Positions 1-64,000 of a DNA stretch of 64,000 nucleotides are shown here, one piece after another. The notes below the pieces were generated by a model. The model searched no databases, was not told the DNA's origin, and saw nothing but the letters and a program-made list of their open reading frames with translations. The position numbers were made by a program, and so were the translations under genes. Within the stretch, counting starts at the first letter, position 1; every line of letters starts with the position of its first letter. Origin of the DNA: Planctomycetota bacterium (GTDB taxonomy: Bacteria; Planctomycetota; UBA8742; UBA2392); NCBI GenBank assembly GCA_020849795.1, contig JADZFR010000002.1:62001-126000 (forward strand), read 5' to 3'.

Positions 1-1708
1 CAGGCACGCTCAACGCCCATGTGCCTACGTTTTGCCAACTGTCTTTATGCAGCCGATAGTCCTGGATGTCATAGTTGGTGGCACCGGCCTGGATAGGAAT
101 GGTGGCGCCAACCTCGAACTCGGTGATGGTCAGCGGCACCGTGCCGGGGTTGTCAACCAGCGCCGACCATTGGTGCACGCTGCCAGGATAGAGCTGCGGG
201 TACACGATGCTCGAAATCGGGTTCATCAACGTGCCGGTTGTCTGCACGTCAAAGGCGCTTGCTTGCAAAGTGGTTTCCGGTTGTGCGCCGATCTCGACGT
301 CGTCGATACACCACCCGGCAAAGTCATCGGGCATCGGCGTGACGCCCGGGTTGTTGTACGAAGCGTCCGCGGCGGGCCCGATGGCAAAGCGCACCTGTAC
401 CCGGGACTGACCCGCGGCGACCGCCGTGAGGTCGCAGTCGCACAGCGACCATGCCACATCGACCAGCGCCTCGGCGGTGCTGTCTACGCTTGGGTACCAG
501 ACCGTGGTCCAGTTAGTGCCGTCAACGCTGACCTGTACCTTTACGCGGTCAATGCCCCAGTCGGCGGTGCGCCGTGTGCTGAGCCAGCGCCGAAAACGAA
601 GCCGTACACTTGCAAGCGCACTGCAGTCGACGATCGGCGAGACTGCCCACAGCGGCTGCGGCAGAAACCCGTTGTAGACGTAGTAGCTGCCGATGCTGTC
701 GGCGAGGATCATGTTGTCGTGTGTGCCGGGTGTGAAGTCGAAGTCGGGCTCGGACGTTAGTTCGCCGGTGCGATTGGAGCCGCCCCCGACATAATAGGTA
801 GCGACGCTGCGCGTCCAGGTGTTGTCGAGCTGCCAGCCCATGTTGTTGGTGAACGTGTCCTTGAACGGTGCAGTCACCGGCGCGGGCAGCACGCGCACCG
901 TCAGCGTGCGTTGCGCCACCACCTGCTGCGCGCTGGTAGCCTGCACCGTGACAGAATAAGTCTGCGCGCCATAGCCGGCCCCGGGCGACGGCGTGCCGGC
1001 CAACCGAAAGTTGTCGCCGGATGCGGTGAGGCTCAGGCCGGCAGGCAGCGCGCCGCCAACTACCGACCACTGAAAGGGCGTGCGGCCGTGCACCGCCGTG
1101 ATGTCCGACTGGTAGGGTTGCCCCTCTATCGCTTCCGGAAGTTCAAGCGTCGCGACACTGAAGGTGATCGGTGCCACGTCGATCAGCCAGTCTTCGACTT
1201 CGCCGGTATAGAAGAAGCCATTTGGTACAAGCCGCGGGCCGCCGCCCATGTTTTCCTGCAGCGTGATTCGGACCGCTACCTTGTTCGCGCCGTTGCGTGC
1301 GAAGTTCCGCGTCGCGGTCAGGCGAATGTTGCTGAAGGTGAAGTTTGCCGGCCCCTCGACGTACAGCGGCGAGTAGCGATAGCGCTCGGTGGATTCCCAC
1401 ACACCGTTGTCGTTGGCGTCCACCCAGATGATCAGCCATCCCGACCCCTTCACATGGACGGTCAGCGAGTTGTCCGCCGACCAGGGGTTCCAGAAGGGCG
1501 TGCCGACGAGGCCGTCATCGTCGTCGCTGACCCAGTCGCCGCCGACGGGGTTATCCGGGTCGTCACCGTTCAGGGCGCCAAGGCTGCTGCCCGAGTAGCT
1601 GCCGAAGTACGAATACATCGTGCCGTAACTTGCCGGCGCGTCGCCCGAGTCCTGCGCCGCCAGGTTTGCTGCCAGTGCCAGCAGGATCATTGTCGCCAGT
1701 GCCTTCAT
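1..1708 (-). CDS. Secreted GEVED/Ig-domain protein, C-terminus beyond the left edge
   Basis: This frame is open for 569 codons from an ATG at 1708 to the window edge, so the stop lies outside. The product starts with a signal peptide (MKALATMILLALAANLAAQ). The motif DSGDAPASYGT follows at residues 20-30 and GEVEDW at about 169-174; together these delimit a GEVED domain, a bacterial extracellular beta-domain. Residues about 190-275 resemble a putative Ig (He_PIG) domain, with a GLPAGLSL-like turn (ALPAGLSLTASG). The rest is Trp- and Asp-rich, consistent with a beta-sandwich or jelly-roll (DFAGWCIDDVEIG). The protein is probably exported and may be a surface or adhesin-type protein. The exact role is unknown. 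It is transcribed divergently from the HTH gene at 1822. Confidence 0.85.
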   Translation of the reverse strand, partial: MKALATMILLALAANLAAQDSGDAPASYGTMYSYFGSYSGSSLGALNGDDPDNPVGGDWVSDDDDGLVGTPFWNPWSADNSLTVHVKGSGWLIIWVDANDNGVWESTERYRYSPLYVEGPANFTFSNIRLTATRNFARNGANKVAVRITLQENMGGGPRLVPNGFFYTGEVEDWLIDVAPITFSVATLELPEAIEGQPYQSDITAVHGRTPFQWSVVGGALPAGLSLTASGDNFRLAGTPSPGAGYGAQTYSVTVQATSAQQVVAQRTLTVRVLPAPVTAPFKDTFTNNMGWQLDNTWTRSVATYYVGGGSNRTGELTSEPDFDFTPGTHDNMILADSIGSYYVYNGFLPQPLWAVSPIVDCSALASVRLRFRRWLSTRRTADWGIDRVKVQVSVDGTNWTTVWYPSVDSTAEALVDVAWSLCDCDLTAVAAGQSRVQVRFAIGPAADASYNNPGVTPMPDDFAGWCIDDVEIGAQPETTLQASAFDVQTTGTLMNPISSIVYPQLYPGSVHQWSALVDNPGTVPLTITEFEVGATIPIQAGATNYDIQDYRLHKDSWQNVGTWALSVP

Positions 1709-1821
1709 GGTTCTCCCTCTGTGCCCGCCGTTCCACGCAGAAGAAGTGTACCGAAACCGGAAGAATTGATTTAGACTGGCCGAAACTTGCCCTTCCGCTT
1801 TTCGAAGACAGAGAGGCGCCC

Positions 1822-3339
1822 TTGGAAAAACGGAAAGAAGCGGGCCGACCCGCCGACTATCAGGCCGCTGTGCGTGATCGCCTGAATGAACTCAAGGACC
1901 GCTACGGCCTGTCCGAGATCGCACGCCGTACGCAGACGCCGCTGACCAACGTTCATCGCTACATGCGCGAGGGCAAGGTGCCCGTGGAGTTCTGCTCGGC
2001 ACTCGTGGATGCCTTCGAGATCAACCCCGCGTGGCTGCTGACCGGCGCCGGAGGTGCGCTGCTTTCTGAGGTTGACCCGGGCACCGCCAAACTGGGCGGC
2101 AGCATGCTTGAGCTGGTGCACGCCCTGAACTCGGTGGCGCGTATGCGGCTGGGTGCGCTTGCCGGCAAAGATCAGGAGAAGAAGCTGCGTGATCTGGGTG
2201 ATGCGATCGACACCTATGAGCGACTGCGCGAGCGCATGAACGCCCAGACACGCCCGCTGATGCAGGAACTGGTCAACCGCTTCCGCATGTTCCACAAAGA
2301 CATGCAACTTGACCGAGCCGAAGGCGTGCGCAAAGCAGCCCTGCAGGTCTCGCGTTTCTGTGACGACGAAGCGCTGCTCTATGACTTTGACCGGCTGCAG
2401 GCCATGCACGAACACCTTTGCGGGCGCGTTGACAACGCGCTGAAGTTCCACCAGCGGCTGTTCTCGCGCAACCTGCTTGAGGGCGGCCTTGCCACCAAGC
2501 AAGGCATCGACGAAGCCGGCAACTACGTGCTTTCTCTGCGCGACAGTGGACGCCTGCGTGAAGGTTTGCGCGTGTGCCAGGCGGCGCTGGACCTCACGAC
2601 AGATGAGATGCACGGCACTCATGACTACCTTGAACTGGAGAGCATCGCTGGAGGGTTCCAGCTCGAGCTGGGGGAGATTCGCACGGGCCTGGCCCGGATT
2701 CACGCCGCGTACCAGGCCACAGCCCCCGAGAACAGGGCGTTTGTCGCGATATTCAAGGCCCGCGGCGAACTGCTGGCCGACCTGACCAGCATCGGTGAAC
2801 TTCGCCGCAGGGACAACCCGTCGCGTGGCCGGGCACGCCTGTTGATGCGCGAGGCGGCCCTGGCCGAAGATGCAGAAGAATTGCACGTGCTGGTCAGCAA
2901 GTCGATCGGAGACTCTGTAGAGCAAGTGCCGTCCTTTGAGTACGAGTCGCATCGCGCGCTGCTGATTGACGCGCTGCTGACACGTCGCAAAGGCGCCCAC
3001 CTGCGCGCCTATGAGAAGCTGCTTGAGACCACTCCGCCGCCCGTGAACTCGCCGCCACTGCGTGCTGTCATGTCGGCCATCCACCTGGCACAAGCCGCGC
3101 GCCTTGCCGGTGCACGTGCAAAGGCAGAATCGCAAACTCTGGCTGCCAACAAGGCGATCGAATCAACGCCGCCCGAATTCACGATCATGATCGACCTGCT
3201 GGGCCTGCACGCCCGCAACGTTGCAAGATGCCTGCTTTCGAAGAAGCACGCCGACCTGCGCCAGCGCTGGCAGCAATGGCTGCAAGACCGCATCGCGCAG
3301 GGCTATGGGTTCCTGCGCCGATTCCAGACGGCACCTTGA
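1822..3339 (+). CDS. HTH-domain protein with long helical (TPR-like) C-terminus
   Basis: 505 aa when started at TTG 1822, which has AGAGAGG 7 nt upstream. The longer frame from 1630 would overlap the divergent gene and begins with low-complexity Pro/Arg sequence. Residues about 10-70 form a helix-turn-helix similar to phage CI-type repressors (LSEIARRTQTPLTNVHRYMR, then AFEINPAWLLTG). The remaining 400 residues are helical and rich in Ala, Leu and Arg, and resemble degenerate TPRs (for example YVLSLRDSGRLREGLRVC). No enzymatic motif or membrane segment is visible. This looks like a cytoplasmic transcription regulator with a tetratricopeptide-like sensor, possibly acting on the divergent secreted-protein gene. 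That target is an inference. Confidence 0.75.
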   Translation: MEKRKEAGRPADYQAAVRDRLNELKDRYGLSEIARRTQTPLTNVHRYMREGKVPVEFCSALVDAFEINPAWLLTGAGGALLSEVDPGTAKLGGSMLELVHALNSVARMRLGALAGKDQEKKLRDLGDAIDTYERLRERMNAQTRPLMQELVNRFRMFHKDMQLDRAEGVRKAALQVSRFCDDEALLYDFDRLQAMHEHLCGRVDNALKFHQRLFSRNLLEGGLATKQGIDEAGNYVLSLRDSGRLREGLRVCQAALDLTTDEMHGTHDYLELESIAGGFQLELGEIRTGLARIHAAYQATAPENRAFVAIFKARGELLADLTSIGELRRRDNPSRGRARLLMREAALAEDAEELHVLVSKSIGDSVEQVPSFEYESHRALLIDALLTRRKGAHLRAYEKLLETTPPPVNSPPLRAVMSAIHLAQAARLAGARAKAESQTLAANKAIESTPPEFTIMIDLLGLHARNVARCLLSKKHADLRQRWQQWLQDRIAQGYGFLRRFQTAP

Positions 3340-3379
3340 GCTTGCTTGCCCGGCGGCCAGCCCCCGTTAGCATGCGCCC

Positions 3380-3793
3380 ATGAACGAGCGTGCCAGGCAG
3401 ATTCTGCGCAGCGCCAAGTTGCGCGTCACCGGCAGCCGCACGGCGCTGGTGGCTGCACTGCTGGAACGAGAATTGCCCGTGAGCATGGATGATGCGGTGC
3501 AGATCTGCGGCAAGAGCGGGGGTGACCCCGCAACCATTTACCGAAACCTGCTGGCGCTGTGCGAAGCCGGCGTGCTGCGATCGGTCCGCGGTGTCGGGCG
3601 CCGTGAGATGTATGAGCTGGCCGGCGACGTTCAACACCATGCGCACAGCCACGCGCACGTAAGCTGCACGCGATGCGGGCGCGTCGAATGCGTCGAGATC
3701 GAGAAACTTCCCAAGCGCCCGGAGGCACCCTCCGGTTGGCGCGTGAATGAACTGAGCGTTACAGTGTGGGGCCTTTGCCCCGACTGCCAATGA
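3380..3793 (+). CDS. Fur-family metal-dependent transcriptional regulator
   Basis: 137 aa with full Fur architecture. The N-terminal winged helix contains the recognition region GDPATIYRNLLALCEAGVL (about residues 48-66). The dimerisation domain carries a histidine cluster HHAHSHAHVSC (residues 86-96). The structural zinc site is formed by C96/C99 (CTRCG) and C133/C136 (CPDC). It could be Fur, Zur or PerR type; the sequence alone does not settle the metal. The gene lies 40 nt after the HTH gene and its stop directly abuts the stop of the convergent ctaA-ctaB gene with no intervening base. Confidence 0.9.
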   Translation: MNERARQILRSAKLRVTGSRTALVAALLERELPVSMDDAVQICGKSGGDPATIYRNLLALCEAGVLRSVRGVGRREMYELAGDVQHHAHSHAHVSCTRCGRVECVEIEKLPKRPEAPSGWRVNELSVTVWGLCPDCQ

Positions 3794-5644
3794 CTACCAG
3801 ACGTCGGCGAGCAACACTCCCAGCAACAGCGGCAGATAGATCAACGACGCAAAAAACACCCCGCGCGTGGTCGCGCGCGTGCGCATCACCGCATTCAGGA
3901 TGCCTGAGGCCAGAAAACCCAACCCAAGCACAAGCGCGCCCACTGCGTACAGACTGCCCGCCATGCCGACAAGCACGGGCAGGAAGCTGACAACCAGCAG
4001 CACCACACACCACAGCGCGATCTGCCCGGCGATGAAACCGCCTTCCTTGTCTGCAATCGCCAGCATCTTCATGCCACCACGCTCATAGTCTTCGCGGTAC
4101 AGCCGCGCGATCGCCCAGAAGTGCGGCAACTGCCACACGTACAGAATCGCGAACAGGACGAAGGCTTCAAGGCCGATGGTGCCGGTTGCCGCGGCCCAGC
4201 CTGCCACTGGCGGCAGTGCGCCTGTGATCGCACCCACCAGCGTGTTTAGCGTCGTACGCGTCTTCATCGGCGTGTATACGCACACGTAGATCACGGCTGT
4301 CAGGAAGGTCAGCAGCGCGCACAACCAGTTCACCATGAACAGCAGCAACAACGTGCCGGCCAGCACCATCGTCAGCCCGAATGCCAGCGCCTCGCGGGGA
4401 TTCATGCGGCCAGACGGCAGCGGCCGGTTACGTGTCCGGTTCATCAGCACGTCGCGGTCGCGCTCAATGTACTGGTTCAAAGCGGCCACGCCCGCGGCCA
4501 CCATGGCCACACCGACCAGCGCCGTGCCCATGTCAAACAGATCGGGCATGCGGCGCAACGCCAGCAGATAGCCTGCGGCAACCGTGACCATGACCAGCGC
4601 TGACAACCTGGCCTTCGTCAACACCCAGTAGTCATGCAGCCGCTGCATCAACGGGTACTCCGGCAGTGCGCCGTGTTCGTCCGGAGTTGCGGAAACGACA
4701 AGCCGGTGCAGCCAGAGTGCCAGCACCGCGCTCAGCGCAAGGATGAGCGCTCCTACCGTCACGTGCGCGGTTCGCATCAGGGCAACCGGGCTGCCGGGTT
4801 CGAAGGAGATGAGGTTGCCGTTGGTCAGAATCCAGGGCGTGATACCGAGGAACACCTGAACCACCAGCAGCACGCCCAGCGCCATCCCGATGCGCCGCAA
4901 CGGTGCGAACTGGCCATGGTGACGAAACACCCGCAGCAGCAGCCACAACACCGCCAACGTGACCGTACAGGCGCCTGTCACGTGTACCAGCACATGCTCG
5001 CCGGTTTGGCGCACGATCGTGCCCAGCGCAAGCTGCACAGTGACCAGCAGTCCCGCAACAACGCTCAGACGGCGGGTGCCGAGTGCGGCCTCAGACTTCT
5101 GCACGCTCCATGCCGCAATCCAGCGCGGCGATGTCACCACGGCAATGCACGCCAGAGAGGCGAAAATCACCTGTGCGGTGACGCCGTGGATCATCGCCTT
5201 GACGGCCCGGCGCAACTCCACGTCGTGGCCGCCGCCGGTCATGCCCAGCACGGCATCGCGTACTTCGGCATCGCTGACCACCAGCACCCGCAGGCCGCCC
5301 AGCAAGCCCTGCGCCGCGATCAAACCCAGGGCAATTGTGCCCAACCAGCGGCGGCCCCCTTTTTCTCCCTTCCACATGGCAACAGCCAGCGCGATACCAG
5401 CAAACCCGACCAGCGTGCCAATCACCCGATGACCGTCCTCGAATGCACGCCCGCCTTCGCTGCTCCACCACGTCGTAATCCACTCCCAGAAGCGCCACGA
5501 CCAGCCGGGGTTTGTGTCGCCGGCCCGGATCGTCGTCACCATCGCCCCCACCGCAATCATGAACAGCACCAGCCCGACGCAAACCTGCGCCAGGCGGTGG
5601 GCCGCCCGCTGCCATGGGTTGAGGGTGTCTGCCGTCGGCTTCAC
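3794..5644 (-). CDS. ctaA-ctaB: Heme A synthase / protoheme IX farnesyltransferase fusion (CtaA-CtaB)
   Basis: 616 aa, an integral membrane protein joining two successive enzymes of heme A synthesis. Residues 1 to about 320 are COX15/CtaA: eight predicted membrane helices, the ExxHR motif (E69, H72) and further candidate heme-ligand histidines at 153, 217 and 294. From about 331 comes a UbiA-type CtaB domain with the prenyl-diphosphate motif NQYIERDRD (390-398) followed by NRTRNRPLPSGR. CtaB makes heme O from heme B and CtaA oxidises it to heme A, so the fusion could channel the intermediate. CtaA normally comes from a separate gene. It is divergent from the oxidase operon starting at 5911, which it presumably serves. 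Confidence 0.95.
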   Translation of the reverse strand: MKPTADTLNPWQRAAHRLAQVCVGLVLFMIAVGAMVTTIRAGDTNPGWSWRFWEWITTWWSSEGGRAFEDGHRVIGTLVGFAGIALAVAMWKGEKGGRRWLGTIALGLIAAQGLLGGLRVLVVSDAEVRDAVLGMTGGGHDVELRRAVKAMIHGVTAQVIFASLACIAVVTSPRWIAAWSVQKSEAALGTRRLSVVAGLLVTVQLALGTIVRQTGEHVLVHVTGACTVTLAVLWLLLRVFRHHGQFAPLRRIGMALGVLLVVQVFLGITPWILTNGNLISFEPGSPVALMRTAHVTVGALILALSAVLALWLHRLVVSATPDEHGALPEYPLMQRLHDYWVLTKARLSALVMVTVAAGYLLALRRMPDLFDMGTALVGVAMVAAGVAALNQYIERDRDVLMNRTRNRPLPSGRMNPREALAFGLTMVLAGTLLLLFMVNWLCALLTFLTAVIYVCVYTPMKTRTTLNTLVGAITGALPPVAGWAAATGTIGLEAFVLFAILYVWQLPHFWAIARLYREDYERGGMKMLAIADKEGGFIAGQIALWCVVLLVVSFLPVLVGMAGSLYAVGALVLGLGFLASGILNAVMRTRATTRGVFFASLIYLPLLLGVLLADVW

Positions 5645-5910
5645 GTCCGTGTTCTCACAGGTGCAGAGTATCTAAAGCAAGGTGCGCATTTCCACCATAA
5701 CGAACCGCAGAATCAGCGGCGTCCCTCGCTTGCCAGGCGTTGCCCGCATTTCGGGGCGGCAACGTCCATTTCTGCGGGTTGGGACAGGTGTCTCATGGCA
5801 ATAATCCACACCTAAAACACCCTGTAAACGCGCCCCGCAAAATGCTAAAGCACACCCCTCACGGCGGGGGCCGCACGGCGCCCGCACTCGTGATTTGGAG
5901 TGAGCAAGAT

Positions 5911-6774
5911 ATGGCGCGCAGGCCGCATTTCTGGCTGTTTGCTGGGGCAATCCTGATTGCTCTGGCAGCCGCGCTGCCTGCGCAGACTAACCGCCGTCTT
6001 CAGTACGAATTGCAGGGCGTGGATGTCATCGAACGCATCGGCGAGCGTATTCCGCTCGACCTGCCATTCACCGACGACAACGGCCGCGCGGTCACACTGG
6101 CGCAGTACTTCAAGCCTGGCCGGCCAGTCATGATCACGCTGAATTACGCCGACTGCCCGCAACTGTGCAGCCTGCAACTGACCGAACTTGCGCGGGGCCT
6201 CAAGGACATGGAGTGGATGCCCGGGCGCGAGTTCGTGCTGCTGACGATCAGCATCAACCCGGGCGAGACCTATGAGCGCGCCAAGCTTGCCAAGTTGCGC
6301 TACCTGGGTGCCTTGGGCAAGGCAGACGCCGACAAGGGCTGGCACTTCCTCGTGAACGAAGACGAGTCGAAAGTCCTGTCGCTGGCAGCCGCGCTTGGTT
6401 ACAGCTACAAGTTCGACGCTGACAGCGGCGAGTGGCGGCACAAGTCGGCTGCGTTTGTGGTAACGGGCGAAGGCGTGATTTCGCACTACATGCGCAACCT
6501 GAACTTCGAGCCGCGGGATGTGCAGGCGCGCCTGGCAGAGTCTGCGGCGGGCAAGCTTGGAGAGAAGAGTGAAGACGAGACCGGGTTCGGTTTCAACTGC
6601 TTCACGCTTGAGTACACAGACAACATGGGCCGCGCGTTCATGTACATGCGCATCGGTGGTATAGGGGTGCTGGTTTTCCTGTTCTCGTTTGTCGGTTACT
6701 GGTGGATCTACGAGCTTCGGAAATCGCGGCGTTCAAAGTTGCAGAAGTTGCAGTTGAAAGTGGAAGCGACCTGA
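5911..6774 (+). CDS. SCO1/SenC-type copper chaperone with C-terminal membrane anchor
   Basis: 287 aa from ATG 5911, with GGAG 10 nt upstream. An N-terminal signal sequence (residues 5-24) precedes a thioredoxin-fold SCO domain. The copper ligands are C82 and C86 in DCPQLC and the downstream histidine H177 (RHKSAAFVV). SCO proteins deliver copper to the CuA site of cytochrome oxidase subunit II, which is encoded next. Unusually, a second hydrophobic helix lies near the C-terminus (about residues 245-265, followed by YELRKSRRSK), so the domain is anchored at its C-terminal end, or at both ends if the signal is uncleaved. The stop overlaps the coxB start as TGATG. Confidence 0.92.
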   Translation: MARRPHFWLFAGAILIALAAALPAQTNRRLQYELQGVDVIERIGERIPLDLPFTDDNGRAVTLAQYFKPGRPVMITLNYADCPQLCSLQLTELARGLKDMEWMPGREFVLLTISINPGETYERAKLAKLRYLGALGKADADKGWHFLVNEDESKVLSLAAALGYSYKFDADSGEWRHKSAAFVVTGEGVISHYMRNLNFEPRDVQARLAESAAGKLGEKSEDETGFGFNCFTLEYTDNMGRAFMYMRIGGIGVLVFLFSFVGYWWIYELRKSRRSKLQKLQLKVEAT

Positions 6775-7787
6775 TGATCTTCGTGCAAGGCCTGTCAAAT
6801 CTGTTGCCGCTGGGGCGCGCCGGGTCGTTCTGGTTCCCGCCGCAGAGTTCCAGCGTGGCTGCCGGTCATGACTTCGTCTACGACCTGGTACTGTGGTTGT
6901 GCATCATCTTCTTCGTGGCCATCTGCGGCGCGACGCTGTACTTCATGGTGAAGTACCGCAAGCGCCCCGGCCATAAAGAAGAGGTCACCAGCACCCACAA
7001 CACGAAGCTTGAGGTCACCTGGTCGCTGGTGCCGCTGGCATTGCTGATGGTCGTCTTCTTCATCAGCACGTACTGGTACCTCGAGATGATCACTCCGCCG
7101 GAAGACGACGTTTACGAGTTGAACGTGACCGCGCAGAAGTGGCGCTGGACATTCAAGTATTCCGGCGAGCCGGTTGGCGGCACGTACTTCTGCAAGGAAC
7201 TTCACCTGATCAAGGGCCAGGCTTACCAGGCCGTGATGACGGCGCCGGATAACGACGTGCTGCACAGCATGTTCATCCCGGCCTTCCGCATCAAGCAGGA
7301 CTGCGTGCCGGGGCGCTACAACCGCCTTTGGTTCCGCCCGATCGAGCTCAGCCCCCCTGAGGGCTTTGACCTGTTCTGCACCGAATACTGCGGCGACAGT
7401 CACTCCAACATGATCACCAAGGTCCACGTCTACGAGACTGAAGCCGAGTGGATTGCCGGCATCAAGAAAGACGGCGACCTGAAAGGCCTGAACCCAGAAG
7501 ACCGGGGCAGGGCGATTCATGCGCAGTTCTGCAGCACATGCCACACCGTAGACGGCAAAGCCGGCACGGGGCCGTCCTGGGCAGGCATGTGGGGCAAAGA
7601 CCGTGAACTCGCCGACGGAACAGTGGTGCCTTACGACGAGAACTATGTGCGCCAGTCGGTGCTTGAGCCTAACGCCAAGATCGCCGGCGGATTCGCCAAG
7701 CCATCAGCGATGACGCCGTTTGACTGGGGAACCGAGAACGAACTCTACTTTGACGGCATTATCGCCTACATGAAGACGCTGAAGTAG
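6774..7787 (+). CDS. coxB: Cytochrome c oxidase subunit II with fused cytochrome c (caa3 type)
   Basis: 337 aa from ATG 6774, which overlaps the sco stop; a longer frame from 6702 would lie inside sco. Two N-terminal membrane helices (about 35-58 and 85-105) precede the cupredoxin domain. The CuA ligands are complete: H164, C202, E204, C206, H210 and M213 ([13 protein letters not shown]). A C-terminal class I cytochrome c follows, with CSTCH at 253-257 and a likely axial Met at 313 ([10 protein letters not shown]). The fused cytochrome defines a caa3-type oxidase, in which the tethered heme c accepts electrons directly. Confidence 0.97.
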
Positions 7788-7806
7788 CTGCGACAAGGAA
7801 GAAGCA

Positions 7807-9546
<1,740 letters not shown>

Positions 9547-10281
9547 ATGAGCACGGGCGTAGCAGAACACGACACCAAGCACGAGACTCTGCCGGCGCGG
9601 CCGCCAGAGCTGGCGATGCACTTTGACAACATGCACCAGCAGTTCCACTCGGGCAAGCTGGGCATGTGGCTGTTCCTGGGACAGGAGCTGTTGTTCTTCT
9701 GCGGCCTTTTCACGGCCTATGCCGTGTATCGCGGCAATCACCAGGAGATGTTTCACTACGCCCACTACTTTCTTGACACCAAGATGGGTGCGGCCAACAC
9801 GGTCGTGCTGCTGGTCAGTTCGCTGACGGCTGCGTGGTCGGTGCGCTGCGCGATGCTGGAGCAGCGCAAGGGCTTGCTGATCACACTGGCGCTGACATTC
9901 CTGTGCGCAGGCGCGTTCATGGTGGTGAAGTACTTTGAGTACGCCCACAAGCTGCATATCGGCGCCGTATGGGGCGGGGGCTTTCATGTTCAAACCGCCG
10001 ACCTGCCGCCGGAACTGCTGGCCAAGTATCCCGAGATGACGGGCGAGAAGCTCAAAGACATGGGCGTCGGCAGCTTCTTCGCCGTCTACTTCTGCATGAC
10101 CGGCCTGCACGGCCTGCACGTGCTGGTCGGCATGGGCCTGTACATCTGGCTGTTCATCCGCGCCCTGAAGGGGCACTTCAACCGTCGCTGGTATGGCGCG
10201 GTCGACAACGTGGCGCTGTACTGGCACATCGTTGACATCATCTGGATCTTCCTGTTCCCGCTGCTTTACCTGATCGGGTAG
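9547..10281 (+). CDS. coxC: Cytochrome c oxidase subunit III
   Basis: 244 aa with about six hydrophobic segments. It matches subunit III in the N-terminal FLGQELLFFCGLFTAY segment and in the C-terminal half (YFCMTGLHGLHVLVGMGL, then VALYWHIVDIIWIFLFPLLY). It stabilises the catalytic core and contacts the subunit I proton entry. The ATG directly follows the coxA stop (TAA then ATG), so translation is probably coupled. An unusual Pro-rich loop (ADLPPELLAKYPEMTGEKLK) sits between helices in the middle of the protein. Confidence 0.96.
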   Translation: MSTGVAEHDTKHETLPARPPELAMHFDNMHQQFHSGKLGMWLFLGQELLFFCGLFTAYAVYRGNHQEMFHYAHYFLDTKMGAANTVVLLVSSLTAAWSVRCAMLEQRKGLLITLALTFLCAGAFMVVKYFEYAHKLHIGAVWGGGFHVQTADLPPELLAKYPEMTGEKLKDMGVGSFFAVYFCMTGLHGLHVLVGMGLYIWLFIRALKGHFNRRWYGAVDNVALYWHIVDIIWIFLFPLLYLIG

Positions 10282-10301
10282 TGAGCCTGGAGCATCACAA
10301 T

Positions 10302-10679
10302 ATGTCTGAAGCGCACGCTGCACACGACGACCACCACGGGCAACTGCCCGGCACCATCGGCCACGTAAGCCCCTGGCAGACGCTGGTAAAGGTGCTGGTC
10401 ACGCTGCTGATTCTCACGGTGATCACCGTCGGCATCGCGCAGATCGACCTGGGTCGACTGAATGTCGTGGGCGCGATCGGCGTTGCCTGCATCAAAGCCA
10501 GCGTGGTGACACTCTGGTTCATGCACTTGCGCTACGACAAACGCTTCAACTTCTTCATCCTGATCGGCTCGTTTGCGCTGGTGGCATGGATGATCGGCTA
10601 CATTCTGTTTGACACGATGCTGTACCAGCACAACGTGCAGGACTACAAACGCGACCGGCAGGCGCCTGCCACGCCGTAG
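10302..10679 (+). CDS. coxD: Cytochrome c oxidase subunit IV-like protein
   Basis: 125 aa from ATG 10302, preceded by CTGGAG. A GTG at 10281 overlapping the coxC stop is the alternative and adds seven residues. A His-rich N-terminus (SEAHAAHDDHHGQ) precedes three membrane helices, as in prokaryotic COX subunit IV / CtaF. The helices include WQTLVKVLVTLLILTVITVG, IKASVVTLWFMHLRYD and FFILIGSFALVAWMIGYIL. It is the last gene of the sco-coxBACD operon and is followed by a strong hairpin. Confidence 0.92.
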   Translation: MSEAHAAHDDHHGQLPGTIGHVSPWQTLVKVLVTLLILTVITVGIAQIDLGRLNVVGAIGVACIKASVVTLWFMHLRYDKRFNFFILIGSFALVAWMIGYILFDTMLYQHNVQDYKRDRQAPATP

Positions 10680-10701
10680 TGGGCAACTGAACGTGTTTCC
10701 T

Positions 10702-10727
10702 GAAGGCGCCCTGGTGGCGCCTTCTTC
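10702..10727 (+). terminator. Rho-independent-type terminator of the cox operon
   Basis: A perfect 9-bp inverted repeat, GAAGGCGCC / GGCGCCTTC, with a CTGGT loop is followed by only a short T-rich tail (TTC). It lies 23 nt after the coxD stop and 12 nt before the next ATG, so it could also attenuate read-through into the ATPase gene. Confidence 0.65.
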
Positions 10728-10738
10728 ATGGGGGTCCT

Positions 10739-13123
10739 ATGGCTGAACTGCTCGTCGGATTCGACCGGGTAACGAAGACCGACCCCGATGGCGTGCAATC
10801 GCCGCCAGAGGCCATCACCCTTGACTCGTCGACCCTGCTGCGCCACGTGATGGCCTTGGGCAGCAGCGGCTCGGGCAAGACTGTGTTCTGCAAGGCATTG
10901 ACCGAAGAAATGCTGCGCGCGGGCATACCCGCCATCTGCATCGACCCGCAGGGCGACCTTTGCAGCCTTGCGCTTCACCTGGACGACCCGGAGTTCCTGG
11001 CCGAGAAAGGCCTCGACCCTGAGGCCGCCCGCGAACTTGCGGCAACCATCGACCCCGTCATTTTTACGCCCGCGTCGCGCAAAGGTGTCGCCATGTCGGC
11101 CGACCCCGTCGGCTCAGACATCAGCGGCATGCCTGATCGCGAGCGCGTCTACGCCATCACCGGCATGGCGACGATGATTGTAAGCCTGCTCGGGTACGAC
11201 CTTGAGGGCGATGATGGCGCCGGCCTGGTCGCCGTGTTCGATCGCGCACTGACCGGCCTGCACAAGCGCGGCAAGTTTCCGCGCGATCTGCAGCAGTTCA
11301 CCCACTGGCTGCTGCACCTCGACGATGCCGGCAAGGCCGAGTTCGCCAACCTGCTCGATGCGCGCAAGATCGACCAGGCCTGCCAGAAACTGGCACGCCT
11401 TGATGTCGGCGCGCGCCGCCTGTTGTTCCATGAAGGACTATCGCTCGATATTGACCTCCTGCTGGGCTTTGGCGAACGCGCAGCCGCCGATGACAGCAAA
11501 ACCCGGCTTTCCATCATCTACCTCAACAGTCTGAACACCCAGGAGGACAAAGAGTTCTTTGTCGCCGCGCTTACAGAGCGGCTCTACGCCTGGATGCTTA
11601 AACACCCGAGCAAAGAGCCGCAGGCGCTGTTTTACATCGACGAGGTGGCCCCGTTCATCCCGCCAGTGCGCAAGCCCGCATGCAAGCCGGCACTGAGCCT
11701 GATGTTCAAGCAGGCGCGCAAGTACGGCATCTGCTGCCTGATGGCAACGCAGAACCCCGCAGACGTGGACTACAAGGCGATGGCGCAGTTCGGCACCTGG
11801 GCGCTGGGGCGCATGACCACGCGCCAGGACATGGCCAAGGTGCAGCCGACGGTCAAGTCGCTCGACCCGGTGCACGTGGACAAGATCATGGAAGAGCTGC
11901 CCGCGCAGAAGCCCGGCCAGTTCTTGTTGATCAGCCCCGACAACTTCGACCACACCCGCAGTCTGCAAACGCGGTGGCTTTACACGAAACACGAAACGCT
12001 CGATGAAGACCGCATTGAGCGGCTGGTGGACGAGTACACATTTCCGGTCGAGCCTGCCGAACCGGAAGTTACGCCGGAAGGCGAAGAGCCGCCCCCACCG
12101 CCTCAGACAATGCGCGAACGCTTCGACGCTCTGGAAGCGGAACTGAAGGCTACCTCGGCCAAGTCGGAAACAGCAGCACGCGCAGCCGAGCCGGAAGTGG
12201 CCGCGGACGCCGCCGACAATGACGAGATTGACGAAGAAGAAGTCGAAGAAGTGGAAGAGGTCGAGGCAGACGACGCTGAAGAACTCGCAAGCCCCGCAAG
12301 ATCCGCATCCGCAATCCTTGCACCGCCAAAGCCCGACCCTGAACTGGAAGAGACCGACAAGTTGCTGCTGCGCGCCTCATCGATGGCTGCCAAAGACTTT
12401 GCAGCCAAAGCAGGCATCGGAGAAGGTGCCGCCCGCGCGCGTTTGCGCCGTTTGGTGAAAGCCGGCCGCGCCAAGGAATGGAAAGACGGGCGCGTGCAGC
12501 GCTACTTCAGCGTGGCCGGGGGCCTGCGCCCCGATCTCGGCCTAGATCGCAAGGTCAGCGCGCTGATCACACGCGTGTCCAGCAACGACGTCGAGCGCAA
12601 GGCGCGCGAGCTGCGGGGACGTACAAGCTTTTTCGGTTTGATCGGTGAAGACGAAGAGTTGCAGCGGGCAGAGGTCGAGTACCGGCTGGTCATGCAGCTG
12701 GGCTTCACCGAGAAGGTTACCCGCGCCTTCATCAAGCGGCTTTTCGGGCGCGACCACGACGAAATGGTCGACTTTGTGTACATGCACCCCTACAACCTGC
12801 GCATTGTCGTGTATGACGGCGACAAAGGCATCAGCCTGCACGACCAACCCGGCGAGTACGCCAGTCGCATCATCGACTTCGACGGCAAGACGACGCTGGA
12901 AGAGGCGGCGCCCGCAAACCTGAAACTGCGCGAATCTGACCTGAAGACTCGCAAGGCTGACGATGTGATCAAGGCCAGCTTCAAGCAGCGCTTTAAAGCC
13001 ACGCCAAAGACCGTCAAACCGGTGTTCCTGCCCGTCTGGAACCTGCATTTTGGCTCGCCGGGGCGCAGCGCTGAACGCATCGTTACGATCGATGGCTTGA
13101 CCGGAAACCCGCTGGAGTGGTAG
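10739..13123 (+). CDS. HerA/FtsK-like P-loop ATPase
   Basis: 794 aa, cytoplasmic. Walker A is GSSGSGKT at residues 41-48, followed by ICIDPQGDL. Walker B is ALFYIDEVAPF, with D301/E302. The segment LMATQNPADVDYKAMAQFGT matches the sensor/arginine-finger region of HerA (DUF87) ATPases. Residues about 440-525 form a Pro-rich then highly acidic linker. A winged-helix-like stretch (AAKDFAAKAGIGEGAARARL) and an uncharacterised C-terminal domain with VYMHPYNLRIVVYDG follow. HerA-family proteins translocate DNA or form hexameric motors. Here there is no neighbouring NurA nuclease, so the substrate is unclear. The stop lies 3 nt from that of the convergent kinase gene. Confidence 0.8.
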   Translation: MAELLVGFDRVTKTDPDGVQSPPEAITLDSSTLLRHVMALGSSGSGKTVFCKALTEEMLRAGIPAICIDPQGDLCSLALHLDDPEFLAEKGLDPEAARELAATIDPVIFTPASRKGVAMSADPVGSDISGMPDRERVYAITGMATMIVSLLGYDLEGDDGAGLVAVFDRALTGLHKRGKFPRDLQQFTHWLLHLDDAGKAEFANLLDARKIDQACQKLARLDVGARRLLFHEGLSLDIDLLLGFGERAAADDSKTRLSIIYLNSLNTQEDKEFFVAALTERLYAWMLKHPSKEPQALFYIDEVAPFIPPVRKPACKPALSLMFKQARKYGICCLMATQNPADVDYKAMAQFGTWALGRMTTRQDMAKVQPTVKSLDPVHVDKIMEELPAQKPGQFLLISPDNFDHTRSLQTRWLYTKHETLDEDRIERLVDEYTFPVEPAEPEVTPEGEEPPPPPQTMRERFDALEAELKATSAKSETAARAAEPEVAADAADNDEIDEEEVEEVEEVEADDAEELASPARSASAILAPPKPDPELEETDKLLLRASSMAAKDFAAKAGIGEGAARARLRRLVKAGRAKEWKDGRVQRYFSVAGGLRPDLGLDRKVSALITRVSSNDVERKARELRGRTSFFGLIGEDEELQRAEVEYRLVMQLGFTEKVTRAFIKRLFGRDHDEMVDFVYMHPYNLRIVVYDGDKGISLHDQPGEYASRIIDFDGKTTLEEAAPANLKLRESDLKTRKADDVIKASFKQRFKATPKTVKPVFLPVWNLHFGSPGRSAERIVTIDGLTGNPLEW

Positions 13124-13126
13124 CGG

Positions 13127-16100
13127 TCAAGGGTAAAGCGGCGACGGCAATTCGCACGTCTCGAGGCGGAGGCCCAGAAAGCCGCCCTTGAGCTTGATCT
13201 CATGCTCGGTGTACTTCCACACCGGCAGGCCCTCGGGGCCCAGCACCGGCTTGCCATCTTCGCCGACCTGCGCCACAAGACGCGCATCTTTGAGCAAGTA
13301 GCGACGCACCCTGACCATGTACTCGGCGCCCGGCTGAACCGAGCGAAGCTGGTTGAAGAAATCCTGTTGCGTCGTGACTGCGACGCCGTTGGCCTCCACA
13401 ACCACGTCGTGGCTGCGCAGTCCTGCGTGCCAGGCGGGCCCCTGCTCGTTCACATACACAAGCACCACGATCGGTGTCGGGTCGCCCGGGTCTGCCGGCG
13501 GCGTGGCCGTGCTGATCTTCATGGCGGCCTGCAGGACTGCCCAGCGTTCATCGTTGCGCAGCGGCGCCAGCGTCGCGTCGCCGTTCACTGTCGTTGCGTC
13601 TTTCAGGCCGTTGCTGACCGCCGTGTGAAGGGCGGCAAAGCACTGCGTGATGAACTCGTCTGCCCGCTCGCGATGCTGCATTGGCGTCATGGCATCGAAC
13701 GCGGCCTTTGCCTTGGCGCGCTCGGCGTCGTCCATGCCGACTTCTTCAAAGCGCGCATCCAGCTCGTGCGCTGACCAGCCCGCCAGCGCACGGGCACGAC
13801 TGACCCACGCCACCGGGAACACATACTCGCCCGACGCGATACGTGCGTCGGCAAGTCGCAACGCATCGGCGTAATACTCGGCGGCAATCAACGCACCGAC
13901 CAGGCGATACTCGGCCGAGGCAAGCTCATAGCGCTCTGTCGCCGGCGAGTCCGGCGCGATTCGATCACGCGCCTCTTTGAGGCGAGCCATCGCAAGCCGG
14001 TACTCGGCCACCTTGCTGCGGTGGCGACTGGCGCGCTGGATGTGGTACTGCGCCACGCGCACAAGTTCGGGCGTGGTGCCCGGGTTGCGGTTCACCAGTG
14101 CTGCACCCTCAATCTCCAGCAGGGCTTGGCGCACGAGGTGGTTGCTCATGCCGATCGTTGCCTGAAAGCCACCGAACGGGGCCAGGTTCAGCGCGTTGAT
14201 ACACGCGATTCGTGCCTCTTCGTAGCGCTCCAGATCCACCAGCGTCACGCCCATCAACGCCCACGACCGGAAGTCCTGCGGGTTGTGGGCCACCACGCTG
14301 CGGAAGTCGTTTACCGCGCGGCCCAGCGTCACGTTGCGCGACTCTTCAAACCGGGCGTCCAGGCCGGTGCCGCGGGCGGCCCCGTCTTCTCGTTCCTGCA
14401 TCTTCAGCCACAGGATGCCGCGGTAGTAGTACGCGAGCCACTGCGTCGGGTCGGCATTGACCGAGTTGGTCGCCGCTTCAATTCCGTCCGTCAGCAGGCC
14501 CATGCCAAAGTACGCCTGCGACATGAAATTCCAGGCTGCCGCCGCCTTCGGGTTCAGGCGCGTGGCTTCAAGACCGTCCGAAATGCACCCGCCGAATCCC
14601 GTATCGCGCCGCAGCACGCAGCGGGCCGACCAGCCGCGCCAGTCATCGGGCGCGGCCTCAATCACTTTGGTAAACTCGGCTTCTGCGTCGGCAAACGCCG
14701 CGCGCCCGAGTGTCTGAAGGTGCTCGCCGTACTCCAGTCGATACCCGATGTGCAGCGGGTCCAGTGACACAGCCTTGGCAAAATCTTCGCGCGCATCGGC
14801 CACGCGCGCCCGCAACGCCAGAATGCGTGCCCGGTGCAGATAAGCGCGCGGCTCGTCGGGTCGCAGGGCGATGGCGGCCGTCAGGTCGGCAATCGCCGCA
14901 TCCCCGTCAAGGTATGCGTTGCGCGCCAGTGCACGCGCCAGCCTGATCTCGTAGTGGTCAGGGTCGGCTTTCAGTGCTTTGTCGAAGTCGGTCATCGCGT
15001 CGGCAAGCAGCCCGGCCTCGGCACGCGACATGCCACGCACCAGCAGCGCCGTGGTGTTGCCTTCGGACAGGTTCAGCATGCGCGTGGCCGCATCGGCGGA
15101 ACCGACAAAGTCGCCACGCGATCCACGCACGATGGCCAGATCAAGCCACTCGTCGGCCGACTGCGGGCCACGCAGCCGCGCCGGGAGCGGCAAACGGGCA
15201 AGCGCACCCTGAATGCTGCGCCAATAATCGATGCCTCGTCTGCGCACATTAGCCAGCAGTACATCCATTGCTTCGCCGCTGCCTGTGTCACCCAGCGCGA
15301 TCCCCGCTGCCTCTATCGCCTCCGGCGTCGTGACCCGCTCAAGAAACTTCGCCAGCATCGGCACCGTGGCCGCCGGCTGTTCAACCTTGCCCAGAACCCG
15401 ACACGCCAGTACCGAAAGATGAACGTCGCTGCGTGACCACTCCGCGCGCTGCCGCGCGGCAAGGCGATCCAGCTCTTTGCCCAGGATCTGTACGGTCTGG
15501 AACTCACGGTACTGCGAAAGCCGGCGTGTGTACTCGTCCAGTGTCGGTGCCGCCGGGTCTCGGCCGGCGCGACCGATGCCGCTGCGCACATCAAACAGCG
15601 CCTCGTCAATGCGCGTGGCGTGAAGGTTCAACAGAGCTTCGCGCGCTGAAGCGATGTCGGCCTTTTCGCGTCGGATCAGCTCTGCCGGCATGGAACTGCC
15701 CGCGACGAGGAACTCCGCAAGCGTGAAGTCGCCGTTCACGCACGCCAGCCGTGCTGTACGCTGGCGCAGTTGGTTCAACTGTTCGCGCTCGAGGGTAAGG
15801 TCGAATCGTTCAAACACGCCCGGCAGTTCTGCCCCGGCGGGCCCGTCCAGCAGGTCCAGCAGGTTCTGCCGCGCCGACACATAACCCAGGATGTTTGACA
15901 GCAGCACGCTGTTGCCGATCTGTTCGTCGGGCGACAGCTCCAGCATGCGCCGCGCGGGCGGCCCTTTCAATTCTGCATCGTATCGCGACAGGCGCTGCTC
16001 AAGGTCCAGCAGCGCGGGCTCAATCCGCATTCCCTCAATGGTGCCCAGCACCTGCTCTGCCTCTCGCACGCGCAGCTTGAAGTCTTCCTGGTCCTTGCGG

Positions 16101-17794
16101 AGCTTTTCGGCTTCCAGTCGTTCGCGCTCTTTGCGTTCGCGGTTGGCGATGTCGAGCGCACCCTGGGCAAGAGCCTTGCCGCTTTCGGCGTCTTTCTGGG
16201 CAGTCATCGCCGCGTCGCGTTCGTCGGTAAGCCTCTGCAGCGCGAAAATCGCGCCCGCGATCAGCAGCAGAACGCCCAGTACCGCAATGCTGACCGCTGT
16301 GCGATTCTGTTTCACGAAACGCGCGATCATCTCGCGCGTGCTGTAGCTGTAACTTCCCAGCGTTCGGCCGTCGCGGAACGCCTTGACCTCGCTGGCCAGT
16401 TCAAGCGCCGAACCCAGACGCTCGGCCTTTTCGCGGGCCATGGCGCGCTCGACCAGCGCCTCAAGCTCGGGCGGAACCTGGGGCTCGCGGGTGCGCACCC
16501 GGGCCGGCGGCCCCGCCAGCACCTGCTGCACGATCAGCGCCGCCATCGGGCCTTCAAACGGCGGGTGGCCGGTCAAAATCTGGTACAGCACCGCCCCCAG
16601 CGCGTAGACGTCGCTTTTCTCGTCCACGTGCTCAAGTTCGCCGCGGGCTTGCTCGGGCGCCATATAGGCCGGCGTGCCGACAATGCTGCCGTCCAGTGTC
16701 AGCGCCTGGCTGTCGGAGTCGAGCAGCGACTTGCTCAGCGCCAACGAGCCCTTCTGCAGGGCCTTCATCGCCTTGTCTTCCTGCCCTTTCAGCCGCGCCA
16801 GGCCCCAGTCGAGCACCAGCGTCTCGCCGTAATCGCCCAGCATGATGTTTTCAGGCTTGATGTCGCGGTGGATCACACCCTTGCTGTGCGCGTACGCGAT
16901 GGCGTTGCAGACGTCTGTGAACTGATCCAGCAGCTTGATGCGCGCCGGCAGCTTTTCTTCCTTGCCCAGCGTTTCATCCTTCCGGATCTCGCGCAGGCGC
17001 TCGGCCAGCGTTTTGCCGCGGATGAAGCGCATCGTGTAGTAGAAGTTGCCGTCCGGATACTGGCCGATTTCGTAGACCGGCACGATGTTCGGGTGCTCAA
17101 GCTGGCCGGTAATCTTGGCCTCACGCAGGAAGCGCTCAACAATGCCGCCGGATTCACTGACGCCCGCCGGCACGCTGGCCGCCAGCGTCGCGCTGCCCAC
17201 CATACCCGGCAGCAGCTCTTTCAATGCAACTTCGCGCCCGACTGCCTTGTCGCGGGCCAGCAGCACGCGGCCCATGCCTCCGCGGGCATGCTCTTTCTTG
17301 ATGTCGTAACGTTCACTCTGGATGCCGAAGTTGTCGGCGAAGCGGCTGGTCGTGATGCGCAGTGTGGAATTCTTGGCTGGAGCCTGCGTGGGGCTTTCGG
17401 AAGCTGCCGCCGTCTCTTTGCGCGGGCGGACGTCGGTGCCCGCGAGCTCGCGGCCCGTGGTCGCTACCGCGTGCAACGTATCGCGCAGCACGCGCATATC
17501 CGTCGGGTTCCCGTTGCCGCCGAAGTTGAAAAGCGTCTGCTGCGCCTTTTCGTCGATGCCGATGTCGTTCAACGCGCGCTTCTGGAACTCGGGGTTTTCC
17601 AGCACGTCGATGATCGGCAACTCGTACTGGCCCTCAATGCCTGAAAGCGAAACCGTCGGCACGTCACCGTCAAAGTCTACCAGCGATGAGGTCTTGCCCG
17701 GGTCCTCCAGCATCGCAGCCGCCTCGTCTGGCGAAATGCGTCCGCTGTGAACGGCAAGAATGGCTGCAACGATTGACTTTTGCCTCTCTGGCAT
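13127..17794 (-). CDS. Giant membrane Ser/Thr protein kinase with TPR repeats and a C-terminal PDZ domain
   Basis: 1555 aa from ATG 17794; a TTG 54 nt upstream is less likely. The N-terminal 150 residues are a Planctomycete-kinase-like leader. The Pkn2/Hanks kinase domain spans about 163-490: glycine loop ARGGMGRVLLA, catalytic K192 (VALK), HRDIKPEN with D311, and GTPAYMAPEQ. The Mg-binding DFG motif reads DWG (D329). A single membrane helix lies at about 501-519, followed by a coiled coil (RKERERLEAEKLRKDQEDF) and a long helical TPR region. A PDZ domain near the C-terminus contains GPAWHAGLRSHDVVVEANGV. The kinase is cytosolic; the TPR and PDZ parts are probably periplasmic. The gene lies downstream of the EEP-family gene on the same strand. 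Confidence 0.93.
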   Translation of the reverse strand: MPERQKSIVAAILAVHSGRISPDEAAAMLEDPGKTSSLVDFDGDVPTVSLSGIEGQYELPIIDVLENPEFQKRALNDIGIDEKAQQTLFNFGGNGNPTDMRVLRDTLHAVATTGRELAGTDVRPRKETAAASESPTQAPAKNSTLRITTSRFADNFGIQSERYDIKKEHARGGMGRVLLARDKAVGREVALKELLPGMVGSATLAASVPAGVSESGGIVERFLREAKITGQLEHPNIVPVYEIGQYPDGNFYYTMRFIRGKTLAERLREIRKDETLGKEEKLPARIKLLDQFTDVCNAIAYAHSKGVIHRDIKPENIMLGDYGETLVLDWGLARLKGQEDKAMKALQKGSLALSKSLLDSDSQALTLDGSIVGTPAYMAPEQARGELEHVDEKSDVYALGAVLYQILTGHPPFEGPMAALIVQQVLAGPPARVRTREPQVPPELEALVERAMAREKAERLGSALELASEVKAFRDGRTLGSYSYSTREMIARFVKQNRTAVSIAVLGVLLLIAGAIFALQRLTDERDAAMTAQKDAESGKALAQGALDIANRERKERERLEAEKLRKDQEDFKLRVREAEQVLGTIEGMRIEPALLDLEQRLSRYDAELKGPPARRMLELSPDEQIGNSVLLSNILGYVSARQNLLDLLDGPAGAELPGVFERFDLTLEREQLNQLRQRTARLACVNGDFTLAEFLVAGSSMPAELIRREKADIASAREALLNLHATRIDEALFDVRSGIGRAGRDPAAPTLDEYTRRLSQYREFQTVQILGKELDRLAARQRAEWSRSDVHLSVLACRVLGKVEQPAATVPMLAKFLERVTTPEAIEAAGIALGDTGSGEAMDVLLANVRRRGIDYWRSIQGALARLPLPARLRGPQSADEWLDLAIVRGSRGDFVGSADAATRMLNLSEGNTTALLVRGMSRAEAGLLADAMTDFDKALKADPDHYEIRLARALARNAYLDGDAAIADLTAAIALRPDEPRAYLHRARILALRARVADAREDFAKAVSLDPLHIGYRLEYGEHLQTLGRAAFADAEAEFTKVIEAAPDDWRGWSARCVLRRDTGFGGCISDGLEATRLNPKAAAAWNFMSQAYFGMGLLTDGIEAATNSVNADPTQWLAYYYRGILWLKMQEREDGAARGTGLDARFEESRNVTLGRAVNDFRSVVAHNPQDFRSWALMGVTLVDLERYEEARIACINALNLAPFGGFQATIGMSNHLVRQALLEIEGAALVNRNPGTTPELVRVAQYHIQRASRHRSKVAEYRLAMARLKEARDRIAPDSPATERYELASAEYRLVGALIAAEYYADALRLADARIASGEYVFPVAWVSRARALAGWSAHELDARFEEVGMDDAERAKAKAAFDAMTPMQHRERADEFITQCFAALHTAVSNGLKDATTVNGDATLAPLRNDERWAVLQAAMKISTATPPADPGDPTPIVVLVYVNEQGPAWHAGLRSHDVVVEANGVAVTTQQDFFNQLRSVQPGAEYMVRVRRYLLKDARLVAQVGEDGKPVLGPEGLPVWKYTEHEIKLKGGFLGLRLETCELPSPLYP

Positions 17795-17853
17795 AACCCG
17801 CCCAAGCCCCTGTCCGGGGCGACATTGTACGGATATCCGCCCGGACAAGTAGA

Positions 17854-18567
17854 TTACTTTACGTTGAAATCAACCACCAACGGAAGGTGATCAGAGGCGC
17901 GCCGGGCAAGGTCGCTGTTCACGACATGGGCACCTTCGATCACAATGCGACGACATGCAAAGGCCTTGTCAAGCGCCCCCACCGGCATGTACGCCGGGAA
18001 GCTGCGAAACTTTGAAGGAGGCGCCGTGACCTGGGTCAGGCCCTGCTCGGCCAAGGCCCCGCGGTGCAGCGTGTTGCGCCAGTCATTGAAGTCACCGGCC
18101 ACCAGCGTCGGGGTATCCTGAAAGGCACAATAGCTCTCGTGGGTCAACAGATGGCGCACTTGCCATTGGCGTTCGTTTTCACCGAGTCCAAGGTGAAAAT
18201 TCACAAGCCGCAAATCCACGCCCGGGGCCTGGATCATCGCCACTTGCGCGCGCCGATTCTTGCGACCGCGGTAGCGCAACGAAATGTTGTGACGCTTGGC
18301 AATCGGATAGCGCGAAAGCACCAGGTTGCCATAGCCGCCATCGCCCACGCGATGATTGAACTGGTAGATCGCAAACTCAAAGCCAAAGGCCTGCTGAAGC
18401 AACGCCGGCTGGTCGTCAAAGCGCGAGCGACTTACGTTTCGGTCAACTTCCTGCAGGCTGATGATGTCGGCATGCTGCTCACGAATGACTTCGATGATGC
18501 GCTCAAGGCGGTACAGGCGATCCCGCCCGCCAATACCCTTGTGAATGTTGTAGGTCAGCACGCGCAT
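17854..18567 (-). CDS. Endonuclease/exonuclease/phosphatase-family hydrolase
   Basis: 237 aa from ATG 18567 (MRVLTYNIHKGIGGRDRL). The EEP superfamily motifs are in order: RVLTYNIHKG, DIISLQEVDRN (metal-binding E), VNFHLGLGENERQWQV, VAGDFNDWRN (active-site Asp-Asn) and ASDHLPLVVDF (catalytic Asp-His). All catalytic residues appear intact. There is no signal peptide. The substrate could be DNA, a phospholipid or an inositol phosphate, and the sequence does not decide. The gene begins 144 nt from the divergent ppdK start and sits 59 nt upstream of the kinase gene, possibly in one transcript. Confidence 0.88.
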   Translation of the reverse strand: MRVLTYNIHKGIGGRDRLYRLERIIEVIREQHADIISLQEVDRNVSRSRFDDQPALLQQAFGFEFAIYQFNHRVGDGGYGNLVLSRYPIAKRHNISLRYRGRKNRRAQVAMIQAPGVDLRLVNFHLGLGENERQWQVRHLLTHESYCAFQDTPTLVAGDFNDWRNTLHRGALAEQGLTQVTAPPSKFRSFPAYMPVGALDKAFACRRIVIEGAHVVNSDLARRASDHLPLVVDFNVK

Positions 18568-18710
18568 GGATGCAAAGCATGCGCTCGCTTGCCACAAGTT
18601 CAAGCAGGCTGACGCCCGGAATCCTTGAACCCGAAAGATTCGACTCGGCGCCGGGTATCCACAGGTCTTTGCGTGACTCGCCCGCGAGCTATTCTCGGGC
18701 GGGGACCGAC

Positions 18711-21368
18711 ATGGGCGGCAAACGCATCTACGCATTCGGAGGCGGCACCGCCGAAGGCAACGCTTCGATGAAAGCGCTGCTGGGCGGCAAGGGCGCGAAC
18801 CTGGCGGAAATGGCGGCGATCGGGCTGCCCGTGCCGCCGGGATTCACCATCACGACCGAGTGCTGCAAAGCCTACAGCGACGCGCTCGGCCGCATGCCCA
18901 GCGGCCTGATGGCGGAAGTGCGCGCCGCCGTCGGCGACGTTGAGAAACGGCTGGGCCGCCAGTTTGGCGCGGGCGTCAAGCCCCTGCTGTTCAGCGTGCG
19001 AAGCGGCGCCGCAGCCAGCATGCCGGGCATGATGGACACCGTGCTGAACCTGGGTCTGAACCCGGACACCGTTGAAGCCCTGGCCAAAGAAACCGGCAGC
19101 GCGCGCTTCGCCTGGGACAGCTATCGGCGCTTCGTGACCATGTTCGGTGACGTGGTTGCCGGCGTGCCGCGCAAGAAGTTCGATGCAGAACTCGAAGCCG
19201 CCAAGAAGCGCACGAAAGTCGTGCGCGATGCAGACATGCCCGCCGAGGAGCTTCAAGGCATCGTCGGGCTGCTACTCAAGGTGTATGAACGCCAGACGGG
19301 CAAGCCCTTCCCGACCGACCCGTGGGAGCAGCTTGAGCGCTCAATCGAGGCCGTTTTCCGAAGCTGGAACAACATGCGCGCCGTTGAATACCGGCGCATC
19401 CACAAGATTCACGGCTTGATCGGCACTGCAGTCAACGTGCAGGCCATGGTGTTCGGCAACCTGAACGAGAACAGCGCCACGGGCGTCGGCTTTACGCGCG
19501 ACCCCAGCACGGGCGAAAACACGTTCTTCTGTGACATCCTGTTCAACGCCCAGGGCGAAGACGTGGTCGCCGGCCTGCGCACGCCCGAGAGCATTGACGC
19601 GCTGGCCAAGCGTCAGCCGACCGTGCACACGCAACTGATGCAGGTGCGGAATACGCTTGAGCAGCATTACCGCGACATGCAGGACATTGAGTTCACGATC
19701 CAGGACGGCGAATTGTTCGTGCTGCAGACGCGCAACGGCAAGCGCACCGCACGCGCGGCGCTGCGTATCGCGCTCAGCCTGGTGGACGAGGGGCTGCTCA
19801 CGCGCGACGAAGCGCTGCTTAAGATTGAAGCCTCAAGCCTGAACCAGCTTCTGCACCCCACGTTCGATCCCAAGGCAAAAAAGTTGGTGATCGCCACCGG
19901 CATTCCCGCCAGCCCCGGTGCCGCGAAAGGCCGCGCCGTGTTCCACCCCGACACCGCAGAGAAGTACGCCGCGCGCAACGAACGCGTCATATTGGTTCGC
20001 GAAGAGACCAGCCCCGAGGACATCAAGGGCATGGCCGCGGCCCAGGGCATCCTGACCGCACGCGGCGGCCGCACAAGCCACGCCGCCGTGGTTGCGCGCC
20101 AGATGGGCAAGTGCTGCGTCGCCGGCTGTTCCAGCCTGGAGATTGACGAGCATGCGCGGAGTTTTCGCGTCGGCACGCATACCGTGCGTGAAGGCGACGT
20201 GCTGAGTCTCAACGGCGGTACGGGCGAGGTGATGCTGGGCGACGTACCCACGGTGCCGCCCGAGCTCTCTGGCGACTTCAGCACCGTCATGCAGTGGTCC
20301 GACGAGCAGCGCACGCTGGGCGTGCGGGCCAATGCCGACACCCCGGCCGACGCGGTCAAGGCCCGTGAGTTCGGCGCGCAGGGCATCGGCTTGTGCCGCA
20401 CCGAGCACATGTTCTTTGACAGCGCGCGCATCAACCGCATGCGGGAAATGATCCTTGCCCGCAGCCTCGAGCAAAAGCAGGCCGCGCTGGCGCACCTGCT
20501 GCCGATGCAGCGGGAAGACTTCATTGGCTTGTTTGAGGCGATGGACGGCCTGCCCGTGACGATCCGGCTGCTGGACCCGCCGCTGCACGAGTTCTTGCCC
20601 CACGACCCGGCAATCCAGCAAGTGATCGCCGATGAGCTGGAGGTACCGGTCAAGGTGGTGCGCGAGCGCGTGTCTGCACTGCACGAAGTGAACCCGATGC
20701 TGGGGTTGCGCGGGTGCCGGCTGGGCATTGTGGAGCCGATGATCTACGACATGCAGGTGCAGGCGATCATTGAAGCCGTACGCGAAACAGAGCGGCGCGG
20801 GCGCAAGGTCGACGCCGAGATCATGATTCCGCTGGTTGGCACGGTCGATGAGTTGCGCCGGCTGCGGCGTCGCATCGAAGACCAGCTCACGCGTTTCAAC
20901 CTCGAGCGCGGCGCCAGGGTCCAGGTCAAAATCGGCACCATGATCGAGGTGCCACGAGCTGCCCTGACCGCCGACAAGGTTGCCGAAGAGGCGGACTTCT
21001 TCAGTTTCGGCACGAATGACCTCACACAGATGACGCTGGGTGTCTCGCGCGACGACGCCGAGAAGGGATTCCTGATCGAGTACGTGGTGCAGGGCGTCTA
21101 CCCCACCGATCCGTTTGCCACCATCGACGAGCAGGGCGTCGGCAAACTGGTAGAGATGGGCGTAAAGCTCGGCCGCGCCACCCGCCCGGGGCTGAAGGTC
21201 GGCATCTGCGGCGAACATGGCGGCGACCCAGAAAGCATCGACTTCTGCCACCGCGTCGGCATGGACTACGTTAGCTGCAGCCCCTACCGCGTGCCGATCG
21301 CCCGGCTTGCCGCTGCCCAGGCCGCCATCAGGCATGGCAGCCGGAAGGCTGGAAACGGGAAGAGTTGA
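18711..21368 (+). CDS. ppdK: Pyruvate, phosphate dikinase
   Basis: 885 aa from ATG 18711, close to the family length of about 875. It interconverts pyruvate, ATP and Pi with PEP, AMP and PPi. The N-terminal ATP-grasp domain begins YAFGGG and GGKGANLAEMAAIGLPVPPG. The swivelling phosphohistidine domain contains GGRTSHAAVVARQMG with catalytic H457. The C-terminal PEP/pyruvate TIM barrel has GIGLCRTEHMFF and GICGEHGGDPESI with catalytic C833. The spacing matches the Clostridium enzyme (H455, C831). It may run reversibly in glycolysis or gluconeogenesis. queA follows after 31 nt. Confidence 0.97.
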   Translation: MGGKRIYAFGGGTAEGNASMKALLGGKGANLAEMAAIGLPVPPGFTITTECCKAYSDALGRMPSGLMAEVRAAVGDVEKRLGRQFGAGVKPLLFSVRSGAAASMPGMMDTVLNLGLNPDTVEALAKETGSARFAWDSYRRFVTMFGDVVAGVPRKKFDAELEAAKKRTKVVRDADMPAEELQGIVGLLLKVYERQTGKPFPTDPWEQLERSIEAVFRSWNNMRAVEYRRIHKIHGLIGTAVNVQAMVFGNLNENSATGVGFTRDPSTGENTFFCDILFNAQGEDVVAGLRTPESIDALAKRQPTVHTQLMQVRNTLEQHYRDMQDIEFTIQDGELFVLQTRNGKRTARAALRIALSLVDEGLLTRDEALLKIEASSLNQLLHPTFDPKAKKLVIATGIPASPGAAKGRAVFHPDTAEKYAARNERVILVREETSPEDIKGMAAAQGILTARGGRTSHAAVVARQMGKCCVAGCSSLEIDEHARSFRVGTHTVREGDVLSLNGGTGEVMLGDVPTVPPELSGDFSTVMQWSDEQRTLGVRANADTPADAVKAREFGAQGIGLCRTEHMFFDSARINRMREMILARSLEQKQAALAHLLPMQREDFIGLFEAMDGLPVTIRLLDPPLHEFLPHDPAIQQVIADELEVPVKVVRERVSALHEVNPMLGLRGCRLGIVEPMIYDMQVQAIIEAVRETERRGRKVDAEIMIPLVGTVDELRRLRRRIEDQLTRFNLERGARVQVKIGTMIEVPRAALTADKVAEEADFFSFGTNDLTQMTLGVSRDDAEKGFLIEYVVQGVYPTDPFATIDEQGVGKLVEMGVKLGRATRPGLKVGICGEHGGDPESIDFCHRVGMDYVSCSPYRVPIARLAAAQAAIRHGSRKAGNGKS

Positions 21369-21399
21369 GGCTTACCGTTTCCCGGTTCTTGGGCACACC

Positions 21400-22482
21400 A
21401 TGCGCAGCGACACCTTCAACTTCGTGATTCCGCCTCAACGTATCGCGCAGGTGCCTGCATTGCGGCGCGACGAGTCCAGGCTCATGGTCGTGCGTCGCGC
21501 CCAAGGCGTGATCGAGCACCATGTGTTTCGCGACCTGCCGGGCCTGCTGGCCGCAGGCGACCTGCTGCTGATGAACAACACGCGCGTCAAGCCGTGTCGA
21601 CTGCATATGCAACGCCGGGGCACCGGCGGCCAAGTCGAACTGTTCGTGATCCGGCGAGTCGGAGAGCAACTGCCCGGCCAGCAAGCAACGGATGGATCCA
21701 CGGCATATGAGGCGCTGACCGGTTCAGGCGGAAGACTGGACGAAGGCGAAGCCCTGGTACTCGAGGGCGCCACCGCAACGCTGCTTCAGCGCGACGCCTT
21801 CGGCCCGGGGCATTGGCTGGTGAACATCGAGGCAGCCGCCGGCGCAGACGAGTTTTTGATGCAACATGCCAGGATGCCGCTGCCTCCCTACATCCGGCGG
21901 GACAAGGTCGATGACGAGCACGCACAGCTCGACCGCGAGCGCTACCAGACCGTGATCGCCGAACACGAGGGCGCGGTCGCTGCCCCCACGGCGGGGCTGC
22001 ACTTCACGCCCGAAGTGCTGGCCGCCTGCGCTTCTGCCGGCATCGCGCGTACCGCGATCACACTGCACACCGGCCCCGGCACCTTTCGGCCGCTCAAGAC
22101 GGCAACGCTTGAAGAGCACGACATGCACGCGGAGAGCTTCGTCGTGCCGGAATCAGCCAGCGGCGCCGTTCGACAGACGAGGTTGCGCGGCGGGCGCGTC
22201 GTTATTGTCGGAACCACCGCTTGCCGCACCGTTGAAACAGTTGCCGACGAGCGCGGGTTTCTTCAGGCCGGTGCCGGGCAAACCCGGCTGTTCATCTATC
22301 CGCCCTGGCGCTTTCGATGCACGGATGCGCTGCTGACCAACTTTCATCTGCCGAACAGCACGCTGATCTTTCTGGTGGCGGCGTGGCTGGGCGAGACGTT
22401 GACACGTCACGCCTATGAGACGGCAATTACAGGCGACTACCGCTTCTTCAGCTACGGCGACGCGATGCTGTGTCTGCCCTGA
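21400..22482 (+). CDS. queA: S-adenosylmethionine:tRNA ribosyltransferase-isomerase
   Basis: 360 aa from ATG 21400. QueA transfers the ribosyl part of SAM to preQ1 at position 34 of tRNA, forming epoxyqueuosine. Family signatures are clear: MNNTRVKPCRL, RYQTVIAEHEGAVAAPTAGL, HTGPGTFRPLKTATLEEHDM, IVGTTACRTVE and TNFHLPNSTLIFLVAAWLG. The length is standard. No other queuosine gene (tgt, queG) is in the window. An in-frame upstream ATG at 21334 lies inside ppdK and is unlikely. The stop abuts the convergent small membrane gene with no spacer. Confidence 0.96.
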   Translation: MRSDTFNFVIPPQRIAQVPALRRDESRLMVVRRAQGVIEHHVFRDLPGLLAAGDLLLMNNTRVKPCRLHMQRRGTGGQVELFVIRRVGEQLPGQQATDGSTAYEALTGSGGRLDEGEALVLEGATATLLQRDAFGPGHWLVNIEAAAGADEFLMQHARMPLPPYIRRDKVDDEHAQLDRERYQTVIAEHEGAVAAPTAGLHFTPEVLAACASAGIARTAITLHTGPGTFRPLKTATLEEHDMHAESFVVPESASGAVRQTRLRGGRVVIVGTTACRTVETVADERGFLQAGAGQTRLFIYPPWRFRCTDALLTNFHLPNSTLIFLVAAWLGETLTRHAYETAITGDYRFFSYGDAMLCLP

Positions 22483-22731
22483 TCAGTCGTGATGTTGTTC
22501 GTCCAGATAGCTGCCAACCCGTTCAGGCGGCGTGATGCCGCCCTGTTCTTTCTGCATCTTCTCGAGGCTGGCGTTCAGTTTCTTGAGTTCTACGTGGCAC
22601 TGGTGTGCCCAGCGCTGCGCCGCGTACGCGCTGATGCACGCCAGAATTGCAAAGCCGCCCAGAATCACGGCGACGATCAACTCGCTGCGAATTCCGAAAA
22701 GTGTGTGCCCCTCCTGCAACAGAAAGTTCAT
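22483..22731 (-). CDS. Small single-pass membrane protein, 82 aa
   Basis: The start at ATG 22731 is supported by GAGG 5 nt upstream. One membrane helix (about residues 15-37, SELIVAVILGGFAILACISA) is followed by a charged, probably coiled-coil tail (LKKLNASLEKMQKEQGG). I do not recognise a family. It is the third gene of a tight minus-strand group after the Kbl-like enzyme and the 80-aa membrane protein, 16 nt from the latter. Confidence 0.65.
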   Translation of the reverse strand: MNFLLQEGHTLFGIRSELIVAVILGGFAILACISAYAAQRWAHQCHVELKKLNASLEKMQKEQGGITPPERVGSYLDEQHHD

Positions 22732-22747
22732 CTCGGCCTCGTCACCC

Positions 22748-22990
22748 CTATGGACGCGGATCCGGCCCACCCGGTTCCTGCGGCGGCGCGGCAAGTCCAG
22801 GCTCATGCGGGGAAAAGTTGTCGTGGGGCGCGCCTTGGGGCCACTGGCTCGGGGCAAAGTGATTGTATGGGTAGCCCCCAAGGCCATGTTGTAAGCGACG
22901 TTGGCGGGTCAATACGAAAATCAGCCCGATTGCAGCAGCCGTTGCCAACATTGCGCAAATGGCGATGATCTCCCACGTGCCAAGAAGCAT
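22748..22990 (-). CDS. Small single-pass membrane protein with Pro/Gly-rich tail, 80 aa
   Basis: This short frame starts at ATG 22990 behind GGGAGAG (spacing 6), which decides the start. One N-terminal helix (residues 5-28, EIIAICAMLATAAAIGLIF) is followed by RQRR and then a low-complexity tail rich in Pro, Gly and His (PQGAPHDNFSPHEPG). No family is recognised. The positive-inside rule suggests the tail is cytoplasmic. It lies 23 nt downstream of the Kbl-like gene and is probably co-transcribed with it. Confidence 0.6.
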   Translation of the reverse strand: MLLGTWEIIAICAMLATAAAIGLIFVLTRQRRLQHGLGGYPYNHFAPSQWPQGAPHDNFSPHEPGLAAPPQEPGGPDPRP

Positions 22991-23013
22991 GACTGCTCTC
23001 CCATCACGATCGT

Positions 23014-24207
23014 CTAAATCAGTCCGAGCTGTTTGCCGCACTTCTTGAAGATGTCGAGCGCTTCTTGCAGGTCTTCGCGGCTGTGGCTGGCGCTGACAAT
23101 CGTGCGCACGCGCGACAGCTTCTCTGCCACCATCGGAAAGTAGATGCCCTGGGCGTACACGCCGGCCGCCAGCAGAATCTCGCTGAACTTCGCCGCCTTG
23201 GCGCCATCCCCCACGATCACCGGCGTCACCGGGCTGACGCTGCTGCCGGTGTTGAAACCCAGGTCCTTCAGGCCCTGCTTGAAGAACTTGGTGTTCTCCC
23301 ACAGCTTTGCGTGGTGCTGCGGCTCGTTTTCCAGCACGTCAAAGCATGCGCTGACGGCTGCCACAACCGCTGGCGGCGCTGAAGCACTAAAGAGGAACGG
23401 CCGGGCCTTGGCTATCAGATACTCTTTCACAACCTTGGGCCCTGCATAATAGCCGCCCACGACGGGAATGGCCTTGCTGAGCGTGCCGACGGTCAGCGAC
23501 CAGCGGTCGTGCACGTGCTGGTCGTGGACGGTGCCGCGGCCCTTTTCGCCCAGCACGCCGGTGGCGTGCGCGTCGTCAACCATGGTGATCGCGTCGTACT
23601 TGTCGCAGGCATCGGCACAGGCGCGCAAATCGGCAACGTCGCCGTCCATGCTGAATACGCCGTCGGTGACGACCAGGATTTTGCCCTTGATGCCCTTGGC
23701 GCCGCGCGCCTCTTTCAGCAGTTCTTCCAGATGGCCATAGTCCTTGTGCTTGTACACGGCGCGCGTGGCCTTGCTTAGCCTTGCTCCGTCGATGATGCTG
23801 GCGTGGTTCAGCTCGTCGCTGACGATGTGGTCGCCCTCAACGGCGAGTGTGCTGACGACGCCCACGTTGGCTGTGAAGCCGCTCTGGAACAGCAGCGCGC
23901 TCTCTGTTTTTTTGAACTTGGCGATTTTGTCTTCGCACTCAACGTGAATGTCCATCGTTCCGCTGATCGGGCGCACTGCGCCGCTACCTACGCCGTACTT
24001 GTCCAGCGCCTTGTGGGCGGCTTCCACGACCTTGGGATGGGTGGAGAGGCCCAGATAGCTGTTGTTGGAAAGCTGGATTACGCGCTTGCCGTCAATCATC
24101 ACGCGGGCGCCGACGGCGGACTGATGAACCTTCGGCATATGAAACAGGCTGCGCGCCTTGAGCGCGCCAATTTCGGCAGTGCACCACTCGATCAGGTTGT
24201 TGCTCAC
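23014..24207 (-). CDS. kbl: Alpha-oxoamine synthase, glycine C-acetyltransferase-like (2-amino-3-ketobutyrate CoA ligase)
   Basis: 397 aa from GTG 24207, chosen because CGGAG lies 6-7 nt upstream and the length matches E. coli Kbl (398 aa). A second GTG at 24228 is possible. It is a fold type I PLP enzyme. Motifs include NNSYLGLSTHP, YGVGSGAVRPISGTMDIH, the PLP-contact DDAHATGVLG and the Schiff-base lysine in TLSKAIPVVGGYY. Kbl cleaves 2-amino-3-oxobutyrate with CoA to glycine and acetyl-CoA. The BioF or serine palmitoyltransferase members of the same family cannot be fully excluded. No threonine dehydrogenase gene is adjacent. Confidence 0.88.
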   Translation of the reverse strand: MSNNLIEWCTAEIGALKARSLFHMPKVHQSAVGARVMIDGKRVIQLSNNSYLGLSTHPKVVEAAHKALDKYGVGSGAVRPISGTMDIHVECEDKIAKFKKTESALLFQSGFTANVGVVSTLAVEGDHIVSDELNHASIIDGARLSKATRAVYKHKDYGHLEELLKEARGAKGIKGKILVVTDGVFSMDGDVADLRACADACDKYDAITMVDDAHATGVLGEKGRGTVHDQHVHDRWSLTVGTLSKAIPVVGGYYAGPKVVKEYLIAKARPFLFSASAPPAVVAAVSACFDVLENEPQHHAKLWENTKFFKQGLKDLGFNTGSSVSPVTPVIVGDGAKAAKFSEILLAAGVYAQGIYFPMVAEKLSRVRTIVSASHSREDLQEALDIFKKCGKQLGLI

Positions 24208-24302
24208 GAAAGTCTCCGGTAGGGACACCGGCGTTTTAGGGTCTGCGGGGCGCCCGGGCCAGTGCCCGTTGCCGCGATTGCCCCCGTGCCCACGCGGCCC
24301 AG

Positions 24303-25895
24303 CTATATGGCAGCTGACGCGGCATCAATGCGGCGCAGCGCTTCCTCTTTGCCCAGCACTCGGATGCTCTCCATCAACGGCGGGCTTACCTTGCTGCCCG
24401 TGACGGCGATGCGCACCGGCCCGAGGAATGGGCCCAGCTTCAGGCCCAGGGCTTCGGCGCTGGCGCGGGCTTGTTCGTCCATAGTCTGCAGCCACTCGGG
24501 ATGTTCAAAGTCGCTTGCGGCCAGCATCTCACGGGCCGCTGCCAGCGCCTTCTTTGCGTCATCCAGCGTGCCCTTCTTCTGGATGAAGTCCTCGGGCGTG
24601 TACGCGAACTCGCGGGTGAAAAACATCGGCAGATAGTCCGCCGCTTCGCCCAGCGTGTGCATGCGTTCCTGGATCAGCGGGATGATCGGCGCCAACAGTT
24701 GCGGGTTCACTTCATAGCTGGTCATCAGCTCGGCCGCCAAGCCGCCAAGCACGCGCGAGCGCACGCGGCGCTTGACCTCGAAGTCGCGCAGAAAGGTCTC
24801 GGTCGGCAGCTGGTCCTCGGGCAGGTCCGCGAACTCGCGCTCGCGGTGCATCATGTGCTTCGCGTACTCGACCAGGCGCTTCTCAAGCTCGGCGGCGGGC
24901 AGGCGGCGGATGTACTCGCCATTGAGCCAATGCAGTTTCTGCAAGTCGAAGATTGGCCCGCCGATGTTGACCTTGGCCAGGTCGAAGTGCTTCAAGAACT
25001 CTTCGTAAGTGAAAATCTCCTGGTCGTTGGGCAGGCTGAAGCCCATCAGGCCAAGAAAGTTGCGCAGCGCCTCGGGCACAAAGCCCGCGTCGCGGTACCA
25101 CAGCAGGCTGGTCGGGTTCTTGCGCTTGCTGATCTTGCTCTTGTCCTTGTTGCGCAGCAGCGGCATGTGCGCGAACACGGGCGCATCCCAGCCGAACGCC
25201 CGGTAAAGCTCAAAGTGCAGCGGCGTGCTGGGGATCCACTCCTCGGCGCGAATCACGTGCGTGATGCCCATGGCGTGGTCGTCCACCGCCATCGCCAGGT
25301 GGTATGTGGGAAAGCCGTCTGACTTCAACAGCACCGCGTCCTGCTGCTCGGCTGCAATGAAGGTCAGCTTGCCACGGAACAGGTCGCGTACTTCAATCTC
25401 GCCCTCGCGGGGCATCTTGAGACGCACGACGCAGGGCTTGCCGGCTGCATCGTTCGCCGCGACTTCGGCGGCGCTCAAGCCGCGACACAAGCCGTCATAG
25501 CCCAGCAGCTTGGCCTTTTCGGCTTGCTGGATCTTGCGCAACGTTTCAAGCCGCTCGCTGGTGCAATAGCACTTGTAGGCTTTGCCCTCAGAGATCAGGC
25601 GTTCCGCGGCATCTTTATACAGCGGCAGGCGCTCGCTCTGGCGGTACGGGCCACAGGGGCCGCCCTTGTGCGGTCCTTCGTCGGGCGTCAGGCCAAGCCA
25701 GCCCAACGCGTCAAATATCTGGGCCTCGCTGTCGGCGACGTAGCGGGTGCGGTCGGTGTCTTCGATGCGCAGGATGAACTGACCGCCAGTGGTGTCGGCC
25801 AGCGCCTTGTTGAACAGCGCCATGTAAGCGGTACCCACGTGCGGGTCGCCGGTCGGGGAGGGTGCAACGCGGACTCGGGCTGGTTTTGCGGGCAT
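24303..25895 (-). CDS. gltX: Glutamyl-tRNA synthetase
   Basis: 530 aa from ATG 25895 (MPAKPARVRVAPSPTGD), preceded by GAGAGAG. Class I motifs are present: the HIGH-equivalent APSPTGDPHVGTAY, the KMSKS-equivalent SKISKRK, and the glutamyl-specific FILRIEDTDRTRY. The C-terminal helical anticodon-binding domain is complete and ends near IDAASAAI. It is somewhat longer than many GltX proteins. Whether it is discriminating (Glu only) or also charges tRNA-Gln cannot be read here. A heptamer repeat lies just upstream at 25915-25949. Confidence 0.96.
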   Translation of the reverse strand: MPAKPARVRVAPSPTGDPHVGTAYMALFNKALADTTGGQFILRIEDTDRTRYVADSEAQIFDALGWLGLTPDEGPHKGGPCGPYRQSERLPLYKDAAERLISEGKAYKCYCTSERLETLRKIQQAEKAKLLGYDGLCRGLSAAEVAANDAAGKPCVVRLKMPREGEIEVRDLFRGKLTFIAAEQQDAVLLKSDGFPTYHLAMAVDDHAMGITHVIRAEEWIPSTPLHFELYRAFGWDAPVFAHMPLLRNKDKSKISKRKNPTSLLWYRDAGFVPEALRNFLGLMGFSLPNDQEIFTYEEFLKHFDLAKVNIGGPIFDLQKLHWLNGEYIRRLPAAELEKRLVEYAKHMMHREREFADLPEDQLPTETFLRDFEVKRRVRSRVLGGLAAELMTSYEVNPQLLAPIIPLIQERMHTLGEAADYLPMFFTREFAYTPEDFIQKKGTLDDAKKALAAAREMLAASDFEHPEWLQTMDEQARASAEALGLKLGPFLGPVRIAVTGSKVSPPLMESIRVLGKEEALRRIDAASAAI

Positions 25896-25914
25896 GCTCT
25901 CTCTCGATGGACCT

Positions 25915-25949
25915 GGCGAATGACCAATAACCAATTACGAAGGACCAAT
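25915..25949 (-). repeat. Tandem heptamer repeat, five degenerate ATTGGTY units
   Basis: Read on the minus strand, five consecutive 7-nt units are ATTGGTC, CTTCGTA, ATTGGTT, ATTGGTC and ATTCGCC. This AT-rich block contrasts with the surrounding GC-rich DNA. It sits 20 nt upstream of the gltX start and before the terminator of the next gene. Similar 7-bp tandem repeats are known as dispersed short repeats in several bacterial phyla. Only one copy was noticed in this window. Confidence 0.6.
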
Positions 25950-25960
25950 GCAAGGCGCAG

Positions 25961-25992
25961 AAACAAAAAGCCCGGCCACGAATGGCCGGGCT
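25961..25992 (-). terminator. Rho-independent terminator for the HU/receiver/HATPase gene
   Basis: A perfect 10-bp stem AGCCCGGCCA / TGGCCGGGCT closes a CGAA loop. On the minus strand it is followed by TTTTTGTTT. It lies 17 nt after the stop of the gene at 26009-27400 and is the best-formed intrinsic terminator in the window. Confidence 0.88.
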
Positions 25993-26008
25993 GATGGTGG
26001 TGCAGCAA

Positions 26009-27400
26009 CTACCGGCGCTGGAAGGCTGACTGCGGTTGTGCCACGCCGGCCTTGGTGCGCTCTTCTTTGAACTTGGTCAGCGTGATGCGGTTACCTTCGT
26101 CGTTGTACTCGACCTTATCGACGCACTTGGTCATCAGCATGATGCCAAGGCCGCCGAGCTTGCCAGCCTTGCGGCGTTCGCGCACGCGGTCAACGGCGCC
26201 GTCTTCGGGCGCCACGTACAGGCGCCAGTCGAAGCCTTTGCCCTGGTCGCTGACGACCACCGTCAGGCGCTTTGCATCGAGGTAGTACTCAACATCCACA
26301 AAGCGGTCGCGGCGGTGGCGGTTGCCGTGCTGGGCCGCGTTGCTGCATGACTCGCGGAAGGCTGTGCACATCTGCACCTGCTGGCCCTCGTTGAGGCCGC
26401 TGTCGCTGAACAGGCGCGCCGCGATTTCGTTGGCACGGTCGATCCAGCGGTCTTCGGTCGGGAAGCGGAAGTAAACTTCCTGCTCAAACACCGCCTGTTC
26501 TTCCGTGCTGCGTTCAAGCTCGCGCTCGCCAAGCTCAAGCATGTCCTTCACTTCAAAGGGCTGCGAAAGCTGCTCGTTGCCCATGAAGCGGAAGGTCTTG
26601 AACCACGCCTTTTCCTTGCCGGCGGGCAGCATCTCGAGAATCGGCACGAGGCTGGACTTCTTGTGGGTCTTGGCGTACTCGACCACCGCGTCTGCTTCCG
26701 GCATCACGCAATCGACGATGATCAGGCTGATCGGGTCTTCAATCAGGTACTGCTTGGCCTGTTGCAGCGCAGTCACGACCTCAACGATCCAGCCCGCCTT
26801 ACTGAAGTGGTACTCGATGGTCTTGATGAACGGGTCTTCCGCGTCCTTGCTGGCCAGCAGAATCTTGTTCGCCCGTGCGGTATCAAGTTGCTCTTTCAGT
26901 CGACCTGCTGCTTCAAACTCGATTGCGCCGCGCGCGACCGCGTCAATCAACGCCGGTGCCGCTGCCAGTTCCACGCTGCGCTTCGTGACGGCGATGGTCT
27001 TGACGCCCGCGTGGCCGTCTTCAGCCGGCACGATCGACGCCTTGCGCTCTTTGAGGCGAAGCTGGAAGAAGCCCTCAAGGTCCACGACGTCATGGCGCAT
27101 GACCTTGGCGATCAGCGCGTCGGTCAGCCCCGCGGCGACCTTCTGCACGTCGGCTGAATTCAAGCCGTGGGCACCCTCGATTGCATCCTGCGTGTCCGCC
27201 CCCGGCACAGTGACGGTCTTGCCCTTGCCCTTGCCGCAATAAAGCGTGCCAAGGTCGGCCAGAGTGACGCGGTTGCCCGCCGTCAACTGGTCGCGCATAA
27301 ACCCCAGCACCGCATCGACGATCTGTTTCGTCGTGCCGGCATCGACTCCGCATGAGCGGGCGACTTCAGGGATCACTTCAGCCGAGGTCCACGTCTTCAT
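26009..27400 (-). CDS. HU/IHF-like, pseudo-receiver and HATPase fusion protein
   Basis: 463 aa. Residues 1-60 resemble an HU/IHF domain (TWTSAEVIPEVARSCGV, then AGNRVTLADLGTLYCG). Residues about 85-130 look like a second copy (HDVVDLEGFFQLRLKER). Residues about 178-290 resemble a response-regulator receiver with the phospho-site aspartate D230 (LIIVDCVMPEAD). The acidic pair is missing (KILLASKDAEDP) and the conserved Lys is replaced (SQPF, Q280). Residues about 325-445 form an RsbW-type HATPase: N-box RESCSNAAQHGN, DQGKGFDW and GGLGIMLM. No His-kinase dimerisation domain is seen. It probably works as an anti-sigma-like or partner-switching regulator. It lies 57 nt downstream of the MshEN gene and ends in a terminator. 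Confidence 0.8.
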   Translation of the reverse strand: MKTWTSAEVIPEVARSCGVDAGTTKQIVDAVLGFMRDQLTAGNRVTLADLGTLYCGKGKGKTVTVPGADTQDAIEGAHGLNSADVQKVAAGLTDALIAKVMRHDVVDLEGFFQLRLKERKASIVPAEDGHAGVKTIAVTKRSVELAAAPALIDAVARGAIEFEAAGRLKEQLDTARANKILLASKDAEDPFIKTIEYHFSKAGWIVEVVTALQQAKQYLIEDPISLIIVDCVMPEADAVVEYAKTHKKSSLVPILEMLPAGKEKAWFKTFRFMGNEQLSQPFEVKDMLELGERELERSTEEQAVFEQEVYFRFPTEDRWIDRANEIAARLFSDSGLNEGQQVQMCTAFRESCSNAAQHGNRHRRDRFVDVEYYLDAKRLTVVVSDQGKGFDWRLYVAPEDGAVDRVRERRKAGKLGGLGIMLMTKCVDKVEYNDEGNRITLTKFKEERTKAGVAQPQSAFQRR

Positions 27401-27457
27401 TCCAATGCCTCGCGTTGTTGCATGGTACGTTCAGTCTAGCGTCGCCTGACCGGATTG

Positions 27458-28234
27458 TCAGCGCCCACCCAGATCCTTGGCGCGGTCAGTCAATTCGCGC
27501 TGGTCGATCACGCCCTTGCGCTTCAAAACTTCAATCACGGCGTCGAAAAGGTCGGCTTCACTGATCAGGCCCTTCTTGATCAGCACAGGAATCACGGCAG
27601 CACGCAATTCAGCGCGGGTAAGCGTCTGCGTGCTCACACCCTTTACGCCTGCCTGGTTCAAACGCTCACGAACCTCATCCACCAGCGACGATTCGGTCGC
27701 TTCGCGCAAAGCCGCCAATGAGCCCCTGCTGGCCGGGCGCAACTTGCCGGCGCTGGGCGGCTTGCCGCCGGTGATGCCGGCGGCTTTGCGATCAGCCTTG
27801 TCGGATTCTTCCAGAAACTCGGCAATCGCGCGCTTGATCGAGTCGCGCGTCGCCAGCGTGGTTTCAATCTTCTTGCCGCTCACGAACTGCAGCTCGTCCA
27901 GCGCCTCATAGTCCGTGGGGTCGCTCATGCACACCGTGAGGACCTTGTCGGTCTGGTGTACCGGGATCAGATGGTGCTTCTCAATGATGTCTTTGGGCAC
28001 GGCCTTGAGCAGGTTGACCGGCAGAATCATGTTCGCGAGGTCGGTGACTTCCATGTTGTACTGGCGCGCAATCTCGCGCGTCAGGCCCTCGTCGGTCATG
28101 TATCCGAGCTTGACGATGATGTTGCCGATCTTGCCGCCAAGGGACTTCTGGTACTCGATTGCTGTATCGAGCTGTTCCTTGGTGATGAGAGACTTCTTGA
28201 GAAGCATCTCACCAAGTTTCAGACGTTCCATCAT
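27458..28234 (-). CDS. Stand-alone MshEN (GspE N-terminal) domain protein
   Basis: 258 aa. Residues about 4-150 match the N-terminal domain of GspE/PilB/MshE ATPases: KLGEMLLKKSLITKEQLDTA, then KIGNIIVKLGYMTDEGLTRE, and later VCMSDPTDYEALDELQFVSG. There is no ATPase domain. In MshE this domain binds cyclic di-GMP through paired LG-rich motifs, and two such motifs are visible here. A Gly/Pro/Lys linker (about 160-180) leads to a helical C-terminus with a similar theme (VLIKKGLISEADLFDAVIEV, then KRKGVIDQREL). It heads an operon with the HU/receiver/HATPase gene, suggesting a signalling rather than a motor role. Confidence 0.78.
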   Translation of the reverse strand: MMERLKLGEMLLKKSLITKEQLDTAIEYQKSLGGKIGNIIVKLGYMTDEGLTREIARQYNMEVTDLANMILPVNLLKAVPKDIIEKHHLIPVHQTDKVLTVCMSDPTDYEALDELQFVSGKKIETTLATRDSIKRAIAEFLEESDKADRKAAGITGGKPPSAGKLRPASRGSLAALREATESSLVDEVRERLNQAGVKGVSTQTLTRAELRAAVIPVLIKKGLISEADLFDAVIEVLKRKGVIDQRELTDRAKDLGGR

Positions 28235-28316
28235 GGCAACACCCCGTACACGCCCGCACCGAAGCCACCCGATGGGCTGCTTATCAGCGAGGAACCGAAG
28301 ATATGCATCGGCGGGG

Positions 28317-28355
28317 GTTGACTAAACCCTAGCAGGCAGCGGGTTTAGCGTCAAC
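28317..28355. promoter_or_regulatory. Interrupted inverted repeat in a divergent promoter region
   Basis: The arms CTAAACCC (28322-28329) and GGGTTTAG (28341-28348) are perfectly complementary around an 11-nt centre. They are extended by GTTGA (28317-28321) and TCAAC (28351-28355) after a 2-nt asymmetry. The element lies 83 nt upstream of the MshEN gene start and about 150 nt upstream of the divergent gene at 28502. It may be an operator or a leader hairpin; neither is proven. Confidence 0.45.
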
Positions 28356-28501
28356 GCATTTGAATGAAGGCAAACGACTTGCGTCAATTCCTGACACACC
28401 CACCCTGCGCTCCGGGAACTGCGTCCAAGCCGTTCTCGTCCAAGTAGTAATGACAAGTGCCGCGGTTTTTCGCAGCAATGTATGGTGTGGGAATCGTTAC
28501 A

Positions 28502-30328
28502 ATGCAACAGAGGACCAACTTGACTGACCTTCAGCGCAGCCTCCGTTCATTTCGTTTGCAGGTCATGCTGCGCGTCTTCAGCTATGCCGCCCTGTGCGGG
28601 CTGCTGCTGGCACTTGTGCTTGTTGTCGCTGCTCCGTGGATCCAGAACTTCCTGGGTGAGCACGCTTACTGGATTACACTCGCCGTGCCGATCGCGCTGC
28701 CCGTCGCCTGGATGCTGGCGGCGTGGCTCAGCATTCCGGACGAGCGCACGGTCGTAATGGCGGCCGACGCCTGGTGCGGCGGCAAAGGCGACGTGATCTC
28801 GGCCTGGGAGCTTGAGCGCGCCAACCCGGACAGCCCGTTCGCCAAACCAGTCGCCGAGAATGCCGTTCGCTCGCTGCTGCGCCGGCGCCTGCCTGAGCCG
28901 CGGCTGTTGCGAAAGCTGCTTGCTGCGCTGGTTGTGTTGCTGGCGTTGGTGCCGCTGAGCCGGGTGGTGCACGCGGCTGTGCAGGACGACAAAGAAGAAG
29001 AAAGGCAGCGAGAGCAGGCCGCCAAGACTGACGTGGACCCGAACCTGGCGGCCATGCTGGCCCGCGACGCGGGCAACGCGGCTGAGAAAGCCAAAGACCT
29101 TGGCGCCCAGCAGCAAGAGCAGTTGGCAGACGACATCGAGCAACTGGCGCGCAATGCCCAAGCCGGCGGACAAGACAAAGAACGCGCCCTGCGCGAAGCC
29201 AACAGCTTGGTCGACCGGGCCAAGTCGCAAAGAGAATCCCAAGAAGCACGCGGTAACGCGCGCGAGAAGCTGAGCGAGAGCCCCGCCACGAAACGCCTGG
29301 CCGAGGCTATCGAAAATGCCGACCCCGAAGAGGCCCGCCGCGCCATCGAAGCACTCACCGAAGAGCTGCGCAACAACGACGGAACGATCGACCCCGACGC
29401 AGCCGCGAAGCTGCGGGAAGCCGTGGAGAAAGCGGCTGCTGAGGCGCCCCACGACCCGGCCCTGCGCCGCGCCGCCGAGAAGCTGAGCGGCATGCTGGAT
29501 GAAAAGTCGGCCAGGGAACGCGCTGCCCGCGACAAGCGCGCCCGCGACAGCATGACCGAGCAGGGCCTGAGCGAAGCCGAAATTGAGGCCGCCATTGCGG
29601 CGATGCGCATGGTCGATGCCGAGGCGCTGCGCAAGGCGCTGGAAGAGTTTTCGCAGTCTGCCAGCCCGATGCGCGATATTGACTCGAAGCAGGCAGAAGA
29701 GCTGTTGCGCAAACTTGAGTCAGGCGAAATCACACCCGAGCAGGCACGCCAACTGGCAGAAGCTGCGCGGGAATTGGCCGGCCGCATGGAGATCGACGCC
29801 GAAACCCTGCGCGAGATGTTGCAGAAGGGCAAAGACTTCGAGGGCCTGGAAGATGCGGCGCGCCGGGCGATGGAGCGCGCAGCAGAAGAGGGCCGCCAGC
29901 CCGGCGAGCAGGGCATTCCGGACTGGGCCAAAGACGCCGTGCCCGAAGAGTTGCTGAAGCAGTGGCAAGAGGCGCGCGAGGCTGCAAGCGGGACGCCATC
30001 CGGTGAAGACAAGGAGCCTGGCCAGAAGGGCCGCAACGGCGACCCGCGCGGAACCGATGGCGGCGGGCATGCCAAGGGCAAAGATGGCAAGTCGCCCGAA
30101 ATTGAGGGCGGTAAAGACGTCGGCGTAGAGACCACCGACACGGGCAAGGGCGAGAAAGACCCGGACAGAAAAGAGAACGAACTGGACCCGGAGAAGGCGA
30201 AAGAAGAGGCGGCCCGCCGCGAAGCCAGCGGACGTGACGCAAGCAGCAAGGGCGTGAACACGCGCGACGACAACGAAAACCTGCCCCGCCGCTATCGCGA
30301 TGCCGCGCGCAAGTACTTCGAACGCTAA
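28502..30328 (+). CDS. Membrane-anchored long coiled-coil protein
   Basis: 608 aa from ATG 28502. A TTG at 28520 has a better ribosome-binding site (AGAGGACC) and may be the true start. Hydrophobic segments lie at about 22-45, 57-78 and 139-158. They are followed by roughly 330 residues of Ala/Glu/Arg-rich helix without catalytic motifs (for example AREKLSESPATKRLAEAIEN). A Gly/Lys/Asp-rich disordered stretch follows, and then a conserved-looking tail, LPRRYRDAARKYFER. Similar membrane-plus-coiled-coil proteins ending in YRD...YF occur in Planctomycetes beside MoxR/BatA genes, but none of those genes is here. The function is unknown. Confidence 0.82.
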   Translation: MQQRTNLTDLQRSLRSFRLQVMLRVFSYAALCGLLLALVLVVAAPWIQNFLGEHAYWITLAVPIALPVAWMLAAWLSIPDERTVVMAADAWCGGKGDVISAWELERANPDSPFAKPVAENAVRSLLRRRLPEPRLLRKLLAALVVLLALVPLSRVVHAAVQDDKEEERQREQAAKTDVDPNLAAMLARDAGNAAEKAKDLGAQQQEQLADDIEQLARNAQAGGQDKERALREANSLVDRAKSQRESQEARGNAREKLSESPATKRLAEAIENADPEEARRAIEALTEELRNNDGTIDPDAAAKLREAVEKAAAEAPHDPALRRAAEKLSGMLDEKSARERAARDKRARDSMTEQGLSEAEIEAAIAAMRMVDAEALRKALEEFSQSASPMRDIDSKQAEELLRKLESGEITPEQARQLAEAARELAGRMEIDAETLREMLQKGKDFEGLEDAARRAMERAAEEGRQPGEQGIPDWAKDAVPEELLKQWQEAREAASGTPSGEDKEPGQKGRNGDPRGTDGGGHAKGKDGKSPEIEGGKDVGVETTDTGKGEKDPDRKENELDPEKAKEEAARREASGRDASSKGVNTRDDNENLPRRYRDAARKYFER

Positions 30329-30335
30329 CCGGATG

Positions 30336-30357
30336 GATCACGCGCCGGTGCGTGATC
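30336..30357. terminator. Hairpin between convergent genes
   Basis: An 8-bp perfect stem GATCACGC / GCGTGATC with a 6-nt loop (GCCGGT) fills the 27-nt gap between the coiled-coil gene and the PilB-like gene. Its right arm touches the stop codon of the latter. There is no T tract, so it would act as a weak bidirectional terminator at most. Confidence 0.4.
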
Positions 30358-32272
30358 AGGGCTTTGCCTCAAGCTCAATCGTCGGGCCCTCGGGCGCGTC
30401 TTTTTCATCCAGTACGACATCCTGCGCGCCATCGCCTTTGGGCACGAACAAGCGGGCGGCGTCGTCGCCCTTCTGAAAGCCCAGGCTCAATACTTCTTCA
30501 ATCGTCGTAACCCCGCGACGCAACTTAAGCGCGGCGTTGTGCACCAACTCAGGGATCCCCTTTTCCCGGGCGCGCTCGACAAGCACGTGCTCTTCTACCC
30601 CGTGGCTGATCAATTCGCGCATTTCGTGGTCGGGCTCAAACAGTTCTGTCACGGCAATACGCCCGGAGTAGCCGGTGTAGCCGCACTCTTTGCAGCCAAC
30701 AGCCTTCGCAACCGGAAAGTCGATGGTCTGGCCAAGCATGCGCTCAACGGCTTCGCGCGGGCCGGGGGGCAGCACCACCATCTGTGCGCACGTCTTGCAT
30801 ACCTTGCGTACCAGTCGCTGGGAAAGCGCGGCGATCAATGTGGCGGAGATCAGGTACGCCGGCAGGCCCATGTTGACCATGCGTGTCACGCTGCTGATTG
30901 CAGTGTTCGTGTGCAGCGTGCTGAACACCAGGTGGCCGGTCAGGCTCGCGCGCACGGAAACTTCGAGCGTCTCAAGGTCACGAATCTCGCCGACCATGAC
31001 CACGTCCGGGTCCTGACGCAGGATGGTTCGCAGGCAGTTGGCGAAGGTCAAGCCGATGCTGCTCTTGACGTGAGTCTGGTTTATGCCTTCGACGCGGTAT
31101 TCCACGGGGTCTTCGACCGTGACGATGTTGACATTCGTCTTGTTGATCTCGCGAACAAAGCTGTACAGCGTCGTGCTCTTGCCGCAACCCGTGGGCCCGA
31201 CCAGCAGGACAATCCCGTGAGGCGCCGTGATGATGCGCCGAAACTCCTTGACCAGTTCTGCTTCGAAACCCAGCGCATCGAGGTCAATGTTGGATGCGCC
31301 CTGGTCGAGCAGGCGCAGCACGACCTTTTCGCCGTGCAGGGTGGGCATGGTGCTGACGCGCACGTCGATCACGCGGCCCAGAAAACGGATGCGCAGACGG
31401 CCGTCCTGGGGCAGGCGCCGCTCCGAGATATCGAGGTTACTAATGATCTTGATGCGGCTGACGATCGCGCTTTGCAGGTGCTTGGGCGGCGGCGCGACCA
31501 CGCGCAGGTCACCGTCAATGCGAAAACGGCAGCGCAGGGAATGCTCCTGCGGTTCAATGTGAATGTCGCTGGCCTTCATGCGGGCGGCTTCGAACAAAAT
31601 GGAGTTCACAAAGCGTACGACCGGTGCCAGGCCGGCCTCTGACTTCAGGCGAGTGAAGTCATCCTTCTCGACGTCGCTGCCGGACTCGACCTTGAAGTCT
31701 TTCAATTCGCCGACGGCCTGCTCAAGAGTCAGCGGGCTTTCCAGGTAGGCGCTGCCCAGGGCGTCATAGATCTGGCCCTTGGTGGCGACGGCGGGTACCG
31801 GCTCGAGGTAGGTGGCTGCGCGCACCGAATCCAGCGCCATGAAGTCGCTGGGGTCAACCATCGCAACCACAATCCGGTCCGGTGAACTGCTGCCCGCGGG
31901 GGCACGCTGAAACCGAATGCCGATCAGGCTGTGGCGGCGGGCAATCACCTCAGGAATCAGGTGGGCTGCATCCGGGTCCACGGCCCCGATGCGGTTGAGG
32001 TCGGCGCGCTCCAAGTGCAGCGCCTCGGCCAGTGCGTCCGCCAGCTCGTTCTCTGTGATCAGGCCCAGCTCGACCAGCACTCCGCCGATCAGGCCGCCAG
32101 TGCTCTTCTGGACAGTAAGCGAATGCTCAAGCTGGTCTCGCCGCAGTTTGCCCTGGCGCACCAGTACGTCGCCGAACTTCTCAAGCGCTTCGTGGCGGCG
32201 CGCATGGCGTTGTTTCTCCCCCAGTGACGGCACATCCTCTACACGTGGCCCAGTCGACTTGTCTTGTTCCAT
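30356..32272 (-). CDS. Type II secretion / type IV pilus assembly ATPase (GspE/PilB family)
   Basis: 638 aa. An N-terminal MshEN domain (about 30-175, with KFGDVLVRQGKLRRDQLEHS) is followed by the motor domain. Walker A is GPTGCGKST (359-367), the Asp box is VTVEDPVEY, Walker B is DPDVVMVGEIRDLET with E429, and the His box is GHLVFSTLHTNT. The zinc-binding cysteines C492/C495 and C527/C530 (CKECGYTGYSGR) are intact. It powers pilus extension or pseudopilus assembly. No pilin, PilC or PilQ gene lies nearby, so its partner machinery is elsewhere. The last 40 residues, acidic and Pro-rich, are an unusual extension. Confidence 0.93.
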   Translation of the reverse strand: MEQDKSTGPRVEDVPSLGEKQRHARRHEALEKFGDVLVRQGKLRRDQLEHSLTVQKSTGGLIGGVLVELGLITENELADALAEALHLERADLNRIGAVDPDAAHLIPEVIARRHSLIGIRFQRAPAGSSSPDRIVVAMVDPSDFMALDSVRAATYLEPVPAVATKGQIYDALGSAYLESPLTLEQAVGELKDFKVESGSDVEKDDFTRLKSEAGLAPVVRFVNSILFEAARMKASDIHIEPQEHSLRCRFRIDGDLRVVAPPPKHLQSAIVSRIKIISNLDISERRLPQDGRLRIRFLGRVIDVRVSTMPTLHGEKVVLRLLDQGASNIDLDALGFEAELVKEFRRIITAPHGIVLLVGPTGCGKSTTLYSFVREINKTNVNIVTVEDPVEYRVEGINQTHVKSSIGLTFANCLRTILRQDPDVVMVGEIRDLETLEVSVRASLTGHLVFSTLHTNTAISSVTRMVNMGLPAYLISATLIAALSQRLVRKVCKTCAQMVVLPPGPREAVERMLGQTIDFPVAKAVGCKECGYTGYSGRIAVTELFEPDHEMRELISHGVEEHVLVERAREKGIPELVHNAALKLRRGVTTIEEVLSLGFQKGDDAARLFVPKGDGAQDVVLDEKDAPEGPTIELEAKP

Positions 32273-32358
32273 GGCGGGTGTCCTGTGCGGTCTTGTGCGA
32301 TATTAACGAACGGGAGCGGGGAATGCCTCCCCCGCCCCTGTGACAAACGTAGGATTCT

Positions 32359-33393
32359 TCAGGCCCCCACCTCACGGCTCAGCCGTTCAGCCTCTTCCTT
32401 CGATATCTCGCCCGCGCCCTCGAGGCGCTTGATTTCGTCCTGCGCCCGCGCGCTGTAAAAGCCCGCGTCGGGCGTGCCGCCATCGATGAACTTGCGAGCA
32501 CCCTCGCCAATCACTTCACACAGCGCGATGCGGGTTCGGCCATCCTTTTTGCGCGCCAGCCGCTGCACCACAACCCCGCGCAGCGTGGCATGCAATTGCC
32601 GCTTGCTCAATGACTCCAGACCCGCCGGGGCGGCTTCCACCAGCCGCTGCACCGCTTCCTGTACGCTGTTGGCGTGTACCTGCACAATCACCAGGTGGCC
32701 GGTTTCCGCAGTGTGCATACAGGCCGCCAGTGTATCGAAGTTTTCCACATCGCCGACCATGATGACGTCGCAATCCTGCTGCATGGCAGCCTGGATCAGC
32801 TCGGTCTGCGAGTTGCCGTCAAGGCCGACCTCGCGCTGCTGCACAACAGCCTTGGCAGCAGGAAACAGGTAGTGCCTCGGCTTTTCGACTGAGCAGATGT
32901 GAACGTGCCGGGTCTCGTTGATCCAGTTGACCATGGCGTACAGCGTGGTGGTTTTGCCTGAACCGTGCGGGCCGGCCACAATCACCAGACCGTTCGGCTG
33001 TTCCAGCAGTTTCTTCATTGCCGCAGCCGCGGGATAGTTTGCATCGTCCAGTGCCGGCATCGAGGACGCATGCAGCTTGATCGTGATGCTGGCGACGCCG
33101 CCCGCGGTTGCGCAGGTGATGTCGGCCAGCTTGTTCTCGCCGATGTTGCGCGAAACCTGCAGCGTGCCCGCCGGCGGCGCATAGTAGCCCTGCTGGAACA
33201 GGCTGCTGCGAATCCAGCCGGTCTGTTCAGGCGTGATGGTAAGGTCATCCAGGGCCTGCAATTCGCCGTTGACGCGTACTTGCGGCTTGTAGCGCGGCAC
33301 GATCAGGATGTCGCTGCCGCGAAGTTCGATGGCTTTCTTGATCCACTCGTCAAAGCGGATCCAGGCAGTCATATGATCGGGTTGGTCGGTCAT
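32359..33393 (-). CDS. PilT-like retraction ATPase homolog with altered catalytic motifs
   Basis: 344 aa. The PilT/GspE fold is clear: N-terminal domain (RGSDILIVPRYKPQVRVNG), Walker A GPHGSGKTT (141-149) and a His-box region AETGHLVIVQVHANS. Key motifs differ from PilT. The Asp box reads SVEKPRHYL instead of EDPIE, and Walker B reads VIMVGDVENFDTL with D215 where PilT has the catalytic Glu of GEMRD. It may be a regulatory or weakly active paralog, comparable to PilU. The ATG follows the stop of the upstream sigma-factor gene by 1 nt, so the two are translationally coupled. Confidence 0.85.
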   Translation of the reverse strand: MTDQPDHMTAWIRFDEWIKKAIELRGSDILIVPRYKPQVRVNGELQALDDLTITPEQTGWIRSSLFQQGYYAPPAGTLQVSRNIGENKLADITCATAGGVASITIKLHASSMPALDDANYPAAAAMKKLLEQPNGLVIVAGPHGSGKTTTLYAMVNWINETRHVHICSVEKPRHYLFPAAKAVVQQREVGLDGNSQTELIQAAMQQDCDVIMVGDVENFDTLAACMHTAETGHLVIVQVHANSVQEAVQRLVEAAPAGLESLSKRQLHATLRGVVVQRLARKKDGRTRIALCEVIGEGARKFIDGGTPDAGFYSARAQDEIKRLEGAGEISKEEAERLSREVGA

Positions 33394-33394
33394 T

Positions 33395-33937
33395 TCATCC
33401 TCTCCATTCGTCGTCGCCGCCGGTCCAATGCCCAGCCAGCATCGTCCTGAGTTTTTCCCGCGCCTCGAAGAGCCTGCGCTTCACGGTGCCCAGCGGCAGA
33501 TTCAGCGCGTGTGCAATCTCTTCCAGCTTTTCGCCGCGCATATAGTGCGCCTCAATCACTGCGGCCAGCGCCGGCGTAAGCTCGCGTACTGCGCCATGCA
33601 CGGCTTGCTGCAACTCGCGGCTCTCGGCCGCGTTCGGCATTTCCTCGACTGGCGCTTCCGCGGGTTCGAGTGCGTCCGGCCGCCGTCGCCGCGACTGCCG
33701 AATCGCCGCGCTGCGTACCAGGACCCGCAACCAGCCCGCGAATGCTTCTGGTTCGCGCAACTCGCCCAGCTTCGCGTAAGCCACCAGCAAGGCTTCTTGC
33801 GCCGCATCTTCCGCGTCCATGGTGAACGGCCGCGCCCACGCGACAAGCTGTTCGCGAAACGCCGTAGCAACGTACGCAAACGCCTCGACATCTCCGGCAC
33901 GGGCGCGCTGAAGCTGCTCGGCTGTTTGGCGATCCAT
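33395..33937 (-). CDS. ECF-type RNA polymerase sigma factor
   Basis: 180 aa from ATG 33937, with GGAG 5 nt upstream. Region 2 spans about residues 5-80 (MDAEDAAQEALLVAYAKL, GWLRVLVRSAAIRQSRRR). Region 4 spans about 115-165 (LTPALAAVIEAHYMRGEKLE, then LPLGTVKRRLFEAREKLR). A Pro/Glu-rich linker joins them. No anti-sigma gene is adjacent. Instead, the PilT-like ATPase gene follows after 1 nt. An ECF factor may transcribe its own operon, but no target promoter can be assigned from the window. Confidence 0.92.
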   Translation of the reverse strand: MDRQTAEQLQRARAGDVEAFAYVATAFREQLVAWARPFTMDAEDAAQEALLVAYAKLGELREPEAFAGWLRVLVRSAAIRQSRRRRPDALEPAEAPVEEMPNAAESRELQQAVHGAVRELTPALAAVIEAHYMRGEKLEEIAHALNLPLGTVKRRLFEAREKLRTMLAGHWTGGDDEWRG

Positions 33938-34086
33938 CGCTTCTCCGTTGGAAGGTTCGCAGCATTGCCGATCCCGTGCAAGCCTGACAGAAACCAGAGC
34001 CAGTGTGCGCCACGAAGGTTCGGTGAATTCCGGCGAATTGCCTGTGGTCGCTTGCGCTTGGGCACCGCGTTCCTTGATATGGCGGC

Positions 34087-35223
34087 ATGCAGGTTGCGTT
34101 TGCACACCATGAACCGATTGACCCGGGCAAAGCCCGCTGGGTGGCGATTGTCCGCACACTGGCATCCGTTGCAGCCGTTCATCCCGTTCGCTGGTTTACG
34201 CCCGACACGGCACAGCGCGTGCATGCCTATGCCGCTGACCATCTTGGGCTGAGTCTGCCGCCGGCCCTGCACATCCAGACACTTCCGAGTGTGCACAAGC
34301 TGGCGGGACTGACGATCAACCACGTGTTCTTTCGCGCCTGCCGCAAAGCCATCGCAAAGGCCAATGCTGACGTGCTGTGGCTGCGCAGTGACAAGCTGGC
34401 GGCGCACTTTGCACGGCGGATTGATCTGCCGCTGGTGTATGAGGCGCATCTTGTCGGGCCGCTGTGGGCGCAGGATGGCGGCAAGGGCATACGGCAAGTG
34501 CAGCGCCTGGAAACGCTTGAACGCCAGCTCTACTCAGGGTGCGCTGGCGTTGCTGCGATCACGCAGGGGCTGCTGGATGAGGTGCGGTCACGCTACGCCT
34601 TCACGGGCCCTGCCACTGTGGTTCCCAGCGCTGTGGACACCGACGTGTTCAAACCGACGTGGCGGGGCGGCGACGGCAAGACCGTCGCGTATGTCGGCAC
34701 ACTTCAATTCTGGAAGGGACTGGGGACGCTGCTTGAGGCGATTGCGCTGGCGCCGGCGCTGCGCCTGCTGGTCGTCGGCAGCGGCAGCCCCAGCGAGGAA
34801 GCAACGTTGCGCGCGCGCATCGCTGATTTGAAGCTTGGGCAGCGCGTCGAACTGGCAGGCAGGCTTGCCCAGCCACAGATCCCGGCGCGGGTGGCGCACG
34901 CGGCGTGCGCCGTGCACCCCCTGCCGCCTCAGGCCAGCATCAGTGCGCGCTTTACGTCGCCGCTGAAGCTGTTCGAGTACATGGCCATGGGCCTGCCGAT
35001 CGTGGCCGCCGACGTGCCCAGCGCGCGCGAGGTACTGACAGACAACGAGAATGCCGTGCTGTACAGCGCAGGCAAAGCCGACGCGCTGGCCGCAGCACTG
35101 GGCCGGTTGGCCACAGACCGAGAGCTCGCGGCGCGCTTGTCAGCCAATGCGCTGCGCGCCGCGCCGGCATACACATACGGCGCACGGGCCCAAAAGCTGG
35201 CGGCGTTGTTTGCTCAGGTTTGA
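34087..35223 (+). CDS. Family 4-type glycosyltransferase
   Basis: 378 aa, a GT-B fold retaining glycosyltransferase. The C-terminal donor domain has [40 protein letters not shown] and the E-x7-E-like segment [20 protein letters not shown]. The N-terminal acceptor domain is shorter than usual but includes [15 protein letters not shown]. There is no signal peptide. The acceptor and sugar are unknown; envelope polysaccharide or glycolipid synthesis is the usual role. It is divergent from the ECF sigma gene, and its last 10 nt overlap the convergent mscL gene. Confidence 0.88.
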
Positions 35224-35621
35224 TTCTTGAGCAGGTCGCGGATCTCGGACAGGAGTTCCTGGTCCTTGGTCGGCTTGGGCGGCTCTTTGGGCGCTTCTTC
35301 TTTCTTCTTTTCGAGCTGGCGCCGCAGGCGATTGACGCCCTTCACGACCATGAACATCGCGAATGCCACGATCAGGAAGTTGATCGTTGCGTTGATGAAC
35401 AGGCCGTAGTTGATCGTCACGGGTTCGGTGTCCGTGGGCAACTTGATCGAAAGGTCCTTGAAATCGACCTTTCCCAGTATGTACCCGATTGGCGGCGTGA
35501 TGATGTCCTTGACCAGCGACTGAACGATCGTGGTAAAGGCAGCACCAATCACGATGCCGACTGCCATGTCAATCACGTTGCCTTTGACGGCAAACTCTCG
35601 GAACTCTTTCAGTAGACCCAC
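35214..35621 (-). CDS. mscL: Large-conductance mechanosensitive channel
   Basis: 135 aa from GTG 35621, with GGAG about 8 nt upstream. MscL is diagnosed by the N-terminal [21 protein letters not shown]1 with its Gly-rich pore packing ([20 protein letters not shown]), the periplasmic loop, TM2 ([19 protein letters not shown]) and the charged C-terminal helix ([17 protein letters not shown]). It releases solutes on hypo-osmotic shock. The length is typical. The end overlaps the convergent glycosyltransferase by 10 nt. Confidence 0.97.
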
Positions 35622-35711
35622 GGGTTTCTTCTCCTGCGCGTTTGGTTTTCGTGCCAGCCGGTTTCGGCTGAGTGCGATCGGCGAGGAGTGTAGCCAGCAA
35701 CCTTGGTTTCG

Positions 35712-36635
35712 TCACGCGAGGTCGGCCGGTTGAGGTTCGCGTCCGGTGTCGATTTGGGTGGGCTCACGCTCGACATTGACCACGACTACCCGGTCTTTTT
35801 CCTTCTTGGCCTCGTACATGGCTTCATCGGCGCCATCCAGCGCTTCCTCAGGGTCGGCGGGCGGCCGTTCGAACCACGCAACACCGACACTGACGCCAAG
35901 CTTGCAGGCCGGGTAATCGGCGCCAATCTGGCGCACCGCCTGCAGCACTCGCTCGCCAACCAGTTTCGCGCCCGGCTGCTCCGCTTGCCAAAGCAAGGCC
36001 GCGAACTCGTCACCGCCGATGCGCCCGGGCATATCGGAAGCGCGCAACTGTTTTCGCAGGGCCGCGGCAACGCGTTTCAGGACAGCATCGCCCTCGGTGT
36101 GGCCGTGCTTGTCATTGATCTTCTTGAAATTGTCGAGGTCAAGGTAAAGCAGGCATAGCGGCTTGCCGTCACGTCGCGAACGAGCAATCTCCAAGCCGAG
36201 GCTCTCAATAAAGTCGCGCCGGTTGGGCAACGCCGTCAGCGCGTCCGTGCGCGCGTCGCGATGCTCGGCCTCAAGCAGGTCGCTGATCTTTGCGTTGGCA
36301 TCCTGCAATTGCCTTTGCTCGCGCCGCACGGTGGAAAGCGCCAGTCCGACCATCAGAAAGATGGCCAGCGCGGCTGCCTCGTTCCACAGGCCGATGAACG
36401 GATGGTCGAAGTCTACGGTGTAGAATTCGATTGCTGTCCACGACAGGCTCGCCAGCAGCGCAATCAGTACGACCCAGCGGCGCTCAAGCGTCCAGGCAAC
36501 CATCACAATCGGCACGACATAGAACATCGCCGATCGCACTTGCGTGCCCGTAACGAGGTCGATCCACGCAAACAGCCCGGTGATTGCCACCGCGCCAAGA
36601 ATGATGGAAGCTGTGCGTGCTGGACCGACCTTCAT
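35712..36635 (-). CDS. Membrane-bound diguanylate cyclase (GGDEF)
   Basis: 307 aa. About four membrane helices fill residues 8-105, and a short linker helix (REQRQLQDANAKISDLLEAE) leads to the GGDEF domain. The active site is RIGGDEFAALL. An inhibitory I-site, RASD, lies exactly five residues upstream, so product feedback is likely. DALTALPNRRDFIESL and LDLDNFKKINDKHGHTEGD are standard. It makes cyclic di-GMP, which could be read by the two MshEN proteins encoded at 27458 and 30356; that link is an inference. There is no EAL domain. Confidence 0.95.
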   Translation of the reverse strand: MKVGPARTASIILGAVAITGLFAWIDLVTGTQVRSAMFYVVPIVMVAWTLERRWVVLIALLASLSWTAIEFYTVDFDHPFIGLWNEAAALAIFLMVGLALSTVRREQRQLQDANAKISDLLEAEHRDARTDALTALPNRRDFIESLGLEIARSRRDGKPLCLLYLDLDNFKKINDKHGHTEGDAVLKRVAAALRKQLRASDMPGRIGGDEFAALLWQAEQPGAKLVGERVLQAVRQIGADYPACKLGVSVGVAWFERPPADPEEALDGADEAMYEAKKEKDRVVVVNVEREPTQIDTGREPQPADLA

Positions 36636-36738
36636 AGTTGCAGGGTATCACGCTGCCGACCGGACTGCATTGCGCCCGCGGTGCGTTCTGTCATCTTGGG
36701 CCGCAGAAGGCACCTTTTCCTGACACTCCAGGACACTC

Positions 36739-37206
36739 ATGTGGATTCCCGGCTTTGGCCGATACACCGCAAAGCCGGGCAACCGCGTCGGCGACGACGC
36801 CCCCGACTTCACGCTGCTCGACCAGGATGGCGTCCCGGTCAAGCTGAAGGACCAGCTTGGAGACAAGCCAATCGTGCTGGTGTTCTACCCCCGCGCCAGC
36901 AGCCCGATCTGTACGAAACAGATGTGCAGCCTTCGCGACAACTGGGCCACTGTAGTACAGAAGGCGAAAGTCTTTGGCGTAAGCTATGACCCGCCCGTCG
37001 CGCTGAAAGTCTTTCAGCGAAACGACAAGCTGCCGTTCACGCTGCTCAGTGACCCGGACAAGCGAGTCGCCGGCGCATATGGCGTTGCCGGCCTGTTCGC
37101 GGCCGCACGTGTGAGCTTTGTGATCGCGCCTGACGGCAAGATCAGTGCCGTCATCACCGACATCAAGGCCAGCGAACACGACCGGCAAGTGCTGGATGCC
37201 GTTTGA
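36739..37206 (+). CDS. Peroxiredoxin, BCP/AhpC-TSA family
   Basis: 155 aa with a thioredoxin fold. The N-terminal GDDAPDFTLLDQDGVPVKL and the active-site region RASSPICTKQMCSLRD identify a BCP-type peroxiredoxin. C58 is the peroxidatic Cys and C63, five residues on, the probable resolving Cys, as in E. coli BCP. The usual TPGCT box reads SPICT, so the Thr three residues before the Cys is Ser, a tolerated change. It is cytoplasmic and reduces peroxides. It is divergent from the GGDEF gene. Confidence 0.9.
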   Translation: MWIPGFGRYTAKPGNRVGDDAPDFTLLDQDGVPVKLKDQLGDKPIVLVFYPRASSPICTKQMCSLRDNWATVVQKAKVFGVSYDPPVALKVFQRNDKLPFTLLSDPDKRVAGAYGVAGLFAAARVSFVIAPDGKISAVITDIKASEHDRQVLDAV

Positions 37207-37230
37207 ACACTGCCCGGCCACGCTGCACAA

Positions 37231-37260
37231 GATAACCCCGGCGTTTCCGCCGGGGTTATC
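37231..37260. terminator. Bidirectional hairpin terminator
   Basis: A perfect 13-bp stem, GATAACCCCGGCG / CGCCGGGGTTATC, with a TTTC loop sits between the convergent peroxiredoxin gene and the secreted-protein gene at 37283. The A/T pairs at the base give short U-containing ends on either strand. Confidence 0.75.
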
Positions 37261-37282
37261 TGGCTGTATCGACATCTGGACG

Positions 37283-39091
37283 CTACTTGAGTCGCTCGAG
37301 TACCAGCACGATCAGTTCGCCATCGATTCCGGCGGCTGGACTGACCGCCGCCAGGCGTTCGCCAACCGCCAGGTCGTCGACGACACGCAACTGCGCCAGC
37401 GCGCTGCGTGAGCGCTCGATGCTTTGCGGTTCGCCGGGGTTCACGACCTCGAACTCCGTGGGCCCGACCGTGATGCCGGCACGCAACTCAATCTGCATGC
37501 GGCCTTCCGGCGCCAGCCGTGCCACCCACCGGAACTGGCTGCCCAGCACCATCGTGCCGATCACCGGGTCCTGCACCGCGACCTCGGTTGCCGTCATTGC
37601 CTCGTAATCACGCACCAGCGAAGCAAGACGCAGGTCCATCAGGTCATTGGCCTGGTTGGGCATGCTTCCCAAGATCCGCGACATCACGTTCTTGCCCGCA
37701 AGTACGCCCAGCTCGGCGGCATCCGCGGCTGTGGGGCGGCCCAACAGCACTCCCGCCGGCAGTGCCGCGGTGTCCTTGAGCTGATATGCCGTCAAGCGCA
37801 CAGCCACCGTGCCACCGCGATTGCGACGCTGTTCAATCGCCTGCAGCAGGCTATGTCGCTGCTCGATCTCAGCAGTCTGATCGTCCCCAAGGGCGGCAAA
37901 GCGAACACCCAGATAGGGGCCGACAACCATGATGTCATTGCCGAAGTCAACCAGCGTTTCTCCCAGCACGATCGCTGCATCGTTGTAGGGCCCGTCTTCG
38001 ATCGGCTCAATCGTGACCTGTGGCAGCAGTCTCTCGCCCAGCCACTCCTCACTGTTCGGAGTCATCAGCCACGCATCACCAAGCCCATGGCCGCGCAGGG
38101 CACCCGCGACATTTAACAGCTTGAGGACAGTGCCGTCGTCGCACTTGAGTTCCTGGTCGCGCACCGTACGGTCACAACGTGCGGTCACCATCAGGCGCCG
38201 CCCATCGCCGCCATCGAGAATCACGGCGCCGCCGTTCTCAAGCTCGGCGCTGATCGGCACATATCGGTACGCGACGTCCGGCAGTTCCACCATGCCGGCA
38301 GTCGTTTCGCGATTGCGCATACGGTTGAGTTGTGTCGAAACCTGCCAGCCCTGCAACCACAGGCGGCCGTCCGGCATGGACACTACTCCTACCACTATCT
38401 CTTCGCCGGTGTTCAGGGTGGACACCTCTGGCTCTGCCACCTTCGCACTGGTTGCCACATCGTAGTTGTGGTCTGCTACATATGTGGTGTGCTCTGTCCG
38501 CTGCAATACCAGCGGGTCGCCCAGCCCGCCTGCCATCGCGCCTACCATGCGCGCGTCCTTGGCCCGGGTTGCGACTTCGCTGGCTGGCACCAGCGGGCTG
38601 CCGACGTGGCCGTCATTCAGCCGGTAGATTACAACGTTGATCCGCGCCTGGCTGACCTCACTCAGGGCGTCAATCACCCACTTCATGCGGCGGTGATACT
38701 CTGCAGTACCGGTCAAGCGAACACTGGTCTCCGAGACCACGCGGCACCCCTCGTCGTTCATGCCGCAGAAATCGTCCAGGAGGTTGATCACGTCACTCAG
38801 GTCTTCCCAGCAGCGGGCCTCGTCTCCCGAGTCGCGCAGCGACCAGGTGTCCCACTCGCGTTCCAGCACGCGGCCGCCCAGCAAACGGTCCGGCGCAAGC
38901 ACGTCGCGAACCGCATTGGTGCGGGTGCCCAGGCGCATCTCGCTGCGTGACACGCCGCGAATGGTGTAGGTATGGCTCGTGACGACCGGTTGCGCCTCTT
39001 CAGCCTCTTGGGCGAACGGCGGTGTAGAGAGAGCAAACAAGCCCACCGCAGCTACGCATGCCACAGTGGTCAATCGAAAGACCGGATTCAT
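37283..39091 (-). CDS. Secreted protein of unknown function, 602 aa
   Basis: Start at ATG 39091, with GGGAGA 7 nt upstream. It has an N-terminal signal peptide (FRLTTVACVAAVGLFALSTP, then PFAQEAEEAQ). The body contains several alpha/beta repeats that begin like secretin N-domains (ARINVVIYRLNDGHVGS; GGTVAVRLTAYQLKD). There is also a probable disulfide pair (CWEDLSDVINLLDDFCGMND). No secretin pore domain or catalytic motif was recognised. It is likely periplasmic or outer-membrane associated. It is divergent from the HEAT lipoprotein gene (188-nt gap). Confidence 0.8.
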   Translation of the reverse strand: MNPVFRLTTVACVAAVGLFALSTPPFAQEAEEAQPVVTSHTYTIRGVSRSEMRLGTRTNAVRDVLAPDRLLGGRVLEREWDTWSLRDSGDEARCWEDLSDVINLLDDFCGMNDEGCRVVSETSVRLTGTAEYHRRMKWVIDALSEVSQARINVVIYRLNDGHVGSPLVPASEVATRAKDARMVGAMAGGLGDPLVLQRTEHTTYVADHNYDVATSAKVAEPEVSTLNTGEEIVVGVVSMPDGRLWLQGWQVSTQLNRMRNRETTAGMVELPDVAYRYVPISAELENGGAVILDGGDGRRLMVTARCDRTVRDQELKCDDGTVLKLLNVAGALRGHGLGDAWLMTPNSEEWLGERLLPQVTIEPIEDGPYNDAAIVLGETLVDFGNDIMVVGPYLGVRFAALGDDQTAEIEQRHSLLQAIEQRRNRGGTVAVRLTAYQLKDTAALPAGVLLGRPTAADAAELGVLAGKNVMSRILGSMPNQANDLMDLRLASLVRDYEAMTATEVAVQDPVIGTMVLGSQFRWVARLAPEGRMQIELRAGITVGPTEFEVVNPGEPQSIERSRSALAQLRVVDDLAVGERLAAVSPAAGIDGELIVLVLERLK

Positions 39092-39279
39092 AAGATTCTC
39101 CCGAAGGGAATGCAGGGGCACATGTGATTCTACTCCGCGCGGCTGCCTGCGGCGGACCTGAACGCAATCAGCCTTGCATATGCGCGATAGGCTGCGACTC
39201 GTCGCGAGAGCGAAACGATGGGTCCGCGGGGCGGCTGTGTCCTTGACGAACCGCTGTCGGTCCCGACAATCCGGGCCGC

Positions 39280-40011
39280 ATGCGTTGCTACTTCCTTTTG
39301 TTTGCACTCGTGTTTGCCGCCTTTTTGGCGGGGTGCCGCAATGCGCCCGCCGAGCGTCGGGAAGTCATCCGCTATGAAACCCAGGCCGTCGCAGACGAAG
39401 ACCGCAGCAAGCTGCGCGCGGACTTGACCACGCTGCTGCTGGGCAGCACCGACGAGCCAGCCGACGAAGACCCGCACGTGCGGGCAGCGGCGGCGCAGGG
39501 GCTTGGCAACCTGGGCGATCCTGCAGATGCCGAGCCATTGATTGACGCCATGGCCGGCCCCCTGGCCGACGAGTCCACGCAAGTTCGCATGGAGTGCGCC
39601 ATCTCTTTGGGCAAACTGCGCTACTCGGGCCCGCTGGATGAACGCCGTCTGCTGGTCGTGCGCACACTGCGCAACCGCGTGGCCTTTGACCGCGATGCCT
39701 CTGGTCGGCCCCTCGAAACCGAGTTCATGGTGCGCACGGCGATGCTGAGCAGCCTGGTCGGCCTGGGCGGCCGCAGCGGCGCCACCGCGATTCATGACAT
39801 CGCCAGCCGTATCAACCGGGACATTTCGTCATCCGGGTCGGTGTTCACGGGCGCCACCGACAAGGGGTTGCTCGATCGCTGCTTTGAGGGCCTGTGCGAC
39901 ATTACCGGGGTGCCCGTGCGCGAAGCCGCCGCTCACCGCCTGACGACGGACGATTTCGCCAAGCACCTGGAATGGTGGGCGGACCGAATCTCGCAGATGT
40001 CGGACAACTAG
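39280..40011 (+). CDS. HEAT-repeat lipoprotein
   Basis: 243 aa. A type II signal peptide ends in the lipobox FLAGC (Cys19). Residues about 65-120 form two HEAT-like helical repeats (DPHVRAAAAQGLGNLGDPAD and STQVRMECAISLGKLRYSG). A third degenerate repeat appears near MVRTAMLSSLVGLGGRSG, and LDRCFEGLCDITGVP follows. It is probably a membrane-anchored periplasmic scaffold with no catalytic residues. The GT87 gene starts 2 nt after its stop, so the two are probably co-transcribed. Confidence 0.85.
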   Translation: MRCYFLLFALVFAAFLAGCRNAPAERREVIRYETQAVADEDRSKLRADLTTLLLGSTDEPADEDPHVRAAAAQGLGNLGDPADAEPLIDAMAGPLADESTQVRMECAISLGKLRYSGPLDERRLLVVRTLRNRVAFDRDASGRPLETEFMVRTAMLSSLVGLGGRSGATAIHDIASRINRDISSSGSVFTGATDKGLLDRCFEGLCDITGVPVREAAAHRLTTDDFAKHLEWWADRISQMSDN

Positions 40012-40012
40012 C

Positions 40013-41401
40013 ATGGACATCAAGCGCAAGCTTTCGCCCTGGCTGCTGGCGTGCGGATGGGCGGTGCTGCTTGGTTTGGCGGCGTATCTGCCATCGTTCT
40101 GGTCGGCACGGTCGATGGACATCGCAGTGTACTGGGAAGCCGGTACACGCATGCGTCTTGGCGCGGTTGACCTGTACGCCGAGCCCACGGACCCTGAGAA
40201 CGACATCGGCTTGTACATCTACCCGCCGCTTTTTGCGGCGCTGATGGCACCCCTGACGTGGCTGCCGCGCGGCTTTGGATATGCCGCCTGGGCAATGATG
40301 CAATGGCTGATTGCTGTTGGTGCCTTTGTCGTGACCGGCCGCATGGTGGGCCTGCATGCAAGCCTGCGCAGCATGACCGGCCTGGGGTCGCTGACTTCGG
40401 CGGCGGGGCAGGAAGACAGCAAGGGAGCTTCGTTTGCCTTGCCGCTGCTGGTTGCCGTTTTTGGCGCCGCCTGGACCAACTTCAGCGAAGGGCAGGTCAA
40501 CTTTCTGCTGGTGTTGTTTGTGGCAGCCGGCCTGTGGCAGCTTGAGGCCGGCCGCACCATACGCGGCGGCCTGCTGCTGGCCGCTGCCGCGCACTTGAAG
40601 GTGATCCCGATCGTGCTGCTGCTGGTGCTGCTGGCGCAGCGAAGATTTAAAGCGGCCGGCGCCATGTTTGTCGGATGCAGCGCGCTGTGGCTGGCGCCGC
40701 TGGTCTGGACGGTTCCCGCGCACGGCGTAGTAGACGGCGTCGCCCGCAACATCGAGCTGACGCGCGAGTATGCCGACAGCATTGTCAGCCCGCGCGTGAA
40801 GTCGCAATCGCCCGACGACGTCGGCGGCGTCCGCGCGCCGAACAATTCGTTGGGGGCTGTCGTCAATCGCTACCTTGGCAACGACCAGCGGCTTGCGACT
40901 TCGCTGAAGCAGCGCTCGCCGCTGTTGTTCTCGGCGCCCGAGCCGCTGCGCAAGTGGGGCGGTTTCGGCCTGGGGTGTTTGCTGTTTGCCGCGGCGCTGC
41001 TGCTGGCATGGCGACGTAGCGGGCAACGCAATGCCCGCAATGCCGCAGCCGGGCTGGCGCTGCTTTCCGCTGCCCTTGGCAATCTGCTGTTCTGGCCGCA
41101 TCACCTGGCGCTGCTGCTGCTGGTGCTTGGGCCACTGCTTGCCGCCGCTGAGACACCTCGCCTTCGGCGCATCGCGTGGGCACTGTGTATCGCGGTGCTG
41201 GCCCTGTGCTTTGTGCCGATGATTGACAATGAGGGCGGCTGGCTGGTCTGGGTGCAGGTGCTGGGCACGCCGACGCTGTGTGTGCTGGCAGTGTTTGCAG
41301 TTGTGTGGATAACCTTTATGCGGCGCGGGATTGCGGGCGACAGCCTGCCACCTATACTCCCGCCCGATGACAAAACGGACACCCGGAATTCTGTTGCTTG
41401 A
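40013..41401 (+). CDS. GT87-type polytopic membrane glycosyltransferase (DUF2029)
   Basis: 462 aa with about ten hydrophobic helices. GT-C family features are present: an early acidic site after TM1 (MDIAVYWEAGTRMRLGAVDL), YIYPPLFAALMAPL, FSEGQVNFLLVLFVAAGLW and the GLLLAAAAHLKVIPIVLLL stretch. This is the DUF2029/GT87 signature of polyprenyl-phosphate-sugar-dependent mannosyl- or arabinosyl-transferases. The sugar is unknown. The last 35 nt overlap the carA start. The product likely acts on cell-envelope glycans. Confidence 0.88.
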   Translation: MDIKRKLSPWLLACGWAVLLGLAAYLPSFWSARSMDIAVYWEAGTRMRLGAVDLYAEPTDPENDIGLYIYPPLFAALMAPLTWLPRGFGYAAWAMMQWLIAVGAFVVTGRMVGLHASLRSMTGLGSLTSAAGQEDSKGASFALPLLVAVFGAAWTNFSEGQVNFLLVLFVAAGLWQLEAGRTIRGGLLLAAAAHLKVIPIVLLLVLLAQRRFKAAGAMFVGCSALWLAPLVWTVPAHGVVDGVARNIELTREYADSIVSPRVKSQSPDDVGGVRAPNNSLGAVVNRYLGNDQRLATSLKQRSPLLFSAPEPLRKWGGFGLGCLLFAAALLLAWRRSGQRNARNAAAGLALLSAALGNLLFWPHHLALLLLVLGPLLAAAETPRLRRIAWALCIAVLALCFVPMIDNEGGWLVWVQVLGTPTLCVLAVFAVVWITFMRRGIAGDSLPPILPPDDKTDTRNSVA

Positions 41402-42509
41402 AGATGGCCGCGCCTTCCGCGGCCGTCTTTTTGGTTCCGAGCGCAAAGGCTTCGGCGAAGTGGTGTTTCATACCGGCCTGACCGGCTATCAGGAAATCAT
41501 CACCGACCCAAGCTATGCCGGGCAGGTCGTCACGATGACAGCCACGCAGATCGGCAATTACGGCACCAACGCCGAAGACGACGAATGCGACAAACCGTGG
41601 CTCAGCGGTTTCGTGTGCCGCGAACTCAGCGGAATCGTCAGCAACCAACGCAGCTTGAAGAGCCTGCACGAGTTCTTGCTCGACCACAATGTGCCCGCGA
41701 TCGACGGACTGGACACTCGCGCACTGACACTGCATTTGCGCCGCCATGGCGCGATGCGCGGTGTCATTGCCCCCGACACCGACGAGAGGACGCTGCTTGC
41801 CGAAGTGAAAGCCAGCCCGACCATGGAGGGGCAGGATCTCGTCAAGGTCGTCAGCAATCGCCCTGCGTGGGACATGCGCGCCGGCTATGAGTCCGAGTTT
41901 GCCGAATCCAGCGTGCTCAAACCCGGCCAGCCGCGCCTGAAGTGTGCAGCCATCGACTACGGCGCCAAGCGCAACATCCTGCGCTGCCTGGTGCAGGTCG
42001 GCTTCGACGTGCGCGTGTTCAACGCCACCAGCAGCGCCGCCGAGATTCTTGCGTGGGAGCCCGACGCCGTGTTCCTGAGCAACGGCCCAGGCGACCCGGC
42101 TGCGTTGGGCTATGCGATTGATGAGATCAAGAAACTGGTTGCGAAGCGTCTGCCGGTGTTCGGCATCTGCCTTGGCCACCAGTTGCTGACGTGGGCGTTC
42201 GGCGGACGCACGTTCAAGATGAAGTTCGGGCACCACGCCGCGAACCACCCGGTGAAAGAACTTGCGACCGGCATGGTCGAGATCACCAGCCAGAACCACG
42301 GTTTCGCGACGGACCCGGCGAGCCTGCCCGCCGACGTTGAAATCACGCACATGAACATCAATGACAACACGGTCAGCGGCATACGCCACAAGACGCTGCC
42401 GGTGTTCAGCGTGCAGTATCACCCCGAGGCCAGCCCCGGCCCTCACGACAGCCTGCACCTGTTTCAGCGGTTCAAAGAGATGGCCGTCGGCCGGCTGGCC
42501 GCGAAGTAG
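41367..42509 (+). CDS. carA: Carbamoyl-phosphate synthase small subunit
   Basis: 380 aa, matching the usual length (E. coli 382). The N-terminal domain has FHTGLTGYQEIITDPSYAGQ. The C-terminal class I glutamine amidotransferase domain has the nucleophile in FGICLGHQLL, the NGPGDP motif and the catalytic His/Glu in QYHPEASPGPHD. It hydrolyses glutamine and passes ammonia to CarB for arginine and pyrimidine synthesis. carB is not in the window. The ATG lies within the end of the GT87 gene (35-nt overlap). Confidence 0.96.
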   Translation: MTKRTPGILLLEDGRAFRGRLFGSERKGFGEVVFHTGLTGYQEIITDPSYAGQVVTMTATQIGNYGTNAEDDECDKPWLSGFVCRELSGIVSNQRSLKSLHEFLLDHNVPAIDGLDTRALTLHLRRHGAMRGVIAPDTDERTLLAEVKASPTMEGQDLVKVVSNRPAWDMRAGYESEFAESSVLKPGQPRLKCAAIDYGAKRNILRCLVQVGFDVRVFNATSSAAEILAWEPDAVFLSNGPGDPAALGYAIDEIKKLVAKRLPVFGICLGHQLLTWAFGGRTFKMKFGHHAANHPVKELATGMVEITSQNHGFATDPASLPADVEITHMNINDNTVSGIRHKTLPVFSVQYHPEASPGPHDSLHLFQRFKEMAVGRLAAK

Positions 42510-42515
42510 CCGCAA

Positions 42516-44252
42516 CTACATGTTCGTGTAAATCGGCCCGCCGCCGCCTTCCGGCACGACCCAGTTGATGACCTGGTACGGGTCTTTGATGTCGCATGTC
42601 TTGCAGTGCACGCAGTTGCTGGCGTTGATTTTCAGCACCAGCCCCTGATCGTTCGTTTGCCCTTCGCCTTCGCGGTTCAGCTGCGGGCTCATGCCCTTGC
42701 CCTCGTCCTTGGGCACCATCTCGTACACCTTGGCGGGGCAGAAGTGCTGGCACGGGTTGCCGTATTCCTGCGTGCACTTGGTGATGCACACATCGGGCTG
42801 AATCACCTGCAGGTGGCAGGGCTGGTTTTCTTCGTGCGTGCTGCCCGAGTAGTACACGTCTTTCAGCTTGTCGAACGTCAGCTTGTCGTCGAACTGCGAC
42901 GCAGCTTGCGCAGGTGTGGTGCCGGGCTTTGCGACGCGGCGGTACTCCTTGTAGTCGGGCTCTGCCGACAGACGTGAGCTGAGCCCGCGGCCGCCGGTGA
43001 TCATGCTGAAGGCCACATTGATCATGCCGAATTTTTCGCCGCGCTGGAAACCCTGGCGGAAGTTGCGCACGCCCCACAGCTCGGCTTTGGCCCAGCTTGC
43101 CTCGAATCGGTTCTGGTACTTGTGCAGGGCAGCCGCGCTGAAGTCGCCCGACTTGAGGCTGTCGAATATCGTCTCTGCTGCCATGATGCCCGACTTGATC
43201 GCCAGATGAATGCCCTTCAGGCGCATGCTGTTCAGGAAGCCCGCCGTGTCGCCGACCAGCAGCAAGCCGTCTGCGGACAGCTTGGGCATCGAGAAATAGC
43301 CGCCGTCGGGAATCGTCTTGGCGCCGTAATGCAGAATCTCGCCGCCTTCGAGTATCCCCTTCAGCCACGCGTGTGACTTCCACTTCTGGAACAACTGGTG
43401 CGGGTCAAGCGTAGGGTCTTTGTAGTCCAGCCCCACCACCAGCCCGATGCTCACCAGGCCGTCGGCCATGCCGTACACCCAGCCGCCGCCAAACACGTTC
43501 TTGGGCAACGGGTATTTCATGGTGTGGTAGACGTCGCCCGGCTTGAGCAGTTTCTGACCGGCTTCCGAGAGCTTCCAGACTTCCTTGACGCCGATCTGGT
43601 ACATCTGCGGGTTGCGGCCGGCGTCCAGCTTGAGCTTCGGGACCAGGTGCTTGGCCAGGCTGCCGCGCGTGCCTTCGCCCAGTACGGTGACCTTGGCGGT
43701 CAGGTCGCCGCCAGGCATGAACTCGCCGTCCTTGGCATCGCCCCACTTGTCCACGCCCATGTCGCGCACGCGCACGCCCTTGACGCGGTTGTCTTCGTAC
43801 AGCACGTCGGCGCCGGGAAAACCGGGGAAGACGTTGACGCCCGCGGCTTCGGCTTTGGATGCCAGCCACTTGACGACCTTGTTCAGGCTGACGACGAACT
43901 TGCCGTGATTGCGCATGCTCGGCGGCACAAACTTGGGGCCGCCGCGTCGGGCGGCGTCCTTGAGCGCGATCATCGCGTCGTTCTTGACGGGCGACTCGAC
44001 CGGAAAGCCCTGCTGCTGCCAATCCGGGAACAGCTCGGCAATGCCGCGCGGGTCCATCACTGCGCCGGAAAGCTGGTGGTGGCCGATCTCGGGGGCTTTC
44101 TCGATGATGCTGACCTGCGGCTCCAGCTTGGTCTCAGCAGCCTCGTTGTGCTTGGCGACAAGCTGCATCAGCTTGATGGCGCAGGCCAGATTTGCGGGGC
44201 CCGCGCCGACCAGCAGCACGTCTTGCTCCATGATTTCGCGTTCAACGTCCAT
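42516..44252 (-). CDS. Electron-transfer flavoprotein:ubiquinone oxidoreductase
   Basis: 578 aa. The N-terminus has the FAD-binding Rossmann motif DVLLVGAGPANLACAI preceded by MDVEREIME, as is typical of ETF-QO. The middle has GGDLTAKVTVLGEGTRGSLA. The C-terminus binds one 4Fe-4S cluster through cysteines in NCVHCKTCDIKDP with an upstream Cys (NPCQHFCPAKVYEM). It passes electrons from ETF to the quinone pool during fatty-acid or amino-acid oxidation. No etfAB genes are in view. It is a monotopic membrane enzyme. It stops 6 nt from the convergent carA stop. Confidence 0.95.
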   Translation of the reverse strand: MDVEREIMEQDVLLVGAGPANLACAIKLMQLVAKHNEAAETKLEPQVSIIEKAPEIGHHQLSGAVMDPRGIAELFPDWQQQGFPVESPVKNDAMIALKDAARRGGPKFVPPSMRNHGKFVVSLNKVVKWLASKAEAAGVNVFPGFPGADVLYEDNRVKGVRVRDMGVDKWGDAKDGEFMPGGDLTAKVTVLGEGTRGSLAKHLVPKLKLDAGRNPQMYQIGVKEVWKLSEAGQKLLKPGDVYHTMKYPLPKNVFGGGWVYGMADGLVSIGLVVGLDYKDPTLDPHQLFQKWKSHAWLKGILEGGEILHYGAKTIPDGGYFSMPKLSADGLLLVGDTAGFLNSMRLKGIHLAIKSGIMAAETIFDSLKSGDFSAAALHKYQNRFEASWAKAELWGVRNFRQGFQRGEKFGMINVAFSMITGGRGLSSRLSAEPDYKEYRRVAKPGTTPAQAASQFDDKLTFDKLKDVYYSGSTHEENQPCHLQVIQPDVCITKCTQEYGNPCQHFCPAKVYEMVPKDEGKGMSPQLNREGEGQTNDQGLVLKINASNCVHCKTCDIKDPYQVINWVVPEGGGGPIYTNM

Positions 44253-44297
44253 GGCGGCAACTTAGCAGGGCGGGGCCGAGGTTCCAGTGTTGGCAAG

Positions 44298-44495
44298 TCA
44301 CTCGCCGAACAGCATGAACCACAAACCGAATATGACACAGGCCAACCCGAGCAACACCTGCAACGCCACCTGCACCATCATCACGGCCCGCGCCGGCCGG
44401 CGGGCCGAAGTCTGCCAGTTGCGCACCGAGCGAAACGCGCCCATGAACGCAACCGCGGCCATGCCCAACACTCCGCCAACCAGAAGACCATGCAT
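44298..44495 (-). CDS. Small two-helix membrane protein, 65 aa
   Basis: A short frame from ATG 44495 (or GTG 44510) encodes two hydrophobic helices, MHGLLVGGVLGMAAVAFMGA and VQVALQVLLGLACVIFGLWF. They are separated by a basic loop (RSVRNWQTSARRPARAV), giving an N-out/C-out hairpin. No ribosome-binding site is obvious. It lies between the glycerate kinase and ETF-QO genes on the same strand, with gaps of 32 nt and 45 nt, and may belong to one operon. No family is recognised. Confidence 0.5.
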   Translation of the reverse strand: MHGLLVGGVLGMAAVAFMGAFRSVRNWQTSARRPARAVMMVQVALQVLLGLACVIFGLWFMLFGE

Positions 44496-44527
44496 GATGA
44501 CAGCTTGCACAAAGCAACGCCGGCATG

Positions 44528-45631
44528 CTAGCGGGCAAGCAGGCGGGTCACTGCCGCAGCGTGCTGCGTCAGGGCAGCCTCGGTTTCAGTCAGTCTGTCC
44601 TGCAGGCGGCCGCCGTGGGGCGAGATCGTAAAGACCGCGGTCACACCCTCGATACTGACAGGGCGCGTGGTGCCGGCCAGCACCACCAGCGGCACATGGG
44701 CGGCATTGCAGGCGTGCGCCAGCGCCGCGATCAGCTTGCCGTCGGCGGTCTGTTCGTCGTAGCTGCCTTCGCCTGTGAACACGGCATCGACGCCCTTGAG
44801 CAACCTCTCGAACCCGATCAATTCCAGCACCTTGCGGGCACCCTCAATCAGCTTGCCGCCAAGCAGCAGCGTGCCAAACCCCATGCCGCCCGCGGCGCCG
44901 CTGCCGGGCTCAAGGCCATCGGCCCTTGCACCGGCGTTGCGCGCGCATTGCGCGTAAATCGACAGGCCCTCTTCCAGCTTGTGCATGGCGCGGGTCGTGC
45001 CGCCCTTCTGCACGACGTACTTGCGGCTTGCGCCATGGGGGCCGAGCATCGGCGACATCACATCGCACATCGCCTGCAACCGCACGGTCTTGAGCCGCGG
45101 GTCGAGCGCGCTGAAATCAACGCGGCGCAGGTCTTTCAGTCGGCCGCCAGTGGGCAACAGTTCAGCATTGTTCCCGTCGAAAAACTTCGTGCCCAATGCC
45201 GCGCACATCCCGGCGCCGCCGTCGCTGGTGGCGCTGCCGCCCAGGCCCAGCAGGATCTCGTCCACGCCAAGTTCCAGCGCGGCTTTGATCATCTGGCCTA
45301 CGCCGTACGTGTCGGTCTCAAGAGGGTTGCGTTCGTGCTCGGCCAGGCGCCACAAACCGCAGGCCTGCGCACTCTCAACCATGGCCCGTTTGCCGTCGGC
45401 GCTCACGCCGATCACCGTCGGCACGTCGCGGCCCAGGGCATCCCGAGCGGCCACTTGTTTGCTGGTCGGAAACGCGGCTTTCAGCACTTCCAGGGTGCCA
45501 TCGCCGCCGTCCGCAAGCGGCAGCACGCGGGCGTCCGCGCCTGCGGCCCGGACACCCGCTGCCAGTGCCTCCGCGGCTTGGCCCGCAGAACACGCCTGCT
45601 TGAACTTGTCGGGCGCGCACAGGATCAGCAT
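44528..45631 (-). CDS. Glycerate kinase (GlxK/GarK family)
   Basis: 367 aa from ATG 45631 (MLILCAPDKFKQACSAG), the usual family N-terminus; a longer frame from 45661 is possible. The signature segments are LPLADGGDGTLEVLKAAF, LGLGGSATSDGGAGMCAALG, PGSGAAGGMGFGTLLLGG and DAVFTGEGSYDEQTADGK. It phosphorylates D-glycerate to 2-phosphoglycerate, feeding glycolysis via photorespiration-like or glucarate degradation routes. There are no membrane segments. Typical members have 370-380 residues, so it is complete. Confidence 0.95.
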   Translation of the reverse strand: MLILCAPDKFKQACSAGQAAEALAAGVRAAGADARVLPLADGGDGTLEVLKAAFPTSKQVAARDALGRDVPTVIGVSADGKRAMVESAQACGLWRLAEHERNPLETDTYGVGQMIKAALELGVDEILLGLGGSATSDGGAGMCAALGTKFFDGNNAELLPTGGRLKDLRRVDFSALDPRLKTVRLQAMCDVMSPMLGPHGASRKYVVQKGGTTRAMHKLEEGLSIYAQCARNAGARADGLEPGSGAAGGMGFGTLLLGGKLIEGARKVLELIGFERLLKGVDAVFTGEGSYDEQTADGKLIAALAHACNAAHVPLVVLAGTTRPVSIEGVTAVFTISPHGGRLQDRLTETEAALTQHAAAVTRLLAR

Positions 45632-45710
45632 CGAAAGGCCGGGGCTTGGGGTGGCGTGCATGCCGGTTCTGCATGCACGAGATCATCATCCACTAACCGC
45701 GCAACGACAC

Positions 45711-45923
45711 TCACGCCGTCTTCATCAGGTAGAACAGTCTGCGTGACTGGTCGTGGCTTACAGGCTCTGTAACCACGCTGACCAGAACATAGCCCAGTTG
45801 GCCATAGTTGCGCAGCATCATCGTCTCGCTGTCCACGCCGAAGAAGCCCGGGTTCTTGGCGTCCGGGTCATGGCGTTCGTGCTGGTTCACGATGCGTTCG
45901 ACCACGATGAATTCGTTCGGCAT
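45711..45923 (-). CDS. Small DUF4177-like protein, 70 aa
   Basis: ATG 45923 has a strong CGGAGG site 5-6 nt upstream, which fixes the start. The sequence begins MPNEFIVVERIV and ends with LRNYGQLGYVLVSVVTEPV, then RLFYLMK. This resembles the short DUF4177 fold (a beta-alpha-beta-beta unit with a lngGWELVSV-like turn). The match is by eye only and weak. It lies 22 nt downstream of the winged-helix regulator and is probably in its operon. Confidence 0.6.
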   Translation of the reverse strand: MPNEFIVVERIVNQHERHDPDAKNPGFFGVDSETMMLRNYGQLGYVLVSVVTEPVSHDQSRRLFYLMKTA

Positions 45924-45945
45924 GCATGCCTCCGTTTGGTGCGGA

Positions 45946-46266
45946 TCAGTGGCCCCGCACCTCGCCCATGATCTTCTCAAGCTGCTCCAGGTACGACAGC
46001 AGCGCCTCGCGCCCCGCCGTGGTGATCTCATAGCTTGTGCGCGTGCGCCGGCCGAACAGGCCCTTGGCGGCGCGAATGAAACCAGCGCCCTCAAGTTTGC
46101 CGCAGTGCGTGCTCAGGTTGCCGTCGGTCGTGTCCGTCAGTGCCTTGAGTTCGTTGAAGCTCAGCCGGCCGTGGCTTCCCAGCGCGGACAGAATGGCCAG
46201 CCGTACACGCTCGTGCACAACGCCGTCAAGCTCAATGGCAGGGCTGAGCCTGGTTTTACCAGCCAT
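45946..46266 (-). CDS. Winged-helix transcriptional regulator (HTH_34/ArsR-like)
   Basis: 106 aa. The winged helix spans about residues 15-90: VHERVRLAILSALGSHGRLS, FNELKALTDTTDGNLSTHCG, EGAGFIRAAKGLFGRRTRTS and YEITTAGREAL. This is the pattern of small dimeric regulators usually paired with a membrane-protein gene. That gene (46256-46864) overlaps its start by 11 nt, so the two are translationally linked and the regulator probably controls this operon. No metal-binding Cys pair is present, so metal sensing is unlikely. Confidence 0.88.
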   Translation of the reverse strand: MAGKTRLSPAIELDGVVHERVRLAILSALGSHGRLSFNELKALTDTTDGNLSTHCGKLEGAGFIRAAKGLFGRRTRTSYEITTAGREALLSYLEQLEKIMGEVRGH

Positions 46267-46864
46267 AGCGTACTCCTACCCATACCCCTAACAGGAAATG
46301 CCCCGCCCCGAACGTTGCAACGAATAGTACGAAGTCCAGCTCAAGTCCCGGGATCACGCCCAGCGCGCCGCCGATCAGTGTAAACATGCCCAGCATGCGC
46401 ACGCTGGTCAACGAGTGCGCCGACGCTGCAATCAGCGCCGCGCCATAGCACAGCATCCAGACGGCGAAAATTGACTGCAACGATCCCTGCATGGTCAATG
46501 CCAGCGTCAACGCGCCCCCCACCGCCAGCGCAGGAAGCATGGCAAACAGCACGCGCCGCCCAAGGCGTGCAGCCAGCGGAAAGCCGTCTGAACGCGCGCG
46601 CCGCAGCATGCCCAGCAGGTTAAGCGCTGCTGAGGCCACCAGCGTCGCCGACCAGATCAGCACCATCTGCCGCAGGACTTCGCCCTCAAGGCCCGCCCGC
46701 GCCTCGCCCACGGACAAGCCGGCCTGCGCGGTGAAGCCGGCTGCAAAGAACGTCAGAAAGCCCGAGATCAGCAGCGCAGCACCGGAAAGTGAGGTCAGGC
46801 GCGAGTTCGCCTCAAGGGCCGCGCGGATTGTCTGAAGATCTTGCTGGCTGGTGTGCTGCTGCAT
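46256..46864 (-). CDS. Multi-pass membrane protein of unknown function
   Basis: 202 aa from ATG 46864. There are about six hydrophobic segments: SLSGAALLISGFLTFFAAGF, MVLIWSATLVASAALNLLGM, VLFAMLPALAVGGALTLAL, FAVWMLCYGAALIAASAHSL, MLGMFTLIGGALGVIPGLEL and FVLFVATFGAGHFLLGVWVG. No catalytic motif is seen. Pairing with a small HTH_34 regulator is a recurrent arrangement in bacteria, with a sensory or stress function not established here. Confidence 0.8.
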   Translation of the reverse strand: MQQHTSQQDLQTIRAALEANSRLTSLSGAALLISGFLTFFAAGFTAQAGLSVGEARAGLEGEVLRQMVLIWSATLVASAALNLLGMLRRARSDGFPLAARLGRRVLFAMLPALAVGGALTLALTMQGSLQSIFAVWMLCYGAALIAASAHSLTSVRMLGMFTLIGGALGVIPGLELDFVLFVATFGAGHFLLGVWVGVRYGW

Positions 46865-47050
46865 ACGCGCAGTGTAGTGATCGCCGGCAGATCGTGCCAC
46901 CCATCCTGCCGATGGTCACAAATAGGGAGGGCCCGGCGCGCCGCCAAACGCTCCGGGCCCTGTGCACGTGCAACATGGCGTCACACGTACCGCGAAAAGT
47001 CTTTTCATTCCACCTGGCAGGTCGCAGCACGCCAAACCCCGGCGGGCCTG

Positions 47051-48343
47051 CTAACCCCCGACTGCATCCTCATCAGCCAGATACACTGCCTGGTGCCTCA
47101 CATCATCGAACTGCAGTTTCGTGCGCAGACCCTCAAGAAAGTCGGGGCCATAAAAATCGAGGTAGTGCAGCAGGCTCATCACCTCTTGCTGCGGTTTGCC
47201 GTCGGGCAGCAGGTAGTGAAACAGCTTGGCAAGCTGTTTGCCGTTCACGTCCATCTCACGTGCAGCTTCGGTCGTTGCGCGCTGGCGCAACTTGTCGAAC
47301 CCGATGTCGGTGTTCGTCAGCAGCTTCTTGATGTCGTTCTCGGGGTTGAAACCCAGGTCATTCAGGCCCATCTCGAAACGCAGCAACTCGGACAGCACCC
47401 GTTCTTTGACTTCGCTGAACACACCCGGAATATCCTCAGGAAGGTGCCGCTTCACGGCGTCGTCGGGATGCACTTCGCTGGCAAGCACTTCCTCGGGCTG
47501 TAACCCGAACTTGGACAGCCAGCTCTCGACCTTGCCCTCAATGACGGTGGCACTTCCGCCCGGGTAGGGCACAGGCTCGCCCGCCGGCACACCCGCCACG
47601 GGGCTGCCACTGCCAACGGCGGCAACCAGCGGTAGCTGTGTGAACAGGTTGCGCAGGTTCAGTTCATAGCCGGCGGTTGCGGACGGCTTCAGGACAGTCA
47701 GGTTATCGTCGTCGAACCAACGCAGCAGCAGGCGGGCTTTGAAGACGTCAGGATCGTCGTCGGCGGCGCGGGCAAGCTGGTCAAGCAGCAGGCTGGAAAA
47801 GCCGGTGCCCGGCAGAGTGCCGCGAAGGCCCTCGATGTACTTGTGGGCGGCACCGCCGCGAAAACCGACGTCTTCGAGCTCGCCGGTCCGTTGCATGATC
47901 GCGCTGATGCCGGTCTCGCCCCATTCGCCAATGTCGATCGCCGGCCACAGCAGCGTGACCACTTTGCCGATGCGCTTGGCCCGAAGCTGCCGCGCGAGTT
48001 CAAGCCCCGCGAACATGCGCATCACTTCGTCCATGCGCGGCGCAGCCACACCCTTGACCAGCGGTACCACGACCGCGATGGCATCGCCGCGCGTCAGCAG
48101 TTTCAGGGCGTCGCTGTGGCGCTTGGCGCCTCCGGCTTGGCGCAACCAGCGCAGCCAACCGTCTTCTTTGTCAGAGCCAATGCGGAACTCGTGGCGCGAA
48201 AGGCGCCGCGCGAGAATCTGGAAGGCCGAGAAACTCGAGCGTGGAAGCTTGCCGCGCTTTCGTGACAGCCGAACCAGAGTACGACCGCGTGTCGTGCTGG
48301 TGCGCGTGGTGGTCAGCGGAAGTTTCACGACGCGATAGGCCAT
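47051..48343 (-). CDS. Divergent BshC-like protein (putative bacillithiol cysteine ligase family)
   Basis: 430 aa from ATG 48343. The C-terminal third matches BshC well by eye: LLPDGKPQQEVMSLLHYLDF, then YGPDFLEGLR, as in the family's PnGk.QERvlN...YG..F. The middle segment FKARLLLRWFDDDNLTVLK matches as well. However, the N-terminal nucleotide-binding part, normally TGQQ.G...GP and DHD, reads AIAVVVPLVKGVAAPRMDE and WPAIDIGEWGE, so the active site looks changed or lost. It may be a degenerate or neofunctionalised BshC. No BshA or BshB gene was recognised next to it. Confidence 0.55.
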   Translation of the reverse strand: MAYRVVKLPLTTTRTSTTRGRTLVRLSRKRGKLPRSSFSAFQILARRLSRHEFRIGSDKEDGWLRWLRQAGGAKRHSDALKLLTRGDAIAVVVPLVKGVAAPRMDEVMRMFAGLELARQLRAKRIGKVVTLLWPAIDIGEWGETGISAIMQRTGELEDVGFRGGAAHKYIEGLRGTLPGTGFSSLLLDQLARAADDDPDVFKARLLLRWFDDDNLTVLKPSATAGYELNLRNLFTQLPLVAAVGSGSPVAGVPAGEPVPYPGGSATVIEGKVESWLSKFGLQPEEVLASEVHPDDAVKRHLPEDIPGVFSEVKERVLSELLRFEMGLNDLGFNPENDIKKLLTNTDIGFDKLRQRATTEAAREMDVNGKQLAKLFHYLLPDGKPQQEVMSLLHYLDFYGPDFLEGLRTKLQFDDVRHQAVYLADEDAVGG

Positions 48344-48992
48344 TGGAATCCACAACCTTCAAACAGGACGCCGGGAAGGGCCCGACGCTCGCGATTGTAA
48401 CAGTAGAAGTTACGGGTACGACTAGCGGGGAAAGGCGAGAAATAAGGGGTTTTGGGCAAGTGTCTGTTTTGTTTGGGGTTACGGAATCTGGAAAAATTCA
48501 GACAGGGCAATCTTGGCAGTTTGTGGGACTTATGTGCCAAACTGCATGACAGGTGTCAGTAACGTCGGAAATCCAAACGCCAGAGCATGTTGCGTCGCAT
48601 CACCTGGGCGTGAACTAACCGGCTGGTATTTAGTTGACAGGGCGGAACGGGAAGTTCCAGCGCAGGGCGTTCGTTCAGGCGTGTGCGGCAGCATGCTGCG
48701 ACGGTGTTTGGCTGCAGCGGCGCGTCGGCGATTGTCGGACTGTGCGTTTTGCACTCCACGAATTGTGACGCGTCGAAAAATCTTGCCGCGGAAATTCCGT
48801 GTTACGACTCGCACCGGGAAGGAATTCCGATTAGATAGGAAGAAGGAGGAGCAGGAGCCATGTTCACCTCAAACTCGCGTCGAAGTTGACCGAAGCAGCA
48901 AGGTGACAGGGCGGCTTCCCCCAGTGTATGCCCGCATTAATGCGGGCTTGACGTTTCCACCTCGACGAGCATCGGCGGGTACAGGAGAGACA
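48344..48992. other. 649-nt noncoding region of lower GC
   Basis: No credible gene was seen on either strand. The frame continuing through 48513-48992 has atypical Arg/Cys-rich composition and no start. The region has runs unusual for this window (GAAAAATTC, TGTTTTGTTTGG). Two structural elements stand out: an 8-bp inverted repeat GCAGTTTG/CAAACTGC (48516-48545) and the palindrome at 48930-48947. It probably contains the promoter and long leader of the gene at 48993. Confidence 0.5.
48930..48947. promoter_or_regulatory. Perfect 18-bp palindrome GCCCGCATTAATGCGGGC
   Basis: The palindrome has no loop and lies 46 nt upstream of the GTG at 48993. It is a plausible dimeric repressor operator or, in RNA, a hairpin followed by TTGACGTTT. 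Only one copy was noticed. Confidence 0.4.
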
Positions 48993-49373
48993 GTGACCGA
49001 GAAGACGAATATCTTTATCGATGGCGAGCACGCCGCAACGATTGAAGACCTTCAGCACGATGCGCCGTGGCACTACGGGACGTTGACCCCGGGCGACGCG
49101 TTCAAAGAACTGCGCGCATCTCTTGAGAAGGCGCCTTGGAGTGTTGGCAACGAAGACAGTGTGGAACTTGTTGCCGCCCAGGACACCGTGGACCGCGTGA
49201 GCTGGGGCCCCGATGTAGACACCAGCGAAGTGATCACCAAGTTGACGCTCGCCCAGTTTGAGCCGGACGGCCCGTGGGAGCTTGAATTCACCTCGGAATC
49301 CGACGAGAACGACGAAGACAGCGAAGACGAAAACGCCGAAGCAAACGGCGAGGCAGCCGAATCAACGGTCTAG
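48993..49373 (+). CDS. Small acidic protein of unknown function, 126 aa
   Basis: GTG 48993 is preceded by AGGAGA (spacing 6), a strong site that decides the start against the long upstream frame. The protein begins VTEKTNIFIDGEHAATIEDL, has a folded middle (TLTPGDAFKELRASLEKAPW) and ends with a very acidic tail (DENDEDSEDENAEANGEA). There is no signal peptide or membrane helix. No family is recognised. It heads the run of co-directional genes to 57640, separated from the next by a terminator-like hairpin. Confidence 0.7.
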   Translation: MTEKTNIFIDGEHAATIEDLQHDAPWHYGTLTPGDAFKELRASLEKAPWSVGNEDSVELVAAQDTVDRVSWGPDVDTSEVITKLTLAQFEPDGPWELEFTSESDENDEDSEDENAEANGEAAESTV

Positions 49374-49388
49374 TACAAGCGCCTGCGA

Positions 49389-49420
49389 GCGGCGGCGGCA
49401 ACGCCGCCGCCCGTTTCATT
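49389..49420 (+). terminator. Terminator-like hairpin with GCAA tetraloop
   Basis: A 9-bp stem GCGGCGGCG / CGCCGCCGC closed by a GCAA (GNRA) tetraloop is followed by CCGTTTCATTTG. It lies 15 nt after the stop of the acidic protein gene. Confidence 0.65.
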
Positions 49421-49576
49421 TGTCGGGGCACGCGGCGACCCAAAATCGCCAAAGCGCAATGCAACACACCACTGTCCCCTGATCCGCAATGGCGAATCGG
49501 CAATAGTGTTTGGCTTTGACAGTCCATCCACTACCTTATGTCTGCCCAGTTGGTTCACCTTTCACCGGAGCAGACA

Positions 49577-52135
49577 TTGAGCATCCTTCGCTACCTCCCT
49601 TGCGCCCTGCTGCTCGCCTGTGGTTGCGCGTTTGTTGTTGCCGCCGAAGACGCACCCAAACCCGCACCGATTGACCCCAATGAACTGAAAGCGGCCCGAG
49701 CCCTCGCCGACACACTGACCCCGCAGGAGAAGGCGCTCTACAACGCGCTTCGATACCTGCTGCGCCCCGAGTTTGAAGAGGAGCTGTTCAAAGGCAGGCG
49801 CTACCGGCCTTCTTCGTTGAAACCGTTTGAAGCCGCTACCACGGAAGCGTTCTCAGATGTTGAGGCCCTGCGCCTGTGGCTCGTGATCGAAAGCGGCATG
49901 CCGCTGACGGCCGCCGCCGACAACCACCTGCGCCGCATGATGGACACGCAGATTTCGACCACCGGCAACCTTCTCGGCCCGGCGGCGATCCAGGCGCTGA
50001 TCTGCCGCGCCGCGTTGCTGCGTGGCGACGCCCGCTCGCCGGAAGCACTGAAAGAGCGCGCCGAAATGGTCTACAAAGCCGCCCAGGAGACAAAGGCGGC
50101 AACAGCGACCAACTCGCCATTTGTCAACAAGGACACTGCCCACGCAAACTGGTTTGCGAACCACATGTGGCGCGCCGTCATCCTGCGCTGCGCCCACGAC
50201 TCGGGCGTGAAAGTCGATACCTCACTTTGGGAAACCGACCTGCGCGCGCTGTGCAAATCATGGGTGCGCAAGGGCGGCTGGACCACCAACCCCCGGTATG
50301 AACAGTTCAGCCAGACCCAGCACACGAACCAGATGGGCATGATGGCCCTGAGCCTGGCACTGAACGCGCCCGAAGGCCTGCTGTCGAAGTCCATCCAGAG
50401 CACCCTGACCAAGCAACTGAAGACCGTCACCTCCAAGCTCGAAGAATGGTCCGAGCAGTGGGAGCGCCTTGAGCCACGCGGCGCCGGCCTGTTGTTCCTT
50501 TGGGGGCTGCACAGTGAGATGACCACGGCCCGCACCAGCATGGATGTCTGGCAGCGCGACTGCCTCACGCGCTCAACCGCAAAGGCCGACTTGCGCGGCG
50601 CATTCGTGGGCCGAAACAACCTGCTGCACGACCTGGGCCTGGGAACGCGCATCACCAAGCGCGATGAAATCGAAAGCGCCGAGACGGCCCTGGCCGCGGT
50701 CGCGTTGTGCGGCGGACTGCTGCGCAGCGGAAGCGGCCCGATGTCTGCCCACACGCTGTCCTCCATCGGCCGCTATCTGCACGCGTTCGCGCTGCTGCAT
50801 GCCAGCCAGGAACGCCAGGACGGCGGCAGCTTCAATGATCGCGTCGGCTTTGCCATTGAAGACGGTTGCGCATTCCTTGAAACCAGGCTTACCGCCGACG
50901 GCAGTTTCAGCGGCGCCAACGAGTATCAACCCGGCAACACCGGAATCTGCCTGCTGGCGCTGCTGCATGGCCGTTACGCGCGGGACTCTGAGGTCATTAC
51001 GCGCGGCTTTGACAAGCTCACGACCCAATGCGAGGCAATGTCGCAGCGCGGCGTCGGCACTTACAACGCCGGCTTGATCCTGATGGCCTACCAGAAACTG
51101 TACGAGCCGGAAATGCGAGAAGCCGGCATGTTCAGCGCCAACACCGCCAAAGAGTTTGAGTCAGCGCGCGCCAAAATTCGCAAGCTGGTCAAGCGCGACC
51201 ACATGGCAGTGATTGACGCGATCATCGGCCAGCTCGACGGCTCGCGCGGGTTGCAGGGCGGCTGGGGCTACTATCCAAGCTCCAAGCTTACCCACAGCGA
51301 CAACTCTTGCACCCAGTTCGCGGTGCTTGCCTACCAGGCCGGCAGTACGCTGGGCGCCAAGGTTTCGGCCACGACCTTCAAGAATGAGGCGCAGCGCCTG
51401 ATCGACTCCTATGCCGAGGTGCAGGGCGCGCCAGCCGTGGAGTTTGAGTACACCAGCGAGGGCGTCGGCCGGACCGCCGTTGTGCACAAAGGCAAGATCA
51501 AAGCGGGTGGGTGGTCATACAGCGTCACGCGCTCCGGCGACACCATGCAGTTTACGGCAGCCGGCATCGGCAGCCTTGCGATCTGTTTGGACGAACTGAA
51601 GTCGCGAGATGCGCTGGAACAGAAGTTCGAGTTTGAAATCGCCCGGCACATCCACGGCGCGCAATTGCGCCTGGCAGCTACCTACTATACGCCGGAGATG
51701 CTGACCCAGGGTGACGGACAGCTGATGAAGATTTCCGGCGATGGCATCGGCACTTACTACAACCTTTACTCGGTCGAACGCGGCTGTGAACTTGCCGGCC
51801 TGCGCAAGCTCAGCAACGGACTTGACTGGTACATGATCGGCGCCGAGGCCTTGATTGAGGCGCAAAACCTCGACGGCAGCTGGACCGATGGCCGCGGCTT
51901 CCGCCCGGGCATGGAGCCGACACCGAACCTGATCAACTGCGCGTGGGCCATCCTTTTCTTGAAGCGCGCGGCGCCGCCCGTGTTCACCGACCACGTTCGC
52001 CGCGACCGAAACAAAGAAGAAGACACGAAAGAGCCGGAGAAGCCCAGCAGCCCGATCACACCCGGCCCCGACGAAAAGAAGGAAGCCAAAGAGAAAGAAA
52101 AGCCACCAGAGCGAAAAGTTGAGGGTGAAGACTAG
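49577..52135 (+). CDS. Toroid (prenyltransferase/squalene-cyclase-like repeat) lipoprotein, 852 aa
   Basis: TTG 49577 (GGAG 7 nt upstream) is preferred over ATG 49538, because it gives a direct signal sequence SILRYLPCALLLAC with a lipobox-type LLAC. The body is an all-helical alpha-alpha toroid. QW-type repeats include RGLQGGWGYYPSSKLTHSDN followed by CTQFAVLAYQAG, and LIEAQNLDGSWTDGRGF followed by NCAWAILFLKR. Earlier repeats are degenerate (WTTNPRYEQFSQTQHTNQ). The C-terminal tail is Pro/Glu/Lys-rich and probably disordered. The catalytic DxDD of squalene cyclases was not found, so it is unlikely to be a terpene cyclase. It is first of four envelope genes in a row. Confidence 0.82.
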   Translation: MSILRYLPCALLLACGCAFVVAAEDAPKPAPIDPNELKAARALADTLTPQEKALYNALRYLLRPEFEEELFKGRRYRPSSLKPFEAATTEAFSDVEALRLWLVIESGMPLTAAADNHLRRMMDTQISTTGNLLGPAAIQALICRAALLRGDARSPEALKERAEMVYKAAQETKAATATNSPFVNKDTAHANWFANHMWRAVILRCAHDSGVKVDTSLWETDLRALCKSWVRKGGWTTNPRYEQFSQTQHTNQMGMMALSLALNAPEGLLSKSIQSTLTKQLKTVTSKLEEWSEQWERLEPRGAGLLFLWGLHSEMTTARTSMDVWQRDCLTRSTAKADLRGAFVGRNNLLHDLGLGTRITKRDEIESAETALAAVALCGGLLRSGSGPMSAHTLSSIGRYLHAFALLHASQERQDGGSFNDRVGFAIEDGCAFLETRLTADGSFSGANEYQPGNTGICLLALLHGRYARDSEVITRGFDKLTTQCEAMSQRGVGTYNAGLILMAYQKLYEPEMREAGMFSANTAKEFESARAKIRKLVKRDHMAVIDAIIGQLDGSRGLQGGWGYYPSSKLTHSDNSCTQFAVLAYQAGSTLGAKVSATTFKNEAQRLIDSYAEVQGAPAVEFEYTSEGVGRTAVVHKGKIKAGGWSYSVTRSGDTMQFTAAGIGSLAICLDELKSRDALEQKFEFEIARHIHGAQLRLAATYYTPEMLTQGDGQLMKISGDGIGTYYNLYSVERGCELAGLRKLSNGLDWYMIGAEALIEAQNLDGSWTDGRGFRPGMEPTPNLINCAWAILFLKRAAPPVFTDHVRRDRNKEEDTKEPEKPSSPITPGPDEKKEAKEKEKPPERKVEGED

Positions 52136-52213
52136 AAGCCGGCAGGCGCGGGAAGTCGCTCGTTGCCGATGTGCAAATGCCGGCAGATGTACCTTGCGAC
52201 ACCGCATGACCGC

Positions 52214-52240
52214 GCACACATTTGGTGTGCCTTCGTTGCT
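52214..52240 (+). terminator. Weak hairpin after the toroid lipoprotein gene
   Basis: A 6-bp stem GCACAC / GTGTGC with a 5-nt loop is followed by a pyrimidine-rich CTTCGTTGCT. It lies in the 287-nt gap before the PDZ gene. It is only a candidate. The rest of the gap shows no gene. Confidence 0.3.
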
Positions 52241-52422
52241 TTCTTGCTAAACTCCTCGTTCGGGTGGCAGTTCAGAGAATCCAGCCATCAACACCTTGGC
52301 GAAATGCGTATTAACCTCTTGCAGTTGCTTGGAACTCCGTAGCTAGGTTTTGCGTCTCCAGTCAATCGAATTCTCATCCGGTGTGGTTGCGGTTTCGGCG
52401 CTTGCGCCCCAGGGGATACACA

Positions 52423-55071
52423 ATGGGCTACTCCTTCTCAAAGAGGGCACTTCTCGTTCCCGCGGTACTTTGCGGACTGGCGCTGTTCAGTACGAACTAC
52501 CAGGGAACGGACATCGAAGTCGCCCCTGCTCCGGTCGTGGTCGCAAACCACGACGCTGAACTGGAACAGCCGAAGCTGGCTCCAATCCCTGATTTTGACC
52601 CCACCCGCGTGTTGCTCGACATGGGCGGCAATGGCTCAGGCATTCAGCCGTTGCAGGGCCCAGGCATGCAGCCGCCCGGCTGGAAACCTGACCCGCCGCT
52701 GGACCTGACTGGAAAGATGCCGGCCGACGAAGAAGTTCGTGCCGCGATCGTGAAGGCCGTTGAGTTCCTGCTCGACAGCCAGAAAGAAAACGGCGCATGG
52801 GACGTAGAGCTCTCGGGCTCGCTCCTGTCCGAGACTGCCGACCAGGCCGTGGACGCCATCTCTGCGACGGCGCTGGCTGGCGTGTCGTTGCGCTATCACA
52901 TCAAGGTTGACCCGATTCGCATCGAAGCAGCACTCAAGAAGGCCATCAACTTCGTGATCGACCGCGTCTATCGCGGCAAGCTGCCGCTCGGCGTCTGGTA
53001 CGCCAACTGGCGCTACACGCTGGGGCTGAAGTTCCTGCACGGCGAATTTGTCGTCACCAAAGACGAAGAACTCAAAAACGAAATCCGCGCTGTCTCGCGC
53101 CGCATGATCAACTCCATGCTGCGACTGCAGCTGCCCCAGGACACTGCCAAGCTGCTGGAAAAGAAGCGCAAGGCCCGCATCAGCAGCCGCCTCAAGAACT
53201 CCGGTCCGGCCGGTTTGGGCGTGGTCATGAGGCCCCCCACCGATACCGAGTATCGCGGCGGCGCACCCATCGAACGGCTCATTCCCGGCGGCACTGCTGA
53301 GGGTGCGGCCTTGCAGGTTGGCGACCGAATCATCGAAGCCGAAGGTCTGCGCATTGAAAACGCGCTCGACTTCTACCTGGAAGAAGCCAACTGGCAGGGT
53401 GGCCAGAAGGTGCGCCTCAAGATCAAGCGCGACCGCGCCGAGTTCACCAAGGACATCAGCATCAAGCCGACATGGCCCGGCTATCTTGGCCTGAAGCTCA
53501 GCCCGGGCGTTGGCGAAGGCCCGATCGTCGAGAAGTTCCTGCCCTTCAGCCCTTGCCGCGACAAGCTTGAGGTGGGCGACATCATCAACGAGGTCGAAGG
53601 CAACATGATCAGCAAGATCGACGACTTCCGGGTGCACGAAAACGGCATCGTCCCGGGCAAGAAGATCAAGCTGAAGGTTCTGCGCGGCGAAAAGAAGAAG
53701 AAGACCAGCGTGACCATTGAAGCCAGTGGCGCGCCAGAAGGCTGGTTCGGCTTCATCGTCAAGGAAGAAGACAAGGGCGATGACAACGGCGTGGTGGTGG
53801 ACGGCATTCGCCCCGACCTGTCGGCTGGCGAAGCCGGCCTGCAGGATGACGACCGCGTCACCTGGGTCGGCGACACGCCGATGCTGGGCTACGACCATTT
53901 CTTTGAGTTCCTGGGCACTGTGCCCGCCGGCAAGCAGTTCAAGATGAAGTGGGTGCGCGACGGGCAAGAGATGGAGGCCGATGTAATCGCCGACGCCGTG
54001 CCGCAGCCTTTCAACCCGCAGTTCGGCGTGACGGTCGACCGCCAGTTCCGCGCCATGTGCAACCGCGTCGACAAGGGCGGCGCCGCCGAGAAGGCGGGCA
54101 TGAAGGTCGGCGACGTCTTCACTGCCATCAACGGCAACCAGACCGGCGACTTCTTCTCGTTCCGCGACGCGTATTGGGACCTGACCGCCGGCGAAGAGGC
54201 CACGTTCACGGTCGACCGCGGAGGCAAGTCCATCGAAATCAAGTATGTGCTGCCGAAGTGGGAACCCACCACCGGCGACGCTGAAGAGGGCGTCGAAGAA
54301 GGCGGCTGGGCGTATTACCCCGAAATGGGTGAAGCCCCGAGCTTTGCAACCGCGGCCGCACTCCTGGTGTTGATGGACGTGCAGAAAGACATCGACATCA
54401 AGGGCATGCGCACGACCCTGAAGGGGCCGCTGCGCAGCGCAGCCACCCTTTTGACCAACCTGCGCGAGAAAGACAGCGCACACGGCGGCGCTGAAACCTA
54501 TATGTACCGGGCCGGTTCACGCGAGCACCCGAACAACATGGGCATCGACATCCGCGGTTGCCAGGGTCGCAACGGCATCTGCGAGCTTGCCTTGAACCGT
54601 TACGGCACACGCAAGAGCGGCGACCTGAAGAAGATCATCGACCAGTTCATCCGTTACCGCAGCGAACTCGACGTGGTACGCCGTATGGAGTACTACTACA
54701 ACCCGCGCATCGGCGGCAGCCCACACAACCTTGAGCGCTGGTTCAACGCCGCTTACTACTGGCTGTTCAGCCACTACTGGACATTGATCGCCGCCAAGGA
54801 CTGCGGCAAAGCCCAGTTCAAGGACATCAACGAAATCTGCGTCAAGGCGCTGATGCAGACCCGCAACGCCGACGGCACGTGGCTGGGCCACCCCAGCTTC
54901 GGCAAGCTGTGCGGCACGTGCGAAGCCCTGTGGATCCTGGGTGAAACGGAAGGCGGCTGGAAAGACGGCTACACCCCCAAGACCCAGCCCACGGACCCGA
55001 ACAACCCGACAACGCAGGACAAGAAGACCAACCCGGACGACGAGCAACCGGAAGAAACACCCGAAGAGTAG
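52423..55071 (+). CDS. Secreted toroid protein interrupted by four PDZ domains, 882 aa
   Basis: ATG 52423 has AGGGG upstream. A signal peptide or anchor covers residues 8-24. Residues about 104-240 begin an alpha-alpha toroid (EFLLDSQKENGAWDVE; LPLGVWYANWRYTLGLKFL). Four PDZ domains follow: about 262-347 (GGTAEGAALQVGDRIIEAEG), 352-433 (KLEVGDIINEVEGN), 440-523 (GEAGLQDDDRVTWVGD) and 532-610 (KGGAAEKAGMKVGDVFTAIN). The toroid resumes at about 624-860 (LMQTRNADGTWLGHPSF, then GTCEALWILGETEGG). No protease triad is seen, so the PDZ set probably binds peptides or partners. A disordered Pro/Asp/Glu tail ends the protein. Confidence 0.88.
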   Translation: MGYSFSKRALLVPAVLCGLALFSTNYQGTDIEVAPAPVVVANHDAELEQPKLAPIPDFDPTRVLLDMGGNGSGIQPLQGPGMQPPGWKPDPPLDLTGKMPADEEVRAAIVKAVEFLLDSQKENGAWDVELSGSLLSETADQAVDAISATALAGVSLRYHIKVDPIRIEAALKKAINFVIDRVYRGKLPLGVWYANWRYTLGLKFLHGEFVVTKDEELKNEIRAVSRRMINSMLRLQLPQDTAKLLEKKRKARISSRLKNSGPAGLGVVMRPPTDTEYRGGAPIERLIPGGTAEGAALQVGDRIIEAEGLRIENALDFYLEEANWQGGQKVRLKIKRDRAEFTKDISIKPTWPGYLGLKLSPGVGEGPIVEKFLPFSPCRDKLEVGDIINEVEGNMISKIDDFRVHENGIVPGKKIKLKVLRGEKKKKTSVTIEASGAPEGWFGFIVKEEDKGDDNGVVVDGIRPDLSAGEAGLQDDDRVTWVGDTPMLGYDHFFEFLGTVPAGKQFKMKWVRDGQEMEADVIADAVPQPFNPQFGVTVDRQFRAMCNRVDKGGAAEKAGMKVGDVFTAINGNQTGDFFSFRDAYWDLTAGEEATFTVDRGGKSIEIKYVLPKWEPTTGDAEEGVEEGGWAYYPEMGEAPSFATAAALLVLMDVQKDIDIKGMRTTLKGPLRSAATLLTNLREKDSAHGGAETYMYRAGSREHPNNMGIDIRGCQGRNGICELALNRYGTRKSGDLKKIIDQFIRYRSELDVVRRMEYYYNPRIGGSPHNLERWFNAAYYWLFSHYWTLIAAKDCGKAQFKDINEICVKALMQTRNADGTWLGHPSFGKLCGTCEALWILGETEGGWKDGYTPKTQPTDPNNPTTQDKKTNPDDEQPEETPEE

Positions 55072-55089
55072 TTTCGATCAGGCAAGCCC

Positions 55090-55120
55090 AACCGCCGCGT
55101 GAATCGCGGCGGTTATCATT
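55090..55120 (+). terminator. Rho-independent-type terminator after the PDZ-toroid gene
   Basis: A perfect 10-bp stem AACCGCCGCG / CGCGGCGGTT with a TGAAT loop is followed by ATCATTTG. It begins 19 nt past the stop at 55071. Confidence 0.7.
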
Positions 55121-55221
55121 TGCACAGGTTGCCGCATCCTGACAATTTCCCTTCCCCCGGCGGGGTGATATGCGTAATCATGGTGTTCCCTCATCCTGGA
55201 TGTGCCCACGGAGACTTTCCG

Positions 55222-56388
55222 ATGCGTCTTAAGATTTTTTCCGCCTTGCTGATCACCCTTGCCGTGGCCGGCGTTTCGCAGGCCCAGGACGAAGGCAAGA
55301 TTCTTTCCGGCAAGCTGGAAGCCGCCCAGGCCACCGAGATCAAGGTGGACCTGCAGGCCTACAGTGGCGAGTTGCGACTGAAATGGATCGCCACGCCCGG
55401 CATGGCCATGAAGGCCGGCGACAAACTTGCCGAGCTTGAGGCGCCCGACTACGCCGACGCGCTGGAGCGCAGTCGCGAAGGCCTTACCGCGGCCGAACTT
55501 GGCCTGCAGGCGATGAAGGACGCAGCCAGGCAGTACGAAGACGGCTTTCCTGAGCAGGTGCTGGCGGCGCAGCGCCGCCTTGAGCGCGCCCGCGAAGAAC
55601 TGCAGTTCTTTCGCGAGGTGGACCGCAAGCAGCAGGTGCGCAACAATGAAATGAACCTCGAATCCAGCAAGTTCAGCATCGAAGACCAGGAAGAAGAGCT
55701 GGCGCAGCTTGAAAAACTGTACAAGGGCAACGATCTCGCCAAGGAGAGCCAGGACATCGTGCTGAACCGCAGCAAGCGCCGCCTGGTCCAAAGCAAAGAG
55801 CGCCACAAAATGGCCCAGGACCGCCACGACCGCTGGTTGAAAGTAGACCTGCCGCGCCGCGAACAAGACCTCGAAAGCGCGGTCAAGGGCGCCGAGCTGG
55901 AGATGCAGCGCATCGACACCCTGAAAGCCAACGGCAACGCTGACCTGAAGTCCAAGCTCACGGGTGCCGAGCGCAGGCTCAAAGATGCCGCGCAGTACCA
56001 TGCCAAGCTTGAAGCCGACTCCAAAGCGCTCGTGCTGATTGCGCCCCATGATGGCGTAATGCTCGCGGGCGGTCTTGCCGGCAATGATGGCGTCGCTATG
56101 CCGGCCAAGGCGGGCGACAAAATCAACCGCGGGCAGGCACTGGTCTCTGTCATCAACACCTCCACGCTTCACGTCACCGTGCCAGTGCTGGCCAACGCCC
56201 GCGCCAAATATCAACCGGGCACCAAGGTAGCGGTAAAGAGCGACGAGCTTGCTGTCAGCGGCAGCGGCACCGTCAAGCTGATCGGCGTGCTGGTACGTGA
56301 CGGCAAGGTCAGCGCGCGCATCGAAGTGGACAACGCCGAGGGCAAGTTCCTGCCCGGCGCCAAGGTCGGTGTTTCGCTGCCCGAATAG
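55222..56388 (+). CDS. Periplasmic HlyD-like membrane-fusion (adaptor) protein
   Basis: 388 aa from ATG 55222, with GGAG upstream. The signal peptide (LKIFSALLITLAVAGVSQAQ) is followed by a lipoyl half-motif (LEAAQATEIKVDLQAYSGEL, then MAMKAGDKLAELEAPD). A long helical hairpin with coiled-coil character spans about 90-260. The second lipoyl half is LIAPHDGVMLAGG, followed by INRGQALVSVINTSTLHVTV. This is the adaptor fold of RND, ABC and type I exporters. No pump gene is adjacent, so it either works with a distant transporter or binds the neighbouring envelope proteins. The end is 28 nt from the next start. Confidence 0.85.
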   Translation: MRLKIFSALLITLAVAGVSQAQDEGKILSGKLEAAQATEIKVDLQAYSGELRLKWIATPGMAMKAGDKLAELEAPDYADALERSREGLTAAELGLQAMKDAARQYEDGFPEQVLAAQRRLERAREELQFFREVDRKQQVRNNEMNLESSKFSIEDQEEELAQLEKLYKGNDLAKESQDIVLNRSKRRLVQSKERHKMAQDRHDRWLKVDLPRREQDLESAVKGAELEMQRIDTLKANGNADLKSKLTGAERRLKDAAQYHAKLEADSKALVLIAPHDGVMLAGGLAGNDGVAMPAKAGDKINRGQALVSVINTSTLHVTVPVLANARAKYQPGTKVAVKSDELAVSGSGTVKLIGVLVRDGKVSARIEVDNAEGKFLPGAKVGVSLPE

Positions 56389-56416
56389 TCTGATTGCTTG
56401 CCCAGCAGGAGTGCGC

Positions 56417-57640
56417 GTGCGCCCAACATTGATCATCCTTGCCGCCGTCGGGCTGGCCCTTTGCGGCTGTACGAAAAGTGCCGACAACCAGCCCGCGCCG
56501 GTAGCACCCGCGCCGACGCCAACGCCGGGTGCCACGCCGGCAGCGGGCGTGTGGAAGTACCAGCAGAACCTGGACCGGGCCGTGCGCTGGGCGCTGGACA
56601 ACCAGAAGCGGCAGGGCGACTGGGGCTACATGACCGAGCGCCCCAACGACATCTACCTCGGCAGCATCAACAGCCTGCACGTCTGGGGCAACGCCAGCAC
56701 CGCGCTGTGTCTGATGGGCCTGCTGATGCAGCCACCCACCGACGAGATCAATGCTGCGCTGGCCAAGGGCTTTGAATACCTGATTGACGCGCCAGATACG
56801 CCGCGCGCGACCATGAATACCTTTTACAACGTGTGGTCGCACACCTACATGATACAGGCCCTGACACGCGCCATGGCCGACGCGCGCTTTGCCAAAGACA
56901 AGCCGCGGCTGCGCAAACGCGCCGAACATGAGCTGCGGCGGCTGCTGGACCACCAGTCGCTCGACGGCGGCTGGGGCTATTACGACTTTGACTATCGCAC
57001 TTTGCGCCCCAGCGGCGACATCAGCACGGCGTTCACCACGGCGGCGGCGCTGGTGGCGATGCATGAAGCCTTCAAGTCCGACCTGCGCCTGGGCCGCAGC
57101 GAATCCAACCCCGACGGCGAAGGCCTGCGCGACCACAACGTGCAGATCGCGCTGGACTATCTTCAGCGCCATCGCATCCCCAACGGCGCCTACTACTACA
57201 GCAGCGGCCACATGCACCACCCACAGGGCGTGGCGAATCTGCCGCGCGGCAGCCTGGGCCGCAGCCAGTCTGGTGACAACGCGCTGAACCTGTGGGGACG
57301 CCTGGTCACGCAGGACATGCTCAAGGCGCAACTCGACACGTTTCTCGGCCCGGAACACGTGTTCATTGAAATCGGCCGCGGCCGCCAGTTCCCGCACGAG
57401 GCCTGGTACGCCACGGCGCCGTACTACTACTACTTCGGGCACTACCATGCATCGCGCAACGTGCTGGCGCTTGCCAAGGCCGACCAGCCGAAGTACGGCG
57501 ACAAGCTGGGCGAGCTGGTCGTGGCTGGCCAATACGATGACGGCAGTTTCTGGGACTACCCGCTGTATGGCTATGCCAAGCCGTATGGCACCGGGTTCGG
57601 CATCATCATCCTGAGCAACTGCAAGAAGGCCATGGAATAG
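56417..57640 (+). CDS. Second toroid (prenyltransferase-like repeat) lipoprotein, 407 aa
   Basis: GTG 56417 is preceded by AGGAG (spacing 5). A lipoprotein signal (RPTLIILAAVGLALCGC) is followed by a Pro/Ala spacer and a compact alpha-alpha toroid. Repeats include ALDNQKRQGDWGYMTERP, LLDHQSLDGGWGYYDFDYRT, ISTAFTTAAALVAMHEAF and AGQYDDGSFWDYPLYGYAKP. The C-terminal aromatic-rich segment (YATAPYYYYFGHYHASRN) is striking. No DxDD cyclase motif is seen. It is smaller than the other two toroid proteins of the cluster and is closely spaced with the HlyD-like gene. Confidence 0.85.
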   Translation: MRPTLIILAAVGLALCGCTKSADNQPAPVAPAPTPTPGATPAAGVWKYQQNLDRAVRWALDNQKRQGDWGYMTERPNDIYLGSINSLHVWGNASTALCLMGLLMQPPTDEINAALAKGFEYLIDAPDTPRATMNTFYNVWSHTYMIQALTRAMADARFAKDKPRLRKRAEHELRRLLDHQSLDGGWGYYDFDYRTLRPSGDISTAFTTAAALVAMHEAFKSDLRLGRSESNPDGEGLRDHNVQIALDYLQRHRIPNGAYYYSSGHMHHPQGVANLPRGSLGRSQSGDNALNLWGRLVTQDMLKAQLDTFLGPEHVFIEIGRGRQFPHEAWYATAPYYYYFGHYHASRNVLALAKADQPKYGDKLGELVVAGQYDDGSFWDYPLYGYAKPYGTGFGIIILSNCKKAME

Positions 57641-57652
57641 CAGCGGCGCACA

Positions 57653-58510
57653 CTACCACTTGATTGCGCCGAACATGTTCAGCATGGCGATCAACTGCTC
57701 GGCCTGCGTGTCCGGCAGTGCGGTAAGTGGCGGGCGGGCGGCATAGTCGCCGAAACCCTTCTTGCGCAGGATGGCCTTCACCGCCGGCCCCAGCCCGAAC
57801 TTCTCCAGTAGTCCGCGGACACTGTTCAGTTTGACCTGTTGCCCGGCTTTGCGCTCGATGCTCTTGACCAGGTCCGGGATTACGCTCGCACACGCGGTAA
57901 TGCTGCCCCGGCCACCGTCTTCCAGGCACTTCGCGATCAACCTGTCATGGCCCACCATGTATGAGCCATCGCGGAACCACCCCAGCAGGCGCGCCATCTC
58001 GGCCTCGTCGCCGGTGCTGTCTTTGACGCCGACGCAGCGCTCATGCTTGCGCACGATCTGAAGAAGTTCGTCCGAGATCGGGATGCCCGTCAGCCGGGGA
58101 ATGTGGTACAGGATCACGGGCAGGCGCGATTGATCCAGCACGCGCAGAAAAAAGTCCGCAATCCCGCGCGTGCTCGCGTCGCGGAAGTACCAGGGCGGCG
58201 GACAGATCACCGCATCGTACCCCAGGTCGGAGGCGAACTCCGTCATGTCCAGGACATCCTCCAGCGCACAAGAGCCAACGTTCAGGATCAGCTTCAAGCC
58301 GCTTTCCGCCTTGGCGGCGGTTTCCGCGGCAAGCTTTCGCTCATCGCGTGAAGAGCTGGCGAACTCGCCGTTCGTGCCCAGGATCAGCGCGCCGTCCAGG
58401 CCCTCGCTTTTCAGCCACTTCAGGTGCGCCGACAAGGCATGACTGTCCAGAGTGTCTTCACGCGTCAGCGGCGTAGGAACGGGTGCAAATGCCCCCTTGG
58501 GTAGATACAT
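57653..58510 (-). CDS. DapA-family aldolase/lyase
   Basis: 285 aa from ATG 58510 (GAGGG 5 nt upstream; an ATG at 58540 is also in frame). It is a TIM-barrel member of the dihydrodipicolinate synthase / N-acetylneuraminate lyase family. The Schiff-base lysine is in CVGVKDSTGD and the catalytic Tyr in PVILYHIPRLTG. The pyruvate-binding motif is GTNGEF, not the GTTGE of true DapA, which points to an oxo-acid aldolase related to HOGA1 or KDG aldolase. The substrate is uncertain. Neighbours give no pathway clue. It is divergent from the cyclase gene. Confidence 0.88.
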   Translation of the reverse strand: MYLPKGAFAPVPTPLTREDTLDSHALSAHLKWLKSEGLDGALILGTNGEFASSSRDERKLAAETAAKAESGLKLILNVGSCALEDVLDMTEFASDLGYDAVICPPPWYFRDASTRGIADFFLRVLDQSRLPVILYHIPRLTGIPISDELLQIVRKHERCVGVKDSTGDEAEMARLLGWFRDGSYMVGHDRLIAKCLEDGGRGSITACASVIPDLVKSIERKAGQQVKLNSVRGLLEKFGLGPAVKAILRKKGFGDYAARPPLTALPDTQAEQLIAMLNMFGAIKW

Positions 58511-58599
58511 TGGTCCCTCGATCAGCCCTGTTTGGTCCATAGTCTACGGTCAAGCACCATGCAGCGTCGACCGTGTACGCAAACCAAGTGAGCCAGCAT

Positions 58600-60828
58600 A
58601 TGTCTACCAGCCGCATGCAGAAAAACCTCACCGTAATGTTCACCGACATCTCGGGCTTTACCAAGCACACCGAGACGATCAGCCGGCAGGACCTGATGTC
58701 GCGGCTCGACACACATAACGAGCTGCTTATGCCGATCGTGGCGCACTTTGACGGCAAGATCGTCAAAACCATCGGCGACGCTTTCTTGATCACGTTCGAG
58801 AGCCCGACCAACGCCGTGCAGTGCGGCCTGTTCATGCAGCACACCCTGCGCAAGTTCAACGTGGGCAAAGACGAGTCCCACGCGATTCACATCAAGGTCA
58901 GCATCAACAGCGGCGAGGTCACGGTCACAGAAAACGACGTCTTCGGCGACCCGGTCAACGTCGCCGCCAAGATTGAGAAAGCGACCAACCCTGACGAAAT
59001 CTACTTCACCGAGGCCGTGTTTCTGGCCATGAACAAGTCCGAGGTGCCGACTTCGTTCGTCAAGACCTTCCGCCCCAAGGGCGCCGAGAGCAACGAAATC
59101 AAGCTGTACAAAGTCGCGATGGACGAAGCCGATGAGCGCTACCAGAAGGTCATCAAAGGCACCAACATCGACAAGGAAAAGAACAAGACGCGCGTGCTTG
59201 AGTTGACCACCCTGGCCGAAAAGGAATTCACGCGCTACCAGGATACGCTCGAGGCGTTGGTCGAAAGCCAGGGCAAGTCGTCGCGCGGCATGGTGATCGC
59301 CGTGATCGCCGCGGCGCTGATCCTGGCAACTGCGATTATCGTCGGCTTGGCCGTCTTCAGCGGCCCGGCGGAGAACCCCGAAGGCAAGGTGATTGAAAGC
59401 GCCCGCGCTTACCTGTCATCTGGCAAGCCCGAAGATGCGCGCACTCTGCTGCTCAAGCACATCGAGGCCCACGGCGGCAGCGACGCCCTGAAAGACGCGC
59501 TGGCCGAAGTGGACACGTATGAACTGAACGCAGCCACCCGCACCACCGAAGAGTTGCTGGCCGGCGACCGGCCCGACCAGGCGCTGAGCGCCATCAAGGC
59601 GGCGCTGCGCGACCGCGCGCCATCGGACGTCCACAAAGCGCTGATCCAGCGCGCGCAGGCGTACGTGGATGCCCGCAGTGCCCTGGCTGAGGGCGATTCG
59701 GCCAAGTGTCTCGCGCTGACCGAAATCGCAGCCGGAGAAAAGGGCTTCACCGATGGCTTGAAAAGGTTGCGCGAGCAGGCCCAGGCAATCGACTCGGCCA
59801 GGAAGACCATCCAGGACGAAAAGCTGCTTAAAGAACAGAGCAACGCCGCCCTCGAAAAGCTGGCGATGGCGTTCGGAGACCAGCCAAGCATTCCGCTGGT
59901 GATCGACCTGATGAAGCAGGCATTGTCCTCAAAACAATACTGGGACGCGCGCAACAAAAGCTACGCCGAGGCCAAGACCCAGCTTGAGCGCTACCGGCAG
60001 CGCTTTCTCACCATCGGCGACTGGTCGATCATTGAGCGCGACATGCATCTTGGCGGCTTCTGGAACTACGCGACGGACACGGGCATGCGCCGCAACTGGT
60101 GGAGCTGGTACGACACCAACTGGCAGAACCACTACAAGCTGCTCTGCGACGCCGCCGCCAACGACCCGGACTTCGAGTACACGCTGGGTGTAAACATCTA
60201 CGGCATCAACCGCCGACTTTCCCTGGTCCGCACCAACGAGCAGAACCACGTCGGCAACGCGATCAGAAAGAAGCCCGAACTCTTTGAGGCCAACCGCGCC
60301 GCGATCAAAGACATGGTCATGAACTGGCTGGCCTACGGCATGCAGGACGACGACCTCGCGCGTGAACTGGTCCGCAAGCACTTCTACGAAGAGATTCGTG
60401 ACTGGCTGGTCGAGGGCCTGACAGCAAGCTCGAAGTACATGGGCGAAGTCCGGCCCGAGTTCTCGAAACGCCAGAACTGTTTCGCGCTGCTGGCAGACCG
60501 GGCCGAGTTGGGCTCAATCACCGACCCCTTCGGGTACTTCCGCGACAATTTCGAGATCTTCATGGAAAACAACTGGCCCGGGGTCGATGAAGCGGGCAAC
60601 CCGGTGGCGACGGCCTTGACGCGCGAACAGGTCAGGCGTCTCTTCGAGATGAAAATGAGCCTCGACGACTACAAAGAATTCCGGCGCCTGATCGGACAGA
60701 CGATGGACGACATCGGCGCCAAAACCGGGCGTTGGAGCATTTACACCTATGCGCGCGAAACGATCCGCATGATGCTTGAGGACCTGAAGGCAGCGCAGCC
60801 GGCACATGAAGCAGCAATCTCAGAATGA
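58600..60828 (+). CDS. Class III nucleotide cyclase with membrane helix and helical extension
   Basis: 742 aa from ATG 58600 (a GTG at 58573 is possible). The cyclase domain spans residues about 8-185. Metal Asp residues are in VMFTDISGFTKHTET and KTIGDAFLITFES; the adenine-type Lys is in VKTIGD and the Asp in FGDPVNVAAKIEK. The catalytic Asn is present (VN), but the usual Arg of NxAAR is Lys. It is therefore probably an adenylate cyclase with possibly reduced activity. One membrane helix (about 230-253, MVIAVIAAALILATAIIVGL) precedes a TPR-like region and a C-terminal helical domain rich in Trp (WWSWYDTNWQNHY). The cyclase domain is N-terminal and cytosolic; the helical domain is outside. 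Confidence 0.9.
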   Translation: MSTSRMQKNLTVMFTDISGFTKHTETISRQDLMSRLDTHNELLMPIVAHFDGKIVKTIGDAFLITFESPTNAVQCGLFMQHTLRKFNVGKDESHAIHIKVSINSGEVTVTENDVFGDPVNVAAKIEKATNPDEIYFTEAVFLAMNKSEVPTSFVKTFRPKGAESNEIKLYKVAMDEADERYQKVIKGTNIDKEKNKTRVLELTTLAEKEFTRYQDTLEALVESQGKSSRGMVIAVIAAALILATAIIVGLAVFSGPAENPEGKVIESARAYLSSGKPEDARTLLLKHIEAHGGSDALKDALAEVDTYELNAATRTTEELLAGDRPDQALSAIKAALRDRAPSDVHKALIQRAQAYVDARSALAEGDSAKCLALTEIAAGEKGFTDGLKRLREQAQAIDSARKTIQDEKLLKEQSNAALEKLAMAFGDQPSIPLVIDLMKQALSSKQYWDARNKSYAEAKTQLERYRQRFLTIGDWSIIERDMHLGGFWNYATDTGMRRNWWSWYDTNWQNHYKLLCDAAANDPDFEYTLGVNIYGINRRLSLVRTNEQNHVGNAIRKKPELFEANRAAIKDMVMNWLAYGMQDDDLARELVRKHFYEEIRDWLVEGLTASSKYMGEVRPEFSKRQNCFALLADRAELGSITDPFGYFRDNFEIFMENNWPGVDEAGNPVATALTREQVRRLFEMKMSLDDYKEFRRLIGQTMDDIGAKTGRWSIYTYARETIRMMLEDLKAAQPAHEAAISE

Positions 60829-60983
60829 GCGGGGGAATAGCGGGGCCTTCGCGGATTGGATTGCGCCCCACGGCACCCCCCGCTTTCGCAATGTTCAGAT
60901 AGCGGCAATCCTTGTATGGCGATGGACTTGGGATAAACTCCGTGGGTCCCCCGGATTGACCTGCACACTGCCTGACGGCACAC

Positions 60984-63900
60984 ATGCCCCGTATTGTCTT
61001 CAAAAAGAGTGAGCACCCCCCCGTCGAGCTGACCGGCGCCGCAACCGTCGGGCGTTCCGAGAAGCATTCCAACGTGGTGGTCAAGGATACGCGGCTTTCC
61101 CGCGCCCACTGCCGTTTTGAGCAGCGCGACGACGCCTGGGCGATTGTCGACCTTGGCTCGCAGAACGGCACCTTCCTCAATGGCAGGCGCGTCCAGGAAG
61201 GCATGATCAAGGCAGGCGACGTCATCACCATCGGCACCGTAGACATGCAGTTCGAAGAAACCGGCGGCCCGGGCGCCAACACGGTCATGGCCGGTGTGCA
61301 AAGCACACGCGCCAGCGGCCTGGACCTTGAACAGGCTGAAGACGCAGGCGCTGAGCCGGACAGCAGCCAGAGCACGCGCACAGTGGTGGCGCCGGCTGCG
61401 CTGGTGCTGATCCAGGGCAGCCTGCCGGACAAAATCCATCCGCTGACGCACGACCCGTACAACATCGGACGCAAGCACGACAACCAGCTGTGCCTCGAAA
61501 ACGACGGCAGGTCCAGCGGCTATCACGCCCGTATCCGGAAGGACGGCGTGGACTACATCATCGAGGACCTCGGCAGCACTAACGGCGTGGTCATCAACGG
61601 CACGCGCATCACGGGGCCGGTCAAGCTCAAGACGGGCATGAAAGTCGTGCTGGGCAGCCAGGTGTTCAAGTTCCAGTTGCACGGCAAACCCAACGAAAGC
61701 AGCGGCCAGACGGCCCCCAAGCTGGCCGGCACCGACGTACGCAAGCGCCTCGACGAGGCCCGCAAGGCCGAACGGCAGCCCGATGACGACGACGACGTCG
61801 ATGACGTGGTCGATGCCGCCGGCATCCCGCTTGGCGAAGCCAGCGAAGCCGACCTGCGCGAAGCATCGCAGACCGACATGGCGGCTTTGACCCAGAAAGT
61901 GCGCTTCAGCGGCGGCGGCGGAACCATCTTTGCCATCGCAGAGATACTGATTGTGCTGGTCGTGGCCGGCGCCGTCCTGTTCGCTGCGTACACGATGACC
62001 ACCAGCAGCAGCGAAGGCGGCGGGCGCGGCGACGGCTCGTTCCCGAGTGCCCGGGCCGGCGGCCTGCTGGGCGCGAACTCGAGCTTTGACGACCGCGACG
62101 AAAGCGGTTTCCCGCGCGGCTGGCGCTACTCCGTCAGCGGCACCGACAACTTCAGCCTGGCCGAGGGCGCAAAGGGCGGGCAATACGCGCTGCTGATCGG
62201 CCGGTTCAATGCCAGCAACCGCATCAGCCTGGCCGTGAGTGACGCCGTGGAACTCAAGTCGACCGGCATCAGCGTCAGTGTGTTCGCGCTGAACCCGGAG
62301 TTCGCCAATGATCGCCTTGGCACCGCGCTGGTACAGGTCTGGTGGCTTGCCCACCCGCGCGACCGCGACCCCATGCTGGTGACTCCGATTGCGGCGCGTA
62401 CGCGCATGCAGGAATGGACCGAACTTGCGGGCAGCGCCCGCGCGCCCGATGGCGCCAAGGCGTTCAGCATCGCGGTGGGCATCAGCGGCACGCCAGGCAG
62501 CGTGATGTTCGATGAAATCGAAGTCGAAGCCCACGCCGACGCGCAGGCGATGATGACGACCCAGCAAGTCAGTTCATCCACCGGCTTGACGTGGGAATTC
62601 TCGCCCGAGGGCGACATTGAACTCAGCGGCCCGGGTGGGCGCCTGCTGCGCGGCGGGCGCATCCTGCTGTATGCCGCCGAAGGCCGCGAAGACCCCCTCG
62701 ACCCGATGCAGACCTTGATCGAGCGGCCGACCCTCACGACGTCGGGCAACGAGATCCAGGGCAGCTTCCTGTACTTTGACCCGGTGGCAGGCCATGACGT
62801 TCGGTTGCTGGTGAACCTGGGCGGCAAAGACGCCGGCGCGACATTCAGCGCGCGCCTTGAACAGACGGCGTCGGGCGACTTCAGCAAGGCGGCGCGCTTC
62901 GTCGCACTGAACGCGCTGGCCACGCCACAGTGGATCCCCGGCGAGATCGTGCGCTTTGAGCCGGATGGCAAGTACCCCGCCGCTTACGCAGACGACATCG
63001 GCGTCTCCCGCGCCGAACGCTCGATGTTCGGTCGCTTGCTTGCCGCAGACACCGGCACCGGCAACCTGATTGAGTCGCCGGGCGCCCGCGCCTGGGCGGC
63101 ATCAGCCGTGGGCGGCCGCGAATTGCTGCTGCAGAACGGCGGCAGCCTGGCGCTGACTATCAAACCGGGGCAGGGCAGCGACGAGTTGCAGCGCAACCTT
63201 GGTCTGCTCAGCGCCGTGCAGCCCGGGGAAGACCAGGTCGACCGCGTCAACCGTGCGCTGAAACTGATCGCCGACTTTACCTACAACCAATCCGAGATCG
63301 CCGCTGCCGCCGAAGCAATTGACGCCGCAAGCAAACACTACCGCCTGCGCCTGATTGAGCTGCGCGACGGCATCAACGTACCGGCCCTGACGCGCAACGA
63401 GCAGTTGTACCGCTCGGCGATGCGCGAGGCGATTGACACGTCCGACAAGTTGCGCGGCTCGGCCAAGGCCTGGGACGACACTCAGCTCACGCTGCAAGCC
63501 GAGCTTGCGGGCGGCGGCATGAACAAGCGCAGCAAAGAAACAGCACGCAAGGCCCGGGCCGCGCTGACACAACTGAAGCAGGTTGCCGAGGACTTCAGCG
63601 ACCTGGCCGAAGGGGCGCGCGAAAGCCTGTTCATGCTGGAAATTGAAATTGAGCAGCGCGACAGCGAGCCGTTCATCGTCAGCGCGCGAGACTATCTGCA
63701 AAGCGGGCAGTACGTCCAGGGCATGCTGAAACTGCAGACGGTCGTTCAGCGCTACCCGCGCTGTCTGCGCGGCATTGAAGCCAAGGAGCGCCTGGCCGAC
63801 GTGGCCGATATCCTGCTTAAGGAAATGGACGACTTCAACAAGCAGGGACTCAAGAACATCGCCACCGACCGCGCCGTCCAGGCGCGTGAGCTCATCAAGC

Positions 63901-64000
63901 TCGTGCAGGCCCACCTGTTGTCGGTGCTGTTGACCGAGGACCAGAAAAAGTGGCTGAAGAACATGCCGTTCTCGGCCGAGACACCGCCGTCGGGATGGTT
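60984..64000 (+). CDS. Double-FHA-domain membrane protein, C-terminus beyond the right edge
   Basis: ATG 60984 opens a frame with no stop to the edge (1005 codons). The first FHA domain (about residues 20-92) has TVGRSEKHSN, LSRAHCRF and DLGSQNGTFLNG. The second (about 150-215) has YNIGRKHDNQL, SSGYHARI and DLGSTNGVVINGTRI. A Glu/Asp-rich linker (PDDDDDVDDVVDAAG) precedes a membrane helix (about 313-335, IFAIAEILIVLVVAGAVLFA). The external part has a beta-rich, carbohydrate-binding-like domain (FDEIEVEAHAD) and ends in helices. FHA domains bind phosphothreonine, so it is a plausible reader of the Ser/Thr kinase, which is an inference. It is 155 nt downstream of the cyclase gene. Confidence 0.9.
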   Translation, partial: MPRIVFKKSEHPPVELTGAATVGRSEKHSNVVVKDTRLSRAHCRFEQRDDAWAIVDLGSQNGTFLNGRRVQEGMIKAGDVITIGTVDMQFEETGGPGANTVMAGVQSTRASGLDLEQAEDAGAEPDSSQSTRTVVAPAALVLIQGSLPDKIHPLTHDPYNIGRKHDNQLCLENDGRSSGYHARIRKDGVDYIIEDLGSTNGVVINGTRITGPVKLKTGMKVVLGSQVFKFQLHGKPNESSGQTAPKLAGTDVRKRLDEARKAERQPDDDDDVDDVVDAAGIPLGEASEADLREASQTDMAALTQKVRFSGGGGTIFAIAEILIVLVVAGAVLFAAYTMTTSSSEGGGRGDGSFPSARAGGLLGANSSFDDRDESGFPRGWRYSVSGTDNFSLAEGAKGGQYALLIGRFNASNRISLAVSDAVELKSTGISVSVFALNPEFANDRLGTALVQVWWLAHPRDRDPMLVTPIAARTRMQEWTELAGSARAPDGAKAFSIAVGISGTPGSVMFDEIEVEAHADAQAMMTTQQVSSSTGLTWEFSPEGDIELSGPGGRLLRGGRILLYAAEGREDPLDPMQTLIERPTLTTSGNEIQGSFLYFDPVAGHDVRLLVNLGGKDAGATFSARLEQTASGDFSKAARFVALNALATPQWIPGEIVRFEPDGKYPAAYADDIGVSRAERSMFGRLLAADTGTGNLIESPGARAWAASAVGGRELLLQNGGSLALTIKPGQGSDELQRNLGLLSAVQPGEDQVDRVNRALKLIADFTYNQSEIAAAAEAIDAASKHYRLRLIELRDGINVPALTRNEQLYRSAMREAIDTSDKLRGSAKAWDDTQLTLQAELAGGGMNKRSKETARKARAALTQLKQVAEDFSDLAEGARESLFMLEIEIEQRDSEPFIVSARDYLQSGQYVQGMLKLQTVVQRYPRCLRGIEAKERLADVADILLKEMDDFNKQGLKNIATDRAVQARELIKLVQAHLLSVLLTEDQKKWLKNMPFSAETPPSGW

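Follow-up and report, generated by a model that had tools for sequence, protein, structure and literature searches.

A conserved adaptor-toroid gene pair as a candidate envelope module in Planctomycetota and Verrucomicrobiota, with a PDZ-split toroid in one family

Closest described systems and layout of the locus

MFP adaptors (HlyD, MacA, AcrA and CusB; PF13437, TIGR01730) have a lipoyl/barrel core, and in tripartite efflux and type I secretion systems a pump gene adjoins the adaptor gene. Squalene-hopene and other type II terpene cyclases (PF13243, TIGR01507; MstE) have a toroid fold with QW-like repeats. DUF6288 proteins (PF19805), which are common in Planctomycetota, join PDZ and toroid in one protein. 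HtrA/DegP proteases and RseP have PDZ domains that those of gene B, described below, resemble. The locus described here has features of all of these systems. It lies in a 64,000-nucleotide stretch of a 3.97-Mb Planctomycetota genome; this whole stretch is called the window, and the taxonomic family of its genome is called the host family. Four genes, A-D, are flanked by minus-strand genes, and the intergenic spacing is about 290 bp for A/B, about 150 bp for B/C and about 22 bp for C/D.

47051-48355, minus strand: BshC-like gene
48993-49373, plus strand: small acidic ORF upstream of A, probably outside the unit
49538-52135, plus strand: gene A, exported 865-aa alpha-alpha-toroid protein with signal peptide
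52423-55071, plus strand: gene B, toroid split by PDZ domains (start codon ATG 52423, or possibly the upstream GTG at 52381)
55222-56388, plus strand: gene C, HlyD/MFP-like periplasmic adaptor with signal peptide
about 56411-57640, plus strand: gene D, toroid lipoprotein with lipobox LCGC, Cys20
57653-58540, minus strand: DHDPS gene

A preliminary description of this DNA had recognized four plus-strand genes for exported proteins, and these are real and conserved. It had also noted a small acidic protein ahead of these genes. The acidic ORF has no family match in a Pfam search, its relatives occur in only two other loci (L036 and L040) and a GC-rich terminator-like stem follows at 49389-49411 on its 3' side, although the total count of such sites equals that expected by chance. 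Because of its few relatives and the stem after it, the ORF was left out of the unit, to which it probably does not belong judging by sequence, and the acidic protein was dropped as a subunit for want of conservation. A promoter scan of this GC-rich genome found nothing. Among the surrounding genes, the match of the BshC-like gene lies mainly in the C-terminal coiled coil and scores far under the equivalog cut-off, and a plus-strand gene at 58573-60828 of the window encodes a fusion of an adenylate/guanylate cyclase catalytic domain with a TPR-like region.

The adaptor and its toroid partner

The product of gene C passes the PF13437 (HlyD_3) cut-off (29.5 bits, cut-off 22.2) and matches MFP profiles too. 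A profile of 24 C homologues aligns to MacA, CusB and AcrA over both lipoyl halves and the barrel, and C has the lipoyl and beta-barrel core of MFP adaptors. Between the lipoyl/barrel parts lie roughly 115 residues, a hairpin that is unaligned to solved adaptors in the matches shown. It carries a signature that is conserved in C's own family.

55696-55770, plus strand: C hairpin signature ELxQLxxxY...(S/T)x(D/E)I(V/I)xxR

E159, L160, L163, Y167, I179 and R183 are invariant among 24 sequences, and the strict signature pattern is found in 43 of 49 adaptors. Compared with described MFP adaptors, C has a hairpin motif of its own, no linked pump or channel, and a toroid as its constant partner; host-family C also lacks the C-terminal membrane-proximal domain that most homologues outside the host family have.

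Pairing of adaptor and toroid was counted for the 79 best adaptor matches in 244 Planctomycetota genomes. A toroid gene lies directly downstream on the same strand in 72 of the 79, with a median gap of 64 bp. The C-D pair also occurs in one Lentisphaeria genome, and 13 of 195 Verrucomicrobiota genomes have the toroid, which is preceded by the adaptor in at least 10 and is usually present as two tandem copies. Toroids with no detected adjacent adaptor exist in some genomes, for example in family f40. The co-occurrence across genera that the preliminary description had named as a check is therefore found for the C-D pair; it does not extend to B, which is restricted to the host family, or to A, which is loosely linked. 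These neighbourhoods mark C-D as a conserved two-gene unit, and synteny supports the partnership well. At one locus (L062:6328-9835), a single adaptor gene is followed by three tandem toroid copies.

The adaptor has no pump gene beside it, as had been claimed. No ABC ATPase lies beside the C-D pair in 52 loci, and an all-against-all comparison found no third conserved gene beside the pair in more than 7 of them, an antisense toroid shadow aside; the absence of RND pumps near the pair rests on this lack of a conserved third family. C might still be an ordinary efflux or secretion adaptor whose pump and channel are encoded elsewhere, with the toroid lipoprotein as an accessory. Other MFPs are known to share unlinked partners, C matches MFP profiles, and the pump-touching membrane-proximal domain is kept by most homologues outside the host family, all of which would fit such an adaptor. 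We regard this as somewhat unlikely because neither an ABC pump nor a conserved third gene accompanies the pair in the 52 loci, the toroid takes the place of a pump as constant neighbour, the membrane-proximal domain is lost in the host family and the hairpin is unaligned to known ones. The claim that the system matches no known one also stands within the literature and databases searched: text searches of the literature returned no description of the C-D unit, and no profile covers it.

Gene D encodes an alpha-alpha toroid with QW-type repeats that matches SQHop_cyclase_C in Pfam (E=8e-8). Its AlphaFold model has twelve main helices (pLDDT 83, pTM 0.82), and its nearest solved folds, at TM about 0.35-0.54, are MstE, short squalene-hopene cyclases, AprG, sugar 2-epimerases, complement TED domains, GH76 and GH105. 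A polysaccharide lyase is also among the nearest folds, and the closest toroid enzymes reach TM 0.43-0.54. The CGEQ thioester motif of alpha-2-macroglobulin/complement TED is absent from the A, B and D sequences, although the fold search gives a weak match to TED. According to the model, D shares the toroid superfamily fold and has no close relative among solved structures. There are 24 invariant columns among 31 D homologues with identity down to 30%, including R284, R323, PHE328-330, GH343-344 and D382. The lipobox is present in 24 of these homologues, all host-family members included.

Automatic annotation makes such toroids terpene (hopanoid) cyclases. The SQHop_cyclase_C match and the position of MstE and short squalene-hopene cyclases as best folds speak for this, as does a slight rise of A. 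muciniphila 'terpene cyclase/mutase' genes with ox-bile (PMC7671984). Against it, the DxDD motif is absent in A, B and D, as had been noted from the outset, and D reaches 39.3 bits with the hopene cyclase profile TIGR01507, for which the cut-off is 431.1. Moreover, the toroids here have other invariant residues and are exported or lipoproteins paired with an adaptor, whereas known terpene cyclases sit on the cytoplasmic side. Terpene cyclisation was rejected on the missing DxDD and on profile scores far under cut-off, and we consider it highly improbable. Exported toroid proteins should not be tallied as hopanoid enzymes.

The presence of AprG, GH76, GH105, polysaccharide lyase and sugar 2-epimerases among the nearest folds, the invariant H/E/D/R/Y residues and an operon with GH43 genes in Akkermansia would also suit secreted glycan enzymes of the lyase, hydrolase or epimerase class, for which the adaptor is merely a scaffold. 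This seems unlikely to us: at TM about 0.5 the fold matches are poor, with terpene cyclases at the top, glycosidase neighbours were seen in Akkermansia-type genomes only, and key residues differ among D, B and the Akkermansia copies. R284, H329 and H344 of D are kept in B as R716, H768 and H784, but E330 is not, and Akkermansia has Tyr in place of H344; these two differences make it doubtful that all copies share one catalytic mechanism.

Host-family additions: gene A and the PDZ-split toroid

The preliminary description had counted two toroid lipoproteins, A and D. The assignment holds for D with its conserved lipobox; that of A is not conserved in its relatives, which leaves D as the one convincing lipoprotein. 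Gene A itself has no Pfam match, two of its relatives match SQHop_cyclase_C, and its profile aligns with that of D in hhalign (probability 98, E=6e-14), which makes it a distant toroid. The A family has several copies per genome, and A adjoins B in 7 of the 14 host-family genomes where adjacency is judgeable, by our count. A is not a fixed member of the cluster on this count; being multi-copy and loosely associated with the operon, it was downgraded from core subunit.

Gene B had been described as a toroid with halves parted by four PDZ domains, and Pfam, split alignment and structure model agree on this.

52726-53178, plus strand: N-terminal toroid half of B, helices 1-5 (hhalign against D residues 49-186: probability 98.6, E=9e-16)
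53191-54240, plus strand: PDZ array of B, four domains (Pfam PDZ/PDZ_2 and NCBIfam stretches)
about 53191-53424, 53518-53730, 53779-53997 and 54049-54240, plus strand: the PDZ domains of B
54256-55002, plus strand: C-terminal toroid half of B, helices 6-12 (hhalign against D 183-405: probability 99.6, E=9e-24)

Rejoined without the PDZ array, the two halves align to D in one piece of 327 columns that spans the entire ring (E=4.5e-36). This places the array in just one QW-type loop of a D-like toroid, the loop that links helices 5 and 6. The AlphaFold model, with five main helices, four PDZ folds and seven main helices, agrees with the split alignment. The best 50 matches in the fold search with B are all PDZ proteins, PDZ structures of DegP, DegQ and RseP being matched, and ring closure was assessed by split-profile alignment instead. 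Only PDZ models pass the cut-off in Pfam, which gives no trypsin-like protease domain in B. By these alignments, B is a paralogue, or duplicate, of D with a PDZ array inserted in one loop, and it shows clearly that a ring fold has taken in a domain array with both halves still recognizable.

Assignment of B to DUF6288 was rejected. PF19805 gives 15.3 bits against a cut-off of 26.3, in the PDZ region only, and the architectures differ: DUF6288 has one PDZ domain before the toroid, whereas B has four inside it. DUF6288 aligns by profile to the D-type toroid family and, like B, is a member of the toroid superfamily. A DUF6288 protein, PDZ then toroid, is encoded outside the window in the same genome (G000:C2:36862-38016).

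The PDZ-split toroid is present in all 15 sampled host-family genomes and, except for C-half-only matches in one genome, was not found elsewhere among the 244 genomes. It adjoins C in 12 of the 15, again by our count. The position of B and A beside C-D could be an accident of lineage, with C-D alone as the functional unit; the limitation of B to one family and the multi-copy state of A, adjacent in about half of host-family genomes, point that way. We find this quite improbable given that B is kept beside C in 12 of 15 host-family genomes and is a direct paralogue of D. From synteny and the shared fold we infer that A-D could form one envelope complex. The core is two genes and is wider than one locus, and the window holds a host-family-specific elaboration of it. 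Divergent second PDZ-split paralogues (about 40% identity) occur at G000:C25:194-2512 (L002) and at L024-L028, in tandem in one genome, and no adaptor lies within 1.5 kb of B's second paralogue.

Proposed module and the Akkermansia copy

The best reading of the sequence evidence is that C-D would be a dedicated envelope module of the PVC superphylum, composed of an MFP-type adaptor and a lipid-anchored toroid. Our tentative preference is for a pumpless periplasmic adaptor-toroid complex that acts on an envelope ligand. In such a complex, C and D would bind each other, with the hairpin signature of the adaptor as the likely docking surface, and D, anchored in the outer membrane, would stand where efflux systems have a TolC-like channel. 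The invariant Arg/His/Glu/Asp/Tyr set may line a ligand or catalytic pocket, for which a glycan or other envelope component would be a likelier ligand than squalene. In the host family, B, and loosely A, would contribute PDZ arms able to capture the C-termini of proteins or unfolded stretches. A fuller version, which is possible but which we hold with more doubt, is a new trans-envelope assembly in the PVC superphylum: an MFP-type adaptor would dock a toroid lipoprotein, not a TolC-like channel, without a dedicated pump, and the PDZ array of the host-family duplicate would recruit clients. The module spans the phylum and beyond, yet it is masked by 'terpene cyclase' or missing annotation.

The module is also present in the widely studied human gut bacterium Akkermansia muciniphila. 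On the chromosome of strain ATCC BAA-835, an adaptor gene at 818416-819600, unrecognized by any Pfam or NCBIfam model, is followed by toroid genes at 819620-820846 and 820850-822103. These tandem toroids appear to be exported and lack DxDD. Two GH43 genes follow directly, the first with a 4-bp overlap, and module and GH43 genes together occupy L205:3700-10376, which is chromosome 817699-824375. The GH43 genes Amuc_0697 and Amuc_0698 have been listed as important for growth of A. muciniphila on mucin (PMC12834350). With these as the GH43 genes listed, gene order points to Amuc_0695-0696 as the probable toroid genes and to Amuc_0694 as the probable adaptor gene. Tag spacing suggests that the toroids are probably AMUC_RS03775 and RS03780. 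Location of the module before mucin-growth GH43 genes in this bacterium makes its role testable. A bile-response study took AMUC_RS03775 and RS03780, tandem A. muciniphila 'terpene cyclase/mutase' genes, for hopanoid synthesis genes; their reported increase with ox-bile was very small (log2 about 0.2-0.27) (PMC7671984). At least one of the tandem pairs in that study appears to belong to the exported toroid family, and the evidence presented here speaks against a hopanoid role for the Akkermansia tandem toroids. In Akkermansia and other Verrucomicrobiota, the adaptor gene is preceded by an ORF that we read as methyltransferase/spermidine-synthase-like and that has no Pfam match.
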